64,000 nt of DNA from NCBI GenBank assembly GCA_020355165.1, contig CP070661.1, positions 1 through 64,000 on the forward strand, given 5' to 3'. Of this stretch, positions 1 through 64,000 are shown piece after piece (position 1 is the first letter of the stretch; each line of letters opens with the position of its first letter). Under the pieces are notes generated by a model. That model ran no database searches. It saw nothing but the letters and a program-made list of their open reading frames with translations, and was not told where the DNA came from. The position numbers and the translations under genes are program-made. The DNA comes from Burkholderiales bacterium. Its GTDB lineage: Bacteria; Pseudomonadota; Gammaproteobacteria; Burkholderiales; Burkholderiaceae_F.

Positions 1-2
1 AG

Positions 3-293
3 GCCGGCCTGCACGGCATCACCCGCACGTGGGCGCTCGAGCTCGGCCGGCACGGCATCACGGTCAACGCCATCGGCCCGGGGCCGATCGCCACCGAGCT
101 GTTCAAGCGCGCCAACCCGGCCGACAGCCCGCGCACCAGGGCGATCGTCGAAGGCGTGCCGGTCGGCCGCCTCGGCACGCCGGCCGACATCGCGCACGCG
201 GTGGCGTTCTTCGCCGATGCGCGGGCCGGCTTCGTCACCGGACAGGTGCTCTACGTCTGCGGCGGCATGACCGCCGGTGTGGCGCCGGCCTGA
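3..293 (+). CDS. SDR family oxidoreductase, 3' fragment
   Basis: This is the C-terminal 96 residues of a short-chain dehydrogenase/reductase, and its 5' part lies outside the window. The visible frame runs from base 3 to the TGA at 291-293. It shows the family's distal landmarks: helix alpha-F after the catalytic Lys (GLHGITRTWALELG), the strand ITVNAIGPGPIATEL that forms the cofactor/substrate lid, the segment PVGRLGTPADIAHAVAFF, and the terminal FVTGQVLYVCGGMT. These are typical of NAD(P)-dependent FabG-like SDRs of about 250 residues. The Ser-Tyr-Lys triad is not visible, so the substrate cannot be inferred. It is convergent with the downstream BKACE gene, 18 bp away. Confidence 0.85.
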   Translation, partial: AGLHGITRTWALELGRHGITVNAIGPGPIATELFKRANPADSPRTRAIVEGVPVGRLGTPADIAHAVAFFADARAGFVTGQVLYVCGGMTAGVAPA

Positions 294-311
294 GCCGGGC
301 CCGCCGCCCGT

Positions 312-1151
312 TCAGCCCGTCGCGGCGGGCGGCAGCGACAGCAGCCGGCGCGCCTCGGCGACCGTCGCCGGGCGCCGGCCGTACTCGGCGCACAGCTCGA
401 CCACGCGCGCCACCAGCGCCGCGTTCGACGGCGCCAGCGTGTCGCGGTCGAGCCGCACGTTGTCCTCCATGCCGGTGCGGCAGTGGCCGCCGAGCTCGAG
501 CGACCAGCGGGCCAGCGTGAACTGATCCCTGCCGATGCCGGCACCGGTCCAGGTGGCATCGGGCGCCAGCCGCCGCAAGGTGTTGACGTAGAACTCGAAG
601 ACCTCGCGGTCGACCGGCATCGCGTTCTTCACGCCCATGACGAACTGCACGTGCAGCGGCGCCTTCAGGCGGCCGTCCCGCTGCATCGACGCTGCCTGGA
701 AGATCATCGACAGGTCGAAGGCCTCGATCTCGGGCTTGACGCCGTAGCGGAGCATTTCCGCCGCCAGCCAGTCGACCAGTTCCGGCGAGTTCTCGTAGAT
801 GCGGCTGGGGAAGTTCACCGAGCCGGTGGCCAGCGAGGCCATGTCCGGCCGCAGCGGCAGCATGCCGCCTCGCTCGTGGCCGGTGCCCGAGCGGCCGCCG
901 GTGGAGAACTGGATGATCATGCCGGGGCAGTGCCGGCGGATGCCTTCCTGCACCAGCGCGAAACGGGCCGGATCGGAGCTCGTCGTCTCGTCCTCGTTGC
1001 GCACGTGCAGGTGCACCAGCGTGGCGCCGGCCTCGAAGGCGGCGTGGGTCGACTCGACCTGCTCGGCGACGGTGATCGGCACCGCCGGGTTGTCCTTCTT
1101 GCGCGGCAGCGATCCGGTGATGGCGACGGTGATGATGCAGGGCGTGGTCAT
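312..1151 (-). CDS. BKACE family beta-keto acid cleavage enzyme (DUF849)
   Basis: A 279-residue TIM-barrel enzyme of the DUF849/BKACE family. These enzymes condense a beta-keto acid with acetyl-CoA and split it into acetoacetate and a new acyl-CoA. The zinc site is visible as HLH (His47, His49) and Glu229 in GMEDN. The neighbouring Ser83 (FSTGGRSG), Arg225 and Asp230 match positions I recall as catalytic in the lysine-fermentation enzyme Kce. The residue after ITG, which is Ala-Glu in Kce and handles the substrate amine, is Ser-Leu here, so 3-keto-5-aminohexanoate is an unlikely substrate. The N-terminal PCIITVAITG and length are normal for the family. It is divergent from the RraA-like gene, with a 185-bp shared upstream region carrying an inverted repeat. 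The exact substrate is unknown. Confidence 0.9.
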   Translation of the reverse strand: MTTPCIITVAITGSLPRKKDNPAVPITVAEQVESTHAAFEAGATLVHLHVRNEDETTSSDPARFALVQEGIRRHCPGMIIQFSTGGRSGTGHERGGMLPLRPDMASLATGSVNFPSRIYENSPELVDWLAAEMLRYGVKPEIEAFDLSMIFQAASMQRDGRLKAPLHVQFVMGVKNAMPVDREVFEFYVNTLRRLAPDATWTGAGIGRDQFTLARWSLELGGHCRTGMEDNVRLDRDTLAPSNAALVARVVELCAEYGRRPATVAEARRLLSLPPAATG

Positions 1152-1181
1152 GGCGGCGCTCGATGCGACAGGCGTGTCGGC

Positions 1182-1206
1182 GCCGACCCTAGCACCGTGG
1201 GTCGGC
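1182..1206. promoter_or_regulatory. Inverted repeat between divergent BKACE and RraA-like genes
   Basis: The 8-bp arms GCCGACCC (1182-1189) and GGGTCGGC (1199-1206) are perfect complements separated by 9 bp. The repeat lies between the two divergent starts (1151 and 1337). The geometry fits a dimeric regulator operator, or a hairpin in the BKACE leader. No regulator gene is adjacent, so the assignment is inference. Confidence 0.4.
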
Positions 1207-1336
1207 CGCCTGCAACGGCGCCGGCGCGGTGGTAGAAATGGGCCTCCGACCGCCGGCTGGACCCGATGAGCCTGGACACTGCCCGCGGCTGGCCTGACGC
1301 AGGCGCAGGAACGGACGAACGAACCCAGAGGACACC

Positions 1337-2062
1337 ATGCCCATCGAAACCCTGCCCCTGGATGCGAAGACGGTCGAGCAGCTGGCCGGCGTATCGACCG
1401 CGACGCTGACCACGGTGCTGCTGAAGAAAGGACTGCGCAACGTCTGGCTGCGCGGCACGCGGCCGCTGCGTCCCGGCCAGCCGCGCGTGGTCGGCCGCGC
1501 CTTCACGCTGCGCTTCGTGCCGGCGCGCGAGGACCTGGCGACGCCGGAATCGTGGTCGTCGCCGATCTCCACGCGCGCGGCGATCGAGACGATGCCGGCC
1601 GGCTGCGTGGCGGTGGTCGACGCGATGGGCTGTACCTCCGCCGGCATCTTCGGCGACATCCTGTGCTCGCGCATGAACAAGCGCGGCGTCGCCGCACTGG
1701 TCACCGACGGCGTGGTGCGCGACGTCGACGGCGTGCTCGCCACCGGCCTGCCGGTGTGGTGCCAGGGCGTGGCGGCGCCGCCGTCGGTGGCCGGGCTGAC
1801 CTTCGTCAACTGGCAGGAGCCGATCGGCTGCGGCGGCGTGGCGGTGTTCCCCAACGACGTCGTCGTGGTCGACGCCGACGGCGCGGTGCTGATCCCGGCG
1901 GCGCTGCTCGATCAGGTCACCGACGCGTCGGTCGAGCAGGAGCGGCTCGAGGGGTGGATCATGGGCCAGGTCGAGGCGGGCGCCGCCCTGCCCGGCCTGT
2001 ATCCGCCGAACGCCGAGAATCGCGCCCGCTACGAAGCGGCGGTGAAGGCGGCCCACCGCTGA
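1337..2062 (+). CDS. RraA-like / HMG-CHA aldolase family protein
   Basis: A 241-residue member of the RraA/demethylmenaquinone methyltransferase-like fold. In this family the metal-dependent enzymes are class II pyruvate aldolases (4-hydroxy-4-methyl-2-oxoglutarate or 4-carboxy-4-hydroxy-2-oxoadipate aldolase), while true RraA is an RNase E inhibitor of about 160 residues. The conserved core is intact: GD at 106-107, Arg112, DG at 124-125 and RD at 128-129, followed by the PNDVVVVDADGAVLIP segment. The N-terminal extension and the length favour an aldolase or related lyase over an RNase E regulator. The start ATG is preceded by an AGAGGA-like site. The gene is convergent with the GGDEF-EAL gene downstream. 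Confidence 0.82.
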   Translation: MPIETLPLDAKTVEQLAGVSTATLTTVLLKKGLRNVWLRGTRPLRPGQPRVVGRAFTLRFVPAREDLATPESWSSPISTRAAIETMPAGCVAVVDAMGCTSAGIFGDILCSRMNKRGVAALVTDGVVRDVDGVLATGLPVWCQGVAAPPSVAGLTFVNWQEPIGCGGVAVFPNDVVVVDADGAVLIPAALLDQVTDASVEQERLEGWIMGQVEAGAALPGLYPPNAENRARYEAAVKAAHR

Positions 2063-2071
2063 TCGTGCCGG

Positions 2072-2093
2072 TCCGCCGCGCCGGGCGGGCGGA
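2072..2093. terminator. Possible bidirectional terminator hairpin
   Basis: TCCGCC (2072-2077) pairs with GGCGGA (2088-2093) around a 10-nt loop in the 37-bp gap between the convergent RraA-like and GGDEF-EAL genes. There is no T-tract on either side, so an intrinsic terminator is only possible. Confidence 0.3.
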
Positions 2094-2099
2094 TGCGGC

Positions 2100-5000
2100 T
2101 CAGGCCGGGCCGGCGGCCCGCTTCGGGGCCGGCAGATCGAGGTCGGCGATGATCGGCACGAACGCCTCCTCGCGCTCGCGCTCCCTGACGAAGGCGGGAA
2201 TCTGCTCGGGCGGCAGCGCGGCGCTGAAGACGAAGCCCTGCGCGCGGGCGCAGGCGTAGCGGCGCAGGAAGTCGGCCTGCTGCACGGTCTCCACGCCCTC
2301 GGCGACGACGATCTTGCCCAGCGCGTTGGCCATCTCGATGATGGCGGTGGCGATGATCGCCGCCTGCGGGTTGTCGACGACGTCGACGATGAAGGTGCGG
2401 TCGAGCTTGAGGATGTTCGCCGGCAGCTGCTTGACGTAGGCGAACGACGAGTAGCCGGTGCCGAAGTCGTCGACCGCGATCTCGACGCCTCGCTCGCGCA
2501 GCCGCTCCAGCGTGGCCACCGCGTCGGGGCCGGCATCGAACAGCAGCGACTCGGTGACCTCGAGCTCGAGGTAGTTCGGCGGCGTGGTCGAGCTGTTCAG
2601 CGCCGCCTCGACGGTGGCGGCGAACGACGAGTTGCGCAGCTGCAGCGCCGAGACGTTGACCGACACCCGCGGGATGACCAGGCCCGCCTCGACCCAGCGG
2701 CGGTGCTGCTGGCAGGCCTCGCGCAGCACCCAGGTGCCGATCGCTTCGATCAGCCCGCTGTCCTCGGCGTGGTCGATGAACGACTCGGGAATGAGCAGGC
2801 CCCGGTGCGGGTGCTGCCAGCGCAGCAGCGCCTCCACCGCGCAGACCTCGCCGGTGGCCAGGTCGATCTGCGGCTGGTAGTGCAGGCGGAACTCCTCGTG
2901 CTTCAGTGCCTCGCGCAGCTCGCGGTCGATCGTGACGCGGGCGGAGGCATCGGCGTTCATCCGCTCCTCGAAGAACGCGTGGCGGCCGCGGCCGCGGTCC
3001 TTGGCCAGGTACAGCGCCGTGTCGGCCTTCTTCAGCAGCTCGGCGCTGTTGCCGCCGTCCTTGGGAAAGACCGAGATGCCGATGCTGGCACCGGCGTAGA
3101 TGACGTGGCCGTCGATCTCGAACGGTTCGTTCAGCGCGGCGATCAGCGAGCGGGCCACCGAGCCGGCATCGCGGGCATCCTTCAGCTTGGTCAGGACGAC
3201 GGTGAACTCGTCGCCGCCGAGCCGCGCGACGATGTCGATGTCGCGCACGGCGTGGCGGATGCGCGCCGCGGCGTGCCGCAGCAGCACGTCGCCGGCGGCG
3301 TGGCCGAGCGTGTCGTTGGTGCGCTTGAAGCGGTCGAGGTCGATGTACAGCACGGCGAGCACGGTGCCGTCGCTGCGGGCGTGCGTCACCTGCTGGGCCA
3401 GCATGTCCATCAGGTAGTGGCGGTTGGGCAGGCCGGTCAGGCTGTCGTAGTGCGCCTGGTCGTGCAGCTGCTTGTCGCGCGCCACCGACGACAGCGCCAC
3501 CGCCAGCCGGTCGATCACTCCGGCCAGGGCCAGCGCCTGCTCGCTGGACAGCGCGGTCTTCCTGTCGTGGCCGAGGACCACGATGCCCCAGACCTTGCCG
3601 GCGCGCGCGATCGGCAGCAGGTACAGGTACTTGGCGCCGTGCTCGTGCAGCAACGCCCGGTACGGGCCGGGCAGGCGGATCGACCGCGACCACTTGCGCA
3701 GGCTGGCGTCGGCGCCCGACAGGTCGAGCGCCCGCGCCAACTCGTCGCGCAGGGTCGTGCCGTCGTCGGCGCGCAGGTACACCTTGGTGCAGCCCGGCGC
3801 GTCGGCCTCGAGCAGGCCGAGGCTGACGACCTTGATGCGCGAGATCTCGTGGATGCAGTCCAGCGCGATCTCGGCCACCTGGCGGATGTCGACGGTGGTC
3901 AGGATCGTGCGGTCGATCTCGGCGAACGCCGACAGGGTGCGGAAGTGCAGGCCGAGCTGGGCCGTCATCGAGTTGAACGATTCCGCCATCTGGCCGAATT
4001 CGTCGCGGTCCATCACCGGCACCGGCGAGCTGAAGTCGCGCGAGGCTACCCGGCGCATGCCGTCGAGCACGGCGTGCAGCGGCTTCATGATGCGACGGAC
4101 CTCGGCCACGCTCAGCAGCAGCACCAGCAGCACGGACACGGCGGCGATCGGCAGGAAGGTCCTGCGGAAGGTCTCGTTGGGGTCCAGCAGCGGCGTATCC
4201 GGCTGCGCTGTCGCGACCACGAGGGAGCTGCCGACAACCCGGGCGGCGTCATCGATCACGGCGGCGGCGGCGCGCATGGTGCTGCCGTCGACCTCGAACT
4301 GCGCCAGCCGGTCGGCCGGCGAGGTCGCGCTGGTGAGCCGCAGCAGCACTTCGTCCGGCAGTGGCTGCGAACAGAACAGCCGCGCGCCGGCCCCGGTCAG
4401 CACGCAGAAGCTGACCTGCTCCGCCTCGTCGGCGCGGGCGGCCCACAGGAAGGCCGGCGACAAGGTCACGGCGACCAGGCCCTGGCGCTCGCTGTCTTCG
4501 AGGCGGTAGGCGAGACCGGTTGCCGGCGCGCCTTTCGCCGCCCAGGTCAGCAGCGTCGAGCGGCCCGGCTGCGGGGTGGCGGTGTCGAGCGCATCGCCCA
4601 CCTGGACAAGGGGCGGCACCTCGCCGCCCCTGGCCACGGCGCGGCCCTTGCTGTCGAACACGGCGAAGCCCTCGATCTCCCTGCCGAGGCGCGACGACAG
4701 GCTGGCAGCCACGGAGTCCCCTTGGGCGGCCACTGCGACCAGCGACTCGACCCAGCGCAGGCGGTCCAGCACGTCGCTGCCGAAGTCCTGCGCCGTATGC
4801 AGCAGGTCGCCGTCGTGCTCCTGGCGCACGGCGTCCGAGACCTGCGAGAAAGACAGGGTGGCCAGCAGCACGACGGGAGCCAGCGCCGTCAGCACGAACA
4901 TCATCAGCAGCCGCCGGCCGAGGCGGCTGGCCAGCTGCGGTGGCAGCCAGCGCAGCTGGCCGCTGCTGTCGGACGACGCCGGCGCGTCAGCGTCGCTGTG

Positions 5001-5183
5001 GCGGCTGGAGCGTGGCGGGCGGCTGCCCCTGTCCGAGGCTCCGCCGGCGACCGCTTCCTGCCGATCGGCGGGTTCCTCGCCGAGCAGGGTGGCGGGGGCA
5101 AACCGGGTGGCGCCGCCGATCTCCAGCGGCCCGAGCGCGGAACTCAGCCCGGGGGAGTCGGATGCGCGCGCGTTGAACGCCAT
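2100..5183 (-). CDS. Membrane sensor diguanylate cyclase/phosphodiesterase (HAMP-GAF-GGDEF-EAL)
   Basis: A 1027-residue inner-membrane protein that should make and/or degrade cyclic di-GMP. In order it has a low-complexity cytoplasmic N-terminus (1-90), TM1 (about 92-113), a periplasmic sensor region of about 230 residues, TM2 (about 344-361), HAMP (362-415), a GAF-like region (about 425-570), GGDEF (575-740) and EAL (about 760-1010). The GGDEF motif (656-660) is intact, as is the inhibitory I-site RDID (647-650). The EAL half keeps EALLRW, the Asn of NVSALQLR, the Glu of ELEVTESLL, DDFGTGYSS, the Lys of LKLDRTF and VAEGVET, so both activities look competent. I chose the ATG at 5183 because AAGGACA lies 9-12 bases upstream. 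The frame stays open to 5423 without a better start. Confidence 0.9.
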   Translation of the reverse strand: MAFNARASDSPGLSSALGPLEIGGATRFAPATLLGEEPADRQEAVAGGASDRGSRPPRSSRHSDADAPASSDSSGQLRWLPPQLASRLGRRLLMMFVLTALAPVVLLATLSFSQVSDAVRQEHDGDLLHTAQDFGSDVLDRLRWVESLVAVAAQGDSVAASLSSRLGREIEGFAVFDSKGRAVARGGEVPPLVQVGDALDTATPQPGRSTLLTWAAKGAPATGLAYRLEDSERQGLVAVTLSPAFLWAARADEAEQVSFCVLTGAGARLFCSQPLPDEVLLRLTSATSPADRLAQFEVDGSTMRAAAAVIDDAARVVGSSLVVATAQPDTPLLDPNETFRRTFLPIAAVSVLLVLLLSVAEVRRIMKPLHAVLDGMRRVASRDFSSPVPVMDRDEFGQMAESFNSMTAQLGLHFRTLSAFAEIDRTILTTVDIRQVAEIALDCIHEISRIKVVSLGLLEADAPGCTKVYLRADDGTTLRDELARALDLSGADASLRKWSRSIRLPGPYRALLHEHGAKYLYLLPIARAGKVWGIVVLGHDRKTALSSEQALALAGVIDRLAVALSSVARDKQLHDQAHYDSLTGLPNRHYLMDMLAQQVTHARSDGTVLAVLYIDLDRFKRTNDTLGHAAGDVLLRHAAARIRHAVRDIDIVARLGGDEFTVVLTKLKDARDAGSVARSLIAALNEPFEIDGHVIYAGASIGISVFPKDGGNSAELLKKADTALYLAKDRGRGRHAFFEERMNADASARVTIDRELREALKHEEFRLHYQPQIDLATGEVCAVEALLRWQHPHRGLLIPESFIDHAEDSGLIEAIGTWVLREACQQHRRWVEAGLVIPRVSVNVSALQLRNSSFAATVEAALNSSTTPPNYLELEVTESLLFDAGPDAVATLERLRERGVEIAVDDFGTGYSSFAYVKQLPANILKLDRTFIVDVVDNPQAAIIATAIIEMANALGKIVVAEGVETVQQADFLRRYACARAQGFVFSAALPPEQIPAFVREREREEAFVPIIADLDLPAPKRAAGPA

Positions 5184-5558
5184 GGGCAACTGTCCTTGAC
5201 TCGCAGCCGGAACCCCTGCTCGCAGGCGGAATCCTCGGTGACGCTGCAGCGCCGAGCGGGCCTGCTCGACCGCGACAGCGCCCGGGGCACATGCGGCGCA
5301 TCCTATACCGCATAAACGGTACCGGTGGAATTTGAGCCCACCGACGATCCGGGTCGGCAGGCCGTCAATCGGGCCGCTCGGCGCGTTCCCGTTAGAACCG
5401 ACGCGCTGCAGATGTGAGTGCACACTTCCTTGATAGGGCTTATCAAGTGCGCACGATGAGAAGGCAGCGAGGCTGTCCCCGGCAATGGGTCAGCGCGCCC
5501 GGGCGGCCGAGGGCGATCCGTGGCGCCGGCCGTGCTGCCGAGCAGTCGGCGTCGACAC
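5184..5558. other. 375-bp non-coding region upstream of the GGDEF-EAL gene
   Basis: No convincing gene was found here. The region is the leader and promoter zone of the minus-strand GGDEF-EAL gene. It contains a minus-strand TATAGG hexamer at 5302-5307 (a possible -10 with no good -35) and the CTTGATA/TATCAAG palindrome described separately. The remainder up to the lipoprotein stop at 5559 is GC-rich and featureless. A 60-codon open frame on the minus strand at 5303-5485 has no start signal or recognisable composition. Confidence 0.6.
5429..5447. promoter_or_regulatory. CTTGATA-N5-TATCAAG palindrome, candidate operator
   Basis: A perfect 7-bp inverted repeat (5429-5435 and 5441-5447) with a GGGCT spacer lies about 250 bp upstream of the GGDEF-EAL start. 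It is AT-rich in a very GC-rich setting. The same ATCAAG/CTTGAT half-site flanks the promoter of the second GGDEF-EAL gene at 17253-17297. Binding-site function is inferred. Confidence 0.45.
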
Positions 5559-6542
5559 CTATCCCTTGATCACGTCATGCTGGCCGCCGATGCCGATGCG
5601 AAAGACGGCCGAGGAAGCCGGATCGACATCGATGCGGATCCACTCGCTCCACGGGTAGCCGAAGGCCTGCACGCGGCGCAGATTGGGCGCCGGCGACGGG
5701 GCCTCGGCGAGCGGCCGGTCGTCGAGGAAGAAGTGACCGTCGCCGTGCAGCAGCAGCACCGGCCGGCCCAACTCGGCGCTCAGCCGCCCGAGTGCCGCAA
5801 TGACCGCCTCGAAGCCGGCGCGCCCGCTGTTTCCGGCAGGCAGGTCGAACCGCGGGTTGCCGTGCATCAGCACCACCAGCGCAACGGCATCTTCGGCGCG
5901 GGCACGCTCGAAGGCAGCGCGCAGCCACTGCAGGTTGGCCGCCTCGCGCTGGCGGAACTCGGCCAGCTGCACGAGACGTCGCGGCCCTGCCGCTGCCGAC
6001 CAGGGCGCCAGTCCATTGTCGCTTCCGATCACGTGCAGCGTGACGAACACCACCCGGCCGTGTGCGAACTGCACGTTCTCCGGCCGACCGGGCAGCCCCT
6101 GCACGAGCAGGGGCTGCCGGCCGAGCGAGCGCCCGGGTGCCGGATAGGCCAGGCGGCGCAGCGCCTGCAGCCGCTCGAGCGGGTCGCGGCCGCCGGCGCC
6201 GGCTCGGTGACAGTCCGTCCAGTCGTTGTCGCCCGGCGTGTACACCAGCGCCGTGCGCACGTCGTGCAGCTGCGCCAGCCGCCGGCGCAGCAGCTCGTCG
6301 CTGCACGGCTCGCTGCTCGATTTGAGGTCGCCCGCGTGCAGCAGGAAACGGATCGACCGATCGGCATCGATCCCCTGCAGCATCTGCGCGAAGCGGCCTT
6401 CGCCAGCGGTGCCGTAGGGCATGTCGCCGACCAAGGCGAACGAGAACGCCCCGTCGGCCGGCGGCGGCGCCTGCTGGGCGCAGCCGGCGAGCGGCAGCAG
6501 GGTCGCGGCGACGATCGCGCGCAGTGTCCGCATCGGGCTCAT
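5559..6542 (-). CDS. Predicted lipoprotein, metallophosphoesterase-like
   Basis: About 327 residues with a lipoprotein signal peptide ending in the lipobox LPLAGC, so it is probably anchored in the periplasm. The mature part has calcineurin-like phosphoesterase landmarks in order: FALVGDMPYG (metal-binding Asp), LLHAGDLKSSS (GD), TPGDNDWTDCH (GDND, in the GNHD position) and LMHGNPRF and LLHGDGHFF (the two downstream His blocks). This fits a binuclear-metal phosphoesterase acting on an unknown substrate. Three in-frame ATGs (6554, 6542, 6533) precede the signal peptide and none has a strong ribosome site; 6542 is a compromise. It is divergent from the aminotransferase gene. Confidence 0.78.
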   Translation of the reverse strand: MSPMRTLRAIVAATLLPLAGCAQQAPPPADGAFSFALVGDMPYGTAGEGRFAQMLQGIDADRSIRFLLHAGDLKSSSEPCSDELLRRRLAQLHDVRTALVYTPGDNDWTDCHRAGAGGRDPLERLQALRRLAYPAPGRSLGRQPLLVQGLPGRPENVQFAHGRVVFVTLHVIGSDNGLAPWSAAAGPRRLVQLAEFRQREAANLQWLRAAFERARAEDAVALVVLMHGNPRFDLPAGNSGRAGFEAVIAALGRLSAELGRPVLLLHGDGHFFLDDRPLAEAPSPAPNLRRVQAFGYPWSEWIRIDVDPASSAVFRIGIGGQHDVIKG

Positions 6543-6593
6543 CAGGCTGTGCATCACGCTAGCAGAGCGGGCGGGCGACTGAGGCACCCTGCC

Positions 6594-6599
6594 TACAAT
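6594..6599 (+). promoter_or_regulatory. Possible -10 element for the aminotransferase gene
   Basis: TACAAT matches the sigma70 -10 consensus at five of six bases and lies 33 bp upstream of the ATG. No recognisable -35 occurs at 16-18 bp, so this is tentative. Confidence 0.28.
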
Positions 6600-6632
6600 G
6601 GCCGTCTGCTGCCGAGACACCGGAGGCCGGAC

Positions 6633-7973
6633 ATGCATCGCGACTCGCACATCCTGCACCGCCAGCTGCGGGGCCAGTACCCGCTGGCGGTGCGGGCGGA
6701 CGGCTGCTTCATCGTCGACGCCGAGGGCAGGCGCTACCTCGACGCTTCCGGCGGCGCCGCCGTCTCCTGCCTCGGCCACGGCCACCCGGACGTGCTGGCG
6801 GCGATGCACGAGCAGCTCGACCGCATCGCCTACGCGCACACCAGCTTCTTCTCGACATCGGTGGCCGAGGAACTCGCCGACGTGCTGGTGGCCGACGCGC
6901 CGGCCGGCATCTCGCACGTGTACCTGGTCTCCGGCGGCTCCGAGGCGATGGAGGCGGCATTGAAGCTGGCGCGCCAGTACTTCGTCGAGATCGGCCAGCC
7001 GCAGCGCGCCAGGTTCATCGCCCGGCGCAACAGCTACCACGGCAACACGCTCGGCGCGCTGGCGGTCGGCGGCAACGCCTGGCGGCGGCAGCAGTTCGCG
7101 CCGCTGCTGATCGACGTCGAGCACGTGGCGCCGACCTACGCCTACCGCGACCGCCGGGCCGACGAAAGCGAGTCGCAGTACTGCGCGCGGCTGGTCGCCG
7201 AGATCGAGGAGGCGATCGAGCGCGTCGGCGGCGACAGGGTGATCGCCTTCGTCGCCGAGACCGTCGGCGGCGCCACCAGCGGCTGCCTGACGGCGCCGCC
7301 GGGCTACTACAAGGCGGTGCGCCAGCTGTGCGACCGGCACGGCATCCTGCTGATCCTCGACGAGGTGATGTGCGGCATGGGCCGCACCGGCACCCTGCAC
7401 GCCTGCGAGCAGGAGGGCGTGGCGCCGGACCTGATGGCGATCGCCAAGGGGCTCGGCGGCGGCTACCAGCCGGTCGGCGCGGTGCTCGTCGGCGGCAAGG
7501 TGATCGATGCCATCGCGCAGGGCTCGGGCTTCTTCCAGCACGGCCACACCTACATCGGCCACCCGATGGCATGCGCGGCGGCGCTGGCGGTGCAGCGCGT
7601 GTTCAGGCGCGACCGCCTGATCGAGCGCTGCGCGCGCCAGGGAGAAAAGCTGGCGGCGAGGCTGCAGTCGGCATTCGCGGCGCATCCGCATGTCGGCGAC
7701 ATCCGCGGCCGCGGCCTGTTCCGCGCGCTCGAACTGGTCAGCGAGCGGGCGACCAGGCAGCCATTCGAGCCGGCGCGCCGGATGGCGGCACGAATCCGCG
7801 CCGAGGCGATGAACGCCGGGCTGCTCTGCTATCCGATGGGTGGCACCATCGACGGCAAGCACGGCGATCACGTGCTGCTGGCACCACCTTTCATCATCGA
7901 CGACGGCGAGCTCGACCTGCTCGTCGAGCGACTAAGTCTGGCGATCGACCGCGCGATAGCGGGCGCATCTTGA
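6633..7973 (+). CDS. Class III PLP-dependent aminotransferase
   Basis: A 446-residue fold-type I aminotransferase of the omega-amino acid / acetylornithine / 4-aminobutyrate class. Its landmarks are the phosphate-binding [15 protein letters not shown] (about 100-114), the [10 protein letters not shown] block, the PLP-ring Asp243 in [12 protein letters not shown], and the Schiff-base Lys272 in [12 protein letters not shown]. The C-terminal domain includes GDIRGRGLF. Proteins of this kind that face catabolic genes often use beta-alanine, taurine or putrescine-type amines with pyruvate, but the sequence does not settle the donor. The start is supported by GGAGG at 6622-6626. It is transcribed alone, divergent from the lipoprotein gene. 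Confidence 0.92.
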
Positions 7974-8025
7974 GCCGCCGCGCGAATACGCTACGCAGAA
8001 GTGCCTAGGGCGAGGTGCCATTGCA

Positions 8026-8041
8026 CCGGCGCTGCCGCCGG
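8026..8041 (+). terminator. Weak hairpin between aminotransferase and TAXI gene
   Basis: CCGGCG (8026-8031) pairs perfectly with CGCCGG (8036-8041) over a CTGC loop, 53 bp after the aminotransferase stop. There is no T-tract, so it could be a Rho-independent-like pause or simply GC-rich sequence. Confidence 0.28.
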
Positions 8042-8106
8042 AAGATAGTTACGGGTCCAGGCCCGTGCGGGCGACCCATTTCAACGCACCAAAGAAGGAG
8101 AAGACG

Positions 8107-9081
8107 ATGCGACTGTCCCTGTCCCTTTGCGCCGCGGCGTTTGCGGCGACCTTCGTTGCTGCTGCGCCGCAGCCGGCGGCCGCGCAGCAGAAGTTCGTCA
8201 CCATCGGAACCGGCGGCGTGACCGGCGTGTACTACGCCGCCGGCGGCGCGATCTGCCGGCTGGTGAACAAGGACCGCAAGGCGCACGGCATACGCTGTTC
8301 GGTCGAGTCGACCGGCGGCTCCGTCTACAACGTCAACACGATCCGTGCCGGCGAGCTCGACATGGGCGTGGCGCAGTCCGACTGGCAGTACCACGCAGCC
8401 AAGGGCACGGCGGTGTTCAAGGATGCGGGTCCGTTCAACGAGCTGCGGGCGGTGTTCTCGCTGCATCCGGAACCGTTCACGGTGGTGGCGCGCAAGGAAG
8501 CCAACATCGGCAAGTTCGAGGACTTCAAGGGCAAGCGCTTCAACATCGGCAACCCCGGATCCGGCACCCGCGCGTCGATGGAGGAGCTGCTCAACGCGAT
8601 GGGCTGGAAGACCAGCGACTTCTCGCTAGCTTCCGAGCTGAAGGCCGACGAGCACGGCCCGGCGCTGTGCGACAACAAGATCGACGGCTTTTACTACGGC
8701 GTCGGCCATCCCTCGGCCAACATCCAGGACCCGACCACCACCTGCGGCGCCAAGCTGGTGTCGCTGACCGGCCCGGCGGTTGACAAGCTGGTCAAGGCCA
8801 ACTCGTACTACGCCTACGCGACGATTCCCGGCGGCTTGTACGCCAACAACCCGAACCCGACGCAGACCTACGGCGTGCTCGCCACCTTCGTTTCGTCGAG
8901 CAAGGTGCCGGCCGATGTCGTCTACAACGTCGTCAAGGCGGTGTTCGAGAACTTCGACGACTTCAAGAAGCTGCACCCGGCGTTCGCCAACCTCGATCCG
9001 AAGAAGATGATCAAGGACGGTTTGTCGGCGCCGCTGCACGACGGCGCGGTCAAGTACTACAAGGAAAAGGGCTGGATGTGA
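8107..9081 (+). CDS. TAXI family TRAP transporter substrate-binding protein
   Basis: A 324-residue periplasmic binding protein of the TAXI type, with a signal peptide of about 28 residues ending PAAAQQ. The mature start [26 protein letters not shown] is the family signature (GTGG-x-TG-x-YY), followed by the conserved [11 protein letters not shown] and [17 protein letters not shown] blocks. TAXI proteins pair with fused-permease TRAP systems and bind organic acids or amino acids such as glutamate; the ligand here is unknown. I chose the ATG at 8107 because AGAAGGAG (8093-8100) lies at ideal spacing. The fused permease follows after 140 bp that contain a strong hairpin. Confidence 0.93.
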
Positions 9082-9121
9082 TCCGGCCGCCGGATTACCG
9101 TCACTGACATCCGCACAAAGG

Positions 9122-9145
9122 CAGGCCGGGCGCAAACCCGGCCTG
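9122..9145 (+). terminator. Intercistronic hairpin after the TAXI gene (attenuator-like)
   Basis: CAGGCCGGG (9122-9130) and CCCGGCCTG (9137-9145) form a perfect 9-bp stem with a CGCAAA loop, extendable by wobble pairs and followed by TTT. It lies 41 bp after the binding-protein stop and 77 bp before the permease start. It could partially terminate transcription or stabilise the upstream mRNA, so that the binding protein exceeds the permease. Confidence 0.65.
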
Positions 9146-9221
9146 TTTGCCGTTGGCGCCGCCCGCGGCACAACGGCGCCGCCATGACAGCCGCCAGCGC
9201 AGGGCAAGGGGGAGCATCGCA

Positions 9222-11837
9222 ATGAGTCGCAGCAACAAGGGCGAGGGCGTCGGGCGCGACGAGCTGCAGCAGATGGTCGCCGAGTCCGACACCGGCGGCC
9301 GCCATCCGACCGGCGCCGTCGCGCTGTTTCTGATGCTGGTGGCGCTGGCGTGGTCGCTGTTCCAGCTGTGGTACGCCAGCCCGCTGCCTTTCACGTTCGG
9401 CGTGTTCGTGCTCAACGACACAGAGGCGCGGGCGATCCACCTTGCTTTCGCCGTGTTCCTGTCCTTCACCGCCTATCCGGCCTTCAAGCGCTCGCCCCGC
9501 GCCTACGTGCCCGCGCAGGACTGGGTCTTCGCCATCGCCGGCGCCTTCTGCGCCGCCTACCTGTACCTGTTCTACGCGCAGCTGGCGACGCGGCCCGGGC
9601 AGCCGACCGACATGGACATCTATGTCGCCGTCGCCGGCATGCTGCTGCTGCTGGAGGCCACGCGGCGGGCGCTCGGCCTGCCGATGGTGATCGTCGCCAG
9701 CGTCTTCCTCGGCTACACCTTCCTCGGCCCGTTCATGCCGGAGATGATCGCGCACCGCGGGGCGTCGCTGACCAAGGCCACGTCGCACTACTGGCTGACC
9801 ACTGAGGGCGTGTTCGGCATCGCGCTGGGCGTGTCGACCAGCTTCATCTTCCTGTTCGTGCTGTTCGGCTCGCTGCTCGACAAGGCCGGCGCCGGCAACT
9901 ACTTCATCAAGTCGGCGTTTGCGCTGCTCGGCCACATGCGCGGCGGGCCGGCCAAGGCGGCGGTCGTCTCTTCGGCGGCGACCGGGATCATCTCCGGCTC
10001 GTCGATCGCCAACGTGGTGACCACCGGCACCTTCACCATCCCGCTGATGAAGCGCGTCGGCTACCGCGGCGACCAGGCCGGGGCGGTCGAGGTCTCCAGC
10101 TCGGTCAACGGGCAGATCATGCCGCCGGTGATGGGTGCCGCCGCCTTCCTGATGGTCGAGTATGTCGGCATCCCGTACACGCAGGTGATCAAGCACGCCT
10201 TCCTGCCGGCGGTGATCTCGTACATCGCGCTGTTCTACATCGTCCACCTCGAGGCGCTGAAGGCCAACCTGCAGGGCCTGCCGCGACGCAGCCAGAGCAC
10301 CCTGGCGCAGCGGCTGCTGTCGTTCGTCATGACGGTTGCCGGATTCGTCGTGCTGTCGGGCGTCGTGTACTACGGCATCGGCTGGATCAAGGACGTCTTC
10401 CCCGGCGCCGCGTTCGGCATCGTCGCCGTGCTGCTGCTGGCCGCCTACCTCGCACTGGTCTGGTACGGCGCGCGCCAGCCGGAGCTCGAGCTCGACGACC
10501 CCAACACGGAGGTCTTCGAGCTGCCGGAAACGGGGCCGACGCTGAAGAGCGGTCTGCACTACCTGCTGTCGGTAGTGGTGCTGATCTGGTGCCTGATGGT
10601 CGAGCAGCTGTCGCCCGGCCTGTCGGCCTTCTGGGCGACGATGTTCATGATCTTCATCCTGGTCACGCAGAGGCCGCTGCTGGCGCTGTTCCGCGGCCAC
10701 GGCGACCTCGCGCGGGCACTGCGCCAGGGCTTCGCCGAGCTGCTCGACGGCCTGGTCACCGGCGCGCGCAACATGATCGGCATCGGCGTGGCCACTGCCG
10801 CCGCCGGCATCATCGTCGGCACGGTGTCGCTGACCGGGATCGGCCTGGTGATGACCGAGCTGGTCGAGCTCGTCTCGGGCGGCAACCTGATGGTGATGCT
10901 GCTGCTGGTGGCGCTGATCAGCCTGATCCTCGGCATGGGGCTGCCGACCACCGCCAACTACATCGTCGTGTCGACGCTGATGGCGCCGGTGGTGGTCGAG
11001 CTCGGCGCGCAGAGTGGACTGCTGGTGCCGCTGATCGCGGTGCACATGTTCGTTTTCTACTTCGGCCTGATGGCCGACGTGACGCCGCCGGTGGGGCTGG
11101 CCTCGTTTGCCGCGGCGGCGATCGCGCGCACCGACCCGATCAGGACCGGCATCACCGCCTTTTTCTACAGCATGCGCACGGCGATCCTGCCGTTCCTGTT
11201 CATCTTCAACACCCAGCTGCTGATGATCGGCATCACCGGCTGGCTGCACCTGGTGCTGACGATCGCCAGCGCCACGGTCGCCATGCTGGTGTTCGCCGCC
11301 GCCACCCAGGGCTATTTCCTGGTGCGCAGCCGCTGGTACGAGACAATGGCGCTGTTGCTCGTCACCTTCACGCTGTTCCGGCCGGGCTTCTGGTGGGACA
11401 TGGTCTACCCGCCGTTCGAGCACACCTCGCCCGCCCAGATGATGAAGATCATCGAGGAGAAGCCGGCCAGTGCCAGCCTGCGCATGTGGGTCGAGGGCGA
11501 GACGCTGGAGGGCAAGCCGTTCAGCAAGGGCGTGCTGGTGCCGCTCGGCCCGAAGGCGCCGGCGCGCGAGCGGCTGCGCGGTGCCGGCCTGTCGCTGATG
11601 ACGCTGGGCGACGAGGTCAGCGTCGGCCCGGTGGCTTTCGGCAGCGTCGCCGAGAAGCTGGGGCTGGAGGCCGGCTTCAAGGTCACCGGCGTCGAGGTGC
11701 CTGTCGAGCGCCCGTCCAAGGAGTGGATGTTCATTCCGGCGCTGGTGCTGCTGGCCTTGATCGTCGTCGCGCAACGGGCGAGACTGAAGCGCCAATCACG
11801 GGCAGCCGGCGTCGCTGCCAACCAGGGGAGGAGCTGA
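9222..11837 (+). CDS. TRAP transporter fused permease (4TM/12TM) with C-terminal DUF3394-like region
   Basis: An 871-residue polytopic inner-membrane protein in which the small (DctQ) and large (DctM) TRAP subunits are fused, as is usual with TAXI binding proteins. The DctM part shows the family blocks GIISGSSIANVVTTGTFTIP, SSVNGQIMPPVMGAAAFLM and LGMGLPTTANYIVVSTL, with MADVTPPVGLASFAAAAIA near residue 630. After about residue 706 the chain continues with two to three hydrophobic segments and a soluble stretch resembling DUF3394, including GSVAEKLGLEAGFKVTGVEV (about 807-826), which looks PDZ-like, and then a final TM segment. I chose the start at 9222 because AAGGGGGAG lies at 9206-9213. 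The universal stress protein gene begins 2 bases after its stop. Confidence 0.93.
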   Translation: MSRSNKGEGVGRDELQQMVAESDTGGRHPTGAVALFLMLVALAWSLFQLWYASPLPFTFGVFVLNDTEARAIHLAFAVFLSFTAYPAFKRSPRAYVPAQDWVFAIAGAFCAAYLYLFYAQLATRPGQPTDMDIYVAVAGMLLLLEATRRALGLPMVIVASVFLGYTFLGPFMPEMIAHRGASLTKATSHYWLTTEGVFGIALGVSTSFIFLFVLFGSLLDKAGAGNYFIKSAFALLGHMRGGPAKAAVVSSAATGIISGSSIANVVTTGTFTIPLMKRVGYRGDQAGAVEVSSSVNGQIMPPVMGAAAFLMVEYVGIPYTQVIKHAFLPAVISYIALFYIVHLEALKANLQGLPRRSQSTLAQRLLSFVMTVAGFVVLSGVVYYGIGWIKDVFPGAAFGIVAVLLLAAYLALVWYGARQPELELDDPNTEVFELPETGPTLKSGLHYLLSVVVLIWCLMVEQLSPGLSAFWATMFMIFILVTQRPLLALFRGHGDLARALRQGFAELLDGLVTGARNMIGIGVATAAAGIIVGTVSLTGIGLVMTELVELVSGGNLMVMLLLVALISLILGMGLPTTANYIVVSTLMAPVVVELGAQSGLLVPLIAVHMFVFYFGLMADVTPPVGLASFAAAAIARTDPIRTGITAFFYSMRTAILPFLFIFNTQLLMIGITGWLHLVLTIASATVAMLVFAAATQGYFLVRSRWYETMALLLVTFTLFRPGFWWDMVYPPFEHTSPAQMMKIIEEKPASASLRMWVEGETLEGKPFSKGVLVPLGPKAPARERLRGAGLSLMTLGDEVSVGPVAFGSVAEKLGLEAGFKVTGVEVPVERPSKEWMFIPALVLLALIVVAQRARLKRQSRAAGVAANQGRS

Positions 11838-11838
11838 C

Positions 11839-12264
11839 ATGTTCAAGAATGTGCTGATCGCGATCGACCTGAGCGAGCCCGGCAGCTGGGCCCGCGCGCT
11901 GCCGGTGGCGGTGCAGCTGTGCAAGGACTGGTCGGCGCGGTTGCACGTGGTCACCGTTGCCGCCGAGGTCAACGTGCAGGTCGCGTCGTTCTTTCCCGAG
12001 GACGCCAACAAGCGGCTGCTCGAGCAGGCCGTGGTGGACCTGCAGAAGTGGGTCGGCGAACACGTGCCGGCCGGCATCGAGGTGCACCGCGTCGTCGGCC
12101 AGGGCAGCATCCACCGCGAGATCATCGCCGCGGCCGAGCGGGCCAAGGCCGACCTGATCGTGATGGCCTCTCATGCGCCGTCGGTGCGCGACTACCTGCT
12201 GGGCGCCAACGCAGCGCACGTCGTGCGCCACGCGGCCTGCTCGGTGATGGTCGTGCGCAATTGA
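11839..12264 (+). CDS. Universal stress protein (UspA family), TRAP-associated
   Basis: A 141-residue single-domain Usp protein. It begins with FKNVLIAIDLSEP (the nucleotide-pocket Asp) and ends with the conserved SVMVVRN strand. The segment before it, ASHAPSVRDYLLGANAAHVV, lacks the full G-x2-G-x9-G-S/T ATP-binding signature, so nucleotide binding is doubtful. Its gene starts 2 bp after the TRAP permease stop with GGGGAGGAG as ribosome site, so it is cotranscribed and probably translationally coupled. Usp proteins encoded with TRAP systems (TeaD in Halomonas) regulate transporter activity, and that is the likely role here. Confidence 0.92.
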   Translation: MFKNVLIAIDLSEPGSWARALPVAVQLCKDWSARLHVVTVAAEVNVQVASFFPEDANKRLLEQAVVDLQKWVGEHVPAGIEVHRVVGQGSIHREIIAAAERAKADLIVMASHAPSVRDYLLGANAAHVVRHAACSVMVVRN

Positions 12265-12302
12265 GCGGCCGCACCGGGAAGCGATCAGCCCAGAGGTGAG
12301 CG

Positions 12303-12512
12303 ATGTCGGACCATGTCTACAAGCTGCTGGAACTGACCGGGACCTCGACCGTCGGCGCCGACGACGCGATCCGCAACGCGATCGCCCGCGCCGGCAAGAC
12401 GGTGCACAACCTGCGCTGGTTCCAGGTCGTCGACGTGCGCGGCGGCATCGACGGCAGCAGGGTCGCCAGCTGGCAGGTGACGATCAAGGTCGGTTTCACG
12501 CTCGACGAGTGA
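12303..12512 (+). CDS. Dodecin family flavin-binding protein
   Basis: A 69-residue dodecin, the usual size for this dodecameric flavin-storage protein. Its pattern is [20 protein letters not shown], then the helix [17 protein letters not shown], with the conserved Trp of LRWFQV that stacks on flavin in bacterial homologues, and the strand pair [16 protein letters not shown]. It lies 38 bp after the Usp gene, in the same direction and probably in the same transcript. The link between a TRAP transporter and a dodecin is by context only. Confidence 0.93.
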
Positions 12513-12561
12513 CCGCGGGCGCAGCGGTCCGCGGCGGCGGGCAGCAAGGGCGCGGGGGCCG

Positions 12562-14211
12562 ATGCCGGGCGGGGCACTGAGGCGGCTTGAGCGCTGCCGC
12601 GACGACTACGGCTCGGGTGCGGCCGCGCACAAGCTGGCGCTGCTCGCGGCCCTGGGCAGGACGCAGCTGACGGGCCCCGGCCAGGTCCGGCGGCTGCACG
12701 AGACGCTGTGCTTCCTGCGTGCCTATCCCGACGACGCGCAGGTGCTGGCCGTGGTGGAGCGGATGCTGGCGCGCTTCGACCGCCGCGCCGACCTGCGCGC
12801 CCATCGCGAGGCGCTCGCCCACGGCGGCATCGCCGGCACCACCACCTGGTATCCGTTCTTCTGGCCGACCGCGCGCTGGCTGGCGACGCGCTGGCCGAAG
12901 CAGCTGCGCTTCGACCGCAGCGATGCCGAGGCCGAGAAGTCGCTCGCCCGCGCGCTGCCGCTGCTGGTCACGCCGCACGAGGCGGTGGCGCTGCGCGAAC
13001 TGAAGCTGGCCGGCTACGCGGCGGTCGACCGGTTGCGGGCGCGCGGTCAGACCGACGCCACGTTTCTCGTCCGCCGGGTCGCCGCCCTGGCCGGCGACGA
13101 CTTCACCCGCGAGGCTTTCTACGACGCGATCAACCCGAGCTGCGAACTGCTGGCCGCGGGCGATACGCCGGCGCGCACCGGCGAGAAGTTCGCCCCGGCG
13201 CCGGTCGTCTTCCGCAGCGCGCCGCTGCGCCGCGGGCGCCCCGATCTGCGCGCCGAGGCCCGGCGAGCGCCACGGTCGGTGCGCCGGTTGTCGACCGCCG
13301 ACGGCGCAAGGCTGGTCGATCTGGCGCGCGGAGCGATGGTCGGCCGCAGCCGTGATCTGGACGCGTTCGCCTACGGCAACGCCGGCGACTGCTGGCTGGT
13401 CGACGACGGCGGCGGGCTGGCCTTCGGGCTCATAGGCGTGGCCGCCGAGCGGCGTGCGCCGCTGGCCGCGATCTACGGCGGCCTGACGCTGTCCAATGGC
13501 GTGCCGATCGGCTACATCCAGGCCGACCTGGCCGGCCGCAGCGCGGCGCTGTCGTTCAACACCTTCGAGACCTTCCGCGGCGGCGAGGCGGCCTTCAACT
13601 TCGGCCGCCTGCTGGCCGTGCTGCGGCACGTGTTCGGCGCCGATGCCTTCAGCATCGAGCCGTACCAGCTGGGCGAGGGCAACGACGAGGGGATCGCCTC
13701 CGGCGCCTGGTGGTTCTACTACAAGCTGGGCTTCCGGCCGCGGGCGGCGGCGGCACGAACGCTGGCCGCAGTCGAGCTGGCCAGGATGAAGCATCGCCCC
13801 GCGCATCGATCGTCGTCGGCGACGCTGCGGCAACTCGCCGCGCATCACCTGTTCTTCGACCTCGATCGGCGTCGGCGCACTCCGCTGCCGCCGCTGGCGA
13901 CGATCGGCCTGCGCGTCGCGCGGCTGCTCGCGGCGCGCCATGGCGACCGCGAGCAGGCACGGGCGCAGATCGGGCGCGAGGCGGCCGCCGTGCTCGGGCT
14001 GCGCTCGCTGCGCCTGCTGAGCGACGGCGAGCGGCGGGCCTTCGCCGATTTCAGCCCGCTGGTCCTGCTGGCAGGGGCCGCCCGTTGGCCGCAACGCCAT
14101 CGCCGCGACCTGCTGGCGCTGATCCGCGCCAAGGCCGCCGGCAGCGAGCTCGACTATGCGCGGCGGCTGGCCGCGCACGAGCCGTTGTGCAAGGCACTGC
14201 TGGCGCAGTAG
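12562..14211 (+). CDS. Uncharacterised 549-aa protein with GNAT-like C-terminal segment
   Basis: I do not recognise a named family. The 549-residue protein has no signal peptide or membrane segment and is rich in Arg and Ala. Residues 1-250 look mostly helical. Residues about 290-395 read like a GNAT acyltransferase core: alternating strands (AIYGGLTLSNGVPIGYIQAD, SFNTFETFRGGE), a helix (FGRLLAVLRHVFGADAF), a strand (FSIEPYQLGEGN) and the motif FYYKLGF, which resembles the FYxKLGF end of GNAT domains. The C-terminal 150 residues are again helical. It follows dodecin by 49 bp in the same direction, so it may belong to the TRAP-Usp-dodecin operon. Function is unknown. Confidence 0.75.
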   Translation: MPGGALRRLERCRDDYGSGAAAHKLALLAALGRTQLTGPGQVRRLHETLCFLRAYPDDAQVLAVVERMLARFDRRADLRAHREALAHGGIAGTTTWYPFFWPTARWLATRWPKQLRFDRSDAEAEKSLARALPLLVTPHEAVALRELKLAGYAAVDRLRARGQTDATFLVRRVAALAGDDFTREAFYDAINPSCELLAAGDTPARTGEKFAPAPVVFRSAPLRRGRPDLRAEARRAPRSVRRLSTADGARLVDLARGAMVGRSRDLDAFAYGNAGDCWLVDDGGGLAFGLIGVAAERRAPLAAIYGGLTLSNGVPIGYIQADLAGRSAALSFNTFETFRGGEAAFNFGRLLAVLRHVFGADAFSIEPYQLGEGNDEGIASGAWWFYYKLGFRPRAAAARTLAAVELARMKHRPAHRSSSATLRQLAAHHLFFDLDRRRRTPLPPLATIGLRVARLLAARHGDREQARAQIGREAAAVLGLRSLRLLSDGERRAFADFSPLVLLAGAARWPQRHRRDLLALIRAKAAGSELDYARRLAAHEPLCKALLAQ

Positions 14212-14239
14212 CGCGACGCGCTCTCGATACCCGGTCGAC

Positions 14240-14785
14240 TCAACGGCCAGGCAGCCATTGCTGCGGCACCACCTCGATCGACGTGATGGGCGTGCTGAGC
14301 CAGACGTGGCCGTCGTGCACTGTCGCGCTCAGGTGCATCGAGCGGGCGGCCATCCCCTGCAGTGCCACGCAGTGAGCATCGGCAAGTGCCAGGACGCGCA
14401 GATTCGGCAGCCGGGCCATCGCCTCGGTGTTGCCGGCCCACCACTGCTGCGCCTTGCGTCCACCGTACGCGAGCACGACGACCTGCTTCGCCCGGCTGCA
14501 GGCCCGCCGCACTTCGCGCGCCTCGGGCAGGCCGACGTCGATCCAGCGTTCGATCGCGCCGCCGGCATCGTGCTGCCACAGGTCGGGCTCGTCCGCGGTC
14601 GACAGGCCCCTGCCGAAGGCGAGCAGGCGATCGGCGAACAGCACGAACGCCAGCAGCCGCACCATCAGCCGTTCCTCCGTCTCCGACGGGTGGCGGGCGA
14701 GCGTCAGCGAAAAACTGCCGTAGACGCCGCGATCGATGTCCGACAGCGCGAGCTCGCACCGGTAGACGGTCGCGCGCAGCGCCAT
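14240..14785 (-). CDS. yaeQ: YaeQ family protein
   Basis: A 181-residue YaeQ protein. These have a PD-(D/E)XK nuclease-like fold but no established biochemical role; the E. coli gene was first linked to suppression of rfaH phenotypes. The family blocks are present: N-terminal RATVYRCELALSDIDRGVY, RHPSETEERLMVRLLAF, EPDLWQHD...IDVGLPEAREVRRACSRA and KQVVVLAYGG. It starts 4 bp after the stop of the upstream dehydrogenase gene, so the two are almost certainly cotranscribed. It is convergent with the unknown 549-aa gene. Confidence 0.93.
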   Translation of the reverse strand: MALRATVYRCELALSDIDRGVYGSFSLTLARHPSETEERLMVRLLAFVLFADRLLAFGRGLSTADEPDLWQHDAGGAIERWIDVGLPEAREVRRACSRAKQVVVLAYGGRKAQQWWAGNTEAMARLPNLRVLALADAHCVALQGMAARSMHLSATVHDGHVWLSTPITSIEVVPQQWLPGR

Positions 14786-14789
14786 GCGC

Positions 14790-15767
14790 TCAGGCGCGCA
14801 GCAGGCGCGGCAGCGGCTCGCCGCCCAGCCATGCGGCCAGGCACTCGACCACGCCGGCGGCGAAGCGCTCGAACACCGGCTGGGCGACGAAGCCCAGATG
14901 CGGCGTCAGCACGACGTTGTGCAGCCGGCGCAGCGGGTGATCGGCCGGCAGCGGCTCCTCGTCGAACACGTCGAGCGCCGCCATCGCCGGCGACCCGGCG
15001 GCCAGCGCGTGCGCCAGCGCGTCCATGTCGATCAGCGCCGAGCGCGACGTGTTGACCAGCAGCGCGTCGCGACGCATCGAGGCCAGCCTCGCGCTGCCGA
15101 GCAGATGCCGGGTCTCGGCCGACGGCACCAGGTGCAGGCTGACGACCTTCGAGGTGGCCAGCAGCTCGTCGAGCGGCAGCGCCTGCGCCTGCCTTTCGGC
15201 GGCGCGCTCGGCGGTCAAGTGCGGGCTCCACGCCACCACCTGCATGCCGAAGGCGTTGCCGATGCGCGCCACCCGGCTGCCGATCTCGCCCAGCCCGATC
15301 AGTCCCAGCCGTTCGCCGGCGAGCATGCCGGCCAGCGGCCCGCTGTCGCGCCAGTCGCCGCCGCGCATCAGGCCGAAGTGCGCCTCCAGCCGCTTCGCCG
15401 CCGCAAGGATCAGCGCCCAGGTCAGCTCGCAGGTGGTGTCCTTCGACGGCCCCCACTCGGTGTGGCACACCGGAATGCCGCGCGCCGCCAGCGCCGCCAC
15501 GTCGAGCGCCGCGTTGCGCGAGCCGGTGAAGACCACCAGCTTCAGCTGCGGCAGGCGGCCGACCAGGGAGGCAGCGATCGGCGTGCGGTCGCGCATCAGA
15601 ACGATTGCATCGGCGTGGGCCAGCGCGGCGTGCAGCACGTCGCCGCGCAGCGGCTCGTGGAAGACGCGCACCTCGGCCAGCCGGTCGATCTGCGACCAGT
15701 CGGCCAGCCGGCGCAGGGCGCGTTCGTAGTCGTCGAGCACGACGATGGTCGGGCGGTCGCTGTTCAT
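14790..15767 (-). CDS. D-2-hydroxyacid dehydrogenase (phosphoglycerate dehydrogenase-like)
   Basis: A 325-residue NAD-dependent D-isomer-specific 2-hydroxyacid dehydrogenase. The Rossmann motif is GLIGLGEIG. The catalytic residues are the Arg of LLVNTSRSALID, the Glu of DVFDEEPLP and the His of LTPHLGF. There is no ACT or regulatory C-terminal domain, so it is the short SerA-like or hydroxypyruvate/glyoxylate-type enzyme rather than an allosteric SerA. The start has GGAGTGA upstream. It lies between an AEC carrier gene (53 bp upstream) and yaeQ (4 bp downstream) on the same strand, a plausible operon for uptake or export and reduction of a 2-oxo acid. Confidence 0.9.
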   Translation of the reverse strand: MNSDRPTIVVLDDYERALRRLADWSQIDRLAEVRVFHEPLRGDVLHAALAHADAIVLMRDRTPIAASLVGRLPQLKLVVFTGSRNAALDVAALAARGIPVCHTEWGPSKDTTCELTWALILAAAKRLEAHFGLMRGGDWRDSGPLAGMLAGERLGLIGLGEIGSRVARIGNAFGMQVVAWSPHLTAERAAERQAQALPLDELLATSKVVSLHLVPSAETRHLLGSARLASMRRDALLVNTSRSALIDMDALAHALAAGSPAMAALDVFDEEPLPADHPLRRLHNVVLTPHLGFVAQPVFERFAAGVVECLAAWLGGEPLPRLLRA

Positions 15768-15820
15768 CGGTCACTCCGGCAGTCAGTCGGCCTGTTCATC
15801 TTGATCGGCTCCCTCTGGGA

Positions 15821-16759
15821 TCAGTGCGCGACCAGCGCCAGCGCCAGCGGCACGGTCAGCGCCGACAGGGCGGTCGACATCACCATGCTGGTGGCCACCG
15901 GCCCCTGCAGCGCATCGAACTCGCGCGCCATCAGGTAGACGTTGATGCCGACGGCCAGTGCCGCCAGCAGCACCACCGCCTGCGTCTCGACCGGCGGCAG
16001 GTCGAGCAGCCAGGCGAGTGCCCAGACGACCGCCGGCTGCGCGATCAGCTTGATGGCGGTGATCGCCGACGCCTCGCGCCAGCCGGAGCGCACGCCGTAC
16101 TCGGCCAGCCCCATGCCGAGCACGATCAGCGACAGCGGGATCGCCGAGCCGCCGAGCAGCGACAGCGGCCTGCCGATCAGTGCCGGCAGCGGCAGGCCGG
16201 TCAGGCCGAAGGCGGCGCCGGCCAGTACCGAGGCGACGACCGGGTTGGTGAGCACGCTGCGCAGGGTGTTGCCGAATCCGCGCAGCGACAGCTCGCCGTG
16301 CCGCGCCCATTCGACCGACACCGTCACCAGGGTCCACAGCGTCAGCGAGTTGAACACCAGCACCAGCGCCACCGACGGCATCGCCGCCTCGCCGAGCGTG
16401 GCCTTGACGATCGGCACGCCGAGCAGCACGTTGTTGGCGAAGATGCCGCCGAGCGCGAACACCGACTGCTGCACGCCGTTCAGGCCGAACAGCCACAGGC
16501 CGATCAGTCGGCCGAGAGCGAAGACGACCAGGCAGCCGCCGAAGAAGGCGATCAGCAGCCGCGCGTCCACCGGCGGCAGCTTCGAGAAGTCGCTCATCAG
16601 CGAGAACAGCAGCGCCGGCACCGCCACCGCGAAGACGAACTTCGCCAGCGCCTCGCTGACCGCCTTCGGCCAGCGCCCGGACGCGGCGAGCAGGTAGCCG
16701 GCCAGCACCAGCAGGAACAGCGGCGCGGCGATTTCGAGGTGATGCAGGAAGGTGGACAC
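15821..16759 (-). CDS. AEC family transporter
   Basis: A 312-residue inner-membrane protein with about ten hydrophobic segments in two repeats, typical of the auxin-efflux-carrier/malonate transporter (AEC) family. Landmarks are LAKFVFAVAVPALLFSLM, the GGIFANNVLLGVPIV crossover segment, TNPVVASVLAGAAFGLTGLPLP, and SAIPLSLIVLGMGLAEYG. It probably carries a small carboxylate, but direction and substrate are not evident. The best start is the GTG at 16759, which gives the normal length; an in-frame ATG at 16798 is the alternative. It is divergent from the small monooxygenase gene and is the first gene of the dehydrogenase-yaeQ run. Confidence 0.88.
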   Translation of the reverse strand: MSTFLHHLEIAAPLFLLVLAGYLLAASGRWPKAVSEALAKFVFAVAVPALLFSLMSDFSKLPPVDARLLIAFFGGCLVVFALGRLIGLWLFGLNGVQQSVFALGGIFANNVLLGVPIVKATLGEAAMPSVALVLVFNSLTLWTLVTVSVEWARHGELSLRGFGNTLRSVLTNPVVASVLAGAAFGLTGLPLPALIGRPLSLLGGSAIPLSLIVLGMGLAEYGVRSGWREASAITAIKLIAQPAVVWALAWLLDLPPVETQAVVLLAALAVGINVYLMAREFDALQGPVATSMVMSTALSALTVPLALALVAH

Positions 16760-16873
16760 GGGCCGGGCAACGCGCAGCGCAGCCAGTGTAGGCGGCATCC
16801 GGGCCAGCGGGCGGGCAGTGCCGCGCGTGGACATCGGTACGATGCAGTTCGCAGTCCTCCGACGGAGCTTCCG

Positions 16874-17179
16874 ATGATTCTCGAACTCGCCGACATCCGC
16901 ATCCAGCCCGGCCAGCAGGCCGCCTTCGACGAGGCCATCGTGCGCGGCCTCGTCACCGTGATCAGCAAGGCCAAGGGCTTCCGCGGCTACAAGGTCAACA
17001 AGGGCATCGAGTCGCCCGAGCGCTACCTGCTGATGATCTTCTGGGAGCAGCTCGAGGACCACACGGTCGAGTTTCGCGGCTCGGCCGCTTTCGGCGAGTG
17101 GCGGGCGATCGTCGGCCCGTTCTTTGCGCAGCCGCCGGCGGTGGAGCACTTCACGCTGCTGGCCAAGTCCGGCGCCTGA
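16874..17179 (+). CDS. Antibiotic biosynthesis monooxygenase (ABM) domain protein
   Basis: A 101-residue protein with a single ABM ferredoxin-like fold. It has a first strand ILELADIRIQPG, a helix QQAAFDEAIVRGLVTVISKAKGFRGYKV, the central strand YLLMIFWEQLEDHTVEFRGS and the C-terminal helix with FFAQPPAVEHFTLL. Such small proteins dimerise and can be cofactor-free oxygenases (YgiN, ActVA-Orf6) or simply structural relatives; no active site can be claimed. The ATG at 16874 has GGAG 7 bases upstream. It appears monocistronic. Confidence 0.88.
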   Translation: MILELADIRIQPGQQAAFDEAIVRGLVTVISKAKGFRGYKVNKGIESPERYLLMIFWEQLEDHTVEFRGSAAFGEWRAIVGPFFAQPPAVEHFTLLAKSGA

Positions 17180-17252
17180 GGCCGGTTGCCGCGCCGCCTG
17201 TTGCCGGCGCCTCCATGGGATGGCGGCATACCGTCTTGCCGGCACTATGCCA

Positions 17253-17297
17253 ATCAAGCATTTACAGGGCAAAAGCGATGCGTTACTTTAGCTTGAT
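17253..17297 (+). promoter_or_regulatory. Candidate promoter bracketed by ATCAAGC/GCTTGAT inverted repeat
   Basis: TTTACA (17261-17266, five of six for -35) and TACTTT (17284-17289, a weak -10) are 17 bp apart and lie upstream of the soluble GGDEF-EAL gene. Perfect arms ATCAAGC (17253-17259) and GCTTGAT (17291-17297) flank the pair, as expected for an operator that would occlude polymerase. The block is notably AT-rich for this window. Confidence 0.45.
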
Positions 17298-17347
17298 GGC
17301 TAATCCATCGGCATTGCCGCGATGAGCTTTCGGTGTCCGGCCGGGGC

Positions 17348-18769
17348 ATGAGCGACCCGGCTCCGATCCGCAACCCGCACCGGTTCAGTGACTCGATGTC
17401 ACTGGGCGATCAGCCAGCCTCCCCAGCATTCGGCAGCACGCCCGGGCGCGGCGCAGTTGTCGAAACGGCCGGTCGAGCGAGCATCGTCGGTCCGGCGGCC
17501 TTCTTCGAGCGCCTGCAGCAGGCCATGGCAACGCCAGCCTCGTCGTTGGCGCTGCTGGTCATCGACATCGACGGTTTTCACGCGATCAACCAGGCGCACG
17601 GTTTCGCCACCGGCGACCGCTTCCTCGAGATGGTCGGGCGGCGCCTGGCCAACCGGTTGCGCGGCGATGACCTGGTGACGCGGCTCGGCGGCGACGAATT
17701 CGCGGTGCTGCTGGCCGACGTGTTCGACTCGGCGAGCGCGGTGGCGGCGGCGCGCGACACGCTGCGTGCTCTCGATGATCCGTTCCAGCTCAACGATCGC
17801 CCGCACCAGGTGGCGGCGCATGTCGGCATGTCGCTGTGCCCGGCGCACGGCCGCGACGTGCGGTCGCTGCTGTATGCGTCGCGATCGGCGCTGCGCAGCG
17901 CCAAGGAGGCCGGCATCGACGTCGTCGTCGCCCAGCCCGGCGCGCACCGCGACTGGGCCTCGTCGTGGCTGCTGCCGGCGGTGGCCGACCGGCACGCCGT
18001 GGTCACCGGACGCGAGGTGCGCGACGGCCTGCTGCGCGGCGAGTTCAAGGTCCACTACCAGCCGATCCACAACTTCGGTACGGGCCGCGTGGAAACGCTC
18101 GAGGCGCTGGTGCGCTGGCGGCATCCGACGCGCGGCCTTCTCGCGCCTGCCAACTTCCTGCCGGCGGCGGAACGTGCCGGGCTGGCGCACGTGATCAGCG
18201 TGCGCGTGCTCGACTGCGCCTGCGACAGCCTGCGCCGCTGGCGTGCGCGCGGGCACCAGCAGCTGCGTGTCGCGGTCAATCTGTCGGCGCAGGACTTCCG
18301 GCGCGACGACTTCGCCGGCACGGTCGCCTCGACGCTCGAGCGCCATGCACTGCCGCCGTCTTCGCTCGAGCTGGAGCTGACCGAGCACGAGCAGCTGGAC
18401 GACGACAGCGCGGTGTTGCAGGCCGCCGAGCTCGCCCGCCACGGCGTCGCGCTGACGATCGACGACTTCGGCGTCAAGTACTCGTCGCTGCGCTACCTGC
18501 ACCGGCTGCCGGTGCGCGCGCTGAAGGTCGACCGCAGCTTCGTGCACGACGTCGGCCGCTCGGCGGCGAGCAACTCGATCGTCTCGGCGGTGATCGGCAT
18601 TGCCGGCAAGATGGGCCTGCGGCTGGTGGCCGAGGGAGTCGAGGAGGTCCGCCAGATGAACGAGCTGCGGCGCCTCGGCTGTCACATCATGCAGGGCTTC
18701 CTGTTCAGTCCGCCGGTGCCTGCCGACGCCATCGGCGGCTATCTCGACCGCACCGCTCCCGTCATGTGA
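17348..18769 (+). CDS. Soluble GGDEF-EAL c-di-GMP protein
   Basis: A 473-residue cytoplasmic protein with an N-terminal tail (1-60), GGDEF (about 65-215) and EAL (about 220-468), and no membrane segment or recognisable sensor. GGDEF (114-118) and the I-site RGDD (105-108) are intact. The substrate-binding Asn of AINQ and Asp of TGD are kept, although the usual Lys of FK is His. The EAL domain has EALVRW, NLSAQDF, ELTEHEQL, KVDRSF, VAEGVEE and MQGFLF. Loop 6 reads DDFGVKYSS instead of DDFGxGYSS, which may weaken phosphodiesterase activity. The ATG at 17348 is preferred; GTG 17333 and ATG 17396 are alternatives. Its last codons are duplicated downstream. Confidence 0.88.
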   Translation: MSDPAPIRNPHRFSDSMSLGDQPASPAFGSTPGRGAVVETAGRASIVGPAAFFERLQQAMATPASSLALLVIDIDGFHAINQAHGFATGDRFLEMVGRRLANRLRGDDLVTRLGGDEFAVLLADVFDSASAVAAARDTLRALDDPFQLNDRPHQVAAHVGMSLCPAHGRDVRSLLYASRSALRSAKEAGIDVVVAQPGAHRDWASSWLLPAVADRHAVVTGREVRDGLLRGEFKVHYQPIHNFGTGRVETLEALVRWRHPTRGLLAPANFLPAAERAGLAHVISVRVLDCACDSLRRWRARGHQQLRVAVNLSAQDFRRDDFAGTVASTLERHALPPSSLELELTEHEQLDDDSAVLQAAELARHGVALTIDDFGVKYSSLRYLHRLPVRALKVDRSFVHDVGRSAASNSIVSAVIGIAGKMGLRLVAEGVEEVRQMNELRRLGCHIMQGFLFSPPVPADAIGGYLDRTAPVM

Positions 18770-18890
18770 CGCGGCGCGCCGGGCAGGCGGGGCGTGACCC
18801 GGCGGCATCCCTCGTTTTCGACCGCACTGCTCCGATCATGTGGCGTCGCGCCGGGCATTGCGCGGCGCACCGTCGGGACATCCCTCGTTC
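18744..18890. repeat. Decayed ~74-bp tandem duplication at the 3' end of the GGDEF-EAL gene
   Basis: Unit 1 (about 18744-18817) covers the last codons and stop of the GGDEF-EAL gene plus downstream sequence. Unit 2 (about 18818-18890) repeats it. The first 40 bp are nearly identical, apart from scattered substitutions and a 2-bp deletion, and the last 11 bp (CATCCCTCGTT) are identical. Unit 2 still spells DRTAPIM in frame, but the TGA is TGG. This is a local duplication, not a mobile element. Confidence 0.7.
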
Positions 18891-18996
18891 TTGCATCGGT
18901 ACTTCGTGATCGGCGCAGGCGGCACGACAATGACCGTCGGTGGCCGCCGGAGGGGTGGCCGATCACCGTCCCCGGCAACAGCGGAGGAAGACAGCG

Positions 18997-20190
18997 ATGG
19001 CGCGCACCGCACAGCGCACGGTCAAGCCGGCCGCCCGCGCAGGAAAGTCGACGGCGAAGAAAGTCGGACGGCGCGTCGTGCTCCTCGTCGCCACGCGCAA
19101 GGGCGCGTGGCTGCTGCACGGCGATGGCGCGCGCCGCGCGTGGCGCATCGACGGCCCGCATTTCCTCGGCCACGTGATCCATCACCTGGTACTCGATCCG
19201 CGCGACGGCCGCACGCTGCTCGCTGCGGCCAGGACCGGCCATCTCGGCCCGACGGTGTTCCGCTCGACCGATCGGGGCCGCAGCTGGAAGGAGGCGGCCC
19301 GGCCGCCGGCGTTCGCCAAGCGGGCCGACGGCAGCGGCCGCGCGGTCGACCACACCTTCTGGCTGACGCCGTCGACGGCCGCCGAGCCGAACGTCTGGTA
19401 CGCCGGCACTTCGCCGCAGGGGCTGTTCCGCTCGGCCGACGGTGGCGTGACCTGGTCGCCGTTCTCCCATGTCAACGACGACCCGCAGTACCTGAAGTGG
19501 TTCGGCACGGTGCAGGACGGCACGCCCGATGGGCCGAAGCTGCACTCGATCATCGTCGACCCGCGCGACCCGAAGCACCTGTACTTCGGCATGTCCGGCG
19601 GCGGCGTGCACGAGTCGACCGACGGCGGCACCACCTTCCGCACCCTGATCGACGGTCTCGACGTGGTCGAGGGCTTCCCCCGTGACGACCCCACGGTGCA
19701 CGACCCGCACTGCATCCGCATCTGCCCGAGCCACCCCGACCGCCTTTACCAGCAGAACCACTGCGGCATCTACCGCATCGACCGGCCGTCGAACACCTGG
19801 GTTCGCATCGGCAGCAGGATGCCGAAGAGGGTCGGCGACATCGGCTTCAACATGGTCGTGCATCCGCGCGATGCGGACACCGCCTGGGTGCTGCCGATGG
19901 ACGGCCGCAGCGTCTGGCCGCGCACCAGCCCCGACGGCAAGCCGGCCGTCTATGGCACGCGCAACGGCGGCCGCAGCTGGCAGCGGCTCGACGCCGGACT
20001 GCCGCGCGAGCAGGCGTGGTGGACGGTCAAGCGGCAGGCGATGTGCGCCGATGGCGGCGAGCCGGTCGGCCTGTACTTCGGCACCACCGGTGGCGAGTTG
20101 TGGGCGAGCCGCGACGAAGGCGGCCGGTGGTCGTGCATCGCGCGTGGCCTGCCGGAGATCTACGCGGTCGAGGCGGGCGAGCTGCGCTAG
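18997..20190 (+). CDS. BNR/Asp-box beta-propeller protein (sialidase-like fold)
   Basis: A 397-residue predicted beta-propeller. Five Asp-box turns are visible (STDRGRSW, SADGGVTW, STDGGTTF, TRNGGRSW, SRDEGGRW), typical of BNR-repeat or YCF48-like proteins. The sialidase catalytic Arg triad and nucleophile Tyr are not recognisable, so hydrolase function is unproven. The N-terminal 25 residues are Lys/Arg/Ala-rich and lack a hydrophobic signal core, so the protein is probably cytoplasmic. The start at 18997 is set by GGAGGA (18983-18988). A MoaD/ThiS-like gene follows after 15 bp, certainly in the same transcript. Confidence 0.85.
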   Translation: MARTAQRTVKPAARAGKSTAKKVGRRVVLLVATRKGAWLLHGDGARRAWRIDGPHFLGHVIHHLVLDPRDGRTLLAAARTGHLGPTVFRSTDRGRSWKEAARPPAFAKRADGSGRAVDHTFWLTPSTAAEPNVWYAGTSPQGLFRSADGGVTWSPFSHVNDDPQYLKWFGTVQDGTPDGPKLHSIIVDPRDPKHLYFGMSGGGVHESTDGGTTFRTLIDGLDVVEGFPRDDPTVHDPHCIRICPSHPDRLYQQNHCGIYRIDRPSNTWVRIGSRMPKRVGDIGFNMVVHPRDADTAWVLPMDGRSVWPRTSPDGKPAVYGTRNGGRSWQRLDAGLPREQAWWTVKRQAMCADGGEPVGLYFGTTGGELWASRDEGGRWSCIARGLPEIYAVEAGELR

Positions 20191-20205
20191 GGGCGGGCAG
20201 CGGCG

Positions 20206-20466
20206 ATGAAGGTGCTGATTCCCAGCCCCCTTCGTTCGTACACCGGCGAACGTCGCTGGGTCGAGGCCACCGGCGCGACGATCGGCGAGGTGCTCGCCGA
20301 CCTAGAGCGGCAGTTTCCGGGCATCCGCTTCCGCATGATCGACGAGCAGGAGCGGATGCGCCGGCACATCCGCTTCTTCGTCAACGGCGGGCAGACCTTC
20401 GACCTGGCGCAGCCGCTGCGACCGGCGGACGAGCTGTGCATCGTGCAGGCGCTGAGCGGCGGCTGA
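20206..20466 (+). CDS. MoaD/ThiS-like ubiquitin-fold sulfur-carrier protein
   Basis: An 86-residue beta-grasp protein ending in the diglycine ALSGG, the tail that MoaD, ThiS and similar carriers need for adenylation and thiocarboxylation. The strands and helix fit MoaD: MKVLIPSPLRSYTGER, the helix TIGEVLADLERQFPGIRF, then RFFVNGG and PADELCIVQALSGG. No E1-like enzyme (MoeB/ThiF), moaE or thiG lies nearby. The partner gene is the BNR propeller 15 bp upstream. I recall this propeller-MoaD arrangement from other proteobacterial genomes but know of no assigned function. Confidence 0.9.
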   Translation: MKVLIPSPLRSYTGERRWVEATGATIGEVLADLERQFPGIRFRMIDEQERMRRHIRFFVNGGQTFDLAQPLRPADELCIVQALSGG

Positions 20467-20475
20467 GCGGCGCAA

Positions 20476-20519
20476 CCGAGCTGCGCCGGCAGGCCGCATG
20501 AACCGCGCGGCCAGCTCGG
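20476..20519. terminator. Large imperfect inverted repeat between convergent genes
   Basis: CCGAGCT (20476-20482) pairs with AGCTCGG (20513-20519) and, inside it, GGCCGC (20492-20497) pairs with GCGGCC (20507-20512), leaving a 9-nt bulge on one side. It occupies the 65-bp gap between the moaD-like gene and the cupin gene. It is probably a shared terminator, but no T-tract is present. Confidence 0.4.
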
Positions 20520-20531
20520 CTGGTGCCTGCC

Positions 20532-20846
20532 TCAGTCGTCCCCGCTCGCCTCCGGCGCGACCGGGACGCCGTGCCGGCGCGCCGCCCAATAGGTCGCTCC
20601 TTCGACGCCATACTGCTCGGCGTGCGGCACGTCGCGCTCGAGCTCGAAGGTGTCGCCCGGGCGGAGGTGGCGCGTGTCGTCGCCGACGGTCAGCCACATC
20701 TCGCCGCGCACCACCAGTGCGCTGACCGCGAACGGGTGCGTGTGCGTCTCGAGCACCACCCTCGGATCCCAGTGCCGCTCGGTCACCTCGTCGAAGCCCT
20801 GCGCCCGTGCCTGGGCCTCGAATTCCTTGAAGCTCGCTGAGTTCAT
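20532..20846 (-). CDS. Small cupin domain protein
   Basis: A 104-residue single-domain cupin. Motif 1 is visible as THTHPFAVSALVVRGEMWL (His35, His37, Glu49) and motif 2 as PGDTFELERDVPHAEQYG (the His of VPHAE), a complete 3-His/1-Glu metal site. Such stand-alone cupins may be isomerases, dioxygenases or binding proteins, and no specific substrate is suggested by the context. The ATG at 20846 has GGAG upstream. The gene is divergent from the esterase gene, 90 bp away, and convergent with the propeller-MoaD pair. Confidence 0.88.
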   Translation of the reverse strand: MNSASFKEFEAQARAQGFDEVTERHWDPRVVLETHTHPFAVSALVVRGEMWLTVGDDTRHLRPGDTFELERDVPHAEQYGVEGATYWAARRHGVPVAPEASGDD

Positions 20847-20936
20847 CGAGATCTCCGCCGCGCTGCCGCTGCCGCACCAAGCGCCCCGGCGGGTGTCGCC
20901 GGTCGGCGCCAACGGGCCGCATGCTAGCTTGCCCGG

Positions 20937-21929
20937 ATGTGGCGTTGGATCGGCGATCGCCTGCTCGGGCTGCGCACCTGGCTCGCGGTCCGGCTCGGCC
21001 TGTGGCAAGGCCGGTGGCAGCGAGGGAAGGTCCGCGTGGCCGGCGCGCACTGGCTGCCCGGCCCGTTTGCGCCGCGCTCGTGGCGCTTCGCGCTCTACGC
21101 GCCGGCGGGACTGGCGGACGACGAGGCGGCGCCGCTGCTGATCGTGCTGCACGGCTGCCGGCAGCAGGCGCTCGGCTTTGCCTTCGCCGCCGGGCTGACG
21201 CAGCTCGCCGACCGCGCCCGGCTGCGGCTGCTTTGCCCGCAGCAGCGGCGGCTGGCCAACCCCTACCGCTGCTGGAACTGGTTCGCGCCGCAGGCGCAGC
21301 GCGGCGAGGGCGAACTGCGGGTCATCCGGGCGATGCTCGAGGCGGTCGAGCAGCGCGTGCGCGTGCAGGGCGGCGCGGTGGCGGCGCTCGGCATCTCGGC
21401 CGGCGGCGGGCTGGCCGCGCTGCTTGCCTTCCATCTGCCCGGCCGCATCCGCGCGGCAGCGGTGATTGCGGCGCCGCCGCTGCTCGGCCCGTTCAACATG
21501 CAGGACCCGCGCGACGTGATCAAGCGCGGGCTGCTGCTGCCGCCGGCCACCGCCCTCGGCAGGCAGGCCGGTGCCTGCGCGCGGCTCGCCATCGTTCACG
21601 GCGCCGACGACGCGGTCGTCAGCCCCCGCTGCGCCGGGCAGCTGCAGGAGCAGGCGCTCGAATCGCTGCGCCGCGGGCAATTCGAAGTCGGGCGCGGCGA
21701 GACGGTGGCCAGCGGCGCGGTCACGGTGACCGACTTTCTCAGCGGGACGTCGCTGCACGTCCGCCGCATCGAGGTCGCCGGCCTTGGCCACCAGTGGAGC
21801 GGCGGCCCCGGCGGGCACCCGTACTGCGCGCGCGGCGGGGCGCCGCTCACCGATCTATGCGCGCAGTTCCTGCACGAGGCCGGCGTGCTCGGCCAGCCGG
21901 CTGCGCCGTCCGAGCCTCACAGCGGGTAG
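20937..21929 (+). CDS. PHB depolymerase-like esterase (alpha/beta hydrolase)
   Basis: A 330-residue alpha/beta hydrolase of the LpqC/PHB-depolymerase type. The oxyanion-hole motif is LHGCRQ (residues 71-76). The nucleophile is Ser154 in GISAGGG, the acid Asp225 in HGADDAVV, and the base His285 in GLGHQWSGG. The N-terminus has a mildly hydrophobic stretch (LLGLRTWLAVRLGLW) but no clear signal peptidase site, so export is uncertain. It could be a medium-chain polyhydroxyalkanoate or feruloyl-type esterase. Its last 13 bp overlap the 3' end of otnC, which is convergent. Confidence 0.85.
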   Translation: MWRWIGDRLLGLRTWLAVRLGLWQGRWQRGKVRVAGAHWLPGPFAPRSWRFALYAPAGLADDEAAPLLIVLHGCRQQALGFAFAAGLTQLADRARLRLLCPQQRRLANPYRCWNWFAPQAQRGEGELRVIRAMLEAVEQRVRVQGGAVAALGISAGGGLAALLAFHLPGRIRAAAVIAAPPLLGPFNMQDPRDVIKRGLLLPPATALGRQAGACARLAIVHGADDAVVSPRCAGQLQEQALESLRRGQFEVGRGETVASGAVTVTDFLSGTSLHVRRIEVAGLGHQWSGGPGGHPYCARGGAPLTDLCAQFLHEAGVLGQPAAPSEPHSG

Positions 21930-22549
21930 CGGCGGCGCAGCTCGGCGACCTGCTCGCCGTCCAGCGGACGCAGCCGCTCGTGCCGCAGCAGCAGGTACAG
22001 GCGCGCGGTTGCCTCCAGTTCCTCGATCGCGTCGGCGGCGGCGGCGAGCGAGGTGCCGGCGACCACCGGCCCGTGGTTGGCAAGCAGCAGGGCGTGATGC
22101 CGGCCGGCATGGCTGCGCACCGCCTCGGCGAGCCTGGCGTCGCCCGGCGCGAAGTACGGCAGCAGCGGCAGCCTGCCGACCCGCATCACGTAATACGCCG
22201 TCAGCGGCGGCAGCGCGTCGCTGGCATCGACGTCGGCGAGGACCGACACCGCCACCGAGTGCACCGAGTGCAGGTGCACGACGGCGGCAAAGCGCGGCTG
22301 CTCGCCGTACATGGCGCGATGAAGGAACGCCTCCTTGGTCGGCGCGTCGCCGCCGACGTGCCGGCCCGCGGCATCGAGCTTCGACAGTCGCGCCGGGTCG
22401 AGATCGCCGAAGCTCGACCCGGTCGGCGTCATCAGCCAGCCGTCGTCGACCCGCACGCTGATGTTGCCGGTCGAGCCGTGCGTCAATCCGCGCTCGAACA
22501 TCGAGCGGGCGATGCGCACCACCGATTCACGCGCGGCCGATTCGCTCAT
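21917..22549 (-). CDS. otnC: 3-oxo-tetronate 4-phosphate decarboxylase (class II aldolase family)
   Basis: A 210-residue class II aldolase/adducin protein. The zinc ligands are His92 and His94 (HLHS) and His159 (LANHG), with Glu73 in the catalytic position (PTKEAFLH). The N-terminal GLTHGSTGNISVRVDDGWLMTPTGSSFGDL is characteristic of OtnC. In the four-carbon acid-sugar pathway OtnC decarboxylates 3-oxo-tetronate 4-phosphate to dihydroxyacetone phosphate and CO2. It lies 19 bp after otnK in the same operon, which supports the specific name. The 3' end overlaps the convergent esterase gene by 13 bp. Confidence 0.88.
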   Translation of the reverse strand: MSESAARESVVRIARSMFERGLTHGSTGNISVRVDDGWLMTPTGSSFGDLDPARLSKLDAAGRHVGGDAPTKEAFLHRAMYGEQPRFAAVVHLHSVHSVAVSVLADVDASDALPPLTAYYVMRVGRLPLLPYFAPGDARLAEAVRSHAGRHHALLLANHGPVVAGTSLAAAADAIEELEATARLYLLLRHERLRPLDGEQVAELRRRYPL

Positions 22550-22568
22550 CTTCGCACCGCGGTCATGT

Positions 22569-23822
22569 TCACGGCGCGAGCTCGAATGCGCGGGTGAAGA
22601 AGTCCGGACCGCCGAAGTTGCCGGACTTCAGCGCCAGCGCGTAGGGCTTGCCGTCGGCGGCCCGTGTCCACGGCACGCCCGGCGCGATCTCCGGGCCGAT
22701 GGCCAGCGCCCGTACGCCGAGCGCCTCGACCACCGCGCCGGAGGTCTCGCCGCCGGCGACCACGAATCGTCGCGCACCGGCCGCTGCCAGGCCGACGGCG
22801 ATGGTCCGCAACGCGTCCTCGACCACCTGCGCGGCCTGTTCGCGGCCGAGCGCCGCCTGCGCCGCCGCGACCTGCTCCGGCGGGGCCGAGGCATAGATCA
22901 GCAGCGGCCGCTCGCCCAGGCGCGCCCTGGCCCAGTCGAGCGCGGCGGCCGCCGCGCCGCGATCGCGGTGCAGGGCGACCGGATCGAGCCGCAGTCGCGG
23001 CAACGCGTCCTTGACCCTCTCGATCTGTGCCAGCGTCGCCGCCGAGCAGCTGCCGGCAAGGATCACGCCCGGCCCGCTTGGCCAGCCGGTCGCCGCGGCG
23101 CCGGCGGCCGTCGCCCGCGTGCGCAGCGCGGCGGCCATTCCGGCCGCCAGCCCGGAGCCGCCAGTGGCCAGCCACTGCGGCGCCAGCACGGCGCCGAGAA
23201 GCTCGAGCTGCGCGTCGTCGATCGCGTCGGCGATGACGTGCCGGCAGCCGTCTGCGGCGAGCGATTCGAGCTGCGCCGCCACGGCCGCCGGCCCGCGGGC
23301 GGTCACCGCATGCGGCAGCAGGCCGACGCGGCGCGGCGTCTGCGCGGCGAGCACGCGGACCAGGTTGCTGTCGGTCATCGGCGTCAGCGGGTGGGTGCGC
23401 ATGCCGGTGTCCGACAGCAGCGACTCACCGACGAAGAGGTGGCCCTGGTAGACGGTGCGGGCATTGCGCGGGTACGCCGGCGTGACGACATTGAGCCTCG
23501 CGCCCAGCGCCTCGCACAGTGCATCGGCCACCGGGCCGATGTTGCCCGCCGGCGTCGAGTCGAAGGTCGAGCAGACCTTGAAATAGAACCGCTGCGCGCC
23601 CTGCGACCGCAGCCAGGCCAGTGCGGCGAGCGACTGGGCCACCGCGCTGGCCGCTTCGATGGTGCGCGACTTCAGCGCCACCACGACTGCGTCGGCAGGA
23701 TCGATCCGCAGGCCGGTTTCCGGCACTCCGTTGACCTGCACCGCGGTGAGCCCCGCGTTGGCGATGGTGCCGGCCAGGTCGGTGGCACCGGTGAAATCGT
23801 CGGCGATGCAGCCAAGCAGCAT
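22569..23822 (-). CDS. otnK: 3-oxo-tetronate kinase
   Basis: A 417-residue four-carbon acid-sugar kinase (DUF1537 family). It begins MLLGCIADDFTGATDLA, the signature of OtnK, with FKVCSTFDSTPAGNIGP and VTPAYPRNARTVYQGHLFVG in the N-terminal domain. The nucleotide-binding C-terminal domain has RRFVVAGGETSGAVVEALG and LALKSGNFGGPDFF. It phosphorylates 3-oxo-tetronate for OtnC. Three ATGs are in frame (23849, 23828, 23822); the last is chosen because AGGAG lies 6 bases upstream and it gives the usual N-terminus. The dehydrogenase (LtnD) and isomerase (OtnI) that normally complete the route are not in the window. Confidence 0.9.
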   Translation of the reverse strand: MLLGCIADDFTGATDLAGTIANAGLTAVQVNGVPETGLRIDPADAVVVALKSRTIEAASAVAQSLAALAWLRSQGAQRFYFKVCSTFDSTPAGNIGPVADALCEALGARLNVVTPAYPRNARTVYQGHLFVGESLLSDTGMRTHPLTPMTDSNLVRVLAAQTPRRVGLLPHAVTARGPAAVAAQLESLAADGCRHVIADAIDDAQLELLGAVLAPQWLATGGSGLAAGMAAALRTRATAAGAAATGWPSGPGVILAGSCSAATLAQIERVKDALPRLRLDPVALHRDRGAAAAALDWARARLGERPLLIYASAPPEQVAAAQAALGREQAAQVVEDALRTIAVGLAAAGARRFVVAGGETSGAVVEALGVRALAIGPEIAPGVPWTRAADGKPYALALKSGNFGGPDFFTRAFELAP

Positions 23823-23891
23823 CGGCATCTCCTGCTCCGTTCGTGTCATCGGGAGGATAGTCCGACCGCGGCACCGCCAGCCGCGGCGGCG

Positions 23892-24515
23892 TCATCGCGC
23901 CGGCTGGTACAGCAGCAGCTCGAGCACCAGTTGCCGCGCCGCCTTGCCGTCGGGCCCGGTGACCGTCTGCTCGTAGAACACGAACAGATTGGCGCGCCGG
24001 GCGTAGAACAGCGTTTCCTCGTTACGCCAGCCGAGCTGCGACTGGCCGTCGTCGCTGGCCACGGTCGACTCGAACCTGACCGGCAGCACCTCGAAGCTGC
24101 CGCCGGGCACGGCCAGCAGCGCCGCCGGCAGCACGCTCGCCCGGTAGGTGTGCACGTTGCGCGTACCGGTGGCGCGGTTCTCGGCCGTTGCCTGGCCATG
24201 CCAGGCGCGCCCGACGGAAAGCGGGAAGCGGAACTGCGGATAGTGCGGCGTCCAGCGCCAGCGGTTGTCCGGGTCGGCCGGGTCGCCGGCAACGGCCGCT
24301 GCCGGCCGCGACAGCAGGTTCCACTCGCGCGTGTACTCGGCCCGGCCGGCGGCGAACGCCGGGTCGGTCGAGGCGAGCTCGCAGACGATGCGCTGCTTGT
24401 CGACACCGAGCACTCGGCGCGTCTCCTCGAAGCGGGCCTGGCGCAGGCGGTCGTGCCTGGCGAAGCGCCAGGCGTCGCCCGCATTCACCAGCGGTCGCTC
24501 GGCGCTCTCTGTCAA
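23892..24515 (-). CDS. Uncharacterised protein downstream of amrS
   Basis: About 207 residues of unknown function. It has no signal peptide and no membrane segment. The second half is beta-rich and suggests a barrel or lipocalin-like lid: HYPQFRFPLSVGRAWHG, HTYRASVLPAALLAVPGG, FEVLPVRFESTV, and NEETLFYARRANLFVFYEQT. No ATG lies at the right place. A TTG at 24515 is preferred because GGAG is 6 bases upstream; a GTG at 24488 is the alternative. It follows amrS by 38 bp on the same strand, so it is probably the last gene of the amrBA-amrS transcript. Confidence 0.65.
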   Translation of the reverse strand: MTESAERPLVNAGDAWRFARHDRLRQARFEETRRVLGVDKQRIVCELASTDPAFAAGRAEYTREWNLLSRPAAAVAGDPADPDNRWRWTPHYPQFRFPLSVGRAWHGQATAENRATGTRNVHTYRASVLPAALLAVPGGSFEVLPVRFESTVASDDGQSQLGWRNEETLFYARRANLFVFYEQTVTGPDGKAARQLVLELLLYQPAR

Positions 24516-24553
24516 GGCTTGCTCCGGCGACCGGTCCGCGCTGCCGCCGGCGC

Positions 24554-25666
24554 TCAGCGCGCCACCTTCACCGCGAAGCGGCGGTTGCCGAAGCTGCCGC
24601 GGTACGGCGCGAAGCGGCCGGCAATGGCGGTGGCGCAGTGCGGGCAGCGGCCGTCGTCGGTCAGCTCGTAGCGCACGATGCGGTGCCAGTCGCGCTCGAT
24701 CAGCGCCGCGTGGCAGCGCGGGCAGAAGGTCGTGCCGCCTTCGCGGTCGTGCACGTTGCCGGTGTAGACGTGCTGCAAGCCCTCTTCCAGCGCGATGCGC
24801 CGCGCACGCGCCAGCGTCGACGCCGGCGTGTGCGGCAGGTCGTCCATCTTGTAGTCCGGGTGGAAGGCGGTGAAGTGCAGCGGCACGTCGGGCTTCAGTT
24901 CCCTGGCGATCCACCGGCACATGTCGCGGATCTCGCCGTCGGAGTCGTTCCTGGTCGGGATCAGCAGCGTGGTGATCTCGGTCCACACGTTCGTCTCGTG
25001 CACCAGGTACTGCAGCGTCTGCAGCACCGGCGCCAGGTGCGCGCCGGTCAGCCTGAAGTAGAACTCCTCGGTGAACGCCTTCAGGTCGACGTTGGCGGCG
25101 TCGATCTGCGCGTAGAACTCGGCGCGCGGCTCGGCGTGGATGTAGCCGGCCGTCACCGCCACGTTGGCCAGGCCGCGCGCGCGGCAGGCGATCGCGGTGT
25201 CGATCGCGTACTCGGCGAAGATCACCGGGTCGTTGTACGTGTAGGCGACGCTGCGGCAGCCGGAGGCGAGCGCGGCCTCGGCGATCGCCGTCGGCGAGGC
25301 CGCATCCATCAGCCGGTCCATCTCGGTCGACTTCGAGATGTCCCAGTTCTGGCAGAACTTGCAGGCCAGGTTGCAGCCGGCGGTGCCGAAGCTGAACACC
25401 GACGAGCCGGGGTAGAAGTGGGCGAGCGGCTTCTTCTCGATCGGGTCGACGCAGAAACCCGACGAGCGGCCGTAGGTGGTGAGCACCATGGCGTCGCCTT
25501 CGCGCTTGCGCACGAAGCACAGGCCGCGCTGGCCGTCGTGCAGCTTGCAGTCGCGCGGGCACAGGTCGCACTGGATGCGGCCGTCGTCAAGCAGGTGCCA
25601 CCAGCGTGCCGGGTGGTGCTCGTCCGGCTGCTGGCCGGCGTCTCGTTTGGTGACGGCGGGATTCAT
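24554..25666 (-). CDS. amrS: AmmeMemoRadiSam system radical SAM enzyme
   Basis: A 370-residue radical SAM protein of the AmrS (PflA-related) type. The 4Fe-4S motif is Cys98-Cys102-Cys105 in AGCNLACKFCQNW. An N-terminal Cys cluster (Cys33, Cys36, Cys40, Cys50) and two C-terminal CxxC pairs (TFCPRCH, GRCPHC) suggest extra metal binding. Other radical SAM landmarks are GTAGC and VAYTYNDPVIFAEYA. The AmmeMemoRadiSam set (AMMECR1 + Memo + radical SAM) co-occurs widely, and I know no settled reaction for it. Its ATG overlaps the stop of amrBA (ATGA at 25663-25666), so the two are translationally coupled. Confidence 0.93.
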   Translation of the reverse strand: MNPAVTKRDAGQQPDEHHPARWWHLLDDGRIQCDLCPRDCKLHDGQRGLCFVRKREGDAMVLTTYGRSSGFCVDPIEKKPLAHFYPGSSVFSFGTAGCNLACKFCQNWDISKSTEMDRLMDAASPTAIAEAALASGCRSVAYTYNDPVIFAEYAIDTAIACRARGLANVAVTAGYIHAEPRAEFYAQIDAANVDLKAFTEEFYFRLTGAHLAPVLQTLQYLVHETNVWTEITTLLIPTRNDSDGEIRDMCRWIARELKPDVPLHFTAFHPDYKMDDLPHTPASTLARARRIALEEGLQHVYTGNVHDREGGTTFCPRCHAALIERDWHRIVRYELTDDGRCPHCATAIAGRFAPYRGSFGNRRFAVKVAR

Positions 25667-27060
25667 GCGATCTGGTTCTCGGCGAACTTCTCGACCGTGT
25701 AGCGGGAGAAGCGCAGCTCGTCGGACCAGAAGTCGCGCGGCAGGCCGGCCTTGCGCTTCAGCTCGTCGACGAACTCGCGCGCGCCCGGCAGCATCTCCCA
25801 CACCTGCGGCAGGAAGGTGCTGTGGCGACCGCCCAGTTCGAGGATCAGCCCGTCGACCCCGGCGCGCAGCTGCGTGTGCAGGTCGTACTCGCTCGCCGCC
25901 GGCAGCGGCAAGGCGGCCGACAGCAGCGAGACCTCGACGTCGATCTCGCCGTACTCGGAGGCGCGCAGCGGCGCGAAGCGCGGGTCGTCGAAGGCCGCCG
26001 CCACCGCGTTGGCGCGCACGTCGGCGCCGAGCGGGCGCCGCGCCTGCAGCGAGCCGATGCAGCCGCGCAGCCCGCCGCAGCTGCGCAGCGTCACGAAGGT
26101 GGCGCCCGGACGTTGCAGGAATGCCCGCTCCGGTGCCGGGTGCGCGGCCAGGCGCAGCGCCTCGGCAATCGCCGAGCGGGCGTGCGCGAGCAGCACGCGG
26201 CCCCTGTCGGCAGCCTCGTCGACCCCGGCGCCGGCGAGCGCCTCGGCGGGCGCCGGCGGCCGCAAGGCGATGGCCGCGTAGCCGACCACGCGGCGACGGT
26301 CGCCGGCGGTGTCGCCCGAATTGCGCAGGTCGAGCAGCTCGGCCTGCAGCCCCTGCCGCCGCGCGGCGAGCAGCAGGCCGTTGATCGGCGTGGCGCCGCA
26401 GGCGCGCTCGTGGTCGAGCTCGACGTCGAGCGACAGCAGGTGCTCGACCGTGTCCTGGTCGACGTGCCGCGCGGTGTCGTAGGGCAGGTAGTGCGACAGG
26501 TCGGAGCTGACGACGATCAGCGTTTCCTCGCCGCCCCACAGCCGCCCGAGCACGGCCGCGACCTCCTCGGCAGTCGCGTCGCCGACCGCCAGCGGAACCA
26601 GCGAGAACTCGCCGAGCAGCCGTTGCAGGAACGGCAGATGGACCTCCAGCGAATGCTCGGCGGCGTGCGCCGGCGGGCTTTCGACGACCTGCGGCAGGTC
26701 GCGCAGCGCGGCGACCGCCTGAGCATCGACCTCGACGGTACCGAGCGGCGTGGCAAAGCGGTCCGTTCCCGGCAGCGCCAGCCCCCGCACCGGCACCCGG
26801 TGCACCGGGCCGAGCAGCACCACGCGGCGGATGCGGCCGCGCTGCGAGCGGAGCTGCGCATAGGCGCTTGCCGCGATCGGCCCGGAATAGACGTAGCCGG
26901 CGTGGGGGGCGATCAGCGCCTTCGGCGCCGGCGCGCGCTCGCGAGCCGCCGACGCGGCGAGCAGATCGTCGACCTGACGGGTGAGTTCGGAGGCGGATGC
27001 GGGGTAGAACATCCCCGCCACCGCGGCCGGTCTCGTCGCCGGCTCGTTCATTGACGTCAT
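25663..27060 (-). CDS. amrB: Fused AmmeMemoRadiSam proteins B (Memo) and A (AMMECR1)
   Basis: A 465-residue two-domain fusion. The Memo domain (about 1-265) contains APHAGYVYSG (His53), GPVHR (His87), HSLEVHLPF, VVSSDLSHYLPYD and Cys221 (ACGATP), matching the metal/dioxygenase-like site of Memo proteins. The AMMECR1 domain (about 285-465) has the diagnostic LRGCIG (331-336) and the DPRFAPLRASEYGEIDVEVSLL block. The two proteins are separate in many genomes, so the fusion is itself evidence that they act together. GGAGG lies 5 bases before the ATG. The downstream amrS overlaps by 4 bp. Confidence 0.93.
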   Translation of the reverse strand: MTSMNEPATRPAAVAGMFYPASASELTRQVDDLLAASAARERAPAPKALIAPHAGYVYSGPIAASAYAQLRSQRGRIRRVVLLGPVHRVPVRGLALPGTDRFATPLGTVEVDAQAVAALRDLPQVVESPPAHAAEHSLEVHLPFLQRLLGEFSLVPLAVGDATAEEVAAVLGRLWGGEETLIVVSSDLSHYLPYDTARHVDQDTVEHLLSLDVELDHERACGATPINGLLLAARRQGLQAELLDLRNSGDTAGDRRRVVGYAAIALRPPAPAEALAGAGVDEAADRGRVLLAHARSAIAEALRLAAHPAPERAFLQRPGATFVTLRSCGGLRGCIGSLQARRPLGADVRANAVAAAFDDPRFAPLRASEYGEIDVEVSLLSAALPLPAASEYDLHTQLRAGVDGLILELGGRHSTFLPQVWEMLPGAREFVDELKRKAGLPRDFWSDELRFSRYTVEKFAENQIA

Positions 27061-27135
27061 CGCGGCCTCCGGAGGGTCCGCAGCGGATAAACCTTACCCG
27101 TCGAACATGGGAACGATCCGACCCAGATCAAGGCT

Positions 27136-27167
27136 CGCCGGCCGCAGCGCGGCGGTTGCGGCCGGCG
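27136..27167 (-). terminator. 10-bp perfect hairpin downstream of metH
   Basis: CGCCGGCCGC (27136-27145) and GCGGCCGGCG (27158-27167) pair perfectly over a 12-nt loop, 47-78 bases after the metH stop on the minus strand and upstream of amrB. It could terminate metH transcription, but the following minus-strand sequence has no U-tract. Confidence 0.4.
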
Positions 27168-27213
27168 GCGGCGTCGGGCCAGCGGCGGCGGCTCGAGTGT
27201 GGCGCGCCCGGCC

Positions 27214-30930
<3,717 letters not shown>

Positions 30931-30956
30931 CGGCAGCCTTGCGGTCAGGGGCGGTC

Positions 30957-30962
30957 ATTGTA
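30957..30962 (-). promoter_or_regulatory. Possible -10 element of the metH promoter
   Basis: Read on the minus strand this is TACAAT, five of six for the sigma70 -10, 27 bases before the metH ATG. No good -35 was found 16-18 bp upstream, so it is tentative. Confidence 0.3.
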
Positions 30963-31083
30963 TTGCGCGTCGACTCGCCGCCTGCGGCCGCGCCGGCTGA
31001 TCATCGCCGGTCATTTGCATATGCGTTCTCGTTACGGCGGGCCCGGCCGCCGCTGTCGATAATCGGCGGCCCGGGAGCCCGAA

Positions 31084-31473
31084 ATGAAGCACCTCACGCC
31101 ACAGCAAGCCCACGACCTGCTGCAGGCCAACCCCAACGCGCTGCTGATCGACTGCCGCACGGAGATCGAGCACTACTACGTCGGCCATCCGGTCGGCGCG
31201 ATCAACATCGAGTGGAACACGGCGCCGGACTTCGAGGTCAATCCGCATTTCGCCGACGAGGTGCTGCGCATGGCCGGCCGCAAGGAGCGTCCGATCGTGC
31301 TGATCTGCCGCAGCGGCAAGCGCACGCTCGACGCCGGCGCCGCGCTCGAGGCGCACGGTTTCACCGACGTCGCCAACGTGCTCGAGGGCTTCGAGGGCGA
31401 ACTCGATCGCGACCATCACCGCGGCACCATCGGCGGCTGGCGCAGGCACGGCCTGCCCTGGCGGCAGGTCTGA
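31084..31473 (+). CDS. Rhodanese-like domain protein
   Basis: A 129-residue single-domain rhodanese. The active-site loop is CRSGKRT with the catalytic Cys75 (ICRSGKRT), preceded by LLIDCRTEIEHYYVGHPVGA with the conserved Asp and the GHxxGA turn. Such small cytoplasmic proteins transfer sulfane sulfur from thiosulfate or persulfides to cyanide or to protein acceptors. There is no signal peptide. It stands alone between metH (divergent) and an MFS carrier, and the physiological acceptor is not indicated. Confidence 0.93.
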   Translation: MKHLTPQQAHDLLQANPNALLIDCRTEIEHYYVGHPVGAINIEWNTAPDFEVNPHFADEVLRMAGRKERPIVLICRSGKRTLDAGAALEAHGFTDVANVLEGFEGELDRDHHRGTIGGWRRHGLPWRQV

Positions 31474-31705
31474 CGCCGCTGCGCCGCTGCACGTTCGGCG
31501 GCGCCGCGCGCGACCGCGGCCGATGGTCGCCCCGGCGCGCGCACGGCGAGCGGCCTGGAACTCGACACTCGGGTCGCTGGCTTGCGGCCAGGCGCCGGTC
31601 GATGGCGACCTCGAGCTCTCGTTCGGCCGCTCCGGCACGGCCCGACAGTCGCTGCACTCTAGAATGAGCGCTGGTTCCTGACGGCCCGTCGCGCTTTGCC
31701 CTGAA

Positions 31706-32971
31706 ATGCAGCCTCCACCGCTGCGGTTGTCGGCGCTGATGTGGGGCCTGGCGGCTGCGTTCTACCTGTTCGGTTTCTTCCAACGCATCACGCCGGCATC
31801 GCTGGCGCCCGACCTGATGCGCGACTTCGCGCTGTCGGCCGCCGGGCTGGGCAACCTGTCGGCCTTCTACTACTACGCTTATGCCGCCGTGCAGGTGCCG
31901 ACCGGCATGGTGGTGGACCGCCTCGGGCCGAGCCGCATGTTCCTGGCCGGCGCCATCGTCGCCGGCGCCGGCAGCCTGATCTTCGCCTGGGCCGAGACGG
32001 CCATCGTCGCCGGACTCGGGCGGGCGCTGATCGGCGCCGCCCATGGCGTGGCCTGGGTGTCGATGCTCAAACTCGTCACGCACTGGTTCGCGCCGGCGCG
32101 CTTCGCCACCCTGTCGGGCCTGTCGCTGGCGGTCGGCACGCTGGGCGCGGTGCTGGCCGGCCCGCCGTTGCGGCTGCTTGCCGATGCCTTGGGCTGGCGC
32201 AGCATCATCGCCACGTCGGGCGTGCTGGCGCTGGGGCTGGCGCTGGCGATCGGACTGCTGATGCGCGACGACCCGGTCGAGCGCGGCTTCGCCAGCCACC
32301 TGCCGGGCGCCGCACGCGACGCGCCGCGGGCCTCGATCGGCGCCGATCTGCGCGCGATCCTCCGTTATCCGAATCCATGGCGGCTGGCGCTGGTGAACTC
32401 GGGCGTGTGCGGTGCCTTCCTCGCCTTCACCGGCTTGTGGGGCGTGCCGCTGCTGTCGCAGGTGCACGGGATCAGCGTCGCGCAGGCCTCGCTGATCACG
32501 GCGGGCATGCTGGTGCTGTTCGCCGCCGGCGGGCCGCTGTTCGGTCTCTGGTCGGACCGTCTGCAGCGCCGCAAGCTGCCGTTTCTGGTCGGCGCGGCGG
32601 TGATGCTGGCGGGTTTTGCCGTGCTCACCGCGGCGCCGACCGCGCCGCTGGCCCTGCTGGTGCCGCTGCTGCTGGCCGCCAGCTTCGGCGCCGGCGCCAT
32701 GGTGCTGTCGTTCGGTTTCGCCAAGGAGTCGGCGCCGCTTCGCCTGCAGGGCACGGCCACCGGCGTGGTCAATGCGGGAGTGATGGTCGGCGCGCTGGTG
32801 CAGATGCCGGTGGTCGGCCTGATCCTCGACGCGCGCTGGCAGGGAGCGGTCGTCGGCGGCGTTCGCCAGTACGACGTCGGCGCATTCCAAGCCGGGCTCT
32901 TCTTCCTGCTGGTCTGGCTCGCGGCAGCGATCCTGCTGCTGGCGGTGACCCGCGAGCAGCGCCGCGCCTAG
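31706..32971 (+). CDS. Major facilitator superfamily transporter
   Basis: A 421-residue inner-membrane protein with about 12 hydrophobic segments. The MFS loop 2-3 motif appears as GMVVDRLGPSRMF (the usual GxxxDRxGRR form), and its N-terminal GLAAAFYLFGFFQRITPASLAPDLMRDFALS is typical of the nitrate/nitrite- and hexuronate-like porters annotated simply as MFS in betaproteobacteria. The substrate is unknown. A weak TAGAAT -10-like hexamer lies at 31660-31665. The gene is convergent with the DUF3567 gene, 12 bp away, and forms no obvious operon. Confidence 0.9.
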   Translation: MQPPPLRLSALMWGLAAAFYLFGFFQRITPASLAPDLMRDFALSAAGLGNLSAFYYYAYAAVQVPTGMVVDRLGPSRMFLAGAIVAGAGSLIFAWAETAIVAGLGRALIGAAHGVAWVSMLKLVTHWFAPARFATLSGLSLAVGTLGAVLAGPPLRLLADALGWRSIIATSGVLALGLALAIGLLMRDDPVERGFASHLPGAARDAPRASIGADLRAILRYPNPWRLALVNSGVCGAFLAFTGLWGVPLLSQVHGISVAQASLITAGMLVLFAAGGPLFGLWSDRLQRRKLPFLVGAAVMLAGFAVLTAAPTAPLALLVPLLLAASFGAGAMVLSFGFAKESAPLRLQGTATGVVNAGVMVGALVQMPVVGLILDARWQGAVVGGVRQYDVGAFQAGLFFLLVWLAAAILLLAVTREQRRA

Positions 32972-32983
32972 CGTCGGCAGGCC

Positions 32984-33241
32984 CTAGTGCAGCGCGACCG
33001 GCGTGGTCATCACGCCGGTGTAGGCGGCAAGGAAGTCGTCGAGATCCTCGGCCGAGGGCTCGGCGGAAATGAGCTGCTGCACGCTGGTGCGGAACTGCGC
33101 CGCATCGCGCCCGCCGAGGAAGATCTCGCGGCGCAGCGTCTTGTCCATGATCTCGAAGCCGCCGGCCGGATGCTCGCCTTCGGCACCGAAGTCGGTGAAC
33201 TCGACGACACAGAACAGCGGGCTGTTGTAGATGGTTTGCAT
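32984..33241 (-). CDS. DUF3567 family protein
   Basis: An 85-residue protein of the DUF3567 family. Its pattern is diagnostic: MQTIYNSPLFCVVEFTDF, then GGFEIMDKTLRREIFLGG, an acidic helix (FRTSVQQLISAEPSAEDLDDFLAAY) and the terminal MTTPVALH. I know this family only from betaproteobacteria, so it is a useful taxonomic marker. Its function is unknown. The ATG at 33241 is preceded by CAGGT. A 24-bp perfect inverted repeat lies 54-77 bp upstream and may regulate it. Confidence 0.9.
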   Translation of the reverse strand: MQTIYNSPLFCVVEFTDFGAEGEHPAGGFEIMDKTLRREIFLGGRDAAQFRTSVQQLISAEPSAEDLDDFLAAYTGVMTTPVALH

Positions 33242-33294
33242 GCTTGACCTGAAACGCTCCGGCGGCCGGTTGCGATGACCGCCGGTTGCTTCCA

Positions 33295-33318
33295 ATATCG
33301 GCGCCCGCTCGCCGATAT
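33295..33318. promoter_or_regulatory. 24-bp perfect inverted repeat upstream of the DUF3567 gene
   Basis: ATATCGGCG (33295-33303) and CGCCGATAT (33310-33318) are perfect complements with a 6-bp spacer. They lie in the 164-bp gap between the pcaD-like stop and the DUF3567 start. It may be an operator or an intercistronic hairpin, and there is no U-tract on the minus strand. The right arm runs into GATATCAAGCCCC, which recurs at 51860-51872. Confidence 0.5.
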
Positions 33319-33380
33319 CAAGCCCCGGCAGCATCGCCGGCAGCGCTCAGGGGTATTGACGGCGTGGCCAGCCAGCCGCG

Positions 33381-33412
33381 CCGGCGGCGTCAGGGGTCGG
33401 CGGCGTCAGGGG
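33381..33412. repeat. 16-bp tandem direct repeat over the pcaD-like stop codon
   Basis: CGGCGGCGTCAGGGGT (33381-33396) is followed directly by CGGCGGCGTCAGGGGC (33397-33412), with a partial third copy to 33420. The minus-strand stop codon of the hydrolase (33406-33408) lies in the second unit, so the repeat was probably made by slippage at the gene end. Confidence 0.6.
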
Positions 33413-34209
33413 CCGGCGGCGAGGAACTGGCGCAGCGTCGCGTTGAAGTCGGCCGGTTGCTCGACGTTCGACAGGTGGCCAGCACCTTGGATGCGCTGCA
33501 GCCTCGCCTGCGGGATGTGCAGCAGCAGCTGCTCCGCATAGGCGAAGGGAACGACGCGGTCGTCTTCAGCGGCCACCACCAGCACCGGGCAGGTGATCGC
33601 GGCAAGCCGCGTGGTCAGGTCGGCGCGCGACATCGCCGCGATCGCTCCGGCGTAGCCGTCGACCGGGGTGCGCCGCAGTACCTGCACCGAGCGGGCGATG
33701 TCAGCGGCGCGGGTGGCGAAGAAGCCGGCGGTGAACCAGCCGCTGATCGTGGCGTCGATGATGGCGTTCATGCCGAGCGGCGAGCGCACGGCGGCGATCC
33801 GGCTCGCCCAGACCGGTTGCATCTGCGGCGAGAAGCGGCAGGCCGCGCCGGCCAGCGTCAGCGAGGCGATGCGCAGCGGCGTGCGGATCGCTGCCAGCTG
33901 GCCGACCATCGCGCCGAGCGACAGGCCGATGAAGTGGCAGCGCCGGATCGACAGGTGGTCGAGCAGCGCGCGCAGATCGTCGGCCATCTGCTGCAGCGTG
34001 TAGTCGCCGCGCGGCGCCTCGCTGGCGCCGTGCCCGCGCAGGTCGTAGCGCAGGATGTTGCAGGCGCGGCCGAATGCCGCCACCTGCGCGTCCCACATCG
34101 AATGATCATGGCCAAGCGCATGCGCGAACACCAGCCAGGGCCGCGTCGCCGCCAGGTCGCCGTCGACGCGGTAGGCGATGTCGATGCCGTTCAGCCGCGC
34201 ATGCTCCAT
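33406..34209 (-). CDS. 3-oxoadipate enol-lactonase-like alpha/beta hydrolase
   Basis: A 267-residue alpha/beta hydrolase resembling PcaD. The nucleophile lies in FIGLSLGAMVGQLAA, the acid in VVAAEDDRVVPF, and the base in IQGAGHLSNVEQP. The N-terminal LNGIDIAYRVDG and LRYDLRGHGASEAP are typical of enol-lactonases that open beta-ketoadipate enol-lactone in protocatechuate/catechol catabolism. No other pca genes are nearby, so the specific role is uncertain. The ATG follows the stop of the upstream GCPCC protein immediately (34209/34210), so the two are cotranslated. Confidence 0.82.
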   Translation of the reverse strand: MEHARLNGIDIAYRVDGDLAATRPWLVFAHALGHDHSMWDAQVAAFGRACNILRYDLRGHGASEAPRGDYTLQQMADDLRALLDHLSIRRCHFIGLSLGAMVGQLAAIRTPLRIASLTLAGAACRFSPQMQPVWASRIAAVRSPLGMNAIIDATISGWFTAGFFATRAADIARSVQVLRRTPVDGYAGAIAAMSRADLTTRLAAITCPVLVVAAEDDRVVPFAYAEQLLLHIPQARLQRIQGAGHLSNVEQPADFNATLRQFLAAGP

Positions 34210-34578
34210 TCAGTCTTCGACCTCGAAAGGCACGCCCAGTTCGCCGCTGCCGAGCAGGCGCCGCAGGCGCGGCAGGTGCTCGTCGCTGGCCAGCAGCAGC
34301 AGCATGGCCTCGGGGCGGAGGCTGCGTAGCGTACGCGCTAGCGCGACGCGCAGCGCCACCAGGCCGGTGCAGCAGGGACAGCCGGCGCCCAGTCCGACCA
34401 GCGGCACGCCATCCGCTGCGCTGCGGTCGAACAGCGCGCCCTCGACCAGCACCGCGCGACGGCGCGGCGAGCCGGCGGCGGGCGAGCGCAGCCAGGCGTC
34501 GATCGCCAGCTGGCGCGCCGGCACGGTCGCAGCGACCCGCACGGTGACCGACAGGCGGCCCGGCGACAGCGCCGTCAC
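34210..34578 (-). CDS. Small protein with G3E-GTPase-like GCPCC motif, coupled to trkH
   Basis: A 122-residue protein starting at a GTG whose last bases overlap the trkH stop (GTGA, 34575-34578), a classic translational-coupling arrangement. Residues 59-90 (PLVGLGAGCPCCTGLVALRV and the following helix) resemble the region of CobW/COG0523 (G3E) GTPases around their metal-binding GCxCC motif. The pattern of strand, GCPCC, helix and the strand AMLLLLASDEH fits too. There is no Walker A or other P-loop, so it should not hydrolyse GTP. It might bind zinc or a related metal or be a degenerate metallochaperone domain. Function is unknown. Confidence 0.68.
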   Translation of the reverse strand: MTALSPGRLSVTVRVAATVPARQLAIDAWLRSPAAGSPRRRAVLVEGALFDRSAADGVPLVGLGAGCPCCTGLVALRVALARTLRSLRPEAMLLLLASDEHLPRLRRLLGSGELGVPFEVED

Positions 34579-36044
34579 TTGCGCCAGAAGGCAGGGGTGA
34601 ACAGCACCAGCACCGACATCAGCTCGAGCCTGCCGATCATCATGGCGAAGGCGCAGACCCAGGTCTCGAAATCGGTCAGCACGGCGTAGTTGGACACCGG
34701 GCCCACCTGGTTCAGCCCCGGGCCGATGTTGTTCAGGCAGGCGACGACGGCGGTGAAGGCGGTGACCACGTCGAGCCCGGAGACCAGCAGCAGGAAGGTC
34801 AGCCAGGTCAGCGCCGCGCCGTAGATCAGCATGAAGGCGAGCACGGCGAAGATCACGTTGTTCTCGATGACGCGGCCATTGACGGTCACCGGAGCGATCG
34901 AGCGCGGGTGCAGGATGCGCACGAACTCCCGCCGCGCCTGCTTCAGCAGGATCAGCGCGCGGATCATCTTGACGCCGCCGCCAGTGGAGCCGGCGCAGGT
35001 GGCGAAGCCGGCGAGGAACAGCATCATGATCGGCGCGACGATCGGCCACTGGTTGTAGTCGGTGCTGGCGTAGCCGGTGGTGGTGATGATCGACACGCCG
35101 TTGAACAGCGCGTAGCGCAGCGAGGTCGACCAGTCGGGGTAGACGCCGCGCGCGAACAGGAACACGGTCAGTGCCAGCACCGCCAGCACCAGCACGGTCA
35201 GGAAGCCGCGCACCTCGGGGTCGCGCAGGTAAGCCATCGGCGAGCGGGCGCGCCAGACCGTGAAGTGCAGCGCAAAGTTGATCCCGGCCAGCGTCATGAA
35301 CACGACGGCCACCAGCTCGATCGCCACCGAGTCCCAGCGCGCGAAGCTGTGGTCGTGCGACGAGAAGCCGCCGATCCCCATCGTCGTGCACATGTGCATG
35401 AAGGCGTCCGGCCAGTCCATCCCGGCGGCCCGGTAGGCGAGCAGGCACAGCGCCGACAGGCCGACATAGATCGAGTACAGCAGCTTGGCCGTGTCGGCGA
35501 TGCGCGGCGTGAGCTTGGTCTCCTTCATCGGCCCCGCCGACTCGGCGCGGAAGACCTGCGAGCCGCCGACGCCGAGCAGCGGCAGGATGGCCACCGCCAG
35601 CACGATGATCCCCATGCCGCCGATCCACTGCAGCAGGCAGCGCCAGATGTTGATCGACAGCGGCAGCTCGTTCAGCCCGCTGAGCACGGTGGCGCCGGTG
35701 GTGGTCAGCCCGCTCATCGCCTCGAAGTAGGCGTCGGTGAACGACAGGCCCGGCAGGTGCAGGTACAGCGGCAGCGCTGCGAACGCCGGCAGCACCGTCC
35801 ACACCAGCGTCACCAGCAGGAAGCCGTCGCGCGGCAGCAGTTCGCGCCGGAACGGCCGCGTCGCCCACCACACCGCCGCGCCGCCGAGGAAGCTGATCAG
35901 GAAGGCGGTGTCGTAGTCGACCAGCACCTCCTCGTCGGCGACAAAGGCGACCCCCAGCGGCAGCAGCATGGTGATCGCGAAGATCGCGACCACCGCGCCG
36001 AGCATGTTCAGGACCGGCGCGAGCGAGCGGGCGAACGCGTTCAC
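34575..36044 (-). CDS. trkH: TrkH potassium uptake protein
   Basis: The translocating inner-membrane subunit of the Trk K+ uptake system, about 489 residues. The four selectivity-filter regions are recognisable: SGLTTTGATVL, CTTMGIGGFSSHD, SIITTTGYASTDY and ACLNNIGPGLNQVGP, plus the TrkH block FATCAGSTGGGVKMIR. It needs TrkA, which is encoded 5 kb upstream. The start is uncertain: GTG 36044 is preferred because family members begin with the LAPVLNMLG-like segment. TTG 36056 lies in the U-tract of an upstream terminator-like hairpin, and ATG 36005 would trim the N-terminus. None has a clear ribosome site. Confidence 0.92.
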   Translation of the reverse strand: MNAFARSLAPVLNMLGAVVAIFAITMLLPLGVAFVADEEVLVDYDTAFLISFLGGAAVWWATRPFRRELLPRDGFLLVTLVWTVLPAFAALPLYLHLPGLSFTDAYFEAMSGLTTTGATVLSGLNELPLSINIWRCLLQWIGGMGIIVLAVAILPLLGVGGSQVFRAESAGPMKETKLTPRIADTAKLLYSIYVGLSALCLLAYRAAGMDWPDAFMHMCTTMGIGGFSSHDHSFARWDSVAIELVAVVFMTLAGINFALHFTVWRARSPMAYLRDPEVRGFLTVLVLAVLALTVFLFARGVYPDWSTSLRYALFNGVSIITTTGYASTDYNQWPIVAPIMMLFLAGFATCAGSTGGGVKMIRALILLKQARREFVRILHPRSIAPVTVNGRVIENNVIFAVLAFMLIYGAALTWLTFLLLVSGLDVVTAFTAVVACLNNIGPGLNQVGPVSNYAVLTDFETWVCAFAMMIGRLELMSVLVLFTPAFWRK

Positions 36045-36058
36045 CGGCAGCAACAAGC

Positions 36059-36084
36059 AAAAACGGGCGCCGCGATGCGCCCGT
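36059..36084 (-). terminator. Intrinsic terminator immediately upstream of trkH
   Basis: Read on the minus strand, ACGGGCGC (36084-36077) pairs perfectly with GCGCCCGT (36070-36063) over a 6-nt loop and is followed by TTTTT (36063-36059). This is the best Rho-independent terminator in the window. It ends transcripts of the TRAP-amidase-small-protein run, 15-19 bases before the trkH start. Confidence 0.75.
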
Positions 36085-36126
36085 CGTCCGGAGCACGGCG
36101 GTGCTCCATGTCGCGCCGCCGAGGCC

Positions 36127-36291
36127 TCAATCCCGTTCGCGCAGGAACTCGATGAAGTCGTAGGCCATCATCGCCACGCCGATCAGGATCACCGCGACCA
36201 GCGCCACCGACTTGATCTTGACGACGACCGGCGAGACGAACACCAGCATCAACGCGATGCCGACCAGGCCGAAGAGCACTTTGAGCCACAT
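36127..36291 (-). CDS. 54-aa two-TM membrane protein
   Basis: A 54-residue protein made of two hydrophobic segments (WLKVLFGLVGIALMLVFV and SVALVAVILIGVAMMAYDF) separated by a short basic turn (SPVVVKIK) and ending with the charged tail IEFLRERD. I do not recognise a named family. The ATG at 36291 has GGGAGA upstream. It sits 34 bp after the amidase stop and is followed by a strong terminator at 36059-36084, so it looks like the last gene of the dctP-dctQ-dctM-amidase transcript. Confidence 0.7.
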   Translation of the reverse strand: MWLKVLFGLVGIALMLVFVSPVVVKIKSVALVAVILIGVAMMAYDFIEFLRERD

Positions 36292-36325
36292 CTTGGGTCT
36301 CCCGATAGTCGCTGCCGGTTCCGGC

Positions 36326-37669
36326 TCACTGCGTTGGCGCCGCCGCGGCGCAAAGCCAGCGTGCCGTGCGCAGCAGCCGCGCATCGTCGCCGCGCGCGCC
36401 GACCAGCTGGATGCCGAGCGGCAGCCCGTTGTCGCCGCGGGCCAGTGGCAGGCTCAGTGCCGGCATGCCGCAGTAGGTCCACAGGGTCGCCAGCAGCGGA
36501 TCGCCGGTCGAGGCGAGCCCGCGCGGTGCCGTGCCGAGCGTCGCCGGCGTGACGATCGCATCGAAGTTCTCGAACACCGCCTCGAACGCCTCGTTGAGGA
36601 TCGCGACGCGGGCCAGCGCCTTGCGGTAGTCGACGGCCAGCACCTGCCGGCCGCGCTCGATCTGCCCGCGCAGCGATGCCGAGAGCTTCTCCGCCCCCTG
36701 CTCGTACTCGCGCTCGAAGTTCGCCGCCAGGTCGGCCTCGAAGATGGTCCGGTGCCAGTCGACCGCCTGTGCCGCCGACTCCGGCAGGTCGAACGGCTGC
36801 CCCTGCTCGCCGAGCGCCTGCGCCAGCTCGTCGAAGGCCGCGCGCGCGTCGTCATCGAGCCGCGACCAGAACGGAGTGCGCACCAGCGCCAGCCGCGGCG
36901 GCAGCGGCGGGTCCTGCGCCAGCACCTTCGACAGCGGCGGCCGCGTGCGCGGCGGCAGCGTGTCGGCGTCGCCCTCGTCGAAGCCGGCGATGGCCTCGGT
37001 GACCCGGGCGATGTCCTCGAGCGAGCGGGCAAAGACCCCGACGTGGTCGAGTGCGCGCGAAAGCGTCAGCACCCCTGTGCGTGGCACCAGGCCGAACGAC
37101 GGCTTGAAGCCGAACACGCCGCAGAACGATGCCGGCCGGATGATCGAGCCGTTGGTCTGCGAGCCGAGGGCGACCGGCACCATGCCGGCGGCAACCGCCG
37201 CCGCCGAGCCGCTCGAGGAGCCGCCCGGCGTGTGCTCGGGGTCGTGCGGGTTGCGCGTCTTGCCCGGCGAGTAGCTTGCCAGCTCGGTTGTCACCGTCTT
37301 GCCGATCACGACGGCGCCGGCCGTGCGCAGGCGGGCGACCACGGCGGCGTCGCGGCGCGCGACGTGGCCGGCGTGCAGCACCGTGCCGCTTTCCGTCGGC
37401 AGGCCGCGCACGTCGATGATGTCCTTGATGCCGACCGCCACGCCCTGCAGCGGACCTTCGGGCAGCCCACGCATGCGGCACTCGTCGGCATCGCGCGCCT
37501 GCTCGAGCGCGTCCTCGGGCACCAGGTGGGCCCAGGCCTGCACCGCCGGCTCGGCCTCCTCGATGCGGGCGAGGCAGGCGCGGACGTGCTCCTCGGCGGT
37601 GAGCGCCCCGTCGGCGACCAGACGCGCCGTCTCGGTCGCCGTCAGCCAGTTCAGGCGTGCCGCGTCCAT
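36326..37669 (-). CDS. Amidase signature family hydrolase
   Basis: A 447-residue amidase-signature enzyme with the Ser-cisSer-Lys triad at the right spacing: Lys82 (VGIKDIIDVRGLPTESGT), cis-Ser151 (HTPGGSSSGSAAAVAAG) and the nucleophile Ser175 (ALGSQTNGSIIRPASFCGV). It hydrolyses an amide to ammonia and a carboxylate; the substrate is not evident, and GatA is unlikely because gatB and gatC are absent. The start lies 6 bp after the dctM stop, so it is cotranscribed with the TRAP transporter. A natural reading is that the transported compound is its substrate or product. Confidence 0.9.
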   Translation of the reverse strand: MDAARLNWLTATETARLVADGALTAEEHVRACLARIEEAEPAVQAWAHLVPEDALEQARDADECRMRGLPEGPLQGVAVGIKDIIDVRGLPTESGTVLHAGHVARRDAAVVARLRTAGAVVIGKTVTTELASYSPGKTRNPHDPEHTPGGSSSGSAAAVAAGMVPVALGSQTNGSIIRPASFCGVFGFKPSFGLVPRTGVLTLSRALDHVGVFARSLEDIARVTEAIAGFDEGDADTLPPRTRPPLSKVLAQDPPLPPRLALVRTPFWSRLDDDARAAFDELAQALGEQGQPFDLPESAAQAVDWHRTIFEADLAANFEREYEQGAEKLSASLRGQIERGRQVLAVDYRKALARVAILNEAFEAVFENFDAIVTPATLGTAPRGLASTGDPLLATLWTYCGMPALSLPLARGDNGLPLGIQLVGARGDDARLLRTARWLCAAAAPTQ

Positions 37670-37675
37670 CGCCGG

Positions 37676-39025
37676 TCAGTTGCCGTACAGCGCGTTCGGC
37701 AGCCACTCGTAGCTGGCCGGGAACACGTAGACGATGAACATCGTCACGAAGACGAAGACCAGGAACTGCAGGCAGCCGCGGAAGATGGTCGTCAGCTGGA
37801 TGTGTGGCGGCGCGATCCCTTTCAGGTAGTAGGCCGACATCGCCATCGGCGGCGTCAGGAACGAGGTCTGCAGGTTCAGCGCCACCAGCACGCCGAACAG
37901 GATCGGGTCGATCTCGAAGTGCGGCAGCAGCGGCAGGAAGATCGGCACGAAGATGATGATGATCTCGCTCCACTCCAGCGGCCAGCCGAGCAGGAAGATG
38001 ATGAACTGCGACAGCAGCAGGAAGGTGACCGGGCCGAGGTCCAGGCCGAGCACGAATTCCTTGATCACGCCCTCGCCGCCGAGGTAGGAGAACACCGACG
38101 AGAAGGTCCACGAGCCGACGAACAGGTAGCAGACCATCGCCGAGGTGCGGGCGGTGAGGAACACCGCCTCCTTCAGTCGCGGCCAAGTGAGCGCCCGGTA
38201 AGCGGCGGCGAGCGCCATGCCGCCGAAGGCGCCGACCGCGGCGGCCTCGGTCGGCGTTGCCAGGCCGAACAGGATCGCGCCGAGCACCGACAGGATCAGG
38301 ATGGCCAGCGGGAAGAACGCCTTGAGCAGCAGGATCACGGTGCTGATGAAGCCGATCTCCGCGACTGCCTCCTTGGACAGTTTGGGCATCAGCTTCGGGT
38401 TCAGCGTCGCGCGCAGGATCACGTAGCCGATGTAGAAGCCGGCCAGCAGGAAGCCGGGCACCAGTGCCGCGGCGTAGAGCTTGACCACCGACACCGCGGC
38501 GGTGGCGGCGTAGACGATCAGCATGATCGACGGCGGGATCAGGATGCCGAGCGTGCCGCCGGCGCAGATCAGGCCGGCCGACATCCTCTCGTCGTAACCG
38601 GCCTTCAGCATCGCCGGGAAGGCGAGCAGGCCCATCAGCGTCACCACGGCGCCGACGATGCCGGTGGCGGTGGCGAACAGGGCGCAGGTCAGCAGCGCCG
38701 CCACCGCCATCGAGCCGGGGATCCGGCGCAGCGAGACCTGCAGGCTGTAGAAGAGCTGGTCGAGGATGTTGGCCCGCTCGATCACGTAGCCCATGAAGAG
38801 GAACAACGGCACCGCCACCAGGACGTCGTTGTTCATGATCGAGAAGGTGTTCTGCGTCAGCAGGTAGAAGACCCGGTTGTCGAAGAACGCCTGATCGGGG
38901 CGGAAGTAGGCGTAGTAGCCGAACCCCACCCCCATCGCCATCAGCGTGAAGGCGATCGGGAAGCCGAGCATGATGATGAAGATGAACGCGCCCAGCATCA
39001 GCAGGGCGACTTGCGGATCGCTCAT
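37676..39025 (-). CDS. dctM: TRAP transporter large permease subunit (DctM-like)
   Basis: A 449-residue polytopic membrane protein of the DctM type, about 12-13 TM segments. Landmarks include the N-terminal VALLMLGAFIFIIMLGFPIAFTL, FLFMGYVIERANILDQLFYSLQ, ATGIVGAVVTLMGLLAFPAM, CAGGTLGILIPPSIMLIVYA, and ATPTEAAAVGAFGGM. It forms the Na+-coupled translocation channel with DctQ. Its ATG overlaps the dctQ stop (39022-39025, ATGA), so stoichiometric coupling is expected. The amidase gene follows 6 bp downstream. Confidence 0.95.
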   Translation of the reverse strand: MSDPQVALLMLGAFIFIIMLGFPIAFTLMAMGVGFGYYAYFRPDQAFFDNRVFYLLTQNTFSIMNNDVLVAVPLFLFMGYVIERANILDQLFYSLQVSLRRIPGSMAVAALLTCALFATATGIVGAVVTLMGLLAFPAMLKAGYDERMSAGLICAGGTLGILIPPSIMLIVYAATAAVSVVKLYAAALVPGFLLAGFYIGYVILRATLNPKLMPKLSKEAVAEIGFISTVILLLKAFFPLAILILSVLGAILFGLATPTEAAAVGAFGGMALAAAYRALTWPRLKEAVFLTARTSAMVCYLFVGSWTFSSVFSYLGGEGVIKEFVLGLDLGPVTFLLLSQFIIFLLGWPLEWSEIIIIFVPIFLPLLPHFEIDPILFGVLVALNLQTSFLTPPMAMSAYYLKGIAPPHIQLTTIFRGCLQFLVFVFVTMFIVYVFPASYEWLPNALYGN

Positions 39026-39618
39026 TGGCCGCTCCCCTTCGGCTGCTGCGCCGCGGCGGCGTGCTGCTGCGCGACCGCGACTTCCAGTTCCTCTACGTCA
39101 TGCAGGCGGGCCGGCCAGGCGCCGTCGCGCAGGCACACCACGCAACGCAGCACCTCGGCCACGCCCTGCAGGGCGAGGAAGAAGGCGGCGAACGGGATCA
39201 TCAGCTTCAGCTGCCAGATCGGCACGCCGACCGGGCTGTTGACGCTCACCTCCTGGATGCGCATCGACTCGGCGCCGTAGTCCCAGCCGGCGTACATCAG
39301 CGCCAGCACGCCGGGGAAGAAGAAGATGAAGTACAGCACCAGCTCGAGGCTGGCCTGCACGCGCACCGGCCACAGGCGGTAGAAGACGTCGCCGCGCACG
39401 TGCGCGTTGCGCGATAGCGCATAGGCGCCGGCCATCAGGAACAGCGCGCCGTACATGATGTAGCTCATGTCGAACGCCCAGCTGGTCGGGTCGCGCAGCA
39501 CGTAGCGGACGAAGACCTCGTAGGTGGTGCCGAAGGTCAGGATGATGATGCACCACGCGAAGGCGTGGCCGATCGCCTTGCTCAGGCGGTCGATGTTGAG
39601 GATGAAGCTTTCGATCAT
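39022..39618 (-). CDS. dctQ: TRAP transporter small permease subunit (DctQ-like)
   Basis: A 198-residue, four-TM DctQ protein. The typical TM segments are AIGHAFAWCIIILTFGTTYEVFVRYVL, SYIMYGALFLMAGAYALSRNAHVRGDVFY, LELVLYFIFFFPGVLALMYAGW and the late IWQLKLMIPFAAFFLALQGVAEVLRC. The RNAHVRGDVF block between TM2 and TM3 is diagnostic. The C-terminal tail is longer and Gln/Ala-rich. It is translated between dctP and dctM; a strong hairpin precedes its start on the minus strand. Confidence 0.94.
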   Translation of the reverse strand: MIESFILNIDRLSKAIGHAFAWCIIILTFGTTYEVFVRYVLRDPTSWAFDMSYIMYGALFLMAGAYALSRNAHVRGDVFYRLWPVRVQASLELVLYFIFFFPGVLALMYAGWDYGAESMRIQEVSVNSPVGVPIWQLKLMIPFAAFFLALQGVAEVLRCVVCLRDGAWPARLHDVEELEVAVAQQHAAAAQQPKGSGQ

Positions 39619-39649
39619 CGGGGCACCTCATCGGCCGTTGACGCGCAAA

Positions 39650-39671
39650 CGGGGTGGCTGTCGCCACCCCG
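39650..39671 (-). terminator. Intercistronic hairpin between dctP and dctQ
   Basis: CGGGGTGGC (39650-39658) and GCCACCCCG (39663-39671) form a perfect 9-bp stem with a 4-nt loop. It sits in the 123-bp dctP-dctQ gap, 71 bp past the dctP stop. The following minus-strand bases are TTTGCG, so only partial termination or mRNA stabilisation is likely. The same layout occurs after the TAXI gene. Confidence 0.65.
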
Positions 39672-39741
39672 CTTCTGATGCTAACGGCGCCGGCGGCTGC
39701 GCCGCGCGGCGACGTTGTGGCTTCTCCTCAGGTATGTGCCG

Positions 39742-40875
39742 TCAGAAACCGAGCTTGCCGAAGATGTGCTCGTAGCCGAGCTTGTAATCGGCGTCGTTGA
39801 GGAACCAGTACTTGGCCACCCGCCTGGCCCAGGCGCGCTGGCTGTCGACCACCTTCTTGAAGAACGGATCCTCGTCGGACAGCCGCTTGTTGATCACGTC
39901 CCAGGCCTTGATCTGCGCCTCGAAGATCGACTTCGGCGTGCGCAGGACGTTGACCTTGTCCTTGTTGATCAGCTCGTCGAGGTCGCGCGAGTAGTTGTCC
40001 ATCGCCGTCCAGAAGTTCGACGCCGAAGCGGCTTCGACGCCGTAGCGCATGATCGCCTTGAGGTCGGCCGACAGCGTGTCGTGCTTCTGCTTGTTGATGA
40101 TGATCTCGAAGAACTCCATCGCCTGGTGGAAGCTGCCCATCATGTAGTTCTTGGCCACGTCCTGGGCGCCGAAGCGGCGGTCGGAGGTCGGGTTGTTGAA
40201 CTCGAAGGCCTCGATCACGCCGCGCTCCATCGCCGGCACGATCTCGCCGCCGGGCAGCTGCGTGACCTTCAGCCCCATCTCCTGCATCAGGTCGGCAGCC
40301 AGGCCGACGGTGCGGTACTTCAGGCCGACCATGTCCTTGGCCGTGGTGACCGGCTTCTTGAACCAGCCGAGCGGCTGGGTCGGCATCGGCATCGCGAAGT
40401 AGCCGACCACGTTCAGCTTCAGCTTCTGCAGCAGCTCGTTGTACAGCTCGAGGCCGCCGCCGCGATAGATCCACGCCAGCGTCTGCTGGGCGTCGCAGCC
40501 GTTGATCGGGCCGGAGCCGAACAGCGACGCCACCTTGCTCTTGCCGTACCAGTACACCGGCACGCTGTGGCCGGCGTCGAGCACGCCCTTGGACACCGCG
40601 TCCATCACCTCGAACGGCTTGACCACCGCGCCGCCGACCAGATAGTCGATGCGCAGCCGGCCGCCGGCCATCTCATTCACGCGCTTGACGTACTCCTCGG
40701 CCATCTCGTTGAAGATGTCCTTGGCGCCCCACGAGCCCTGCATCTTGATCACGACCGGCGACTGCGCGACCGACACCATCGGTACGGCCAGGGCGGCGGC
40801 GCCGGCGGCTGCTGTCGCGCCGAGGAAACGGCGGCGTTGGGGCTTTTGCGAAGGCTGAGTGACTTGCTCGGTCAT
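39742..40875 (-). CDS. dctP: TRAP transporter substrate-binding protein (DctP family, TakP-like)
   Basis: A 377-residue periplasmic binding protein exported by the Tat pathway: the signal is RRRFLGATAAAGAAALAVPM, followed by an Ala-rich cleavage region. The mature protein has the DctP blocks KYRTVGLAADLMQEMG and LPGGEIVPAMERGVIEAFE, then NNPTSDRRFG. LPGGEI with these neighbours recalls TakP/2-oxo acid-binding members, so a small carboxylate or oxo-acid ligand is plausible. The ATG at 40875 has AAGGAG upstream. It is the first gene of the dctPQM-amidase-small protein transcript, preceded by a leader with direct repeats and a hairpin. Confidence 0.93.
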   Translation of the reverse strand: MTEQVTQPSQKPQRRRFLGATAAAGAAALAVPMVSVAQSPVVIKMQGSWGAKDIFNEMAEEYVKRVNEMAGGRLRIDYLVGGAVVKPFEVMDAVSKGVLDAGHSVPVYWYGKSKVASLFGSGPINGCDAQQTLAWIYRGGGLELYNELLQKLKLNVVGYFAMPMPTQPLGWFKKPVTTAKDMVGLKYRTVGLAADLMQEMGLKVTQLPGGEIVPAMERGVIEAFEFNNPTSDRRFGAQDVAKNYMMGSFHQAMEFFEIIINKQKHDTLSADLKAIMRYGVEAASASNFWTAMDNYSRDLDELINKDKVNVLRTPKSIFEAQIKAWDVINKRLSDEDPFFKKVVDSQRAWARRVAKYWFLNDADYKLGYEHIFGKLGF

Positions 40876-40907
40876 GGTTTGGGTCTCCTTGTTTTGACTG
40901 CGAGGTA

Positions 40908-40935
40908 AAACACGTAGCCGAAACACGTAAGGCCG
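40908..40935. repeat. AAACACGTA tandem direct repeat in the dctP leader
   Basis: AAACACGTAGCCG (40908-40920) is followed directly by AAACACGTAAGGCCG (40921-40935), 33-60 bp upstream of the dctP ATG. The adjacent, near-identical copies suggest a tandem regulator site overlapping the leader. Confidence 0.45.
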
Positions 40936-40937
40936 AA

Positions 40938-40961
40938 TCGGGACGGGCGTGCTCGTCCCGA
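40938..40961 (-). promoter_or_regulatory. 8-bp leader hairpin upstream of dctP
   Basis: TCGGGACG (40938-40945) pairs perfectly with CGTCCCGA (40954-40961) across an 8-nt loop. It lies in the untranslated leader between the candidate promoter and the dctP start. It could be a leader stem that tunes expression; the ligand or protein is unknown. Confidence 0.4.
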
Positions 40962-41024
40962 CCAACCCGCGTTGCCCTTGGCAGGGCGGCCGGGTTCCCG
41001 GGCCACCGCCGAGGTTGAAAAACG

Positions 41025-41054
41025 CTTATAGCAGCATTGCCCCCGATTTGCGAA
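41025..41054 (-). promoter_or_regulatory. Candidate sigma70 promoter of the dctP operon
   Basis: On the minus strand TTCGCA (41054-41049, four of six) is followed after 18 bp by TATAAG (41030-41025, five of six). It gives a leader of about 145 nt ahead of dctP, containing the hairpin and direct repeats noted separately. Confidence 0.45.
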
Positions 41055-41104
41055 GCGGTATGGCTACCGATAGGTTGCGCCGATCGACGGGTTGCTGATC
41101 GGCG

Positions 41105-42517
41105 TCAGAAGAAGCCCACGCCGACCTGAAACACCTTCTCGACGCGGGCGATCATCCGCTTGTTGGCGACGAAGACGATCAGGTGGTCCTCCGCTTCGAT
41201 CACCGTGTCGTGGTGCGCCATCAGCACGCGCGCCTCGGCGCCGTCGCCGCGTATCACCGCGCCGATCGTCGCCCCCTTCGGCAGCTCGATCTGCTCGACC
41301 CGGCGGCCCACCACCTTCGAGCTCTTCGAGTCGCCGTGGGCGATGATCTCGAGCGCCTCGGCCGCGCCGCGGCGCAGGCTGTGCGCGGCCACCACGTCGC
41401 CGCGGCGGACGTGCTTGAGCAGATTCGACAGCGTGGCGTGGCTCGGCGAGATGGCGATGTCGATCTGGCCGCCCTGCATCAGCTCGCCGTAGCTCTTGCG
41501 GTTGATCAGCGCGATGGTGCGCCGCGCGCCCATCCGCTTGGCCAGCAGCGCGCTCATGATGTTGTTCTCGTCGTCGTTGGTCAGCGCCGCGAACAGGTCG
41601 CACTCGGCGACCCCTTCCTCGTTGAGCAGGTCCTCGTCGGTGGCGTCGCCGTTGAGCACCAGCACGCGGTTCGACAGCTGCGCGGCGAGGTACTCGCAGC
41701 GGCGCTTGCTGAACTCGATGATCTTCACGTTGAAGCCGGCCCCCCAGTCGATGCCCTCGCCGGTATCCAGCGCCCGCGCCAGCCGCAGGCCGATGTTGCC
41801 GCCGCCGGCGATGATCACCCGCCTGACCGGCTTGTCCATCCGCCGCAGCTCGCGCATCACGGTGCGGATGTTCTGGCTGGCGGCGAGGAAGAACACCTCG
41901 TCGCCGGGCTGGATCATCGTCGTGCCCTCGCACTGGATGCTGCGGTCGTTGCGGAAGATGGCGACGATGCGGGTGTCGACCGCGGGCAGGTGCTTGCGCA
42001 GGTCCTGGATCGGGTGCGACACCAGCGGCCCGCCGGCGAAGGTGCGCACCGCCAGCAGGCTCGCCCGGCCGTCGGCGAAGTCGAGCACCTGCAGCGCCTC
42101 CGGGAACTCGATCAGCCGCAGCAGCAGGTCGGTCACGCTCTGCTCCGGCCAGATGATGTGGCTGACCCGGAAGCCCTCGTCGCCGAGCAACGACGGGTGC
42201 TTCTGCAGCTCGGTGTTGCGCACGCGGGCGATGCGGGTCGGGACGTTGTAGACGTCGGCGGCGATCTTGCAGGCGACCAGGTTGACCTCGTCGATCGCGG
42301 TGACCGCGATCAGCATGTCGGCATCGTCGGCGCCGGCGTCCTTCAGCAGCGACGGCTGGGTGGCGTTGCCGACCAGCCCGCGCAGGTCGTAGCGGCTCTG
42401 CAGGTCGGCGACCCGGCCCGGGTCGCTGTCGATGACCGTGATGTCGTTCGCTTCGGAAACCAGGCTCTCGGCCACCGAGGTGCCGACCCGGCCGGCGCCG
42501 AGGATGATGATCTTCAT
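41105..42517 (-). CDS. trkA: TrkA, NAD-binding regulator of Trk potassium uptake
   Basis: A 470-residue peripheral protein with two RCK repeats, each of Rossmann (TrkA-N) plus TrkA-C. The first GxGxxG is IILGAGRVGTSVAE, with the acidic NAD-ribose position in DITVIDSDPGRV. The second is IIAGGGNIGLRLARALD. TrkA-C domains occupy roughly 140-220 and 370-460. It binds NAD(H)/ATP and gates TrkH. Upstream on the same strand lies the ntrX-like gene (97 bp). trkH, usually its neighbour, is displaced by the TRAP-amidase cassette. Confidence 0.96.
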   Translation of the reverse strand: MKIIILGAGRVGTSVAESLVSEANDITVIDSDPGRVADLQSRYDLRGLVGNATQPSLLKDAGADDADMLIAVTAIDEVNLVACKIAADVYNVPTRIARVRNTELQKHPSLLGDEGFRVSHIIWPEQSVTDLLLRLIEFPEALQVLDFADGRASLLAVRTFAGGPLVSHPIQDLRKHLPAVDTRIVAIFRNDRSIQCEGTTMIQPGDEVFFLAASQNIRTVMRELRRMDKPVRRVIIAGGGNIGLRLARALDTGEGIDWGAGFNVKIIEFSKRRCEYLAAQLSNRVLVLNGDATDEDLLNEEGVAECDLFAALTNDDENNIMSALLAKRMGARRTIALINRKSYGELMQGGQIDIAISPSHATLSNLLKHVRRGDVVAAHSLRRGAAEALEIIAHGDSKSSKVVGRRVEQIELPKGATIGAVIRGDGAEARVLMAHHDTVIEAEDHLIVFVANKRMIARVEKVFQVGVGFF

Positions 42518-42614
42518 GCGGTTCAGCCCGCTCGGTCAGGCATCACTCGCCTGCGCTTGCCGCCGCTGCGTTGGCGGGCCGGCGGGCTCATCGGCGGGCG
42601 CCTGTGCGTTGCGC

Positions 42615-43376
42615 TCAGCGCTCGCCGCCCTCGGCCGGCTGCGGCAGCGCGTCGCTGCCGGCAGCCTCCTCGAGGCCCTGGGCGCGCCGGTTGCCGCGCA
42701 CCAACTCGATGCCCAGCTGCTTGAGCTTGCGGTACAGGTGCGTGCGCTCGAGGCCGGCGCGGTCGGCCACGCGGGTCATCGAGTACGACTCACGCGCCAG
42801 GTGGTATTCGAAGTAGACGCGCTCGAACTGGTCACGCGCTTCGCGCAGCGGCTGGTCGAGCGGCACCGAGGCGGCGTTTGCCGGCGGCGGCGCGGGCGCC
42901 GGTGCCGCCACCGGCCGCGTCTCGGCCGCGGCCGGCCGCCCCTCGTCGCTGCGCGCGGCGATGCCCGCCAGCGGCGGCGGGGCGCTGGGCGCGAGCGCAC
43001 CGAGCCTCGAGCGGCCCCGCTCGAGCCCGCTGCGCACGGCGGCCAGCAGGCGCGCCAGCGCGATCGGCTTCTCGAGGAAGTCGAGCGCACCGAAGCGGGT
43101 GGCCTCGACCGCGGTGTCGATCGTCGCGTGCCCCGACATCATGATCACCGGCATCGTCAGCTGGCCGCTGGAGGCCCACTCCTTCAGCAGCGTGACCCCG
43201 TCGGTGTCGGGCATCCAGATGTCGAGCAGCACCAGGTCGGGCATCTCGGCCTGGCGCAGTGTGCGCGCCGTCGCGGCGTTCTCCGCCGTCAGCACCGCGT
43301 GGCCTTCGTCGGACAGGATCTCCGACAGCAACTCGCGGATGCCGATCTCGTCGTCGACAACGAGGATGGTGGACAT
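42615..43376 (-). CDS. NtrX-like response regulator without AAA+ domain
   Basis: A 253-residue response regulator. The receiver domain (1-120) has acidic pocket Asp8/Asp9, phospho-acceptor Asp52 (LLDIWMPDTDG) and Lys103. A long Ala/Pro linker (about 121-172) replaces the sigma54-interacting AAA+ domain of true NtrX. A Fis-type HTH closes it (about 197-222, RVADRAGLERTHLYRKLKQL). Thus it binds DNA but cannot activate sigma54 polymerase by ATP hydrolysis; a REC-linker-Fis layout is reminiscent of PrrA/RegA. Its ATG starts 1 base after the stop of the partner kinase gene, so the two form a coupled pair. Confidence 0.9.
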   Translation of the reverse strand: MSTILVVDDEIGIRELLSEILSDEGHAVLTAENAATARTLRQAEMPDLVLLDIWMPDTDGVTLLKEWASSGQLTMPVIMMSGHATIDTAVEATRFGALDFLEKPIALARLLAAVRSGLERGRSRLGALAPSAPPPLAGIAARSDEGRPAAAETRPVAAPAPAPPPANAASVPLDQPLREARDQFERVYFEYHLARESYSMTRVADRAGLERTHLYRKLKQLGIELVRGNRRAQGLEEAAGSDALPQPAEGGER

Positions 43377-43377
43377 G

Positions 43378-45672
43378 TCAGTGCACCGATGCCGCCGCGT
43401 CGGCGGGCGCCGGCGCGGCATCGGCCAGACGGCGGAACACGACAGTCACCGCAGCGCCGCCGGCGCCGAGGTTGGCCAGTTCGATACGCGCGTCATGCTC
43501 TTCCACGATCTTCTTCACTATCGGCAGCCCGAGGCCGGTGCCGCCCGGCTTGGTCGTCACGTAAGGCTCGAAGGCGCGCCGAAGTATATTCGCAGCGAAC
43601 CCTGGACCGTTGTCCTCGACAGTCAGCCGCACCGCCTGCACCGCGGCACCGGTGCGCGTCGACAGCGCCTCGGTGCGCAGCGTCACGCGCGGTGGCCGCG
43701 CACCGCTGTGCGCCGCTTCCTGCGCGTTGGCCAGCAGGTTGTGCACCACCTGGCGCAGCTGCGTGGCGTCGCCCAGGATGCGTGGCAGGCCGCCCGCCAG
43801 CTGCAGCCGCAGCGGCGCCTCGGCGCTGTCGCCGCGCTCGGCGCCGTACAGCGCCGCGACCTCCTCGACCAGCGCGTTCAACTCGAGCGGCGCCAGCTGT
43901 GCCGGCGGCACGCGCGCGTAGTTGCGGAAGTCGTCGACCATCCGCTTCATCGCCGCGACCTGGTTGACGATCGTCTTGGCGCCGCGCGTGAGCACCGCCG
44001 CCTCCTCGAGCGACAGGTGCTTGCCCAGCTTCATCTCGAGGCGTTCGGCAGCGAGCTGGATCGGGGTCAGCGGGTTCTTGATCTCGTGTGCCAGGCGGCG
44101 CGCCACTTCGCCCCAGGCCAGCGCCCGCTGGGCCGATATCACCTGCGTGATGTCGTCGAAGACCACCACGTAGCCGGGGCCGTCGTCCAGCGGCAGCTGT
44201 GAGCCGCGCGCCAGCAGCGACAGGGATTCGCCGGCCGCCGCCGAGACGCGCTTCAGTTCGATCTGCCGCTGCCAGGACTCGTGCGGCACCGTGGCCAGCG
44301 ACTGGTCGGCGAGCGCCGCCTCGACCTCGCGGGCGAACTCCGGCACCAGATCGGCCAGCCTGTGACCGGCGGCGGCGGCCGGCAGGCCGAGGATGCGGGC
44401 AGCGCCGTGGTTGGCCGTGACCAGCCGCAGCTCGCGGTCGAGCACGATCACGCCGGCCGACAGGTTGGTCAGCACCCGCTCGAGGTAGGCGCGGGCGTTC
44501 TCCAGCTCGCGCGAGCGTGCCTCGACGGCATCGCGCGCCTCCGACAGCTGGCGCGTCATCGCGTTGAACGACTGCGTCAGCTCGTGCAGTTCGTCCTTGC
44601 CGGCGTACTCGCGCAGGCGGCGGAAGTTGCCTTCGGCCACCGCCTTGGTGCCTTCGGCGACCTGCACCAGCGGCGCCGTCATCGAGCCGGCGAGCAGGAT
44701 GCCGCCCGCCACCGCGGCGAACACCGCCAGCATCAGGGTCAGCGTCAGCGTCACCGTGTAGATCTGCTTCAGCCCGCCGCGCGCCAGCGACAGTTCCTGG
44801 TAGTCGCGATAGCCGCTCTGCAGCGCCGCCGCGTTGGCGGCCACGCTCGGCGGCAGCCGCTGGGTCATCTGCAGGAAGCGCGGCTCGGCGCGGCTCGGCG
44901 CCAGGCCCGGCGCCGACGGCTCGTCGGCAGAGGCATCGCGCGGCGGCCCGCGGCCGAACACCGGGGTGGGTATCGCCACCAGCACCCGCGTGCGCACGCC
45001 GGCGCGCTCGTCGCTGGCCAGCGGATCGCCCTCGATCAGGGCCAGCTGCCGCTGCGTGCGCGCCAGGTTCAGGTCGGCGGCCGAGGGCAGCTCGGGCACC
45101 CAGTTCGGCGGCCGCTGGCCCGAGGAGCCGAGCAGCTGGCCGCTCGCGCTGACCAGCAGCGCCTCCTGGATGCCGGCGCCTTCGCGGGCGCGGTCGAGCG
45201 CGGCCAGCTGCATCGAGCCCGGCACCTCCGCGAGGTCCAGTGCGATGCCACGCGCCTTGGCGGTCAGGTCGGCCAGCTGCGCCTCGAGGGCGGCACGGCC
45301 GATCGACAGGCCCGACTCGAGCGCCCGGTCGACCCGCACGTCGAACCACGACTCGATCGAGCGCGACAGGAACTGGACCGAGACCACGTAGATCAGCGCG
45401 CCGGGCAGCACGCCCATCAGGGCGAAGGCGACCGCGAAGCGGGCCATCAGCTTGGCGCCGAAGCGGCGCGCGCGGTAGCGCCGAAGCAGCCGCGCGACCA
45501 GCGCCAGCACCAGCACGAGCAGCGCCGCCGCGATCGCGCCGTTGATCGCCAGCAGCAGCGGATAGTGGCGACCGAAGGTGGCGGTGCTGCTGGCGGCCGA
45601 GGCGAGCAGGAACAGCGCCACGCCGCCCAGTGCGAGAGCGGCGATGAACGAGTAGCGGATCAGCGGCGACAT
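43378..45672 (-). CDS. NtrY-like sensor histidine kinase
   Basis: A 764-residue membrane kinase. It has N-terminal TM segments (about 5-30, 35-65, 85-105), an extracytoplasmic region of about 200 residues, a further TM segment (about 305-330), HAMP (about 330-385), PAS (about 400-500), HisKA with the phospho-acceptor His529 (ARRLAHEIKNPLTPIQ) and an HATPase domain with NLLANAQEAAHSG, VEDNGPGF and GTGLGLPIVKKI. This is the standard NtrY layout. It donates phosphate to the adjacent response regulator. The signal is unknown; NtrY homologues respond to nitrogen or redox state. Confidence 0.94.
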   Translation of the reverse strand: MSPLIRYSFIAALALGGVALFLLASAASSTATFGRHYPLLLAINGAIAAALLVLVLALVARLLRRYRARRFGAKLMARFAVAFALMGVLPGALIYVVSVQFLSRSIESWFDVRVDRALESGLSIGRAALEAQLADLTAKARGIALDLAEVPGSMQLAALDRAREGAGIQEALLVSASGQLLGSSGQRPPNWVPELPSAADLNLARTQRQLALIEGDPLASDERAGVRTRVLVAIPTPVFGRGPPRDASADEPSAPGLAPSRAEPRFLQMTQRLPPSVAANAAALQSGYRDYQELSLARGGLKQIYTVTLTLTLMLAVFAAVAGGILLAGSMTAPLVQVAEGTKAVAEGNFRRLREYAGKDELHELTQSFNAMTRQLSEARDAVEARSRELENARAYLERVLTNLSAGVIVLDRELRLVTANHGAARILGLPAAAAGHRLADLVPEFAREVEAALADQSLATVPHESWQRQIELKRVSAAAGESLSLLARGSQLPLDDGPGYVVVFDDITQVISAQRALAWGEVARRLAHEIKNPLTPIQLAAERLEMKLGKHLSLEEAAVLTRGAKTIVNQVAAMKRMVDDFRNYARVPPAQLAPLELNALVEEVAALYGAERGDSAEAPLRLQLAGGLPRILGDATQLRQVVHNLLANAQEAAHSGARPPRVTLRTEALSTRTGAAVQAVRLTVEDNGPGFAANILRRAFEPYVTTKPGGTGLGLPIVKKIVEEHDARIELANLGAGGAAVTVVFRRLADAAPAPADAAASVH

Positions 45673-45723
45673 GCGGCGATGCGGTGGGTCCGGCAGGCGC
45701 CGTCGGGGCGGTCCCGTCAGCCG

Positions 45724-46353
45724 TCAGCGCGCCAGCTCGGGCCTGACCGGCACATTGTGCCAATCGGACTCCAGCGTCCAGTCCCGGCTGGTGATGGCGC
45801 CGATCTGGAACGGCCGTGGCAGCTGCGCGGTGTCCAGCCGCATCCGCACCTGGCCCCAGTAGGCGGGCCCGGGCGGGATCGCGCCGCGCTCGACCACCGA
45901 CCAGTGACTGACGCGGCGCAGCGTGGCGAGCGCCTCGCCGAGTGTGTCGAACGGCAGCGCCAGCGCACCGCGCGCCAGCCGGTACTCGCGGGTCAGCGGG
46001 CTGTAGCTCAGCCGGTAGGTCAGCGTCGCCGCGATGCGCCTCTCGTCGAACCAGTACCAGCGCGAGCGGTAAAGCTCGAACTCGACGACGAAGTAAAGCG
46101 GCACGCCGCGGCTGAGCGCTTCCTCCAGCGCCCACGGCAGGTCGAAGTCGAACACCGCATTCAGGGCGAGCCCGTCGCCGTCGGTGGCGGGCCGCAGCTC
46201 GGCGCTGCGCACATCGATGCCCTCGCTGGCTGCGGCCGGGGCAAGGCACCCGATCAGCGCCCCGAGCGCCAGCGCGGCGGCGCACAGCAGGCGCCGCAGC
46301 GGCGATGCCCTGCGCGCAGCGCCGTCGAGGACCGGACCGGCCGCGCGCAGCAT
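45724..46353 (-). CDS. DUF4390 family exported protein
   Basis: A 209-residue protein with a signal peptide (hydrophobic core LLCAAALALGALIGCLAPAAA; cleavage near ASEG). The mature part is DUF4390: LNAVFDFDLPWALEEALSRGVPLYFVVEFELYRSRWYWFDE, RLSYSPLTREYRLARG, and WGQVRMRLDTAQLPRPFQIGA. The family has no assigned function; it is a constant neighbour of rsmB and ntrY in betaproteobacteria. Here it lies 6 bp after the rsmB stop and 51 bp before ntrY, so it probably shares their transcript. Confidence 0.92.
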   Translation of the reverse strand: MLRAAGPVLDGAARRASPLRRLLCAAALALGALIGCLAPAAASEGIDVRSAELRPATDGDGLALNAVFDFDLPWALEEALSRGVPLYFVVEFELYRSRWYWFDERRIAATLTYRLSYSPLTREYRLARGALALPFDTLGEALATLRRVSHWSVVERGAIPPGPAYWGQVRMRLDTAQLPRPFQIGAITSRDWTLESDWHNVPVRPELAR

Positions 46354-46359
46354 CGGGAT

Positions 46360-47709
46360 CTACGTCTTTTCGAAGATTGCGATAAAGAAGCCGTCGTGGA
46401 CGCTCGGCAGGCCTGCGGTCCAGGCGCCGCCGTGTGCCGGCAGCAGCCGCAGCCTGCCGTCCTCGGCGCCCGGCAGGGCCAGCAGCCGGGCGTCGGCGTG
46501 CCGGGCGACGAAGGCGTCGACCTGCCGCGGCCCCTCGTCGGCAAATACCGAGCACACGACGTAAAGCAATCTACCAGCGGGCTCCAGCAGCGGCCACAGC
46601 GCATCCAGCAATCGCCGCTGCAGCGTTGCTAATTGCGCAACATCGGCTGACCGGCGTAGCCACGGGATGTCGGGATGGCGGCGCACGATGCCCGAGGCGG
46701 TGCACGGTGCGTCGAGCAGGATGCGCTGGTAGCGTCCGTGCGCGAAGCGCTCCGGCTGCGCGGCGTCGGCGACCAGCACGCGGATCACCGCGTGGCTGCG
46801 CGCCTGGGTGCGGCGAAGGTTCTCCTCGATCCGCTCGGCGCGCGCCGGGTCGACTTCGACCGCGTCGATGGCGAGGTTATCGGCGAGCTCGGCAAGCTGC
46901 GCCGTCTTGCCGCCGGGTGCGGCGCAGGCATCGAGGATGCGCATGCCGTCCTGCGCCTGCAGCAGCTCGGCCGCCAGCTGCGCGCCGGCATCCTGCACCG
47001 AGACCTCGCCGCCGGCGAACCCGGGGATGTCGGCCACCGGCAGCGGCGTATGCAGCCACACCGCGGCGGGCCCGACTTGGCTCGCCTCGATGCCTTCGTC
47101 GTGCAGCCGCCGCAGGTACGCCTCGACGCTGCCGTGCCGCCGGTTGACGCGCAACACCAGCGGCGGCACCTGCTGCTGCAGCTGCAGGACCTGCGCGAAG
47201 TGCGCTGGCTCGGCCTCGCGCATGCGATCGATCCACCAGCGCGGCGCGTTGAAGGCAACGGTCGGCTGCTGCTGCAGCTCCGTCCGCAGCGCCGGCAGGC
47301 GGCGGATCGCATTGCGCAGCACGGCGTTGACGAAGCCGGCCGCAGCGCGCGTCTCGGCCTGCAGCTTGGCCGCCTGAACCGACTGGTCGACGATGGCGTA
47401 GGTCGGCTGGCGCGGCGCCAGCAGCTGGCCGAGCGTCACCGCCAGCAGCGCCGCCACCGGCGGGTCGGGCGCCCGGTGCGACAGCCGGTCCAGCATCGCC
47501 TCGATCAGGGCGAGTTGGCGGGTCGCGCTGTAGGCGATGTCCTTCGCCGCTGCGGCCAGCCGCGGATGCACCGGGGCAGTCGCGCCGGCGGCGAACTCGT
47601 CCAGGGCCCTGACCAGCGCGCGATCGAGCGAATCGCCGCTGCGCAGCCGGCGCCAGGCCGCTGCCGCCACACGCAGGGCGTCGGCCAGCGGCGGCGCACC
47701 GCCGTTCAT
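46360..47709 (-). CDS. rsmB: 16S rRNA (cytosine-967-C5)-methyltransferase RsmB
   Basis: A 449-residue AdoMet-dependent rRNA methyltransferase. The N-terminal NusB-like domain (about 1-140) is helical. The Rossmann core has the motif I DACAAPGGKTAQLAEL, motif IV DAPCTASGIVRRHPDIPWLR with one catalytic Cys, and motif VI VVCSVFADEG with the nucleophilic Cys. It methylates C967 of 16S rRNA. The ATG overlaps the fmt stop (ATGA, 47706-47709), an ancestral coupling. Confidence 0.95.
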   Translation of the reverse strand: MNGGAPPLADALRVAAAAWRRLRSGDSLDRALVRALDEFAAGATAPVHPRLAAAAKDIAYSATRQLALIEAMLDRLSHRAPDPPVAALLAVTLGQLLAPRQPTYAIVDQSVQAAKLQAETRAAAGFVNAVLRNAIRRLPALRTELQQQPTVAFNAPRWWIDRMREAEPAHFAQVLQLQQQVPPLVLRVNRRHGSVEAYLRRLHDEGIEASQVGPAAVWLHTPLPVADIPGFAGGEVSVQDAGAQLAAELLQAQDGMRILDACAAPGGKTAQLAELADNLAIDAVEVDPARAERIEENLRRTQARSHAVIRVLVADAAQPERFAHGRYQRILLDAPCTASGIVRRHPDIPWLRRSADVAQLATLQRRLLDALWPLLEPAGRLLYVVCSVFADEGPRQVDAFVARHADARLLALPGAEDGRLRLLPAHGGAWTAGLPSVHDGFFIAIFEKT

Positions 47710-48713
47710 CCCGCGCCGTCCGCTTCGGGCAACCGACCGGCAAGGACCTCGCCGACAGCAATCGGCATGCCGCTGAGAAACTCGGCGACGCTCATTCGCC
47801 TGCTGCCGGGTCGTTGCAGCTCGGTGACGGCCAGGGTGCCGGCGCCGCAGGCGATGTGCAGGCCATCGGCGGAGGCGCCGACGACCGTGCCGGCCGGCGC
47901 TTCGGCACGGCGCGCCACGGCGTGCGCCCGCCAGAACTTCAGCGTCGTGCCGGCCCGGCGCGCGCATGCGCCCGGGAACGGGTCGAAGGCGCGGACCCGG
48001 CGGGCCAGCAGCGCGGCATCGAGCGCGAAGTCGAGCCAGGCCTCGCGCTTGTCGAGCTTGTGCGCGTAGGTGGCGCCCGCCGACGGCTGTGGCACCGCCT
48101 TCAGCCGGCCCGCTTCACCTTCGCGCAGCGCCGCCACGATCAGCCGTGCACCGAGCGAGGCCAGGCGCGCGGTCAGGCTGGCGGTGCTGTCCCGCTCGAG
48201 GATCGGCGTCGATTCGGCGAGCAGCATCGGACCGGTGTCCAGGCCGGCGTCCATCTGCATGATCGTGATGCCGGTGGTGGCATCGCCGGCCTCGATCGCC
48301 CGCGCCACCGGTGCGGCGCCGCGCCAGCGCGGCAGCAGCGAGCCATGGATGTTCAGCGCGGTGAGGCGGCCGCAGCCGGCATCGGCCAGGCCGCGCGGCA
48401 GGTCGAGCACGGCCTGCGGCACGATCAGCCCGTAGGCGGCGACCACCAGCACGTCGGGTCGCGCCGCGCGCAACTGCTCGTGCGCGGCGGCCGCGGCCTG
48501 CCCTGCCTTGCCCAGGCTCAGCGATGGCGGCGTGGCAACCTCGATGCCGCGCGCTGCCGCCAGCTGCCTGACCGGGCTCGGCACCAGCTTCAAGCCGCGG
48601 CCGGCCGGCCGGTCCGGCTGCGACAGCACCAGCACCACCTCGAGCCCGGCGTCGACGATGGCCGCCAGCGCGACCGCCGCGAACTCCGGAGTGCCGGCAA
48701 AGACAATGCGCAT
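47706..48713 (-). CDS. fmt: Methionyl-tRNA formyltransferase
   Basis: A 335-residue enzyme that formylates Met-tRNAfMet using 10-formyl-THF. The N-terminal Rossmann domain begins MRIVFAGTPEFAAVAL; the catalytic NIHGSLLPRWRGAAP (Asn, His) and the Asp in GLDTGPML are in place, followed by a C-terminal OB-like tRNA-binding domain (about 210-330). Its usual partner def lies 2.5 kb upstream, separated by a plus-strand insertion of two genes. rsmB overlaps its stop. Confidence 0.97.
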   Translation of the reverse strand: MRIVFAGTPEFAAVALAAIVDAGLEVVLVLSQPDRPAGRGLKLVPSPVRQLAAARGIEVATPPSLSLGKAGQAAAAAHEQLRAARPDVLVVAAYGLIVPQAVLDLPRGLADAGCGRLTALNIHGSLLPRWRGAAPVARAIEAGDATTGITIMQMDAGLDTGPMLLAESTPILERDSTASLTARLASLGARLIVAALREGEAGRLKAVPQPSAGATYAHKLDKREAWLDFALDAALLARRVRAFDPFPGACARRAGTTLKFWRAHAVARRAEAPAGTVVGASADGLHIACGAGTLAVTELQRPGSRRMSVAEFLSGMPIAVGEVLAGRLPEADGAG

Positions 48714-48800
48714 GCGGGCATTCTAGGAGGCGCATCGCGGCGGCCCGCGGCCGCAGCGTACGATCGGTGGGCACATGGCGGCCGTGCTGCCGCCGCGGCG

Positions 48801-50273
48801 ATGGACCAGATGCAACCGCTGGGCGGAATCGACGCGCTTTTTCTCCATCTCGAGACGGCCGACACGCCGATGCATGTCGGCGCGCTGCATCTGCTCGATG
48901 CGCGCGCCGACGGCAGCGACCTCTATGCCGCGGTCGGCCGCCATCTCGCTTCGCGCCTGGCGTCGTCGCCGGTATTCACGCGACGCCTGCGCACGCTGCC
49001 GCTGGCGCTGGCCAATCCGCTCTGGGTCGACGGACGGGTCGACCTGGCGCACCACCTGAAGCGCGTGCGGCTGCCTGCGCCGGGCACCCAGCGGCAGCTG
49101 GAAGCGACGGTGGCGCGGCTGCACGCGCAGCGGCTCGATCGGGCCCGCCCGCTGTGGCAGTTCTTCCTCATCGAGGGGCTCGCCGACGGCGGCTGCGCGC
49201 TGTACTCGAAGCTGCACCACGCGGCGGTCGATGGTGCCGCCGGGGTGGCGCTGGCGCAGGCCTTGCTCGACACCGAGCCGGATCCTCCGGCAGTCGACTC
49301 CGGCGTCGCGCGCGGCGGGACCGAGGCGCGCCGGCCGGCAGAAAGCGCGGTGCGGCTGCTCGCTGCGGCACTGGCGCACAACGGCCGCGCCGGCATCGGC
49401 CTGCTGCAGCAGGCGCCATCGCTGGCGCGTACCGCCTGGCGCGGCCTGCGCGGTGGCCGCCTGCTGGCGGACTGGATCCGGCATTTCAGCCTGGCGCCGG
49501 CGACGGTGCTCAACGGCGCGATCGACGGCCGGCGCAGCATCGCCACGGCGTCGCTGCCGCTGGCGCCGCTGCAGGCGATTGCCGCGGCGCAGGAGGTCAC
49601 GCTCAACGACGTCGTGCTGGCGATCGTCGGCGGCGCGCTGCGACGGTACCTCGGCGAGCGCGATGCGCTGCCCGGCAAGCCGCTGCTGGCGGCGATGCCG
49701 GTGTCGCTGCGCGCCGGCGGCGACCGCCGGGCCAACACGCAGGCGACGATGGCGCAGGCCAGCCTCGCTACCGACATCGCCGACCCGCTGGCGCGGCTCA
49801 GAGCCGTCCACCTCGCCGCCGGCGCGGCCAAGGCGATGTCGCGCGGGATGCAGCCGGCCTTCGGTCTGGCGCTGCCGTCGTTCGGCCTGCCGTGGCTGCT
49901 CGGCGCCGCCGCCACCGTCTACGGCAGCGGGCTGGCCGAGCGGCTGCCGCCACTCGCCAACGTGGTGGTCTCCAACGTGCCAGGTCCGCCGGCGCCGCTT
50001 TACCTTGCCGGGGCGCGGCTGCGCAGCTGGTGGCCGCTGTCGATCGTCGAGCACGGGCTCGGACTGAACATCACCGTGATGCGTTACGTCGACGCGCTCG
50101 ACGTCGGCCTGGTGGCGGCGCAGCGGCTGGTGCCGGATGCGGCGCCGCTGGCGCAGGCGCTGCAGGCGGCCTTCGACGAACTTCTCGCCGCAGCGCTGCC
50201 GCCGCGGACCAGGCGCGGCAAGGCTCGGTCCGGCCCGCATCGGCCGCGGTCTCGCCGGCGCGAGACCGGCTGA
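48801..50273 (+). CDS. WS/DGAT-family acyltransferase (wax ester synthase-like)
   Basis: A 490-residue acyltransferase of the wax ester synthase/diacylglycerol acyltransferase family. The catalytic HHAAVDG (His139, His140, Asp144, Gly145) is intact in KLHHAAVDGAAGVA. Other family blocks are the N-terminal QPLGGIDALFLHLETADTPMHVGA, PLWQFFLIEGL, TLNDVVLAIVGGALRRYL, NTQATMAQASLATD, and VVVSNVPGPPAPLYLAGA. It probably makes wax esters or triacylglycerol from acyl-CoA, as storage lipid. The C-terminal 25 residues are very basic. It lies on the strand opposite to its def/fmt neighbours, with an alpha/beta hydrolase 32 bp downstream. Confidence 0.9.
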   Translation: MDQMQPLGGIDALFLHLETADTPMHVGALHLLDARADGSDLYAAVGRHLASRLASSPVFTRRLRTLPLALANPLWVDGRVDLAHHLKRVRLPAPGTQRQLEATVARLHAQRLDRARPLWQFFLIEGLADGGCALYSKLHHAAVDGAAGVALAQALLDTEPDPPAVDSGVARGGTEARRPAESAVRLLAAALAHNGRAGIGLLQQAPSLARTAWRGLRGGRLLADWIRHFSLAPATVLNGAIDGRRSIATASLPLAPLQAIAAAQEVTLNDVVLAIVGGALRRYLGERDALPGKPLLAAMPVSLRAGGDRRANTQATMAQASLATDIADPLARLRAVHLAAGAAKAMSRGMQPAFGLALPSFGLPWLLGAAATVYGSGLAERLPPLANVVVSNVPGPPAPLYLAGARLRSWWPLSIVEHGLGLNITVMRYVDALDVGLVAAQRLVPDAAPLAQALQAAFDELLAAALPPRTRRGKARSGPHRPRSRRRETG

Positions 50274-50305
50274 CGGCGCCGGCCGGCGTCAGGCGACGAA
50301 GCTCG

Positions 50306-51226
50306 ATGCCCACTGCTGCCGTCAACGGGCTGACGATCGATTACGCGGTGCACGGCGCGTGGGGCGCACAGCCGCTGCTGGCGATCATGGGCCTCGGCAT
50401 GCCGGCCGCAGCCTGGCCGCCGGCGTTGATCGACCTGCTCGTCGGGCGCGGTGCGCGGGTGATCACCTTCGACAACCGCGACGCCGGCGGCTCGACCACG
50501 TTCAGCGGTGCAGCGGCCATCCCGCTGGCGGTGGCGATCGCCCGCGCCGCGCTGAAGCTGCACGTGCCGGCGCCGTACACGCTGCACGACATGGCGGCCG
50601 ACGCGGTCGGCCTGCTCGATGCGCTGGGGGTGTCGCGGGCGCACGTGGTCGGCGTGTCGATGGGCGGCATGATTGCGCAGCTGCTGGCGGCGAAGTACCC
50701 GCAACGGGTCGCCAGCCTGACCTCGATCATGTCGTCGACCGGCAACCCGAGCCCGCGGGTCGCCTGGGGCGAGCCGCGCGCCATCCGCGCGATCCTGCGA
50801 CGGCCGGAGGACCCGCGCGACCTGCAGTCGGTGGTCGACAGCCTCGAGCGCAAGTTCAGCGTGATCGGCACGCCGATGACCGCGCAGGAGCGCGCCGCCC
50901 AGCGGCCGCATTACGAGCGCATCGCCCGCCGGGGGCTGGATACCGCCGCTGCGCGCCGGCAGCTGCTCGCGGTGCTCGCCACGGGCGACCGGCGGCAGTG
51001 GCTCAGGCGGATCGACGCGCCGACGCTGGTGCTGCACGGCCGCCTCGATCCCCTGCTGCCGGTGGCGGCCGGCATCGAGACCGCGCAGTGCATCGCCGGC
51101 GCCAGGCTTGTCGTCATCGAGGGCATGGGCCACGACCTGCCGCCGGCGCTGCTGCCGCGGCTCGCCGACGAGATCGCCTCGATCGCCGACCTGCCGGGTC
51201 GGCCGGGCCCTGATCCGGGCCGCTAG
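50306..51226 (+). CDS. Alpha/beta hydrolase (lipase/epoxide hydrolase-like)
   Basis: A 306-residue alpha/beta hydrolase with nucleophile Ser in [18 protein letters not shown], the acid in [11 protein letters not shown] and the base in [11 protein letters not shown]. The N-terminal [12 protein letters not shown] and the oxyanion-hole [11 protein letters not shown] are like those of proteins annotated as esterases or heroin-esterase-like. It is probably cotranscribed with the wax-ester-synthase-like gene 32 bp upstream, so a lipid ester is a plausible substrate. Its stop overlaps the convergent def stop by 4 bp. Confidence 0.87.
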
Positions 51227-51732
51227 GCGGCTTCGCGCGCGCGGCGCTTCTTCAGCTTGGTGCGGATCCGGTCCTGCTTCAGCGCCGACAGGTAGTCGAC
51301 GAAGACCTTGCCGGTCAGGTGATCGATCTCGTGCTGCACGCACACCGCGAGCAGCCCCTCGCAGTCCAGTTCGAAGCTCTTGCCGTCGGCGTCCTGCGCG
51401 CGCACCCGTGCCCGCGCCGGCCGGCGGACTTCGTCGTAGATGTTGGGCACCGACAGGCAGCCCTCCTCGCAGACCACGGTTTCCTCGGAAACCCAGACGA
51501 TCTGCGGATTGACGAACACGCGCAGCTGATCCTTCGTTTCCGACACGTCGATGACGATCAGCTGGATGTGCCGGTCGACCTGGGTGGCGGCCAGGCCGAT
51601 GCCGGGCGCCGCGTACATCGTCTCGGCCATGTCGCCGACCAGCCGCCGCAGATCGGCGTCGAAGACCGTGACCGGGCGGGCCACCGTGCGCAGCCGCGGG
51701 TCGGGGTATTCGAGGATCGTCAGCTTGGCCAC
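51223..51732 (-). CDS. def: Peptide deformylase
   Basis: A 169-residue metallohydrolase that removes the N-formyl group from nascent proteins. All three motifs are present: GIGLAATQ (44-51), EEGCLSVP with the metal ligand Cys92, and QHEIDHL with His134, catalytic Glu135 and His138. The C-terminal tail is basic ([12 protein letters not shown]). It normally precedes fmt; here two plus-strand genes intervene. It is divergent from the LysM gene. Confidence 0.97.
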
Positions 51733-51855
51733 GGTCCGGGCTCAGGTTTCCGGTCGACTAAACATTGTGCACGCGGCCCGGTACGATGCGGGCCAGTCAT
51801 CCGCATGGGCTCCCTTTCGCTGCTTGGGCTAATCGCTTCGGCTGACTGAGATTGA

Positions 51856-51884
51856 TTGCGATATCAAGCCCCTAGGGGCAGAAT
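51856..51884 (+). promoter_or_regulatory. Candidate promoter of the LysM gene with internal palindrome
   Basis: TTGCGA (51856-51861, four of six) and CAGAAT (51879-51884, four of six) are 17 bp apart. The spacer carries the perfect 12-bp palindrome GCCCCTAGGGGC (51868-51879), with the rare CTAG at its centre. The position between -35 and -10 would suit a repressor site. It lies 92-120 bp upstream of the LysM ATG. Confidence 0.42.
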
Positions 51885-51975
51885 TTTAAGCAGTTCGTGA
51901 TGTTGTGGCGCCGTGCCGGCAGCGTAGTGGTCGTTTGCTGCCGCCACACGAGCCGCGCCGTGCCGGGGAGACCCA

Positions 51976-53136
51976 ATGTTCGCGCTCCAGCTTTCCCTCC
52001 GTCGAGCCGTGCTGTGTGCCGGCATGGTGGCCGCGGCGACCGTCGTCGCGGCCGTTCCCGCCGTCGCCTCTGCCCAGCCGGCGACGGTCCGCTATCCGAT
52101 CACCGAGGAGCAGCGGCAGACGGCCGAGCAGGTGGCGCAACTCGGCGTGCCGCTGTCGGCGCTGGCCGCCAATGCGCCCGACACCTACACGGTCAAGCGG
52201 GGCGACACGCTGTGGGACATCTCGAGCATCTTTCTCACCAGCCCGTGGCGCTGGCCCGAGCTGTGGGGGATGAACAAGGAACAGATCGCCAATCCGCACC
52301 TGATCTATCCGGGCCAGATGCTGCGGCTGGTCAAGAGCGACGGCCGGGCTCGGCTCGAGCTGGTCGAAAGCCAGGCCGGCGACGTGGTCCGGCTGTCGCC
52401 GACGGTGCGCGACCTCGGCGGCGAGCGGGAGGCGATCCCGAGCATTCCCAACCGGGTCATCGAGCCGTTTCTTTCGAAGCCCGCCGTCGTCTCGCCCGAC
52501 GAGCTGGAGAAGTACGCCCGCATCGTCGCGACCCAGGACCAGCGGGTCTACGTCGGCGTCGGCGACGCCGCCTATGCGCGCGGCATCGCCGACGAGGCGG
52601 TCGAGCGCTACCACGTGTTCCGCCCGGCCCGCCCGCTGTACGACCCGGACGACGCCGATCGCCGCAAGCCGATCGCCTACGAGGCGTTCTATCTCGGTGT
52701 CGCACAGATGGCCAAGGGCGGCGACGTCGCCACCCTGCGGATCCTGGAAAGCAAGGAGGAGATCGGCGTCGGCGACCGCCTGGTGCCGTTCACCCGCCTG
52801 CCGGTGGTCAACTACGTGCCGCGCCGGCCGGAGCAGCCGATCGACGGCCGCATCGTGTCGATCTACAGCGGCCTGAACGAGACCGGCACGCAGAGCATCG
52901 TCGCGCTGAACCGCGGCACCCGCCAGGGCATGCAGGTCGGCCACGTGCTGGCCCTGCTCGACACCGGCGCGACCCTGCTCGACCGAACCAGCAGCCGGCG
53001 CGAGTACATCAAGCTGCCCGACGAGCGGATTGGCCACATGTTCGTCTTCCGCGTGTTCGACGAGATCTCCTACGCGCTGGTGCTGCGCGTAACCAAGCCG
53101 GTCAAGGTCGGCGACCGCTTCACGCAGCCCGAATAG
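51976..53136 (+). CDS. Periplasmic LysM-domain peptidoglycan-binding protein
   Basis: A 386-residue exported protein. The signal peptide (1-34) ends near VASAQ. One LysM domain (about 70-118) is clear: YTVKRGDTLWDISSIFL, then PWRWPELWGMNKEQIANPHLIYPGQMLRL. The rest (about 120-386) is a uniform soluble region found in betaproteobacterial homologues upstream of dprA and of unknown function. It likely binds glycan strands at the cell wall. The gene has its own promoter region and a strong terminator, so it is transcribed separately from dprA. Confidence 0.93.
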   Translation: MFALQLSLRRAVLCAGMVAAATVVAAVPAVASAQPATVRYPITEEQRQTAEQVAQLGVPLSALAANAPDTYTVKRGDTLWDISSIFLTSPWRWPELWGMNKEQIANPHLIYPGQMLRLVKSDGRARLELVESQAGDVVRLSPTVRDLGGEREAIPSIPNRVIEPFLSKPAVVSPDELEKYARIVATQDQRVYVGVGDAAYARGIADEAVERYHVFRPARPLYDPDDADRRKPIAYEAFYLGVAQMAKGGDVATLRILESKEEIGVGDRLVPFTRLPVVNYVPRRPEQPIDGRIVSIYSGLNETGTQSIVALNRGTRQGMQVGHVLALLDTGATLLDRTSSRREYIKLPDERIGHMFVFRVFDEISYALVLRVTKPVKVGDRFTQPE

Positions 53137-53161
53137 GCGCCGCGGCGTCGCCCGCAGCCGG

Positions 53162-53190
53162 ACGGCCGCCGCAGGCGGCCGTTTCGCCTT
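53162..53190 (+). terminator. Intrinsic terminator of the LysM gene
   Basis: ACGGCCGCC (53162-53170) and GGCGGCCGT (53174-53182) form a perfect 9-bp stem with a GCA loop, followed by TTCGCCTT. It begins 26 bp after the LysM stop and before dprA. Confidence 0.7.
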
Positions 53191-53269
53191 CATGCGCCGG
53201 CGCCGACGGCATCATGGGTTGTCGGAAATTCGCTTCGGACGAGGCGCCGGCGCAGGCTACGCTGGCGCC

Positions 53270-54370
53270 ATGCAACGAGCCGAGCGCGCCGCCTGGCTGC
53301 GGCTGGCCCTCACGCCCGAGATCGGCCCGCGCGCGGCGCGGACGCTGCTGGCCGCCTACGGGCTGCCGGACGCCGTCTTTGAGGCGGGACGCGAATCGCT
53401 GGGCCGGCACCTGGGCGAGCCGCTCGCGGGCATCGTCGCGTCGCCGGCCGGCGACGCGGTGGCCGCGGCAGTGCGTGCGGCCGAGCGCTGGCTCGACCTC
53501 GACCCGTCGCATGCGCTGCTGACGCTGGCCGACGACGACTACCCGCCGCTGCTGCTGGCCGCGGCCGATCCGCCGCCGGCGCTGTTCGCCGTCGGCCGTC
53601 GCCAACTGCTGAGCAAGCCGGCGCTGGCGATCGTCGGCAGCCGCAGCGCCACGCAGCAGGGCATGGACAACGCCGAAGCGTTCGCGCAGCACCTGGCGCG
53701 CGCCGGCCTGACCATCGTCAGCGGCATGGCGCTCGGTATCGACGCGGCGGCGCACCGCGGCGCGCTCAAGGCGCTCGACGACGGCGCCGACGCCTCGACG
53801 ATCGCCATACTCGGCACCGGTGTGGACGTCGTGTACCCGGCCAGCAACCGGCCGCTCGCCGAGGCGATCCGCAGCCGCGGCCTGCTGCTGTCGGAGTTCG
53901 CGCTCGGCACGCCGGCCATCGCCCGCAACTTCCCGCGCCGCAACCGCATCATCAGCGCGCTGGCGCGCGGTGTGCTGGTGGTCGAGGCGGCACTGCGCTC
54001 GGGCAGCCTGATCACCGCACGGCTGGCGGCGGAAGGCGGCCGCGAGGTGTTCGCGCTGCCCGGCTCGATTCACTCGCCGACCGCACGCGGCTGCCACCGG
54101 TTGATCAAGGAGGGCGCCAAGCTGGTGGAGTCGGCGCAGGACATCCTCGACGAGCTGCGCATCGACGCGCGCATCACCGACAGCCGCGCGCCGCGGCCGG
54201 CCGCGCACGGCGCGCTGCTGGCGGCGCTCGGCTTCGATCCGGTCGACCTCGACACGCTGGTCGCGCGCACCGGCCGCGACACCGGCAGCCTCGCCGCCGA
54301 GCTGCTCGAGCTCGAGCTGGCCCAAGATGTTGAGCGTCTGCCCGGTAACCGCTACCAGCGGTTGCGGTAG
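53270..54370 (+). CDS. dprA: DNA-processing protein DprA (Smf)
   Basis: A 366-residue DprA with an N-terminal helical SAM-like region (about 1-90), the Rossmann-fold domain (about 95-290) and a C-terminal winged helix (about 300-366). The Rossmann motifs are AIVGSRSATQQG, SGMALGIDAAAHRGAL, ILGTGVDVVYPASNRPLAEAI, FPRRNRIISALARGVLVVEA and GSLITARLAAEGGREVFALPG. It loads RecA on transformed single-stranded DNA. The ATG at 53270 gives the usual N-terminus. smg follows after 57 bp. Confidence 0.95.
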   Translation: MQRAERAAWLRLALTPEIGPRAARTLLAAYGLPDAVFEAGRESLGRHLGEPLAGIVASPAGDAVAAAVRAAERWLDLDPSHALLTLADDDYPPLLLAAADPPPALFAVGRRQLLSKPALAIVGSRSATQQGMDNAEAFAQHLARAGLTIVSGMALGIDAAAHRGALKALDDGADASTIAILGTGVDVVYPASNRPLAEAIRSRGLLLSEFALGTPAIARNFPRRNRIISALARGVLVVEAALRSGSLITARLAAEGGREVFALPGSIHSPTARGCHRLIKEGAKLVESAQDILDELRIDARITDSRAPRPAAHGALLAALGFDPVDLDTLVARTGRDTGSLAAELLELELAQDVERLPGNRYQRLR

Positions 54371-54427
54371 GAGTGAGACGAAATGTTTGCCAGCGCGGCC
54401 GTTCGCCGCTAAATTGGCGGCCAGCCG

Positions 54428-54886
54428 ATGTTCGACGTCCTCGTCTTCCTGTTCGAGAACTGCGGCGCCTTCCAGGCCTGCCGGGACGCCGACTCCATCG
54501 CCAGGCAGCTGACGGCGGCGGGCTTCGACGACGACGAGATCACCGACGCCATTGCCTGGCTGCGCGATCTCGACCAGGTCACCAGCGACAACATCGCGCT
54601 GCGCGCGCCCACCGACGGCGCCTTCCGCGTCTATGCCGGCTTCGAGGTGGGCCGCCTGACGCCGCGCGGCATCGCCTTCCTGACCTTCCTCGAGACCGAG
54701 GGCCAGCTCACCCCGACCCAGCGCGAGATCGTCATCGAGCGGGCGCTCGCGGTGCGCGAAGCGCCGGTGGCGCTGGCCAAGCTGAAGGTGATCGTGCTGA
54801 TGGTGCTGTGGAGCCAGCAGGCGGACATCGACGCGCTGATGCTCGAGGAACTGCTCGACGACGGCGCCGACCGCGACCTGCACTGA
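54428..54886 (+). CDS. smg: Smg protein (DUF494)
   Basis: A 152-residue acidic, mainly helical protein of the Smg/DUF494 family. The signature is MFDVLVFLFENC, ADSIARQLTAAGFDDDEITDAIAWLRDL, then RVYAGFEVGRLTPRGIAFLTFLE and LKVIVLMVLWSQQADIDALMLEELL. Its place between dprA and topoisomerase genes is a conserved proteobacterial order. Its function is not known. It is probably cotranscribed with dprA. Confidence 0.95.
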   Translation: MFDVLVFLFENCGAFQACRDADSIARQLTAAGFDDDEITDAIAWLRDLDQVTSDNIALRAPTDGAFRVYAGFEVGRLTPRGIAFLTFLETEGQLTPTQREIVIERALAVREAPVALAKLKVIVLMVLWSQQADIDALMLEELLDDGADRDLH

Positions 54887-55008
54887 GCCGGCTGCCGCGG
54901 CGCGGCGGCAGGCATTTGCGTGGCCGGGCCGTTTCGTTGTTATCCTGAAAAAAGAAGACAAAGCAGCCCGCGGGGCCGCGGCATCCGCCGATCCCCGGGC
55001 AGTTCATG

Positions 55009-55025
55009 AGCCGCCGCGGGCGGCT
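55009..55025. terminator. Hairpin upstream of topB
   Basis: AGCCGCC (55009-55015) and GGCGGCT (55019-55025) form a perfect 7-bp stem with a GCG loop, 22 bp before the topB start. It is followed by TCTGC rather than a T-run, so it may be a weak smg terminator or a leader structure. Confidence 0.3.
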
Positions 55026-55046
55026 TCTGCATCCGGATAACCCCCG

Positions 55047-57746
55047 ATGAGCAAGGCGCTGATCATTGCCGAGAAACCCTCGGTCGCGGCCGACATTGCC
55101 CGCGCCTTGGGCGGCTTTCGCCGGCAGCAGGACTACTACGAGAGCGACGAGTACGTGCTCAGCTCCGCGGTCGGCCACCTGCTGCAGCTGTCCAACCCGG
55201 TCGAGGTCACGCGCGGCAAGTGGAGCTTCGCCCACCTGCCGATGATCCCGCCGCACTTCGACGTGGCACCGATCGACAAGCGCGGCGAGGAACGGCTGAA
55301 GCTGCTGGCGCGGCTGATCAAGCGCAAGGACGTCAGCGAGCTGATCAACGCCTGCGACGCCGGCCGCGAGGGCGAGCTCATCTTCCGCTACATCGTCCAG
55401 CACGCCCGGGCCAGGCAGCCGATCCGCCGGCTGTGGCTGCAGTCGATGACGCCGGCGGCGATCCGCGAGGCGTTCGGCGAGCTGCGGCCGGACAAGGAGC
55501 TGAGGCACCTCGAGGACGCGGCGCGCTGCCGCGCCGAGGCCGACTGGCTGGTCGGCATCAACGGCACGCGGGCGATGACGGCCTTCAACAGCAAGGACGG
55601 CGGCTTCTTCAAGACCACGGTCGGCCGGGTACAGACGCCGACGCTGGCGATCGTGGTCGAGCGCGAGGAGAAGATCCTCGCCTTCGAGCCGCGCGACTAC
55701 TGGGAGGTGCGCGCGACATTTTCCTGCCGTGCCGGCGAGTACGAAGGCCGCTGGTTCGACCCGGAGTTCAAGAGGCCCGAGCACGACGAGCACGGCCGCG
55801 CCGAGCGGATCTGGGACAGGAGCCTGGCCGAGGCCATCGTCGCCGCCTGCCGCGGCAAGGCCGGCTCGGTGGTCGAGGAGGCCAAGCCGAGCACGCAGGC
55901 CCCGCCGCCGCTGTTCGACCTGACCTCGCTGCAGCGCGAAGGCAACGCCCGCTTCGGCTTCTCGGCCAAGACCACGCTGGCCATCGCCCAGGCCCTGTAT
56001 GAGAAGCACAAGCTGCTCACCTACCCGCGGACCGACTCGCGGGCACTGCCCGAGGACTACGTCGGCGTGGCCAGGAAGACGATCGAGGCGCTGGCCGGGC
56101 AGAAGGCCTACGCACCGTTCGGCAGGCAGATCGCCAAGAGCGGCTGGGTCAGGCCGAACAAGCGCATCTTCGACAACGGCAAGGTCTCCGACCACTTCGC
56201 CATCATTCCGACGCTCGAATCGCCTCGCAGCCTGTCCGAGGCCGAGCAGAAGATCTACGACCTGGTGGTCAGGCGCTTCCTGGCGATCTTCTTTCCCGCG
56301 GCCGAGTACCTGGTGACCACCCGCATCACCACGGTCGAGCGCCACCGGTTCAGGACCGAGGGCAAGGTGCTGGTCGAGCCGGGCTGGCTGGCGGTGCACG
56401 GCAAGGGGGCGATGGACGAGCAGGGCGGCCTGGTCAAGGTCGATCCCGCCGAGCAGGTCGGCACCGCGGCGATCGAGGCCGCCGGCCTGCAGACCCGGCC
56501 GCCGGCGCGCTACAACGAGGCGACGCTGCTCAGCGCAATGGAAGGCGCGGGCAAGCTGATCGAGGACGACGAGCTGCGCGCCGCGATGGCCGGCAAGGGG
56601 CTGGGCACGCCGGCGACGCGGGCGGCGATCATCGAGGGGCTGATCGACGAGAGCTACCTGGTGCGCGAAGGCAAGGAGCTGCACCCGACGGCCAAGGCGT
56701 TCCAGCTGCTGCGCGCGCTGCGCGGCTTCGGCGTCGACGCGCTCGACGTGCCGGAGCTGACCGGCGAGTGGGAGTACAGGCTGGCACAGATGGAGCGCGG
56801 CCGGCTCAAGCGCGAAGAGTTCATGCGCCAGATCGAGCAGCTGACCCGCGACACGGTCGAGCGCATCCGCAAGGGTGCGGAAAAGGGCGAGGTGCCGGGC
56901 GACTACGTGACGCTGAAGACTCCCTGCCCGCGCTGCGGCGCCGTGGTCAAGGAGAACTATCGCCGCTTTGCCTGCACCCAGTGCGAGTTCTCGATCAGCA
57001 AGCACCCGGGCAGCCGCTTCTTCGAGGTCGACGAGGTCGAGGCGCTGCTGCGCGAGAAGCAGATCGGCCCGCTGACCGGATTCCGCAGCAAGATCGGCCG
57101 GCCGTTTTCCGCCGTGCTGAAGCTGGTGCCGCCCGAGTACAAGCTCGAGTTCGATTTCGGCGCGCCGGCTGCAGGCGACGGCGAGGAGGCGGAGGCGGTC
57201 GACCTGTCGGGGCTCGCGCCGCTCGGCAGGTGCCCGAAGTGCGGCGGCGGGGTGTTCGAGCAGCCGATGTCGTTCGTCTGCGAGAACTCGGTCGCCGGCA
57301 GCCGCAGCTGCGACTTCCGCTCCGGAAGGGTGATCCTGCAGCAGACGATCGAGCCGACGGACATGCGCAAGCTGCTGGCCGAGGGACGGACCGACCTGCT
57401 GCGCAACTTCGTCTCCAACCGCACGCGGCGCAAGTTCGCCGCCTTCCTGGTGTGGAAGGCCGACGAGGGCAAGGTCGGCTTCGAGTTCGAGCCGCGCGGC
57501 AAGGGGGCCAGAGCGACGGCGGCAGCGGCCGAGGCGACGACGCCCGCGCCCGGCCGGCGCGCCACGGCGGCGAAAGCCGCGCCGCGCGCGAGGGCGGCGA
57601 AGACCGCGTCGCCGGCGAAGGCGGCGAAGTCGGCGAAGCCGGCAAAGACCGCCAAGCGCGCTGCGCCGGCGCGCCGCGCGGCTGCCGGCGCGCCTAAGGC
57701 CGGCGCCGGCAGGACCGGCGTCGCGCGCAAGGCGGGGCGCCGCTGA
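55047..57746 (+). CDS. topB: DNA topoisomerase III
   Basis: An 899-residue type IA topoisomerase. It has TOPRIM (LIIAEKPSVAADIARALGG, then NACDAGREGE at 101-110), gate and cap domains and the nucleophile Tyr326 in LLTYPRTDSRALPEDY. Two zinc-ribbon modules follow, CPRCGAVVKENYRRFACTQC near residue 630 and CPKCGGGVFEQPMSFVCENS near 730. The last 90 residues are a Lys/Ala/Pro-rich, histone-H1-like tail. The TOPRIM motif is DAGREGE, normal for this TopB branch. It resolves catenanes and recombination intermediates by strand passage. Confidence 0.96.
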   Translation: MSKALIIAEKPSVAADIARALGGFRRQQDYYESDEYVLSSAVGHLLQLSNPVEVTRGKWSFAHLPMIPPHFDVAPIDKRGEERLKLLARLIKRKDVSELINACDAGREGELIFRYIVQHARARQPIRRLWLQSMTPAAIREAFGELRPDKELRHLEDAARCRAEADWLVGINGTRAMTAFNSKDGGFFKTTVGRVQTPTLAIVVEREEKILAFEPRDYWEVRATFSCRAGEYEGRWFDPEFKRPEHDEHGRAERIWDRSLAEAIVAACRGKAGSVVEEAKPSTQAPPPLFDLTSLQREGNARFGFSAKTTLAIAQALYEKHKLLTYPRTDSRALPEDYVGVARKTIEALAGQKAYAPFGRQIAKSGWVRPNKRIFDNGKVSDHFAIIPTLESPRSLSEAEQKIYDLVVRRFLAIFFPAAEYLVTTRITTVERHRFRTEGKVLVEPGWLAVHGKGAMDEQGGLVKVDPAEQVGTAAIEAAGLQTRPPARYNEATLLSAMEGAGKLIEDDELRAAMAGKGLGTPATRAAIIEGLIDESYLVREGKELHPTAKAFQLLRALRGFGVDALDVPELTGEWEYRLAQMERGRLKREEFMRQIEQLTRDTVERIRKGAEKGEVPGDYVTLKTPCPRCGAVVKENYRRFACTQCEFSISKHPGSRFFEVDEVEALLREKQIGPLTGFRSKIGRPFSAVLKLVPPEYKLEFDFGAPAAGDGEEAEAVDLSGLAPLGRCPKCGGGVFEQPMSFVCENSVAGSRSCDFRSGRVILQQTIEPTDMRKLLAEGRTDLLRNFVSNRTRRKFAAFLVWKADEGKVGFEFEPRGKGARATAAAAEATTPAPGRRATAAKAAPRARAAKTASPAKAAKSAKPAKTAKRAAPARRAAAGAPKAGAGRTGVARKAGRR

Positions 57747-57779
57747 GCGGCTGCCGCGTGGGTCGTCGAGGCCGACCAG

Positions 57780-57980
57780 ATGCAGCGCGCGCTGATCGTC
57801 GCCGGCATCGTCCTGCTGGCGATCGGGCTGGCCTGGCCCTGGCTGTCGAAGCTGCCGCTCGGCCGGCTGCCGGGCGACCTGCGCATCGAGCGTGAGGGCT
57901 TCAGCTTTTACTTTCCGCTGGCCAGCGGGCTGCTGATCTCGGCGGTGATCTCGCTGATCCTGTGGTGGCTGCGCAAGTGA
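57780..57980 (+). CDS. DUF2905 small membrane protein
   Basis: A 66-residue protein with two TM segments, about 3-24 (ALIVAGIVLLAIGLAWPWLS) and 45-63 (FPLASGLLISAVISLILWWL). The loop LGRLPGDLRIEREGFSFYF, including the PGD motif, is diagnostic of DUF2905. Function is unknown. Its TGA stop overlaps the GTG start of the HpcH/HpaI aldolase gene (57977-57980), so the two are coupled. Confidence 0.93.
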   Translation: MQRALIVAGIVLLAIGLAWPWLSKLPLGRLPGDLRIEREGFSFYFPLASGLLISAVISLILWWLRK

Positions 57981-58741
57981 TCAATCCGCTGAAGCAGCGG
58001 CTGGCGGCGGGCGAGCGGCTGTTCGGTTGCTGGCTGTCGCTCGCCTCGCCGATCGCCGCCGAGGCGCTGGCCTGCGCCGGCTTCGACTTCCTGGTCGTCG
58101 ACGGCGAGCACTCGCCGGCCGACACGATGGACACCATCGCCCTGCTTCAGGCGATCGCCGCCGGCGGCAGCCAGCCGGTCGTGCGGGTGGCGGAGAACGC
58201 CGCCTGGCTCGCCAAGCGGGCGCTCGACGCCGGCAGCCCGACGCTGCTGTTCCCGATGGTGGCGAGCGCCGACGATGCGCGCCGCGCCGTGGCGTCGATC
58301 CGTTACCCGCAGCAGGGCAGGGACGGGATCCGTGGCGTGGCCGGGGTGGTGCGGGCGGCGCGCTTCGGGCTGCTGCCGGATTACGTGCACGAAGCGAATG
58401 CCGCCGCCTGCGCGATCGTGCAGATCGAATCGGCGGCGGGCGTCGCGGCGGCCGACGAGATCGCCGCGGTCGACGGCGTCGACGCGCTGTTCGTCGGCCC
58501 GGCCGACCTGGCAGCCAGCCTCGGCCACCTCGGCGACAGCGGCAACGCCGAGGTGCAGCGGGCGATCGATCGCGTGCTGGCGGCGGCGCAGCGCCGGCGA
58601 AGGGCGGCCGGCATCTTCGCCGGCAGCGCCGCCGAGGCGACCGCCTATGTCGCGCGCGGCTTCAGCCTGGTCGCACTGGCGGCCGACGTGGTCTGGCTGC
58701 TCGCCGGCGCGCGGCAGGCGCTCGCCGCGGTGCGCGGCTGA
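57977..58741 (+). CDS. HpcH/HpaI family aldolase
   Basis: A 254-residue class II pyruvate aldolase. Landmarks are FGCWLSLASPIAAEALACAG, FDFLVVDGEHSPAD (Asp and His), PVVRVAENA, SPTLLFPMVASADDARRAV, the metal ligand Glu in VQIESAAGVAAADEI and the Asp in LFVGPADLAASLG. The HPCH/HPAI (2-keto-3-deoxy-L-rhamnonate or 4-hydroxy-2-oxoheptanedioate) aldolases cleave 4-hydroxy-2-oxo acids to pyruvate plus an aldehyde. The GTG at 57977 overlaps the DUF2905 stop (GTGA); a GTG at 57962 is an alternative. The spermidine-synthase-like gene follows after 25 bp. Confidence 0.9.
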   Translation: MINPLKQRLAAGERLFGCWLSLASPIAAEALACAGFDFLVVDGEHSPADTMDTIALLQAIAAGGSQPVVRVAENAAWLAKRALDAGSPTLLFPMVASADDARRAVASIRYPQQGRDGIRGVAGVVRAARFGLLPDYVHEANAAACAIVQIESAAGVAAADEIAAVDGVDALFVGPADLAASLGHLGDSGNAEVQRAIDRVLAAAQRRRRAAGIFAGSAAEATAYVARGFSLVALAADVVWLLAGARQALAAVRG

Positions 58742-58766
58742 GGCCGCCGCGCCGCCGCCGCGCCGA

Positions 58767-60860
58767 ATGCCGCTGGTCGCCGTCACGATCGCGCTGTCGG
58801 CGTTCCTGCTGTTCCTCGTCCAGCCGATCATTGCCAAGCAGATACTGCCGTGGTTCGGCGGCACCTCGGCGGTGTGGACCACCTGCATGGTGTTCTTCCA
58901 GGCCGTGCTGCTCGGCGGTTACGCCTACGCCCACGCGCTGAGCAGCCACGCCAGCGCGCGCAGCCAGGCGCGCGTGCACATCGCCCTGCTGGCGGTGAGC
59001 CTGGCTTTGCTGCCGATCGTCGTGCGCGAGTCCTTCAAGCCGGGCGGCGAGGAGGACGCGGCGCTGTCGATCCTGTGGCTGCTGGCCGCCACCATCGGCC
59101 TGCCGTACTTCCTGCTGTCGGCCACCGGGCCGCTGCTGCAGCGCTGGATTGCGCACCGCTACCCGGAGAAGACCGTCTACCGGCTGTTCGCGCTGTCGAA
59201 CCTCGGTTCGCTGCTCGGCCTGCTGGCGTTTCCGTTCCTGATCGAGCCGTTCGCGCCGTCGGCCACGCAGGCGCGCGCCTGGAGCGCGGCCTACGCGGTC
59301 TTCGCGCTCGCCTGCGCCATCACCGCCTGGCAGGCGCAGCGGGCCCTGGCGGCCGGCGCTGGCGAGCCGGTCGTAGCGACTGGCGTGACGGCGGCGCCCC
59401 CGGCCACGGCTGCGGCGCCCGGCGCCGGCGACTACGCCCGGTGGCTGGCATTCGCCGCGCTCGGCTCGGTGCTGCTGCTGGCGACGACCTCGCACATCAC
59501 GCAGAACATCGCCTCGGTGCCCTTCCTGTGGGTGCTGCCGTTGACGCTGTACCTGCTCAGCTTCGTGCTCGCCTTCGAGGGCCGCGGCGGCCGCGGCTGG
59601 TACGAGCGCCGCTGGTGGCTGTTTCCGACCCTGCTGCTGGTGGTGGCGATGAGCTGGGGGCTGTCGGCCAGCCGCGGCGTGCTCGACATCGGCGTCGCGG
59701 TGCCGCTGTACTGCGCGGGCCTGTTCTTCGCCTGCATGTTCTGCCACGGCGAACTGGCGCAGGCCAAGCCGGCGCCGCGCTACCTGACGCACTTCTACCT
59801 GACGGTGTCGGCTGGCGGCGCGCTCGGCGGCATGGCGGTCGGCCTGCTGGCGCCGCGCCTGCTGCCGGCCTACTTCGAGCTGCCGCTGGCGCTGTTCGCA
59901 CTGGCAGTGCTGGCCAGCACGCTGGTCGTCGGCCAGCGGACGCTGATCGGCCCGGCGCTGGTGGCGGCCGCGGCCACTGCCTACTCGGGCTGGCAGTACG
60001 TCGACTTCGTCCACGAGGGCACCATCGTCATGCAGCGCAGCTTCCACGGCACGCTGCGCGTGCGCGAGGCCGGCAGCGGCGAGCAGCAGGTGCGGCGGCT
60101 CATGCACGGCGTGATCCTGCACGGCGAGCAGTTCACCCGGGCGCCGGATCGGCTCGAACCGGGCACCTACTACGCGCGCAGCTCCGGCATCGGCCTGGCC
60201 ATCGCGGCGAAGCAGGCCGGCGGCCCGGTGAAAATGGGCCTGGTCGGCCTCGGGGTCGGCACGCTCGCGGCCTACGGGCGGGCCGGCGACGAGCTTCGCT
60301 TCTACGAGCTCGATCCGCAGGTCATCGACGTCGCCCAGCGCGACTTCACCTACCTCTCCTCGACCCCGGCCCGGATCGACTTCGAGGTCGGCGATGCGCG
60401 GCTGTCGCTCGAGCGTGAACTGAAGCGCGGTGGCCCGCGCCGCTACGACGTGCTGGCGATCGACGCGTTTTCCAGCGACTCGATCCCGGTGCACCTGATC
60501 ACCCGCGAGGCGGTCGAGCTGTACGCGCGGCACCTCGCGCCGGACGGCATCGTCGCCGTGCACATCTCCAACCGCTTCCTCGACCTGAAGCCGGTGCTGG
60601 CCAACATCGCGCAGGCCACCGGACTGGCGGCGCGGCTGGTCAGCGACACGCCGGCCGACGAACGCGCGGGCTCCAACACCGACTGGGTGCTGCTGGCGCG
60701 CGACCCGCAGGTGCTCGAGGCGCCGCCGATCGCCGGCCGCGCCGAGCCGCTGGCGCCGGTGCCCGGTCTGTCGCTGTGGACCGACCAGTTCAACAACCTG
60801 CTCGACGTGCTGAAGATCGATCCGCTCGACCAGCTGAGGAGCCTGCTTGGGCTGGACTGA
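58767..60860 (+). CDS. Membrane-anchored spermidine-synthase-like protein
   Basis: A 697-residue fusion of an N-terminal polytopic membrane half (about 1-430, roughly ten to twelve hydrophobic segments) and a C-terminal class I methyltransferase-fold domain (about 460-690). The soluble part contains GLVGLGVGTLAAYGRAGDELRFYELDP, the nucleotide-like pocket of spermidine synthases, VGDARLSLEREL, and YDVLAIDAFSSDSIPVHLITREA. The catalytic Asp of true SpeE is at DAFSSDS. The family (fused MFS/spermidine synthase) is widespread but without a proven reaction. The gene for a fructosamine-kinase-like protein starts inside its 3' end. Confidence 0.88.
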   Translation: MPLVAVTIALSAFLLFLVQPIIAKQILPWFGGTSAVWTTCMVFFQAVLLGGYAYAHALSSHASARSQARVHIALLAVSLALLPIVVRESFKPGGEEDAALSILWLLAATIGLPYFLLSATGPLLQRWIAHRYPEKTVYRLFALSNLGSLLGLLAFPFLIEPFAPSATQARAWSAAYAVFALACAITAWQAQRALAAGAGEPVVATGVTAAPPATAAAPGAGDYARWLAFAALGSVLLLATTSHITQNIASVPFLWVLPLTLYLLSFVLAFEGRGGRGWYERRWWLFPTLLLVVAMSWGLSASRGVLDIGVAVPLYCAGLFFACMFCHGELAQAKPAPRYLTHFYLTVSAGGALGGMAVGLLAPRLLPAYFELPLALFALAVLASTLVVGQRTLIGPALVAAAATAYSGWQYVDFVHEGTIVMQRSFHGTLRVREAGSGEQQVRRLMHGVILHGEQFTRAPDRLEPGTYYARSSGIGLAIAAKQAGGPVKMGLVGLGVGTLAAYGRAGDELRFYELDPQVIDVAQRDFTYLSSTPARIDFEVGDARLSLERELKRGGPRRYDVLAIDAFSSDSIPVHLITREAVELYARHLAPDGIVAVHISNRFLDLKPVLANIAQATGLAARLVSDTPADERAGSNTDWVLLARDPQVLEAPPIAGRAEPLAPVPGLSLWTDQFNNLLDVLKIDPLDQLRSLLGLD

Positions 60861-61716
60861 CGTGCAGGGGCGCGATCGGGCCGTCGCCGAGGAGGCGCTG
60901 CGCGCCGCCGGTCTGGGCGCCGTGCGCGCAATGCATGCGGTCGGCGGCGGCGACATCGCCGCCGCCTATCGCGTCGAAGCCGGCGTGCAGCGCGCCTTCC
61001 TGAAGGTCGGCGCAGGCGCGCATCCATTCGATGCCGAGGCGGCCGCGCTGGCCGAGATCGGCGCCACCCGCACGCTGCGGGCGCCGCGCGTGCTCGCCCA
61101 CGGCGTCGCCGCAGACGCCGGCTTCCTGCTGCTCGAGTGGATCGACCTGGCCGGTGACGGTGACTGGGCGGCGGCCGGCCGCCAGCTCGCTGCACTGCAC
61201 GCCTGCGTGCAGCCGGCCTATGGCTGGCCGCGCGACAACACCATCGGCGCCACCCCGCAGTTCAATTCGCCGGGCGCCGACTGGGCCGAGTTCTACCGCG
61301 AGCGGCGGCTGCGGCCGCAGTTCGCCCTGGCCCGCAGCCGCCGGCTGCTGTCGCTGGCGGCGCTCGAGCAGCGCGCCTGCCGGGCCGCCGACGCACTGCT
61401 GGCAGGCCACGCGCCGCCGCCGAGCCTGCTGCACGGCGACCTGTGGCGTGGCAACCTGGCCTTCGATCGCGATGGCGTGCCGGTGGTCTTCGACCCGGCC
61501 ACCTACCATGGGGACGCCGAGACCGACCTGGCGATGACGCGCCTGTTCGGCGGCTTCGCCGAGCGCTTCTATCGCGCCTACGACGAGAGCCGGGCGCCGG
61601 CGGCCGGCGCCGCGCGACGGCTGCCCCTGTACCAGCTGTATCACGTGCTCAATCACGCCAACCTCTTCGGCGGCGGCTACGTGGCGCAGGCGATCGCTTT
61701 GATCGGCAGGCTCTGA
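60847..61716 (+). CDS. Fructosamine kinase family protein
   Basis: A 289-residue protein-kinase-fold enzyme of the fructosamine-3-kinase/ketosamine-3-kinase family, which repairs glycated amines. The catalytic loop is LLHGDLWRGNLAF (HGDxxxxN), and the magnesium Asp is VVFDPATYHGDAETDLAM. The N-lobe Lys is in RAFLKVG. The TTG at 60847 is preferred over GTG 60862, because GAGGAG (60836-60841) is spaced 5 bases before it. The TTG lies inside the previous gene, giving a 14-bp overlap and translational coupling. Confidence 0.88.
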   Translation: MGWTDVQGRDRAVAEEALRAAGLGAVRAMHAVGGGDIAAAYRVEAGVQRAFLKVGAGAHPFDAEAAALAEIGATRTLRAPRVLAHGVAADAGFLLLEWIDLAGDGDWAAAGRQLAALHACVQPAYGWPRDNTIGATPQFNSPGADWAEFYRERRLRPQFALARSRRLLSLAALEQRACRAADALLAGHAPPPSLLHGDLWRGNLAFDRDGVPVVFDPATYHGDAETDLAMTRLFGGFAERFYRAYDESRAPAAGAARRLPLYQLYHVLNHANLFGGGYVAQAIALIGRL

Positions 61717-61762
61717 CGGCGCAGGCCGCGTGACGCGCTTGCGGCATACTTGCGCGCCTTTG

Positions 61763-62266
61763 ATGACCGCCGTCCGCCAGCGCATGCCCGCCGCCAAGCC
61801 CAGCCGCAAGCCAAAGATCATCGTCCGTACCTCGCGCGTGCACGGCCGCGGCGTCTATGCCGGCCGCCGGCTGCACAAGGGCGAGCGCATCATCGAGTAC
61901 AAGGGCGAGGTGATCAGCAGCCGCGAGGCCGAGCGCCGGCCGCCGTCGGATCCGGATGACCCGCATCACACCTTCTTCTTCGCGCTGGACGACGGCAAGC
62001 GCGTGATCGACGCCAACGTGAACGGCAACGCCGCACGCTGGATCAATCACTCGTGCGATCCGAACTGCGAGACGGAGGAGGACGACGGCCGCGTCTTCAT
62101 CGACGCCCTGCGCGAGATCCGGCCCGGCGAGGAGCTGTTCTACGACTACTCGCTGATCCTCGACGAGCGGATCACGCCGACGCTGAAGAAGCAGTACCGC
62201 TGCATGTGCGGCGCCAAGGACTGCCGCGGCACCATGCTGGCGCTGCGCAAGCGCCGGAACAAGTAG
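61763..62266 (+). CDS. SET domain protein (protein lysine methyltransferase-like)
   Basis: A 167-residue stand-alone SET domain. The AdoMet-binding start is SRVHGRGVYAGRRLHKGERIIEY. The pseudoknot motif is WINHSCDPNCE (94-103) and the active-site Tyr block is PGEELFYDYS (Tyr127 and Tyr129). A post-SET-like zinc motif follows, CMCGAKDCRG (Cys147, Cys149, Cys154), complemented by Cys98 or Cys102. It could methylate a lysine in a DNA-binding or ribosomal protein. The ATG at 61763 is used; ATG 61784 is alternative. DUF1993 follows after 10 bp. Confidence 0.9.
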   Translation: MTAVRQRMPAAKPSRKPKIIVRTSRVHGRGVYAGRRLHKGERIIEYKGEVISSREAERRPPSDPDDPHHTFFFALDDGKRVIDANVNGNAARWINHSCDPNCETEEDDGRVFIDALREIRPGEELFYDYSLILDERITPTLKKQYRCMCGAKDCRGTMLALRKRRNK

Positions 62267-62276
62267 GAGGCGAACG

Positions 62277-62780
62277 ATGCAGGCCATGTACGCGTTCAGC
62301 GTGCCCGTCTTTGCCAGGACGCTCGGCAACCTGTCGGCGATCCTCGGCAAGGGCGCGGCCTACGCCGAGCAGAAGAAGTTCGATCCGGCGGTGCTGCTGG
62401 CGATGCGGCTGGCGCCGGACATGTACCCGCTTCTCATGCAGGTGCGCATCGCCTGCGACTTCGCCAAGGGCTCGGTGGCACGGCTGGCCGGCGAGGAGCC
62501 GCCGAAGTGGGACGACGGCGAGACGACGATCGGCGAGCTGCAGGCGCGCATCGCCCGCACGATCGAGTTCATCGGCGGCTTCGACCCGGCCCGCTTCGAC
62601 GGCGCCGATGCGCGGACGGTGACGCTGACGATCCGCGGCGAGCCGGTCGAGTACGTCGGCCTGGCCTACCTGGCCCACGTGGCGCTGCCCAACTTCTTTT
62701 TCCACGCCACCACCGCCTACGACATCCTGCGCCACGCCGGCGTCGAGCTCGGCAAGCGCGACTTCATCGGCAAGGTCTGA
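62277..62780 (+). CDS. DUF1993 family protein
   Basis: A 167-residue helical protein of the DUF1993 (DinB-like four-helix bundle) family. Landmarks are [55 protein letters not shown], a long central helix, and [31 protein letters not shown]. The His of [14 protein letters not shown] occupies the position of a metal ligand in DinB-like proteins. Function is unknown. AGGAGG lies 6-11 bp upstream of its ATG, and the gene is probably cotranscribed with the SET gene. Confidence 0.93.
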
Positions 62781-62895
62781 GCGGCCGTCGCCCGGCTGGC
62801 CCGGCCGCGCCGCCGCCTTGAAACACGGCGCGGCGTCCTTCATGCTGCGCTGGCTTGCCGCGCCACGGCGCGACGCTGGATGCAGGAGCACCGCG

Positions 62896-63972
62896 ATGGC
62901 CGACCTTTTCGACAACCCGATGGGGCTGATGGGCTTCGAGTTCGTCGAGTTCGCCTCGCCCGAGCCGGGCGTCGTCGAGCCGGTGCTCGAGAAGCTGGGC
63001 TTCGCGCGCGTCGCGCGCCACCGTTCGAAGAGGGTCGACCTGTTCCGCCAGGGCGAGATCAACTTCATCGTCAACAACGAGCCGAAGAGCCTCGCCGCCT
63101 ACTTCGCCGCCGAGCACGGGCCGTCGGCCTGCGCGATGGCTTTCCGCGTGCGCGACTCGCACCAGGCCTATGCGCGCGCGCTCGAGCTCGGCGCCCAGCC
63201 GGTCGACGTGCCGACCGGCCCGATGGAACTGCGGCTGCCGGCGATCAAGGGCATCGGCGGCGCGCCGCTGTACCTGATCGACCGCTTCGAGGACGGCAAG
63301 TCGATCTACGACATCGACTTCGAGTTCATCGACGGCGCCGACCGCCACCCGCGCGGGCACGGCTTGCGGCTGATCGACCACCTGACGCACAACGTCTACC
63401 GCGGCCGCATGGCCTACTGGGCCGGCTTCTACGAGCGGATCTTCAACTTCCGCGAGCTGAGGTACTTCGACATCAAGGGCGAGTACACCGGGCTGACGTC
63501 GAAGGCGCTGACCGCGCCCGACGGCAGGATCCGCATCCCGCTGAACGAGGAGGCCTCGAGGACCACCGGCCAGATCGAGGAGTTCCTGATGAAGTTCAAC
63601 GGCGAGGGCATCCAGCACATCGCCCTGCTCACCGACGACCTGATCGGCAGCGTCGACAGCCTGCGCGCCGCCGGGGTGCCGCTGATGAGCGCGCCGCCGG
63701 CGACCTACTACCGGATGCTGCAGGAGCGCCTGCCCGGCCACGGCGAGAGCGTCGGCGATCTGCAGGCGCGCGGCATCCTGCTCGACGGCTCCACCGGCGG
63801 CGGGCGGCCGCGGCTGCTGCTGCAGATCTTCTCGCAGCTGCTGCTCGGCCCGGTGTTCTTCGAGTTCATCCAGCGCAAGGGCGACGAGGGCTTCGGCGAG
63901 GGCAACTTCAAGGCCCTGTTCGAGTCGCTCGAGCGCGACCAGGTCGAGCGCGGCGTGATCCAGGCCGCCTGA
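62896..63972 (+). CDS. hppD: 4-hydroxyphenylpyruvate dioxygenase
   Basis: A 358-residue non-haem iron dioxygenase of two vicinal-oxygen-chelate domains. The iron ligands are His162 (LIDHLTHNV), His241 (GIQHIALL) and Glu323 ([11 protein letters not shown]). Substrate-pocket blocks [25 protein letters not shown] and [18 protein letters not shown] are typical of bacterial HPPD. It converts 4-hydroxyphenylpyruvate to homogentisate in tyrosine catabolism. AGGAG (62884-62888) sets the ATG at 62896. Only 28 bp follow it in the window, so its catabolic neighbours cannot be seen. Confidence 0.95.
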
Positions 63973-64000
63973 GAACTGCGGCCGGCCGCGCGGCGACTGT

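Follow-up and report, generated by a model that had tools for sequence, protein, structure and literature searches.

Genomic neighbourhood and conservation of gene X

The window (the whole 64,000-nucleotide stretch of Burkholderiales DNA analysed here) contains a short frame, which we designate gene X, lying between trkH and a pcaD-like gene (Table 1). The initial annotation had set a 122-aa frame with a GTG start on the trkH stop and against the pcaD-like start; our coordinates agree with this, and the strand is minus. The GTG of gene X at 34578 overlaps the TGA of trkH (GCGCAAGTGACG), and the ATG of the pcaD-like gene at 34209 follows directly after the gene X TGA (34212-34210). The upstream protein was assigned to TrkH by PF02386 (E value, 1.5e-68), and the downstream hydrolase is near PcaD (TIGR02427, 244 bits, slightly below the cut-off of 255.85). 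A search for a promoter-like site between trkH and gene X was negative. The GC3 value of the frame is 0.89, which is coding-like.

Table 1. Positions of gene X, its sequence features, its neighbours and a second group of P-loop-less proteins
Feature	Coordinates	Strand	Remarks
Gene X	34210..34578	-	P-loop-less COG0523-like stub, 122 aa, GTG start
Residues 9-31 of gene X	34486..34554	-	First strand and first helix, with the decayed P-loop segment; VTVRVAATVPARQLAIDAWLRSP
E46 of gene X	34441..34443	-	Acidic residue, almost invariant, that ends strand 2 and lies near the position of YjiA E37/E39, the alignment register being uncertain by one residue
GCPCC, residues 66-70 of gene X	34369..34383	-	CxCC motif
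H101 of gene X	34276..34278	-	Invariant in 28/28 stubs
trkH	34575..36056	-	Upstream of gene X; its stop and the gene X start share 4 bases
pcaD-like gene	33406..34209	-	Alpha/beta hydrolase; start abuts the gene X stop; syntenic only in most of the window's family
DUF3567 gene	32984..33241	-	Downstream neighbour of gene X conserved in most families; start set at the ATG of MQTIYNS
metH	27214..30930	-	Within the conserved gene X neighbourhood
P-loop-less COG0523-like genes of family f46	L091:4296-4889; L092:3835-4389; L093:3668-4219; L094:1267-1845; L101:3837-4415	+; -; +; +; +	Other locus

Upstream of trkH in the window (36056-40965, minus strand) are an 85-aa frame and amidase-like and TRAP-transporter-like genes, not ntrYX-trkA; several other genomes of this family likewise have TRAP-like genes next to trkH. 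A second TrkH gene lies just past the window in the same genome (C1:71257-72570, minus strand), and a search of this genome for a second copy of gene X found none.

A search of 60 relatives identified orthologues of gene X within the same GTDB family at 45-64% identity; in a comparison with TrkH, gene X shows 44-64% identity and TrkH 68-84%. These orthologues adjoin trkH wherever the contig spans that side, and in most cases the pcaD-like gene and the DUF3567 gene come next. In 8 of the 9 other family members with a readable junction, the start of gene X and the trkH stop share four bases (GTGA or ATGA). Across the family as a whole, TrkH was found in 44 of 67 genomes and gene X in 11 of 67. 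Alignment of 28 stub orthologues revealed that C67, C70, R82, R85 and H101 are invariant and that E46 and C69 are nearly so. In close pairs from other genera, dN/dS was 0.24-0.33 by a simple counting method. Constraint was highest over the CxCC-helix 2-strand 3 segment and lowest over the former P-loop part and, in the window's family, over the tail. At long distances within that family pN/pS was high (0.79 overall and 0.91 in the former P-loop part), many of these comparisons being near saturation. Gene X is a real, conserved gene under purifying selection.

Relationship to the COG0523 GTPases

In the COG0523/CobW branch of the G3E GTPases (YjiA, YeiR, CobW, ZigA/ZagA and Nha3), the N-terminal half of the G domain is homologous to gene X, and the CxCC motif lies between strand 2 and helix 2, the same place that it occupies in gene X. 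The initial annotation had suggested a G3E link, and profile-profile comparison upheld it: a profile of the stubs aligned with a canonical COG0523 profile with an hhalign E value of 6.6e-18 over 119 columns, all within the first 128 canonical residues. That annotation had also described a separated metal-binding module of residues 59-100. Instead, residues 7-122 match the G3E G domain, starting with the first strand of that domain, and the P-loop segment falls inside the alignment. The absence of a P-loop, noted at the outset, thus takes the form of a segment that is retained in place yet decayed; orthologues have VTGASAAAREAAI here versus the canonical VTGFLGVGKTTAL, and in the alignment Massilia has VTLVTGASAAAREAAI versus VNIVTGFLGVGKTTAL.

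The stub profile also matched P-loop-bearing COG0523 proteins across the order (E values, 1e-9 to 1e-17), and the LRVxLxRLLR helix of gene X is common to close Burkholderiales COG0523 proteins. In 323 genomes of the class that lie outside the order, every match had a frame of at least 309 aa. Pfam cobW was touched by 24 of 28 gene X members (best E value, 2e-5); the window protein scored an E value of 0.11 against PF02492 (cobW), its 12.4 bits being below the gathering cut-off of 20.7, and searches of Pfam, NCBIfam and PADLOC with this protein yielded nothing above cut-off. A profile search of PDB sequences returned YjiA as its sole match, a weak one (E value, 0.37), and a plasmid search with gene X returned no match.

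COG0523/CobW proteins are about 320-400 aa long versus the 122 aa of gene X. The window protein carries the CxCC motif (GCPCC), and gene X, unlike the COG0523/CobW proteins, is without Walker A, the Walker B glutamate and NKxD; it also has neither the rest of the G domain, past its first half, nor a C-terminal client domain. At the place of Walker A (GxxGxGK[ST]) stands AATVPARQ, and at that of Walker B (hhhExxG) stands LLLLASDEH versus the canonical LLIEPSGLGH, in which the E and G are invariant. [NST]KxD is absent together with the half of the domain that carries it, and the frame stops 56 residues past the CxCC motif. NKxD was likewise found in none of the 13 longer gene X proteins versus 12 of 15 canonical controls. 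Judged by these sequence comparisons, the CxCC likeness of gene X to COG0523/G3E is homology. Gene X is what erosion has left of a COG0523 G domain, namely its N-terminal half with a decayed P-loop; it is a COG0523 descendant, but it is not to be called a COG0523 GTPase.

A precedent is Rv0106 of Mycobacterium tuberculosis, a COG0523-like protein reportedly devoid of both GTPase motifs (Haas et al. 2009, PMC2770081). Compared by its description, Rv0106 has lost the second CxCC cysteine (CxSC), whereas gene X keeps CxCC; Rv0106 is Zur repressed, whereas gene X lies in an ntrYX/trk locus (PMC2770081).

The structure of the window protein was predicted with AlphaFold from 28 sequences (pLDDT 86, pTM 0.81); a model of a Massilia orthologue reached pLDDT 89 and pTM 0.84. 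The window model comprises strand 9-15, helix 19-31, strand 41-46, strand 60-63, the CxCC loop, helix 73-87, strand 91-96, helix 102-111 and strand 118-121, so that the strand-GCxCC-helix-strand pattern proposed initially was recovered. In Foldseek searches of the PDB, the Massilia model gave YjiA as the top match (probability, 0.97), with a weak E value (0.013 at best). By VIA, this model aligned with YjiA residues 1-129 (Z, 7.4-7.6), with UreG, HypB and MeaB/MMAA also listed, and the window model aligned with YjiA residues 2-125 at a Z of 6.6; the Z values of both models are below 8, in a range where common arrangements score too. SRP GTPases, which belong to the SIMIBI class as well, score at a similar level, as do a few further alpha/beta folds, and other SIMIBI GTPases tie with or outscore YjiA; for the window model alone, Foldseek and VIA both placed SRP GTPases above YjiA, and the unrelated Sua5 and precorrin methyltransferases appeared at similar Z. 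The predicted fold would be that of the first, N-terminal half of a G domain of the SIMIBI/G3E kind; the initial annotation had made its proposal depend on a G3E-like fold. The fold result supports G3E ancestry in the sense of being consistent with it, not as proof; we assign that ancestry because of sequence and synteny, not the fold search alone.

Gene X across Burkholderiales

The order of the locus across Burkholderiales is rsmB, DUF4390, ntrY, ntrX, with or without trkA-trkH, then gene X and DUF3567, and metH is often near. The Bordetella plrSR (ntrYX)-trkAH cluster has the same order, rsmB-DUF4390-ntrY-ntrX-trkA-trkH (PMC13001219). The study covers six genes, shows an unnamed gene on the same strand 79 bp past trkH and, in its available portion, describes no COG0523-like gene at the cluster (PMC13001219). 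Our literature search found no description of gene X at the ntrYX-trkAH locus, an absence that is not proof.

Among 48 syntenic copies, CxCC was present in 47 and CxHC in 1, and the P-loop was present in 5 and absent from 43. The initial annotation had made its proposal depend on the cysteine pair persisting in orthologues, as it does here. The one altered motif is GCLHC (L052/L105), in which the second cysteine is replaced by histidine. At one extreme the copies are full-length, COG0523-like and equipped with a P-loop, and at the other they are stubs of about 90-140 aa; full-length proteins that lack the P-loop stand in between. Family f10 contains full-length proteins with a P-loop (L103, L156, L157 and L159; all above the Pfam cobW cut-off, with E values of 2.9e-26 to 7.5e-16) and others nearly as long in which the P-loop is lost (L152, L153, L154, L170 and L192). 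Family f11 contains a 112-aa stub with an intact GAPGPGKS (L097) and stubs without a P-loop. In L097 (4340-4675, plus strand), GAPGPGKS and ACPCC are kept and the switch I/strand 2 segment is deleted; here, truncation came before P-loop loss.

A tree of 65 sequences separated gene X from canonical COG0523 proteins by one branch (98/99). The P-loop state changes at least four times on this tree, for which the alignment is short (124 columns) and the branching within gene X loose. Since regain of a P-loop is implausible, these changes point to repeated loss; the P-loop has been lost several times at one chromosomal locus while the Cys motif was kept. A second P-loop-less COG0523-like group was observed at another locus, in family f46 (Table 1); its proteins are 183-197 aa long, with NGC[AV]CC in those displayed, and the group may represent an independent instance of this loss.

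The coupling to trkH described initially stands in one respect, in that the overlap is conserved in the window's family, but it is not essential. In family f8 and in named Massilia, the stub comes directly after ntrX, with no trkH between; a four-sequence profile search of genome contigs had returned ten loci, five of them from Massilia. Coupling to trkH is therefore lineage specific. A functional tie to potassium transport was set aside because many genera have ntrX-gene X without trkH. MetH is a cobalamin enzyme and zinc dependent, and a tie to it was considered from the shared neighbourhood; gene orientation near metH varies, and no evidence links the two. The presumed steady co-expression with ntrX or trkH suggests a possible role for gene X with the NtrX/Trk systems.

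Gene X is missing from some genomes in which its neighbours stay, DUF3567 directly following ntrX-trkA-trkH in L194 and following ntrX in L195 and L187, and it is dispensable in some lineages. These absences, together with the graded shortening, the repeated P-loop loss and the fast evolution relative to TrkH, would suit a relic: a redundant COG0523 paralogue in the course of being lost from Burkholderiales, the stubs being late stages with little function. We consider this unlikely, given that about 48 copies have open frames, that the CxCC motif and, in every stub, the histidine persist, that dN/dS is low in close pairs and that the start-stop coupling has been kept.

A putative metal site without a nucleotide switch

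The reading that we prefer, with a probability of roughly 0.6, is that gene X encodes a putative pseudo-GTPase metal-binding accessory, which derives from a COG0523 metallochaperone and works without nucleotide. Its ancestor would be a full-length COG0523 metallochaperone GTPase encoded downstream of ntrYX-trkAH in Burkholderiales. The window protein has been reduced to strand 1, helix 1, strand 2, the CxCC loop, helix 2, strand 3 and helix 3. It has lost the client domain at the C terminus as well as Walker A, Walker B and NKxD, and it retains the cysteines of CxCC, an acidic residue close to them and a His after strand 3. The fold results include a PDB entry titled as the YjiA E37A, C66A, C67A mutant, which suggests that an acidic residue near the E46 position is part of the YjiA metal site. 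With the P-loop lost and three cysteines, E46 and H101 kept, the most economical explanation is a putative metal site independent of nucleotide. The protein may bind a thiophilic metal, most likely Zn(II), at a predicted standing site formed by CxCC, with H101 and E46 as possible additions; such a site would need no nucleotide switch and perhaps spans a dimer. Produced alongside NtrX or the Trk proteins encoded upstream, the accessory might pass metal to a client or report it.

Studies of the canonical proteins count against such a role. In CobW, the tight metal site is built by Mg-GTP and is absent without nucleotide (PMC7895991), and for nucleotide-free YjiA the CxCC is described as adopting a conformation in which metal is unlikely to be held (PMC7689651). 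Metal binding by a stub that lacks the P-loop might therefore be poor. The CxHC exception fits the metal reading, since the replacing histidine could also bind metal. It is conceivable, if doubtful, that the CxCC site was freed repeatedly from the GTPase switch and that the half-domain binds metal constitutively as a metal-responsive accessory of NtrYX/Trk.

Degenerate septins act in septin assemblies as regulatory halves, and gene X might by analogy be a regulatory half whose partner is either a canonical COG0523 protein in its own cell or another molecule of itself, and carry no metal. The degeneration of GTPases into pseudo-GTPases is a known process (PMC10731463); the half G domain retains strand 1 to helix 3, and the genome has other proteins above the Pfam cobW cut-off (7 matches). 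The strongest constraint nevertheless sits on the CxCC segment, and we regard such pairing as distinctly unlikely. Thiol redox chemistry is more improbable still: CxCC could make a disulfide, and coupling to a sensor-regulator or ion-transport operon would suit a small redox-responsive subunit of Trk or NtrYX, but descent from a metal-site CxCC, the CxHC orthologue and the conserved H101 suit a metal better. That gene X is a spurious frame, open by chance in GC-rich DNA and with a fortuitous GCPCC, as antisense frames of similar length overlapping it might suggest, is refuted by the series of orthologues, with their purifying selection and conserved start-stop overlap, and has next to no probability in view of the GC3 value and the confident fold.

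As a candidate nucleotide-independent metal-binding accessory, gene X is an overlooked, translationally coupled addition to the ntrYX-trkAH neighbourhood, and it carries a warning that small "hypothetical" genes near ntrYX-trkAH escape the Pfam cobW cut-off. The way in which nucleotide shapes the CxCC site is still under discussion (PMC7689651). The persistence of CxCC long after the loss of the P-loop is a natural experiment on whether the site can work without GTP, and the gene X lineage offers full-length, P-loop-less and stub orthologues for side-by-side testing.
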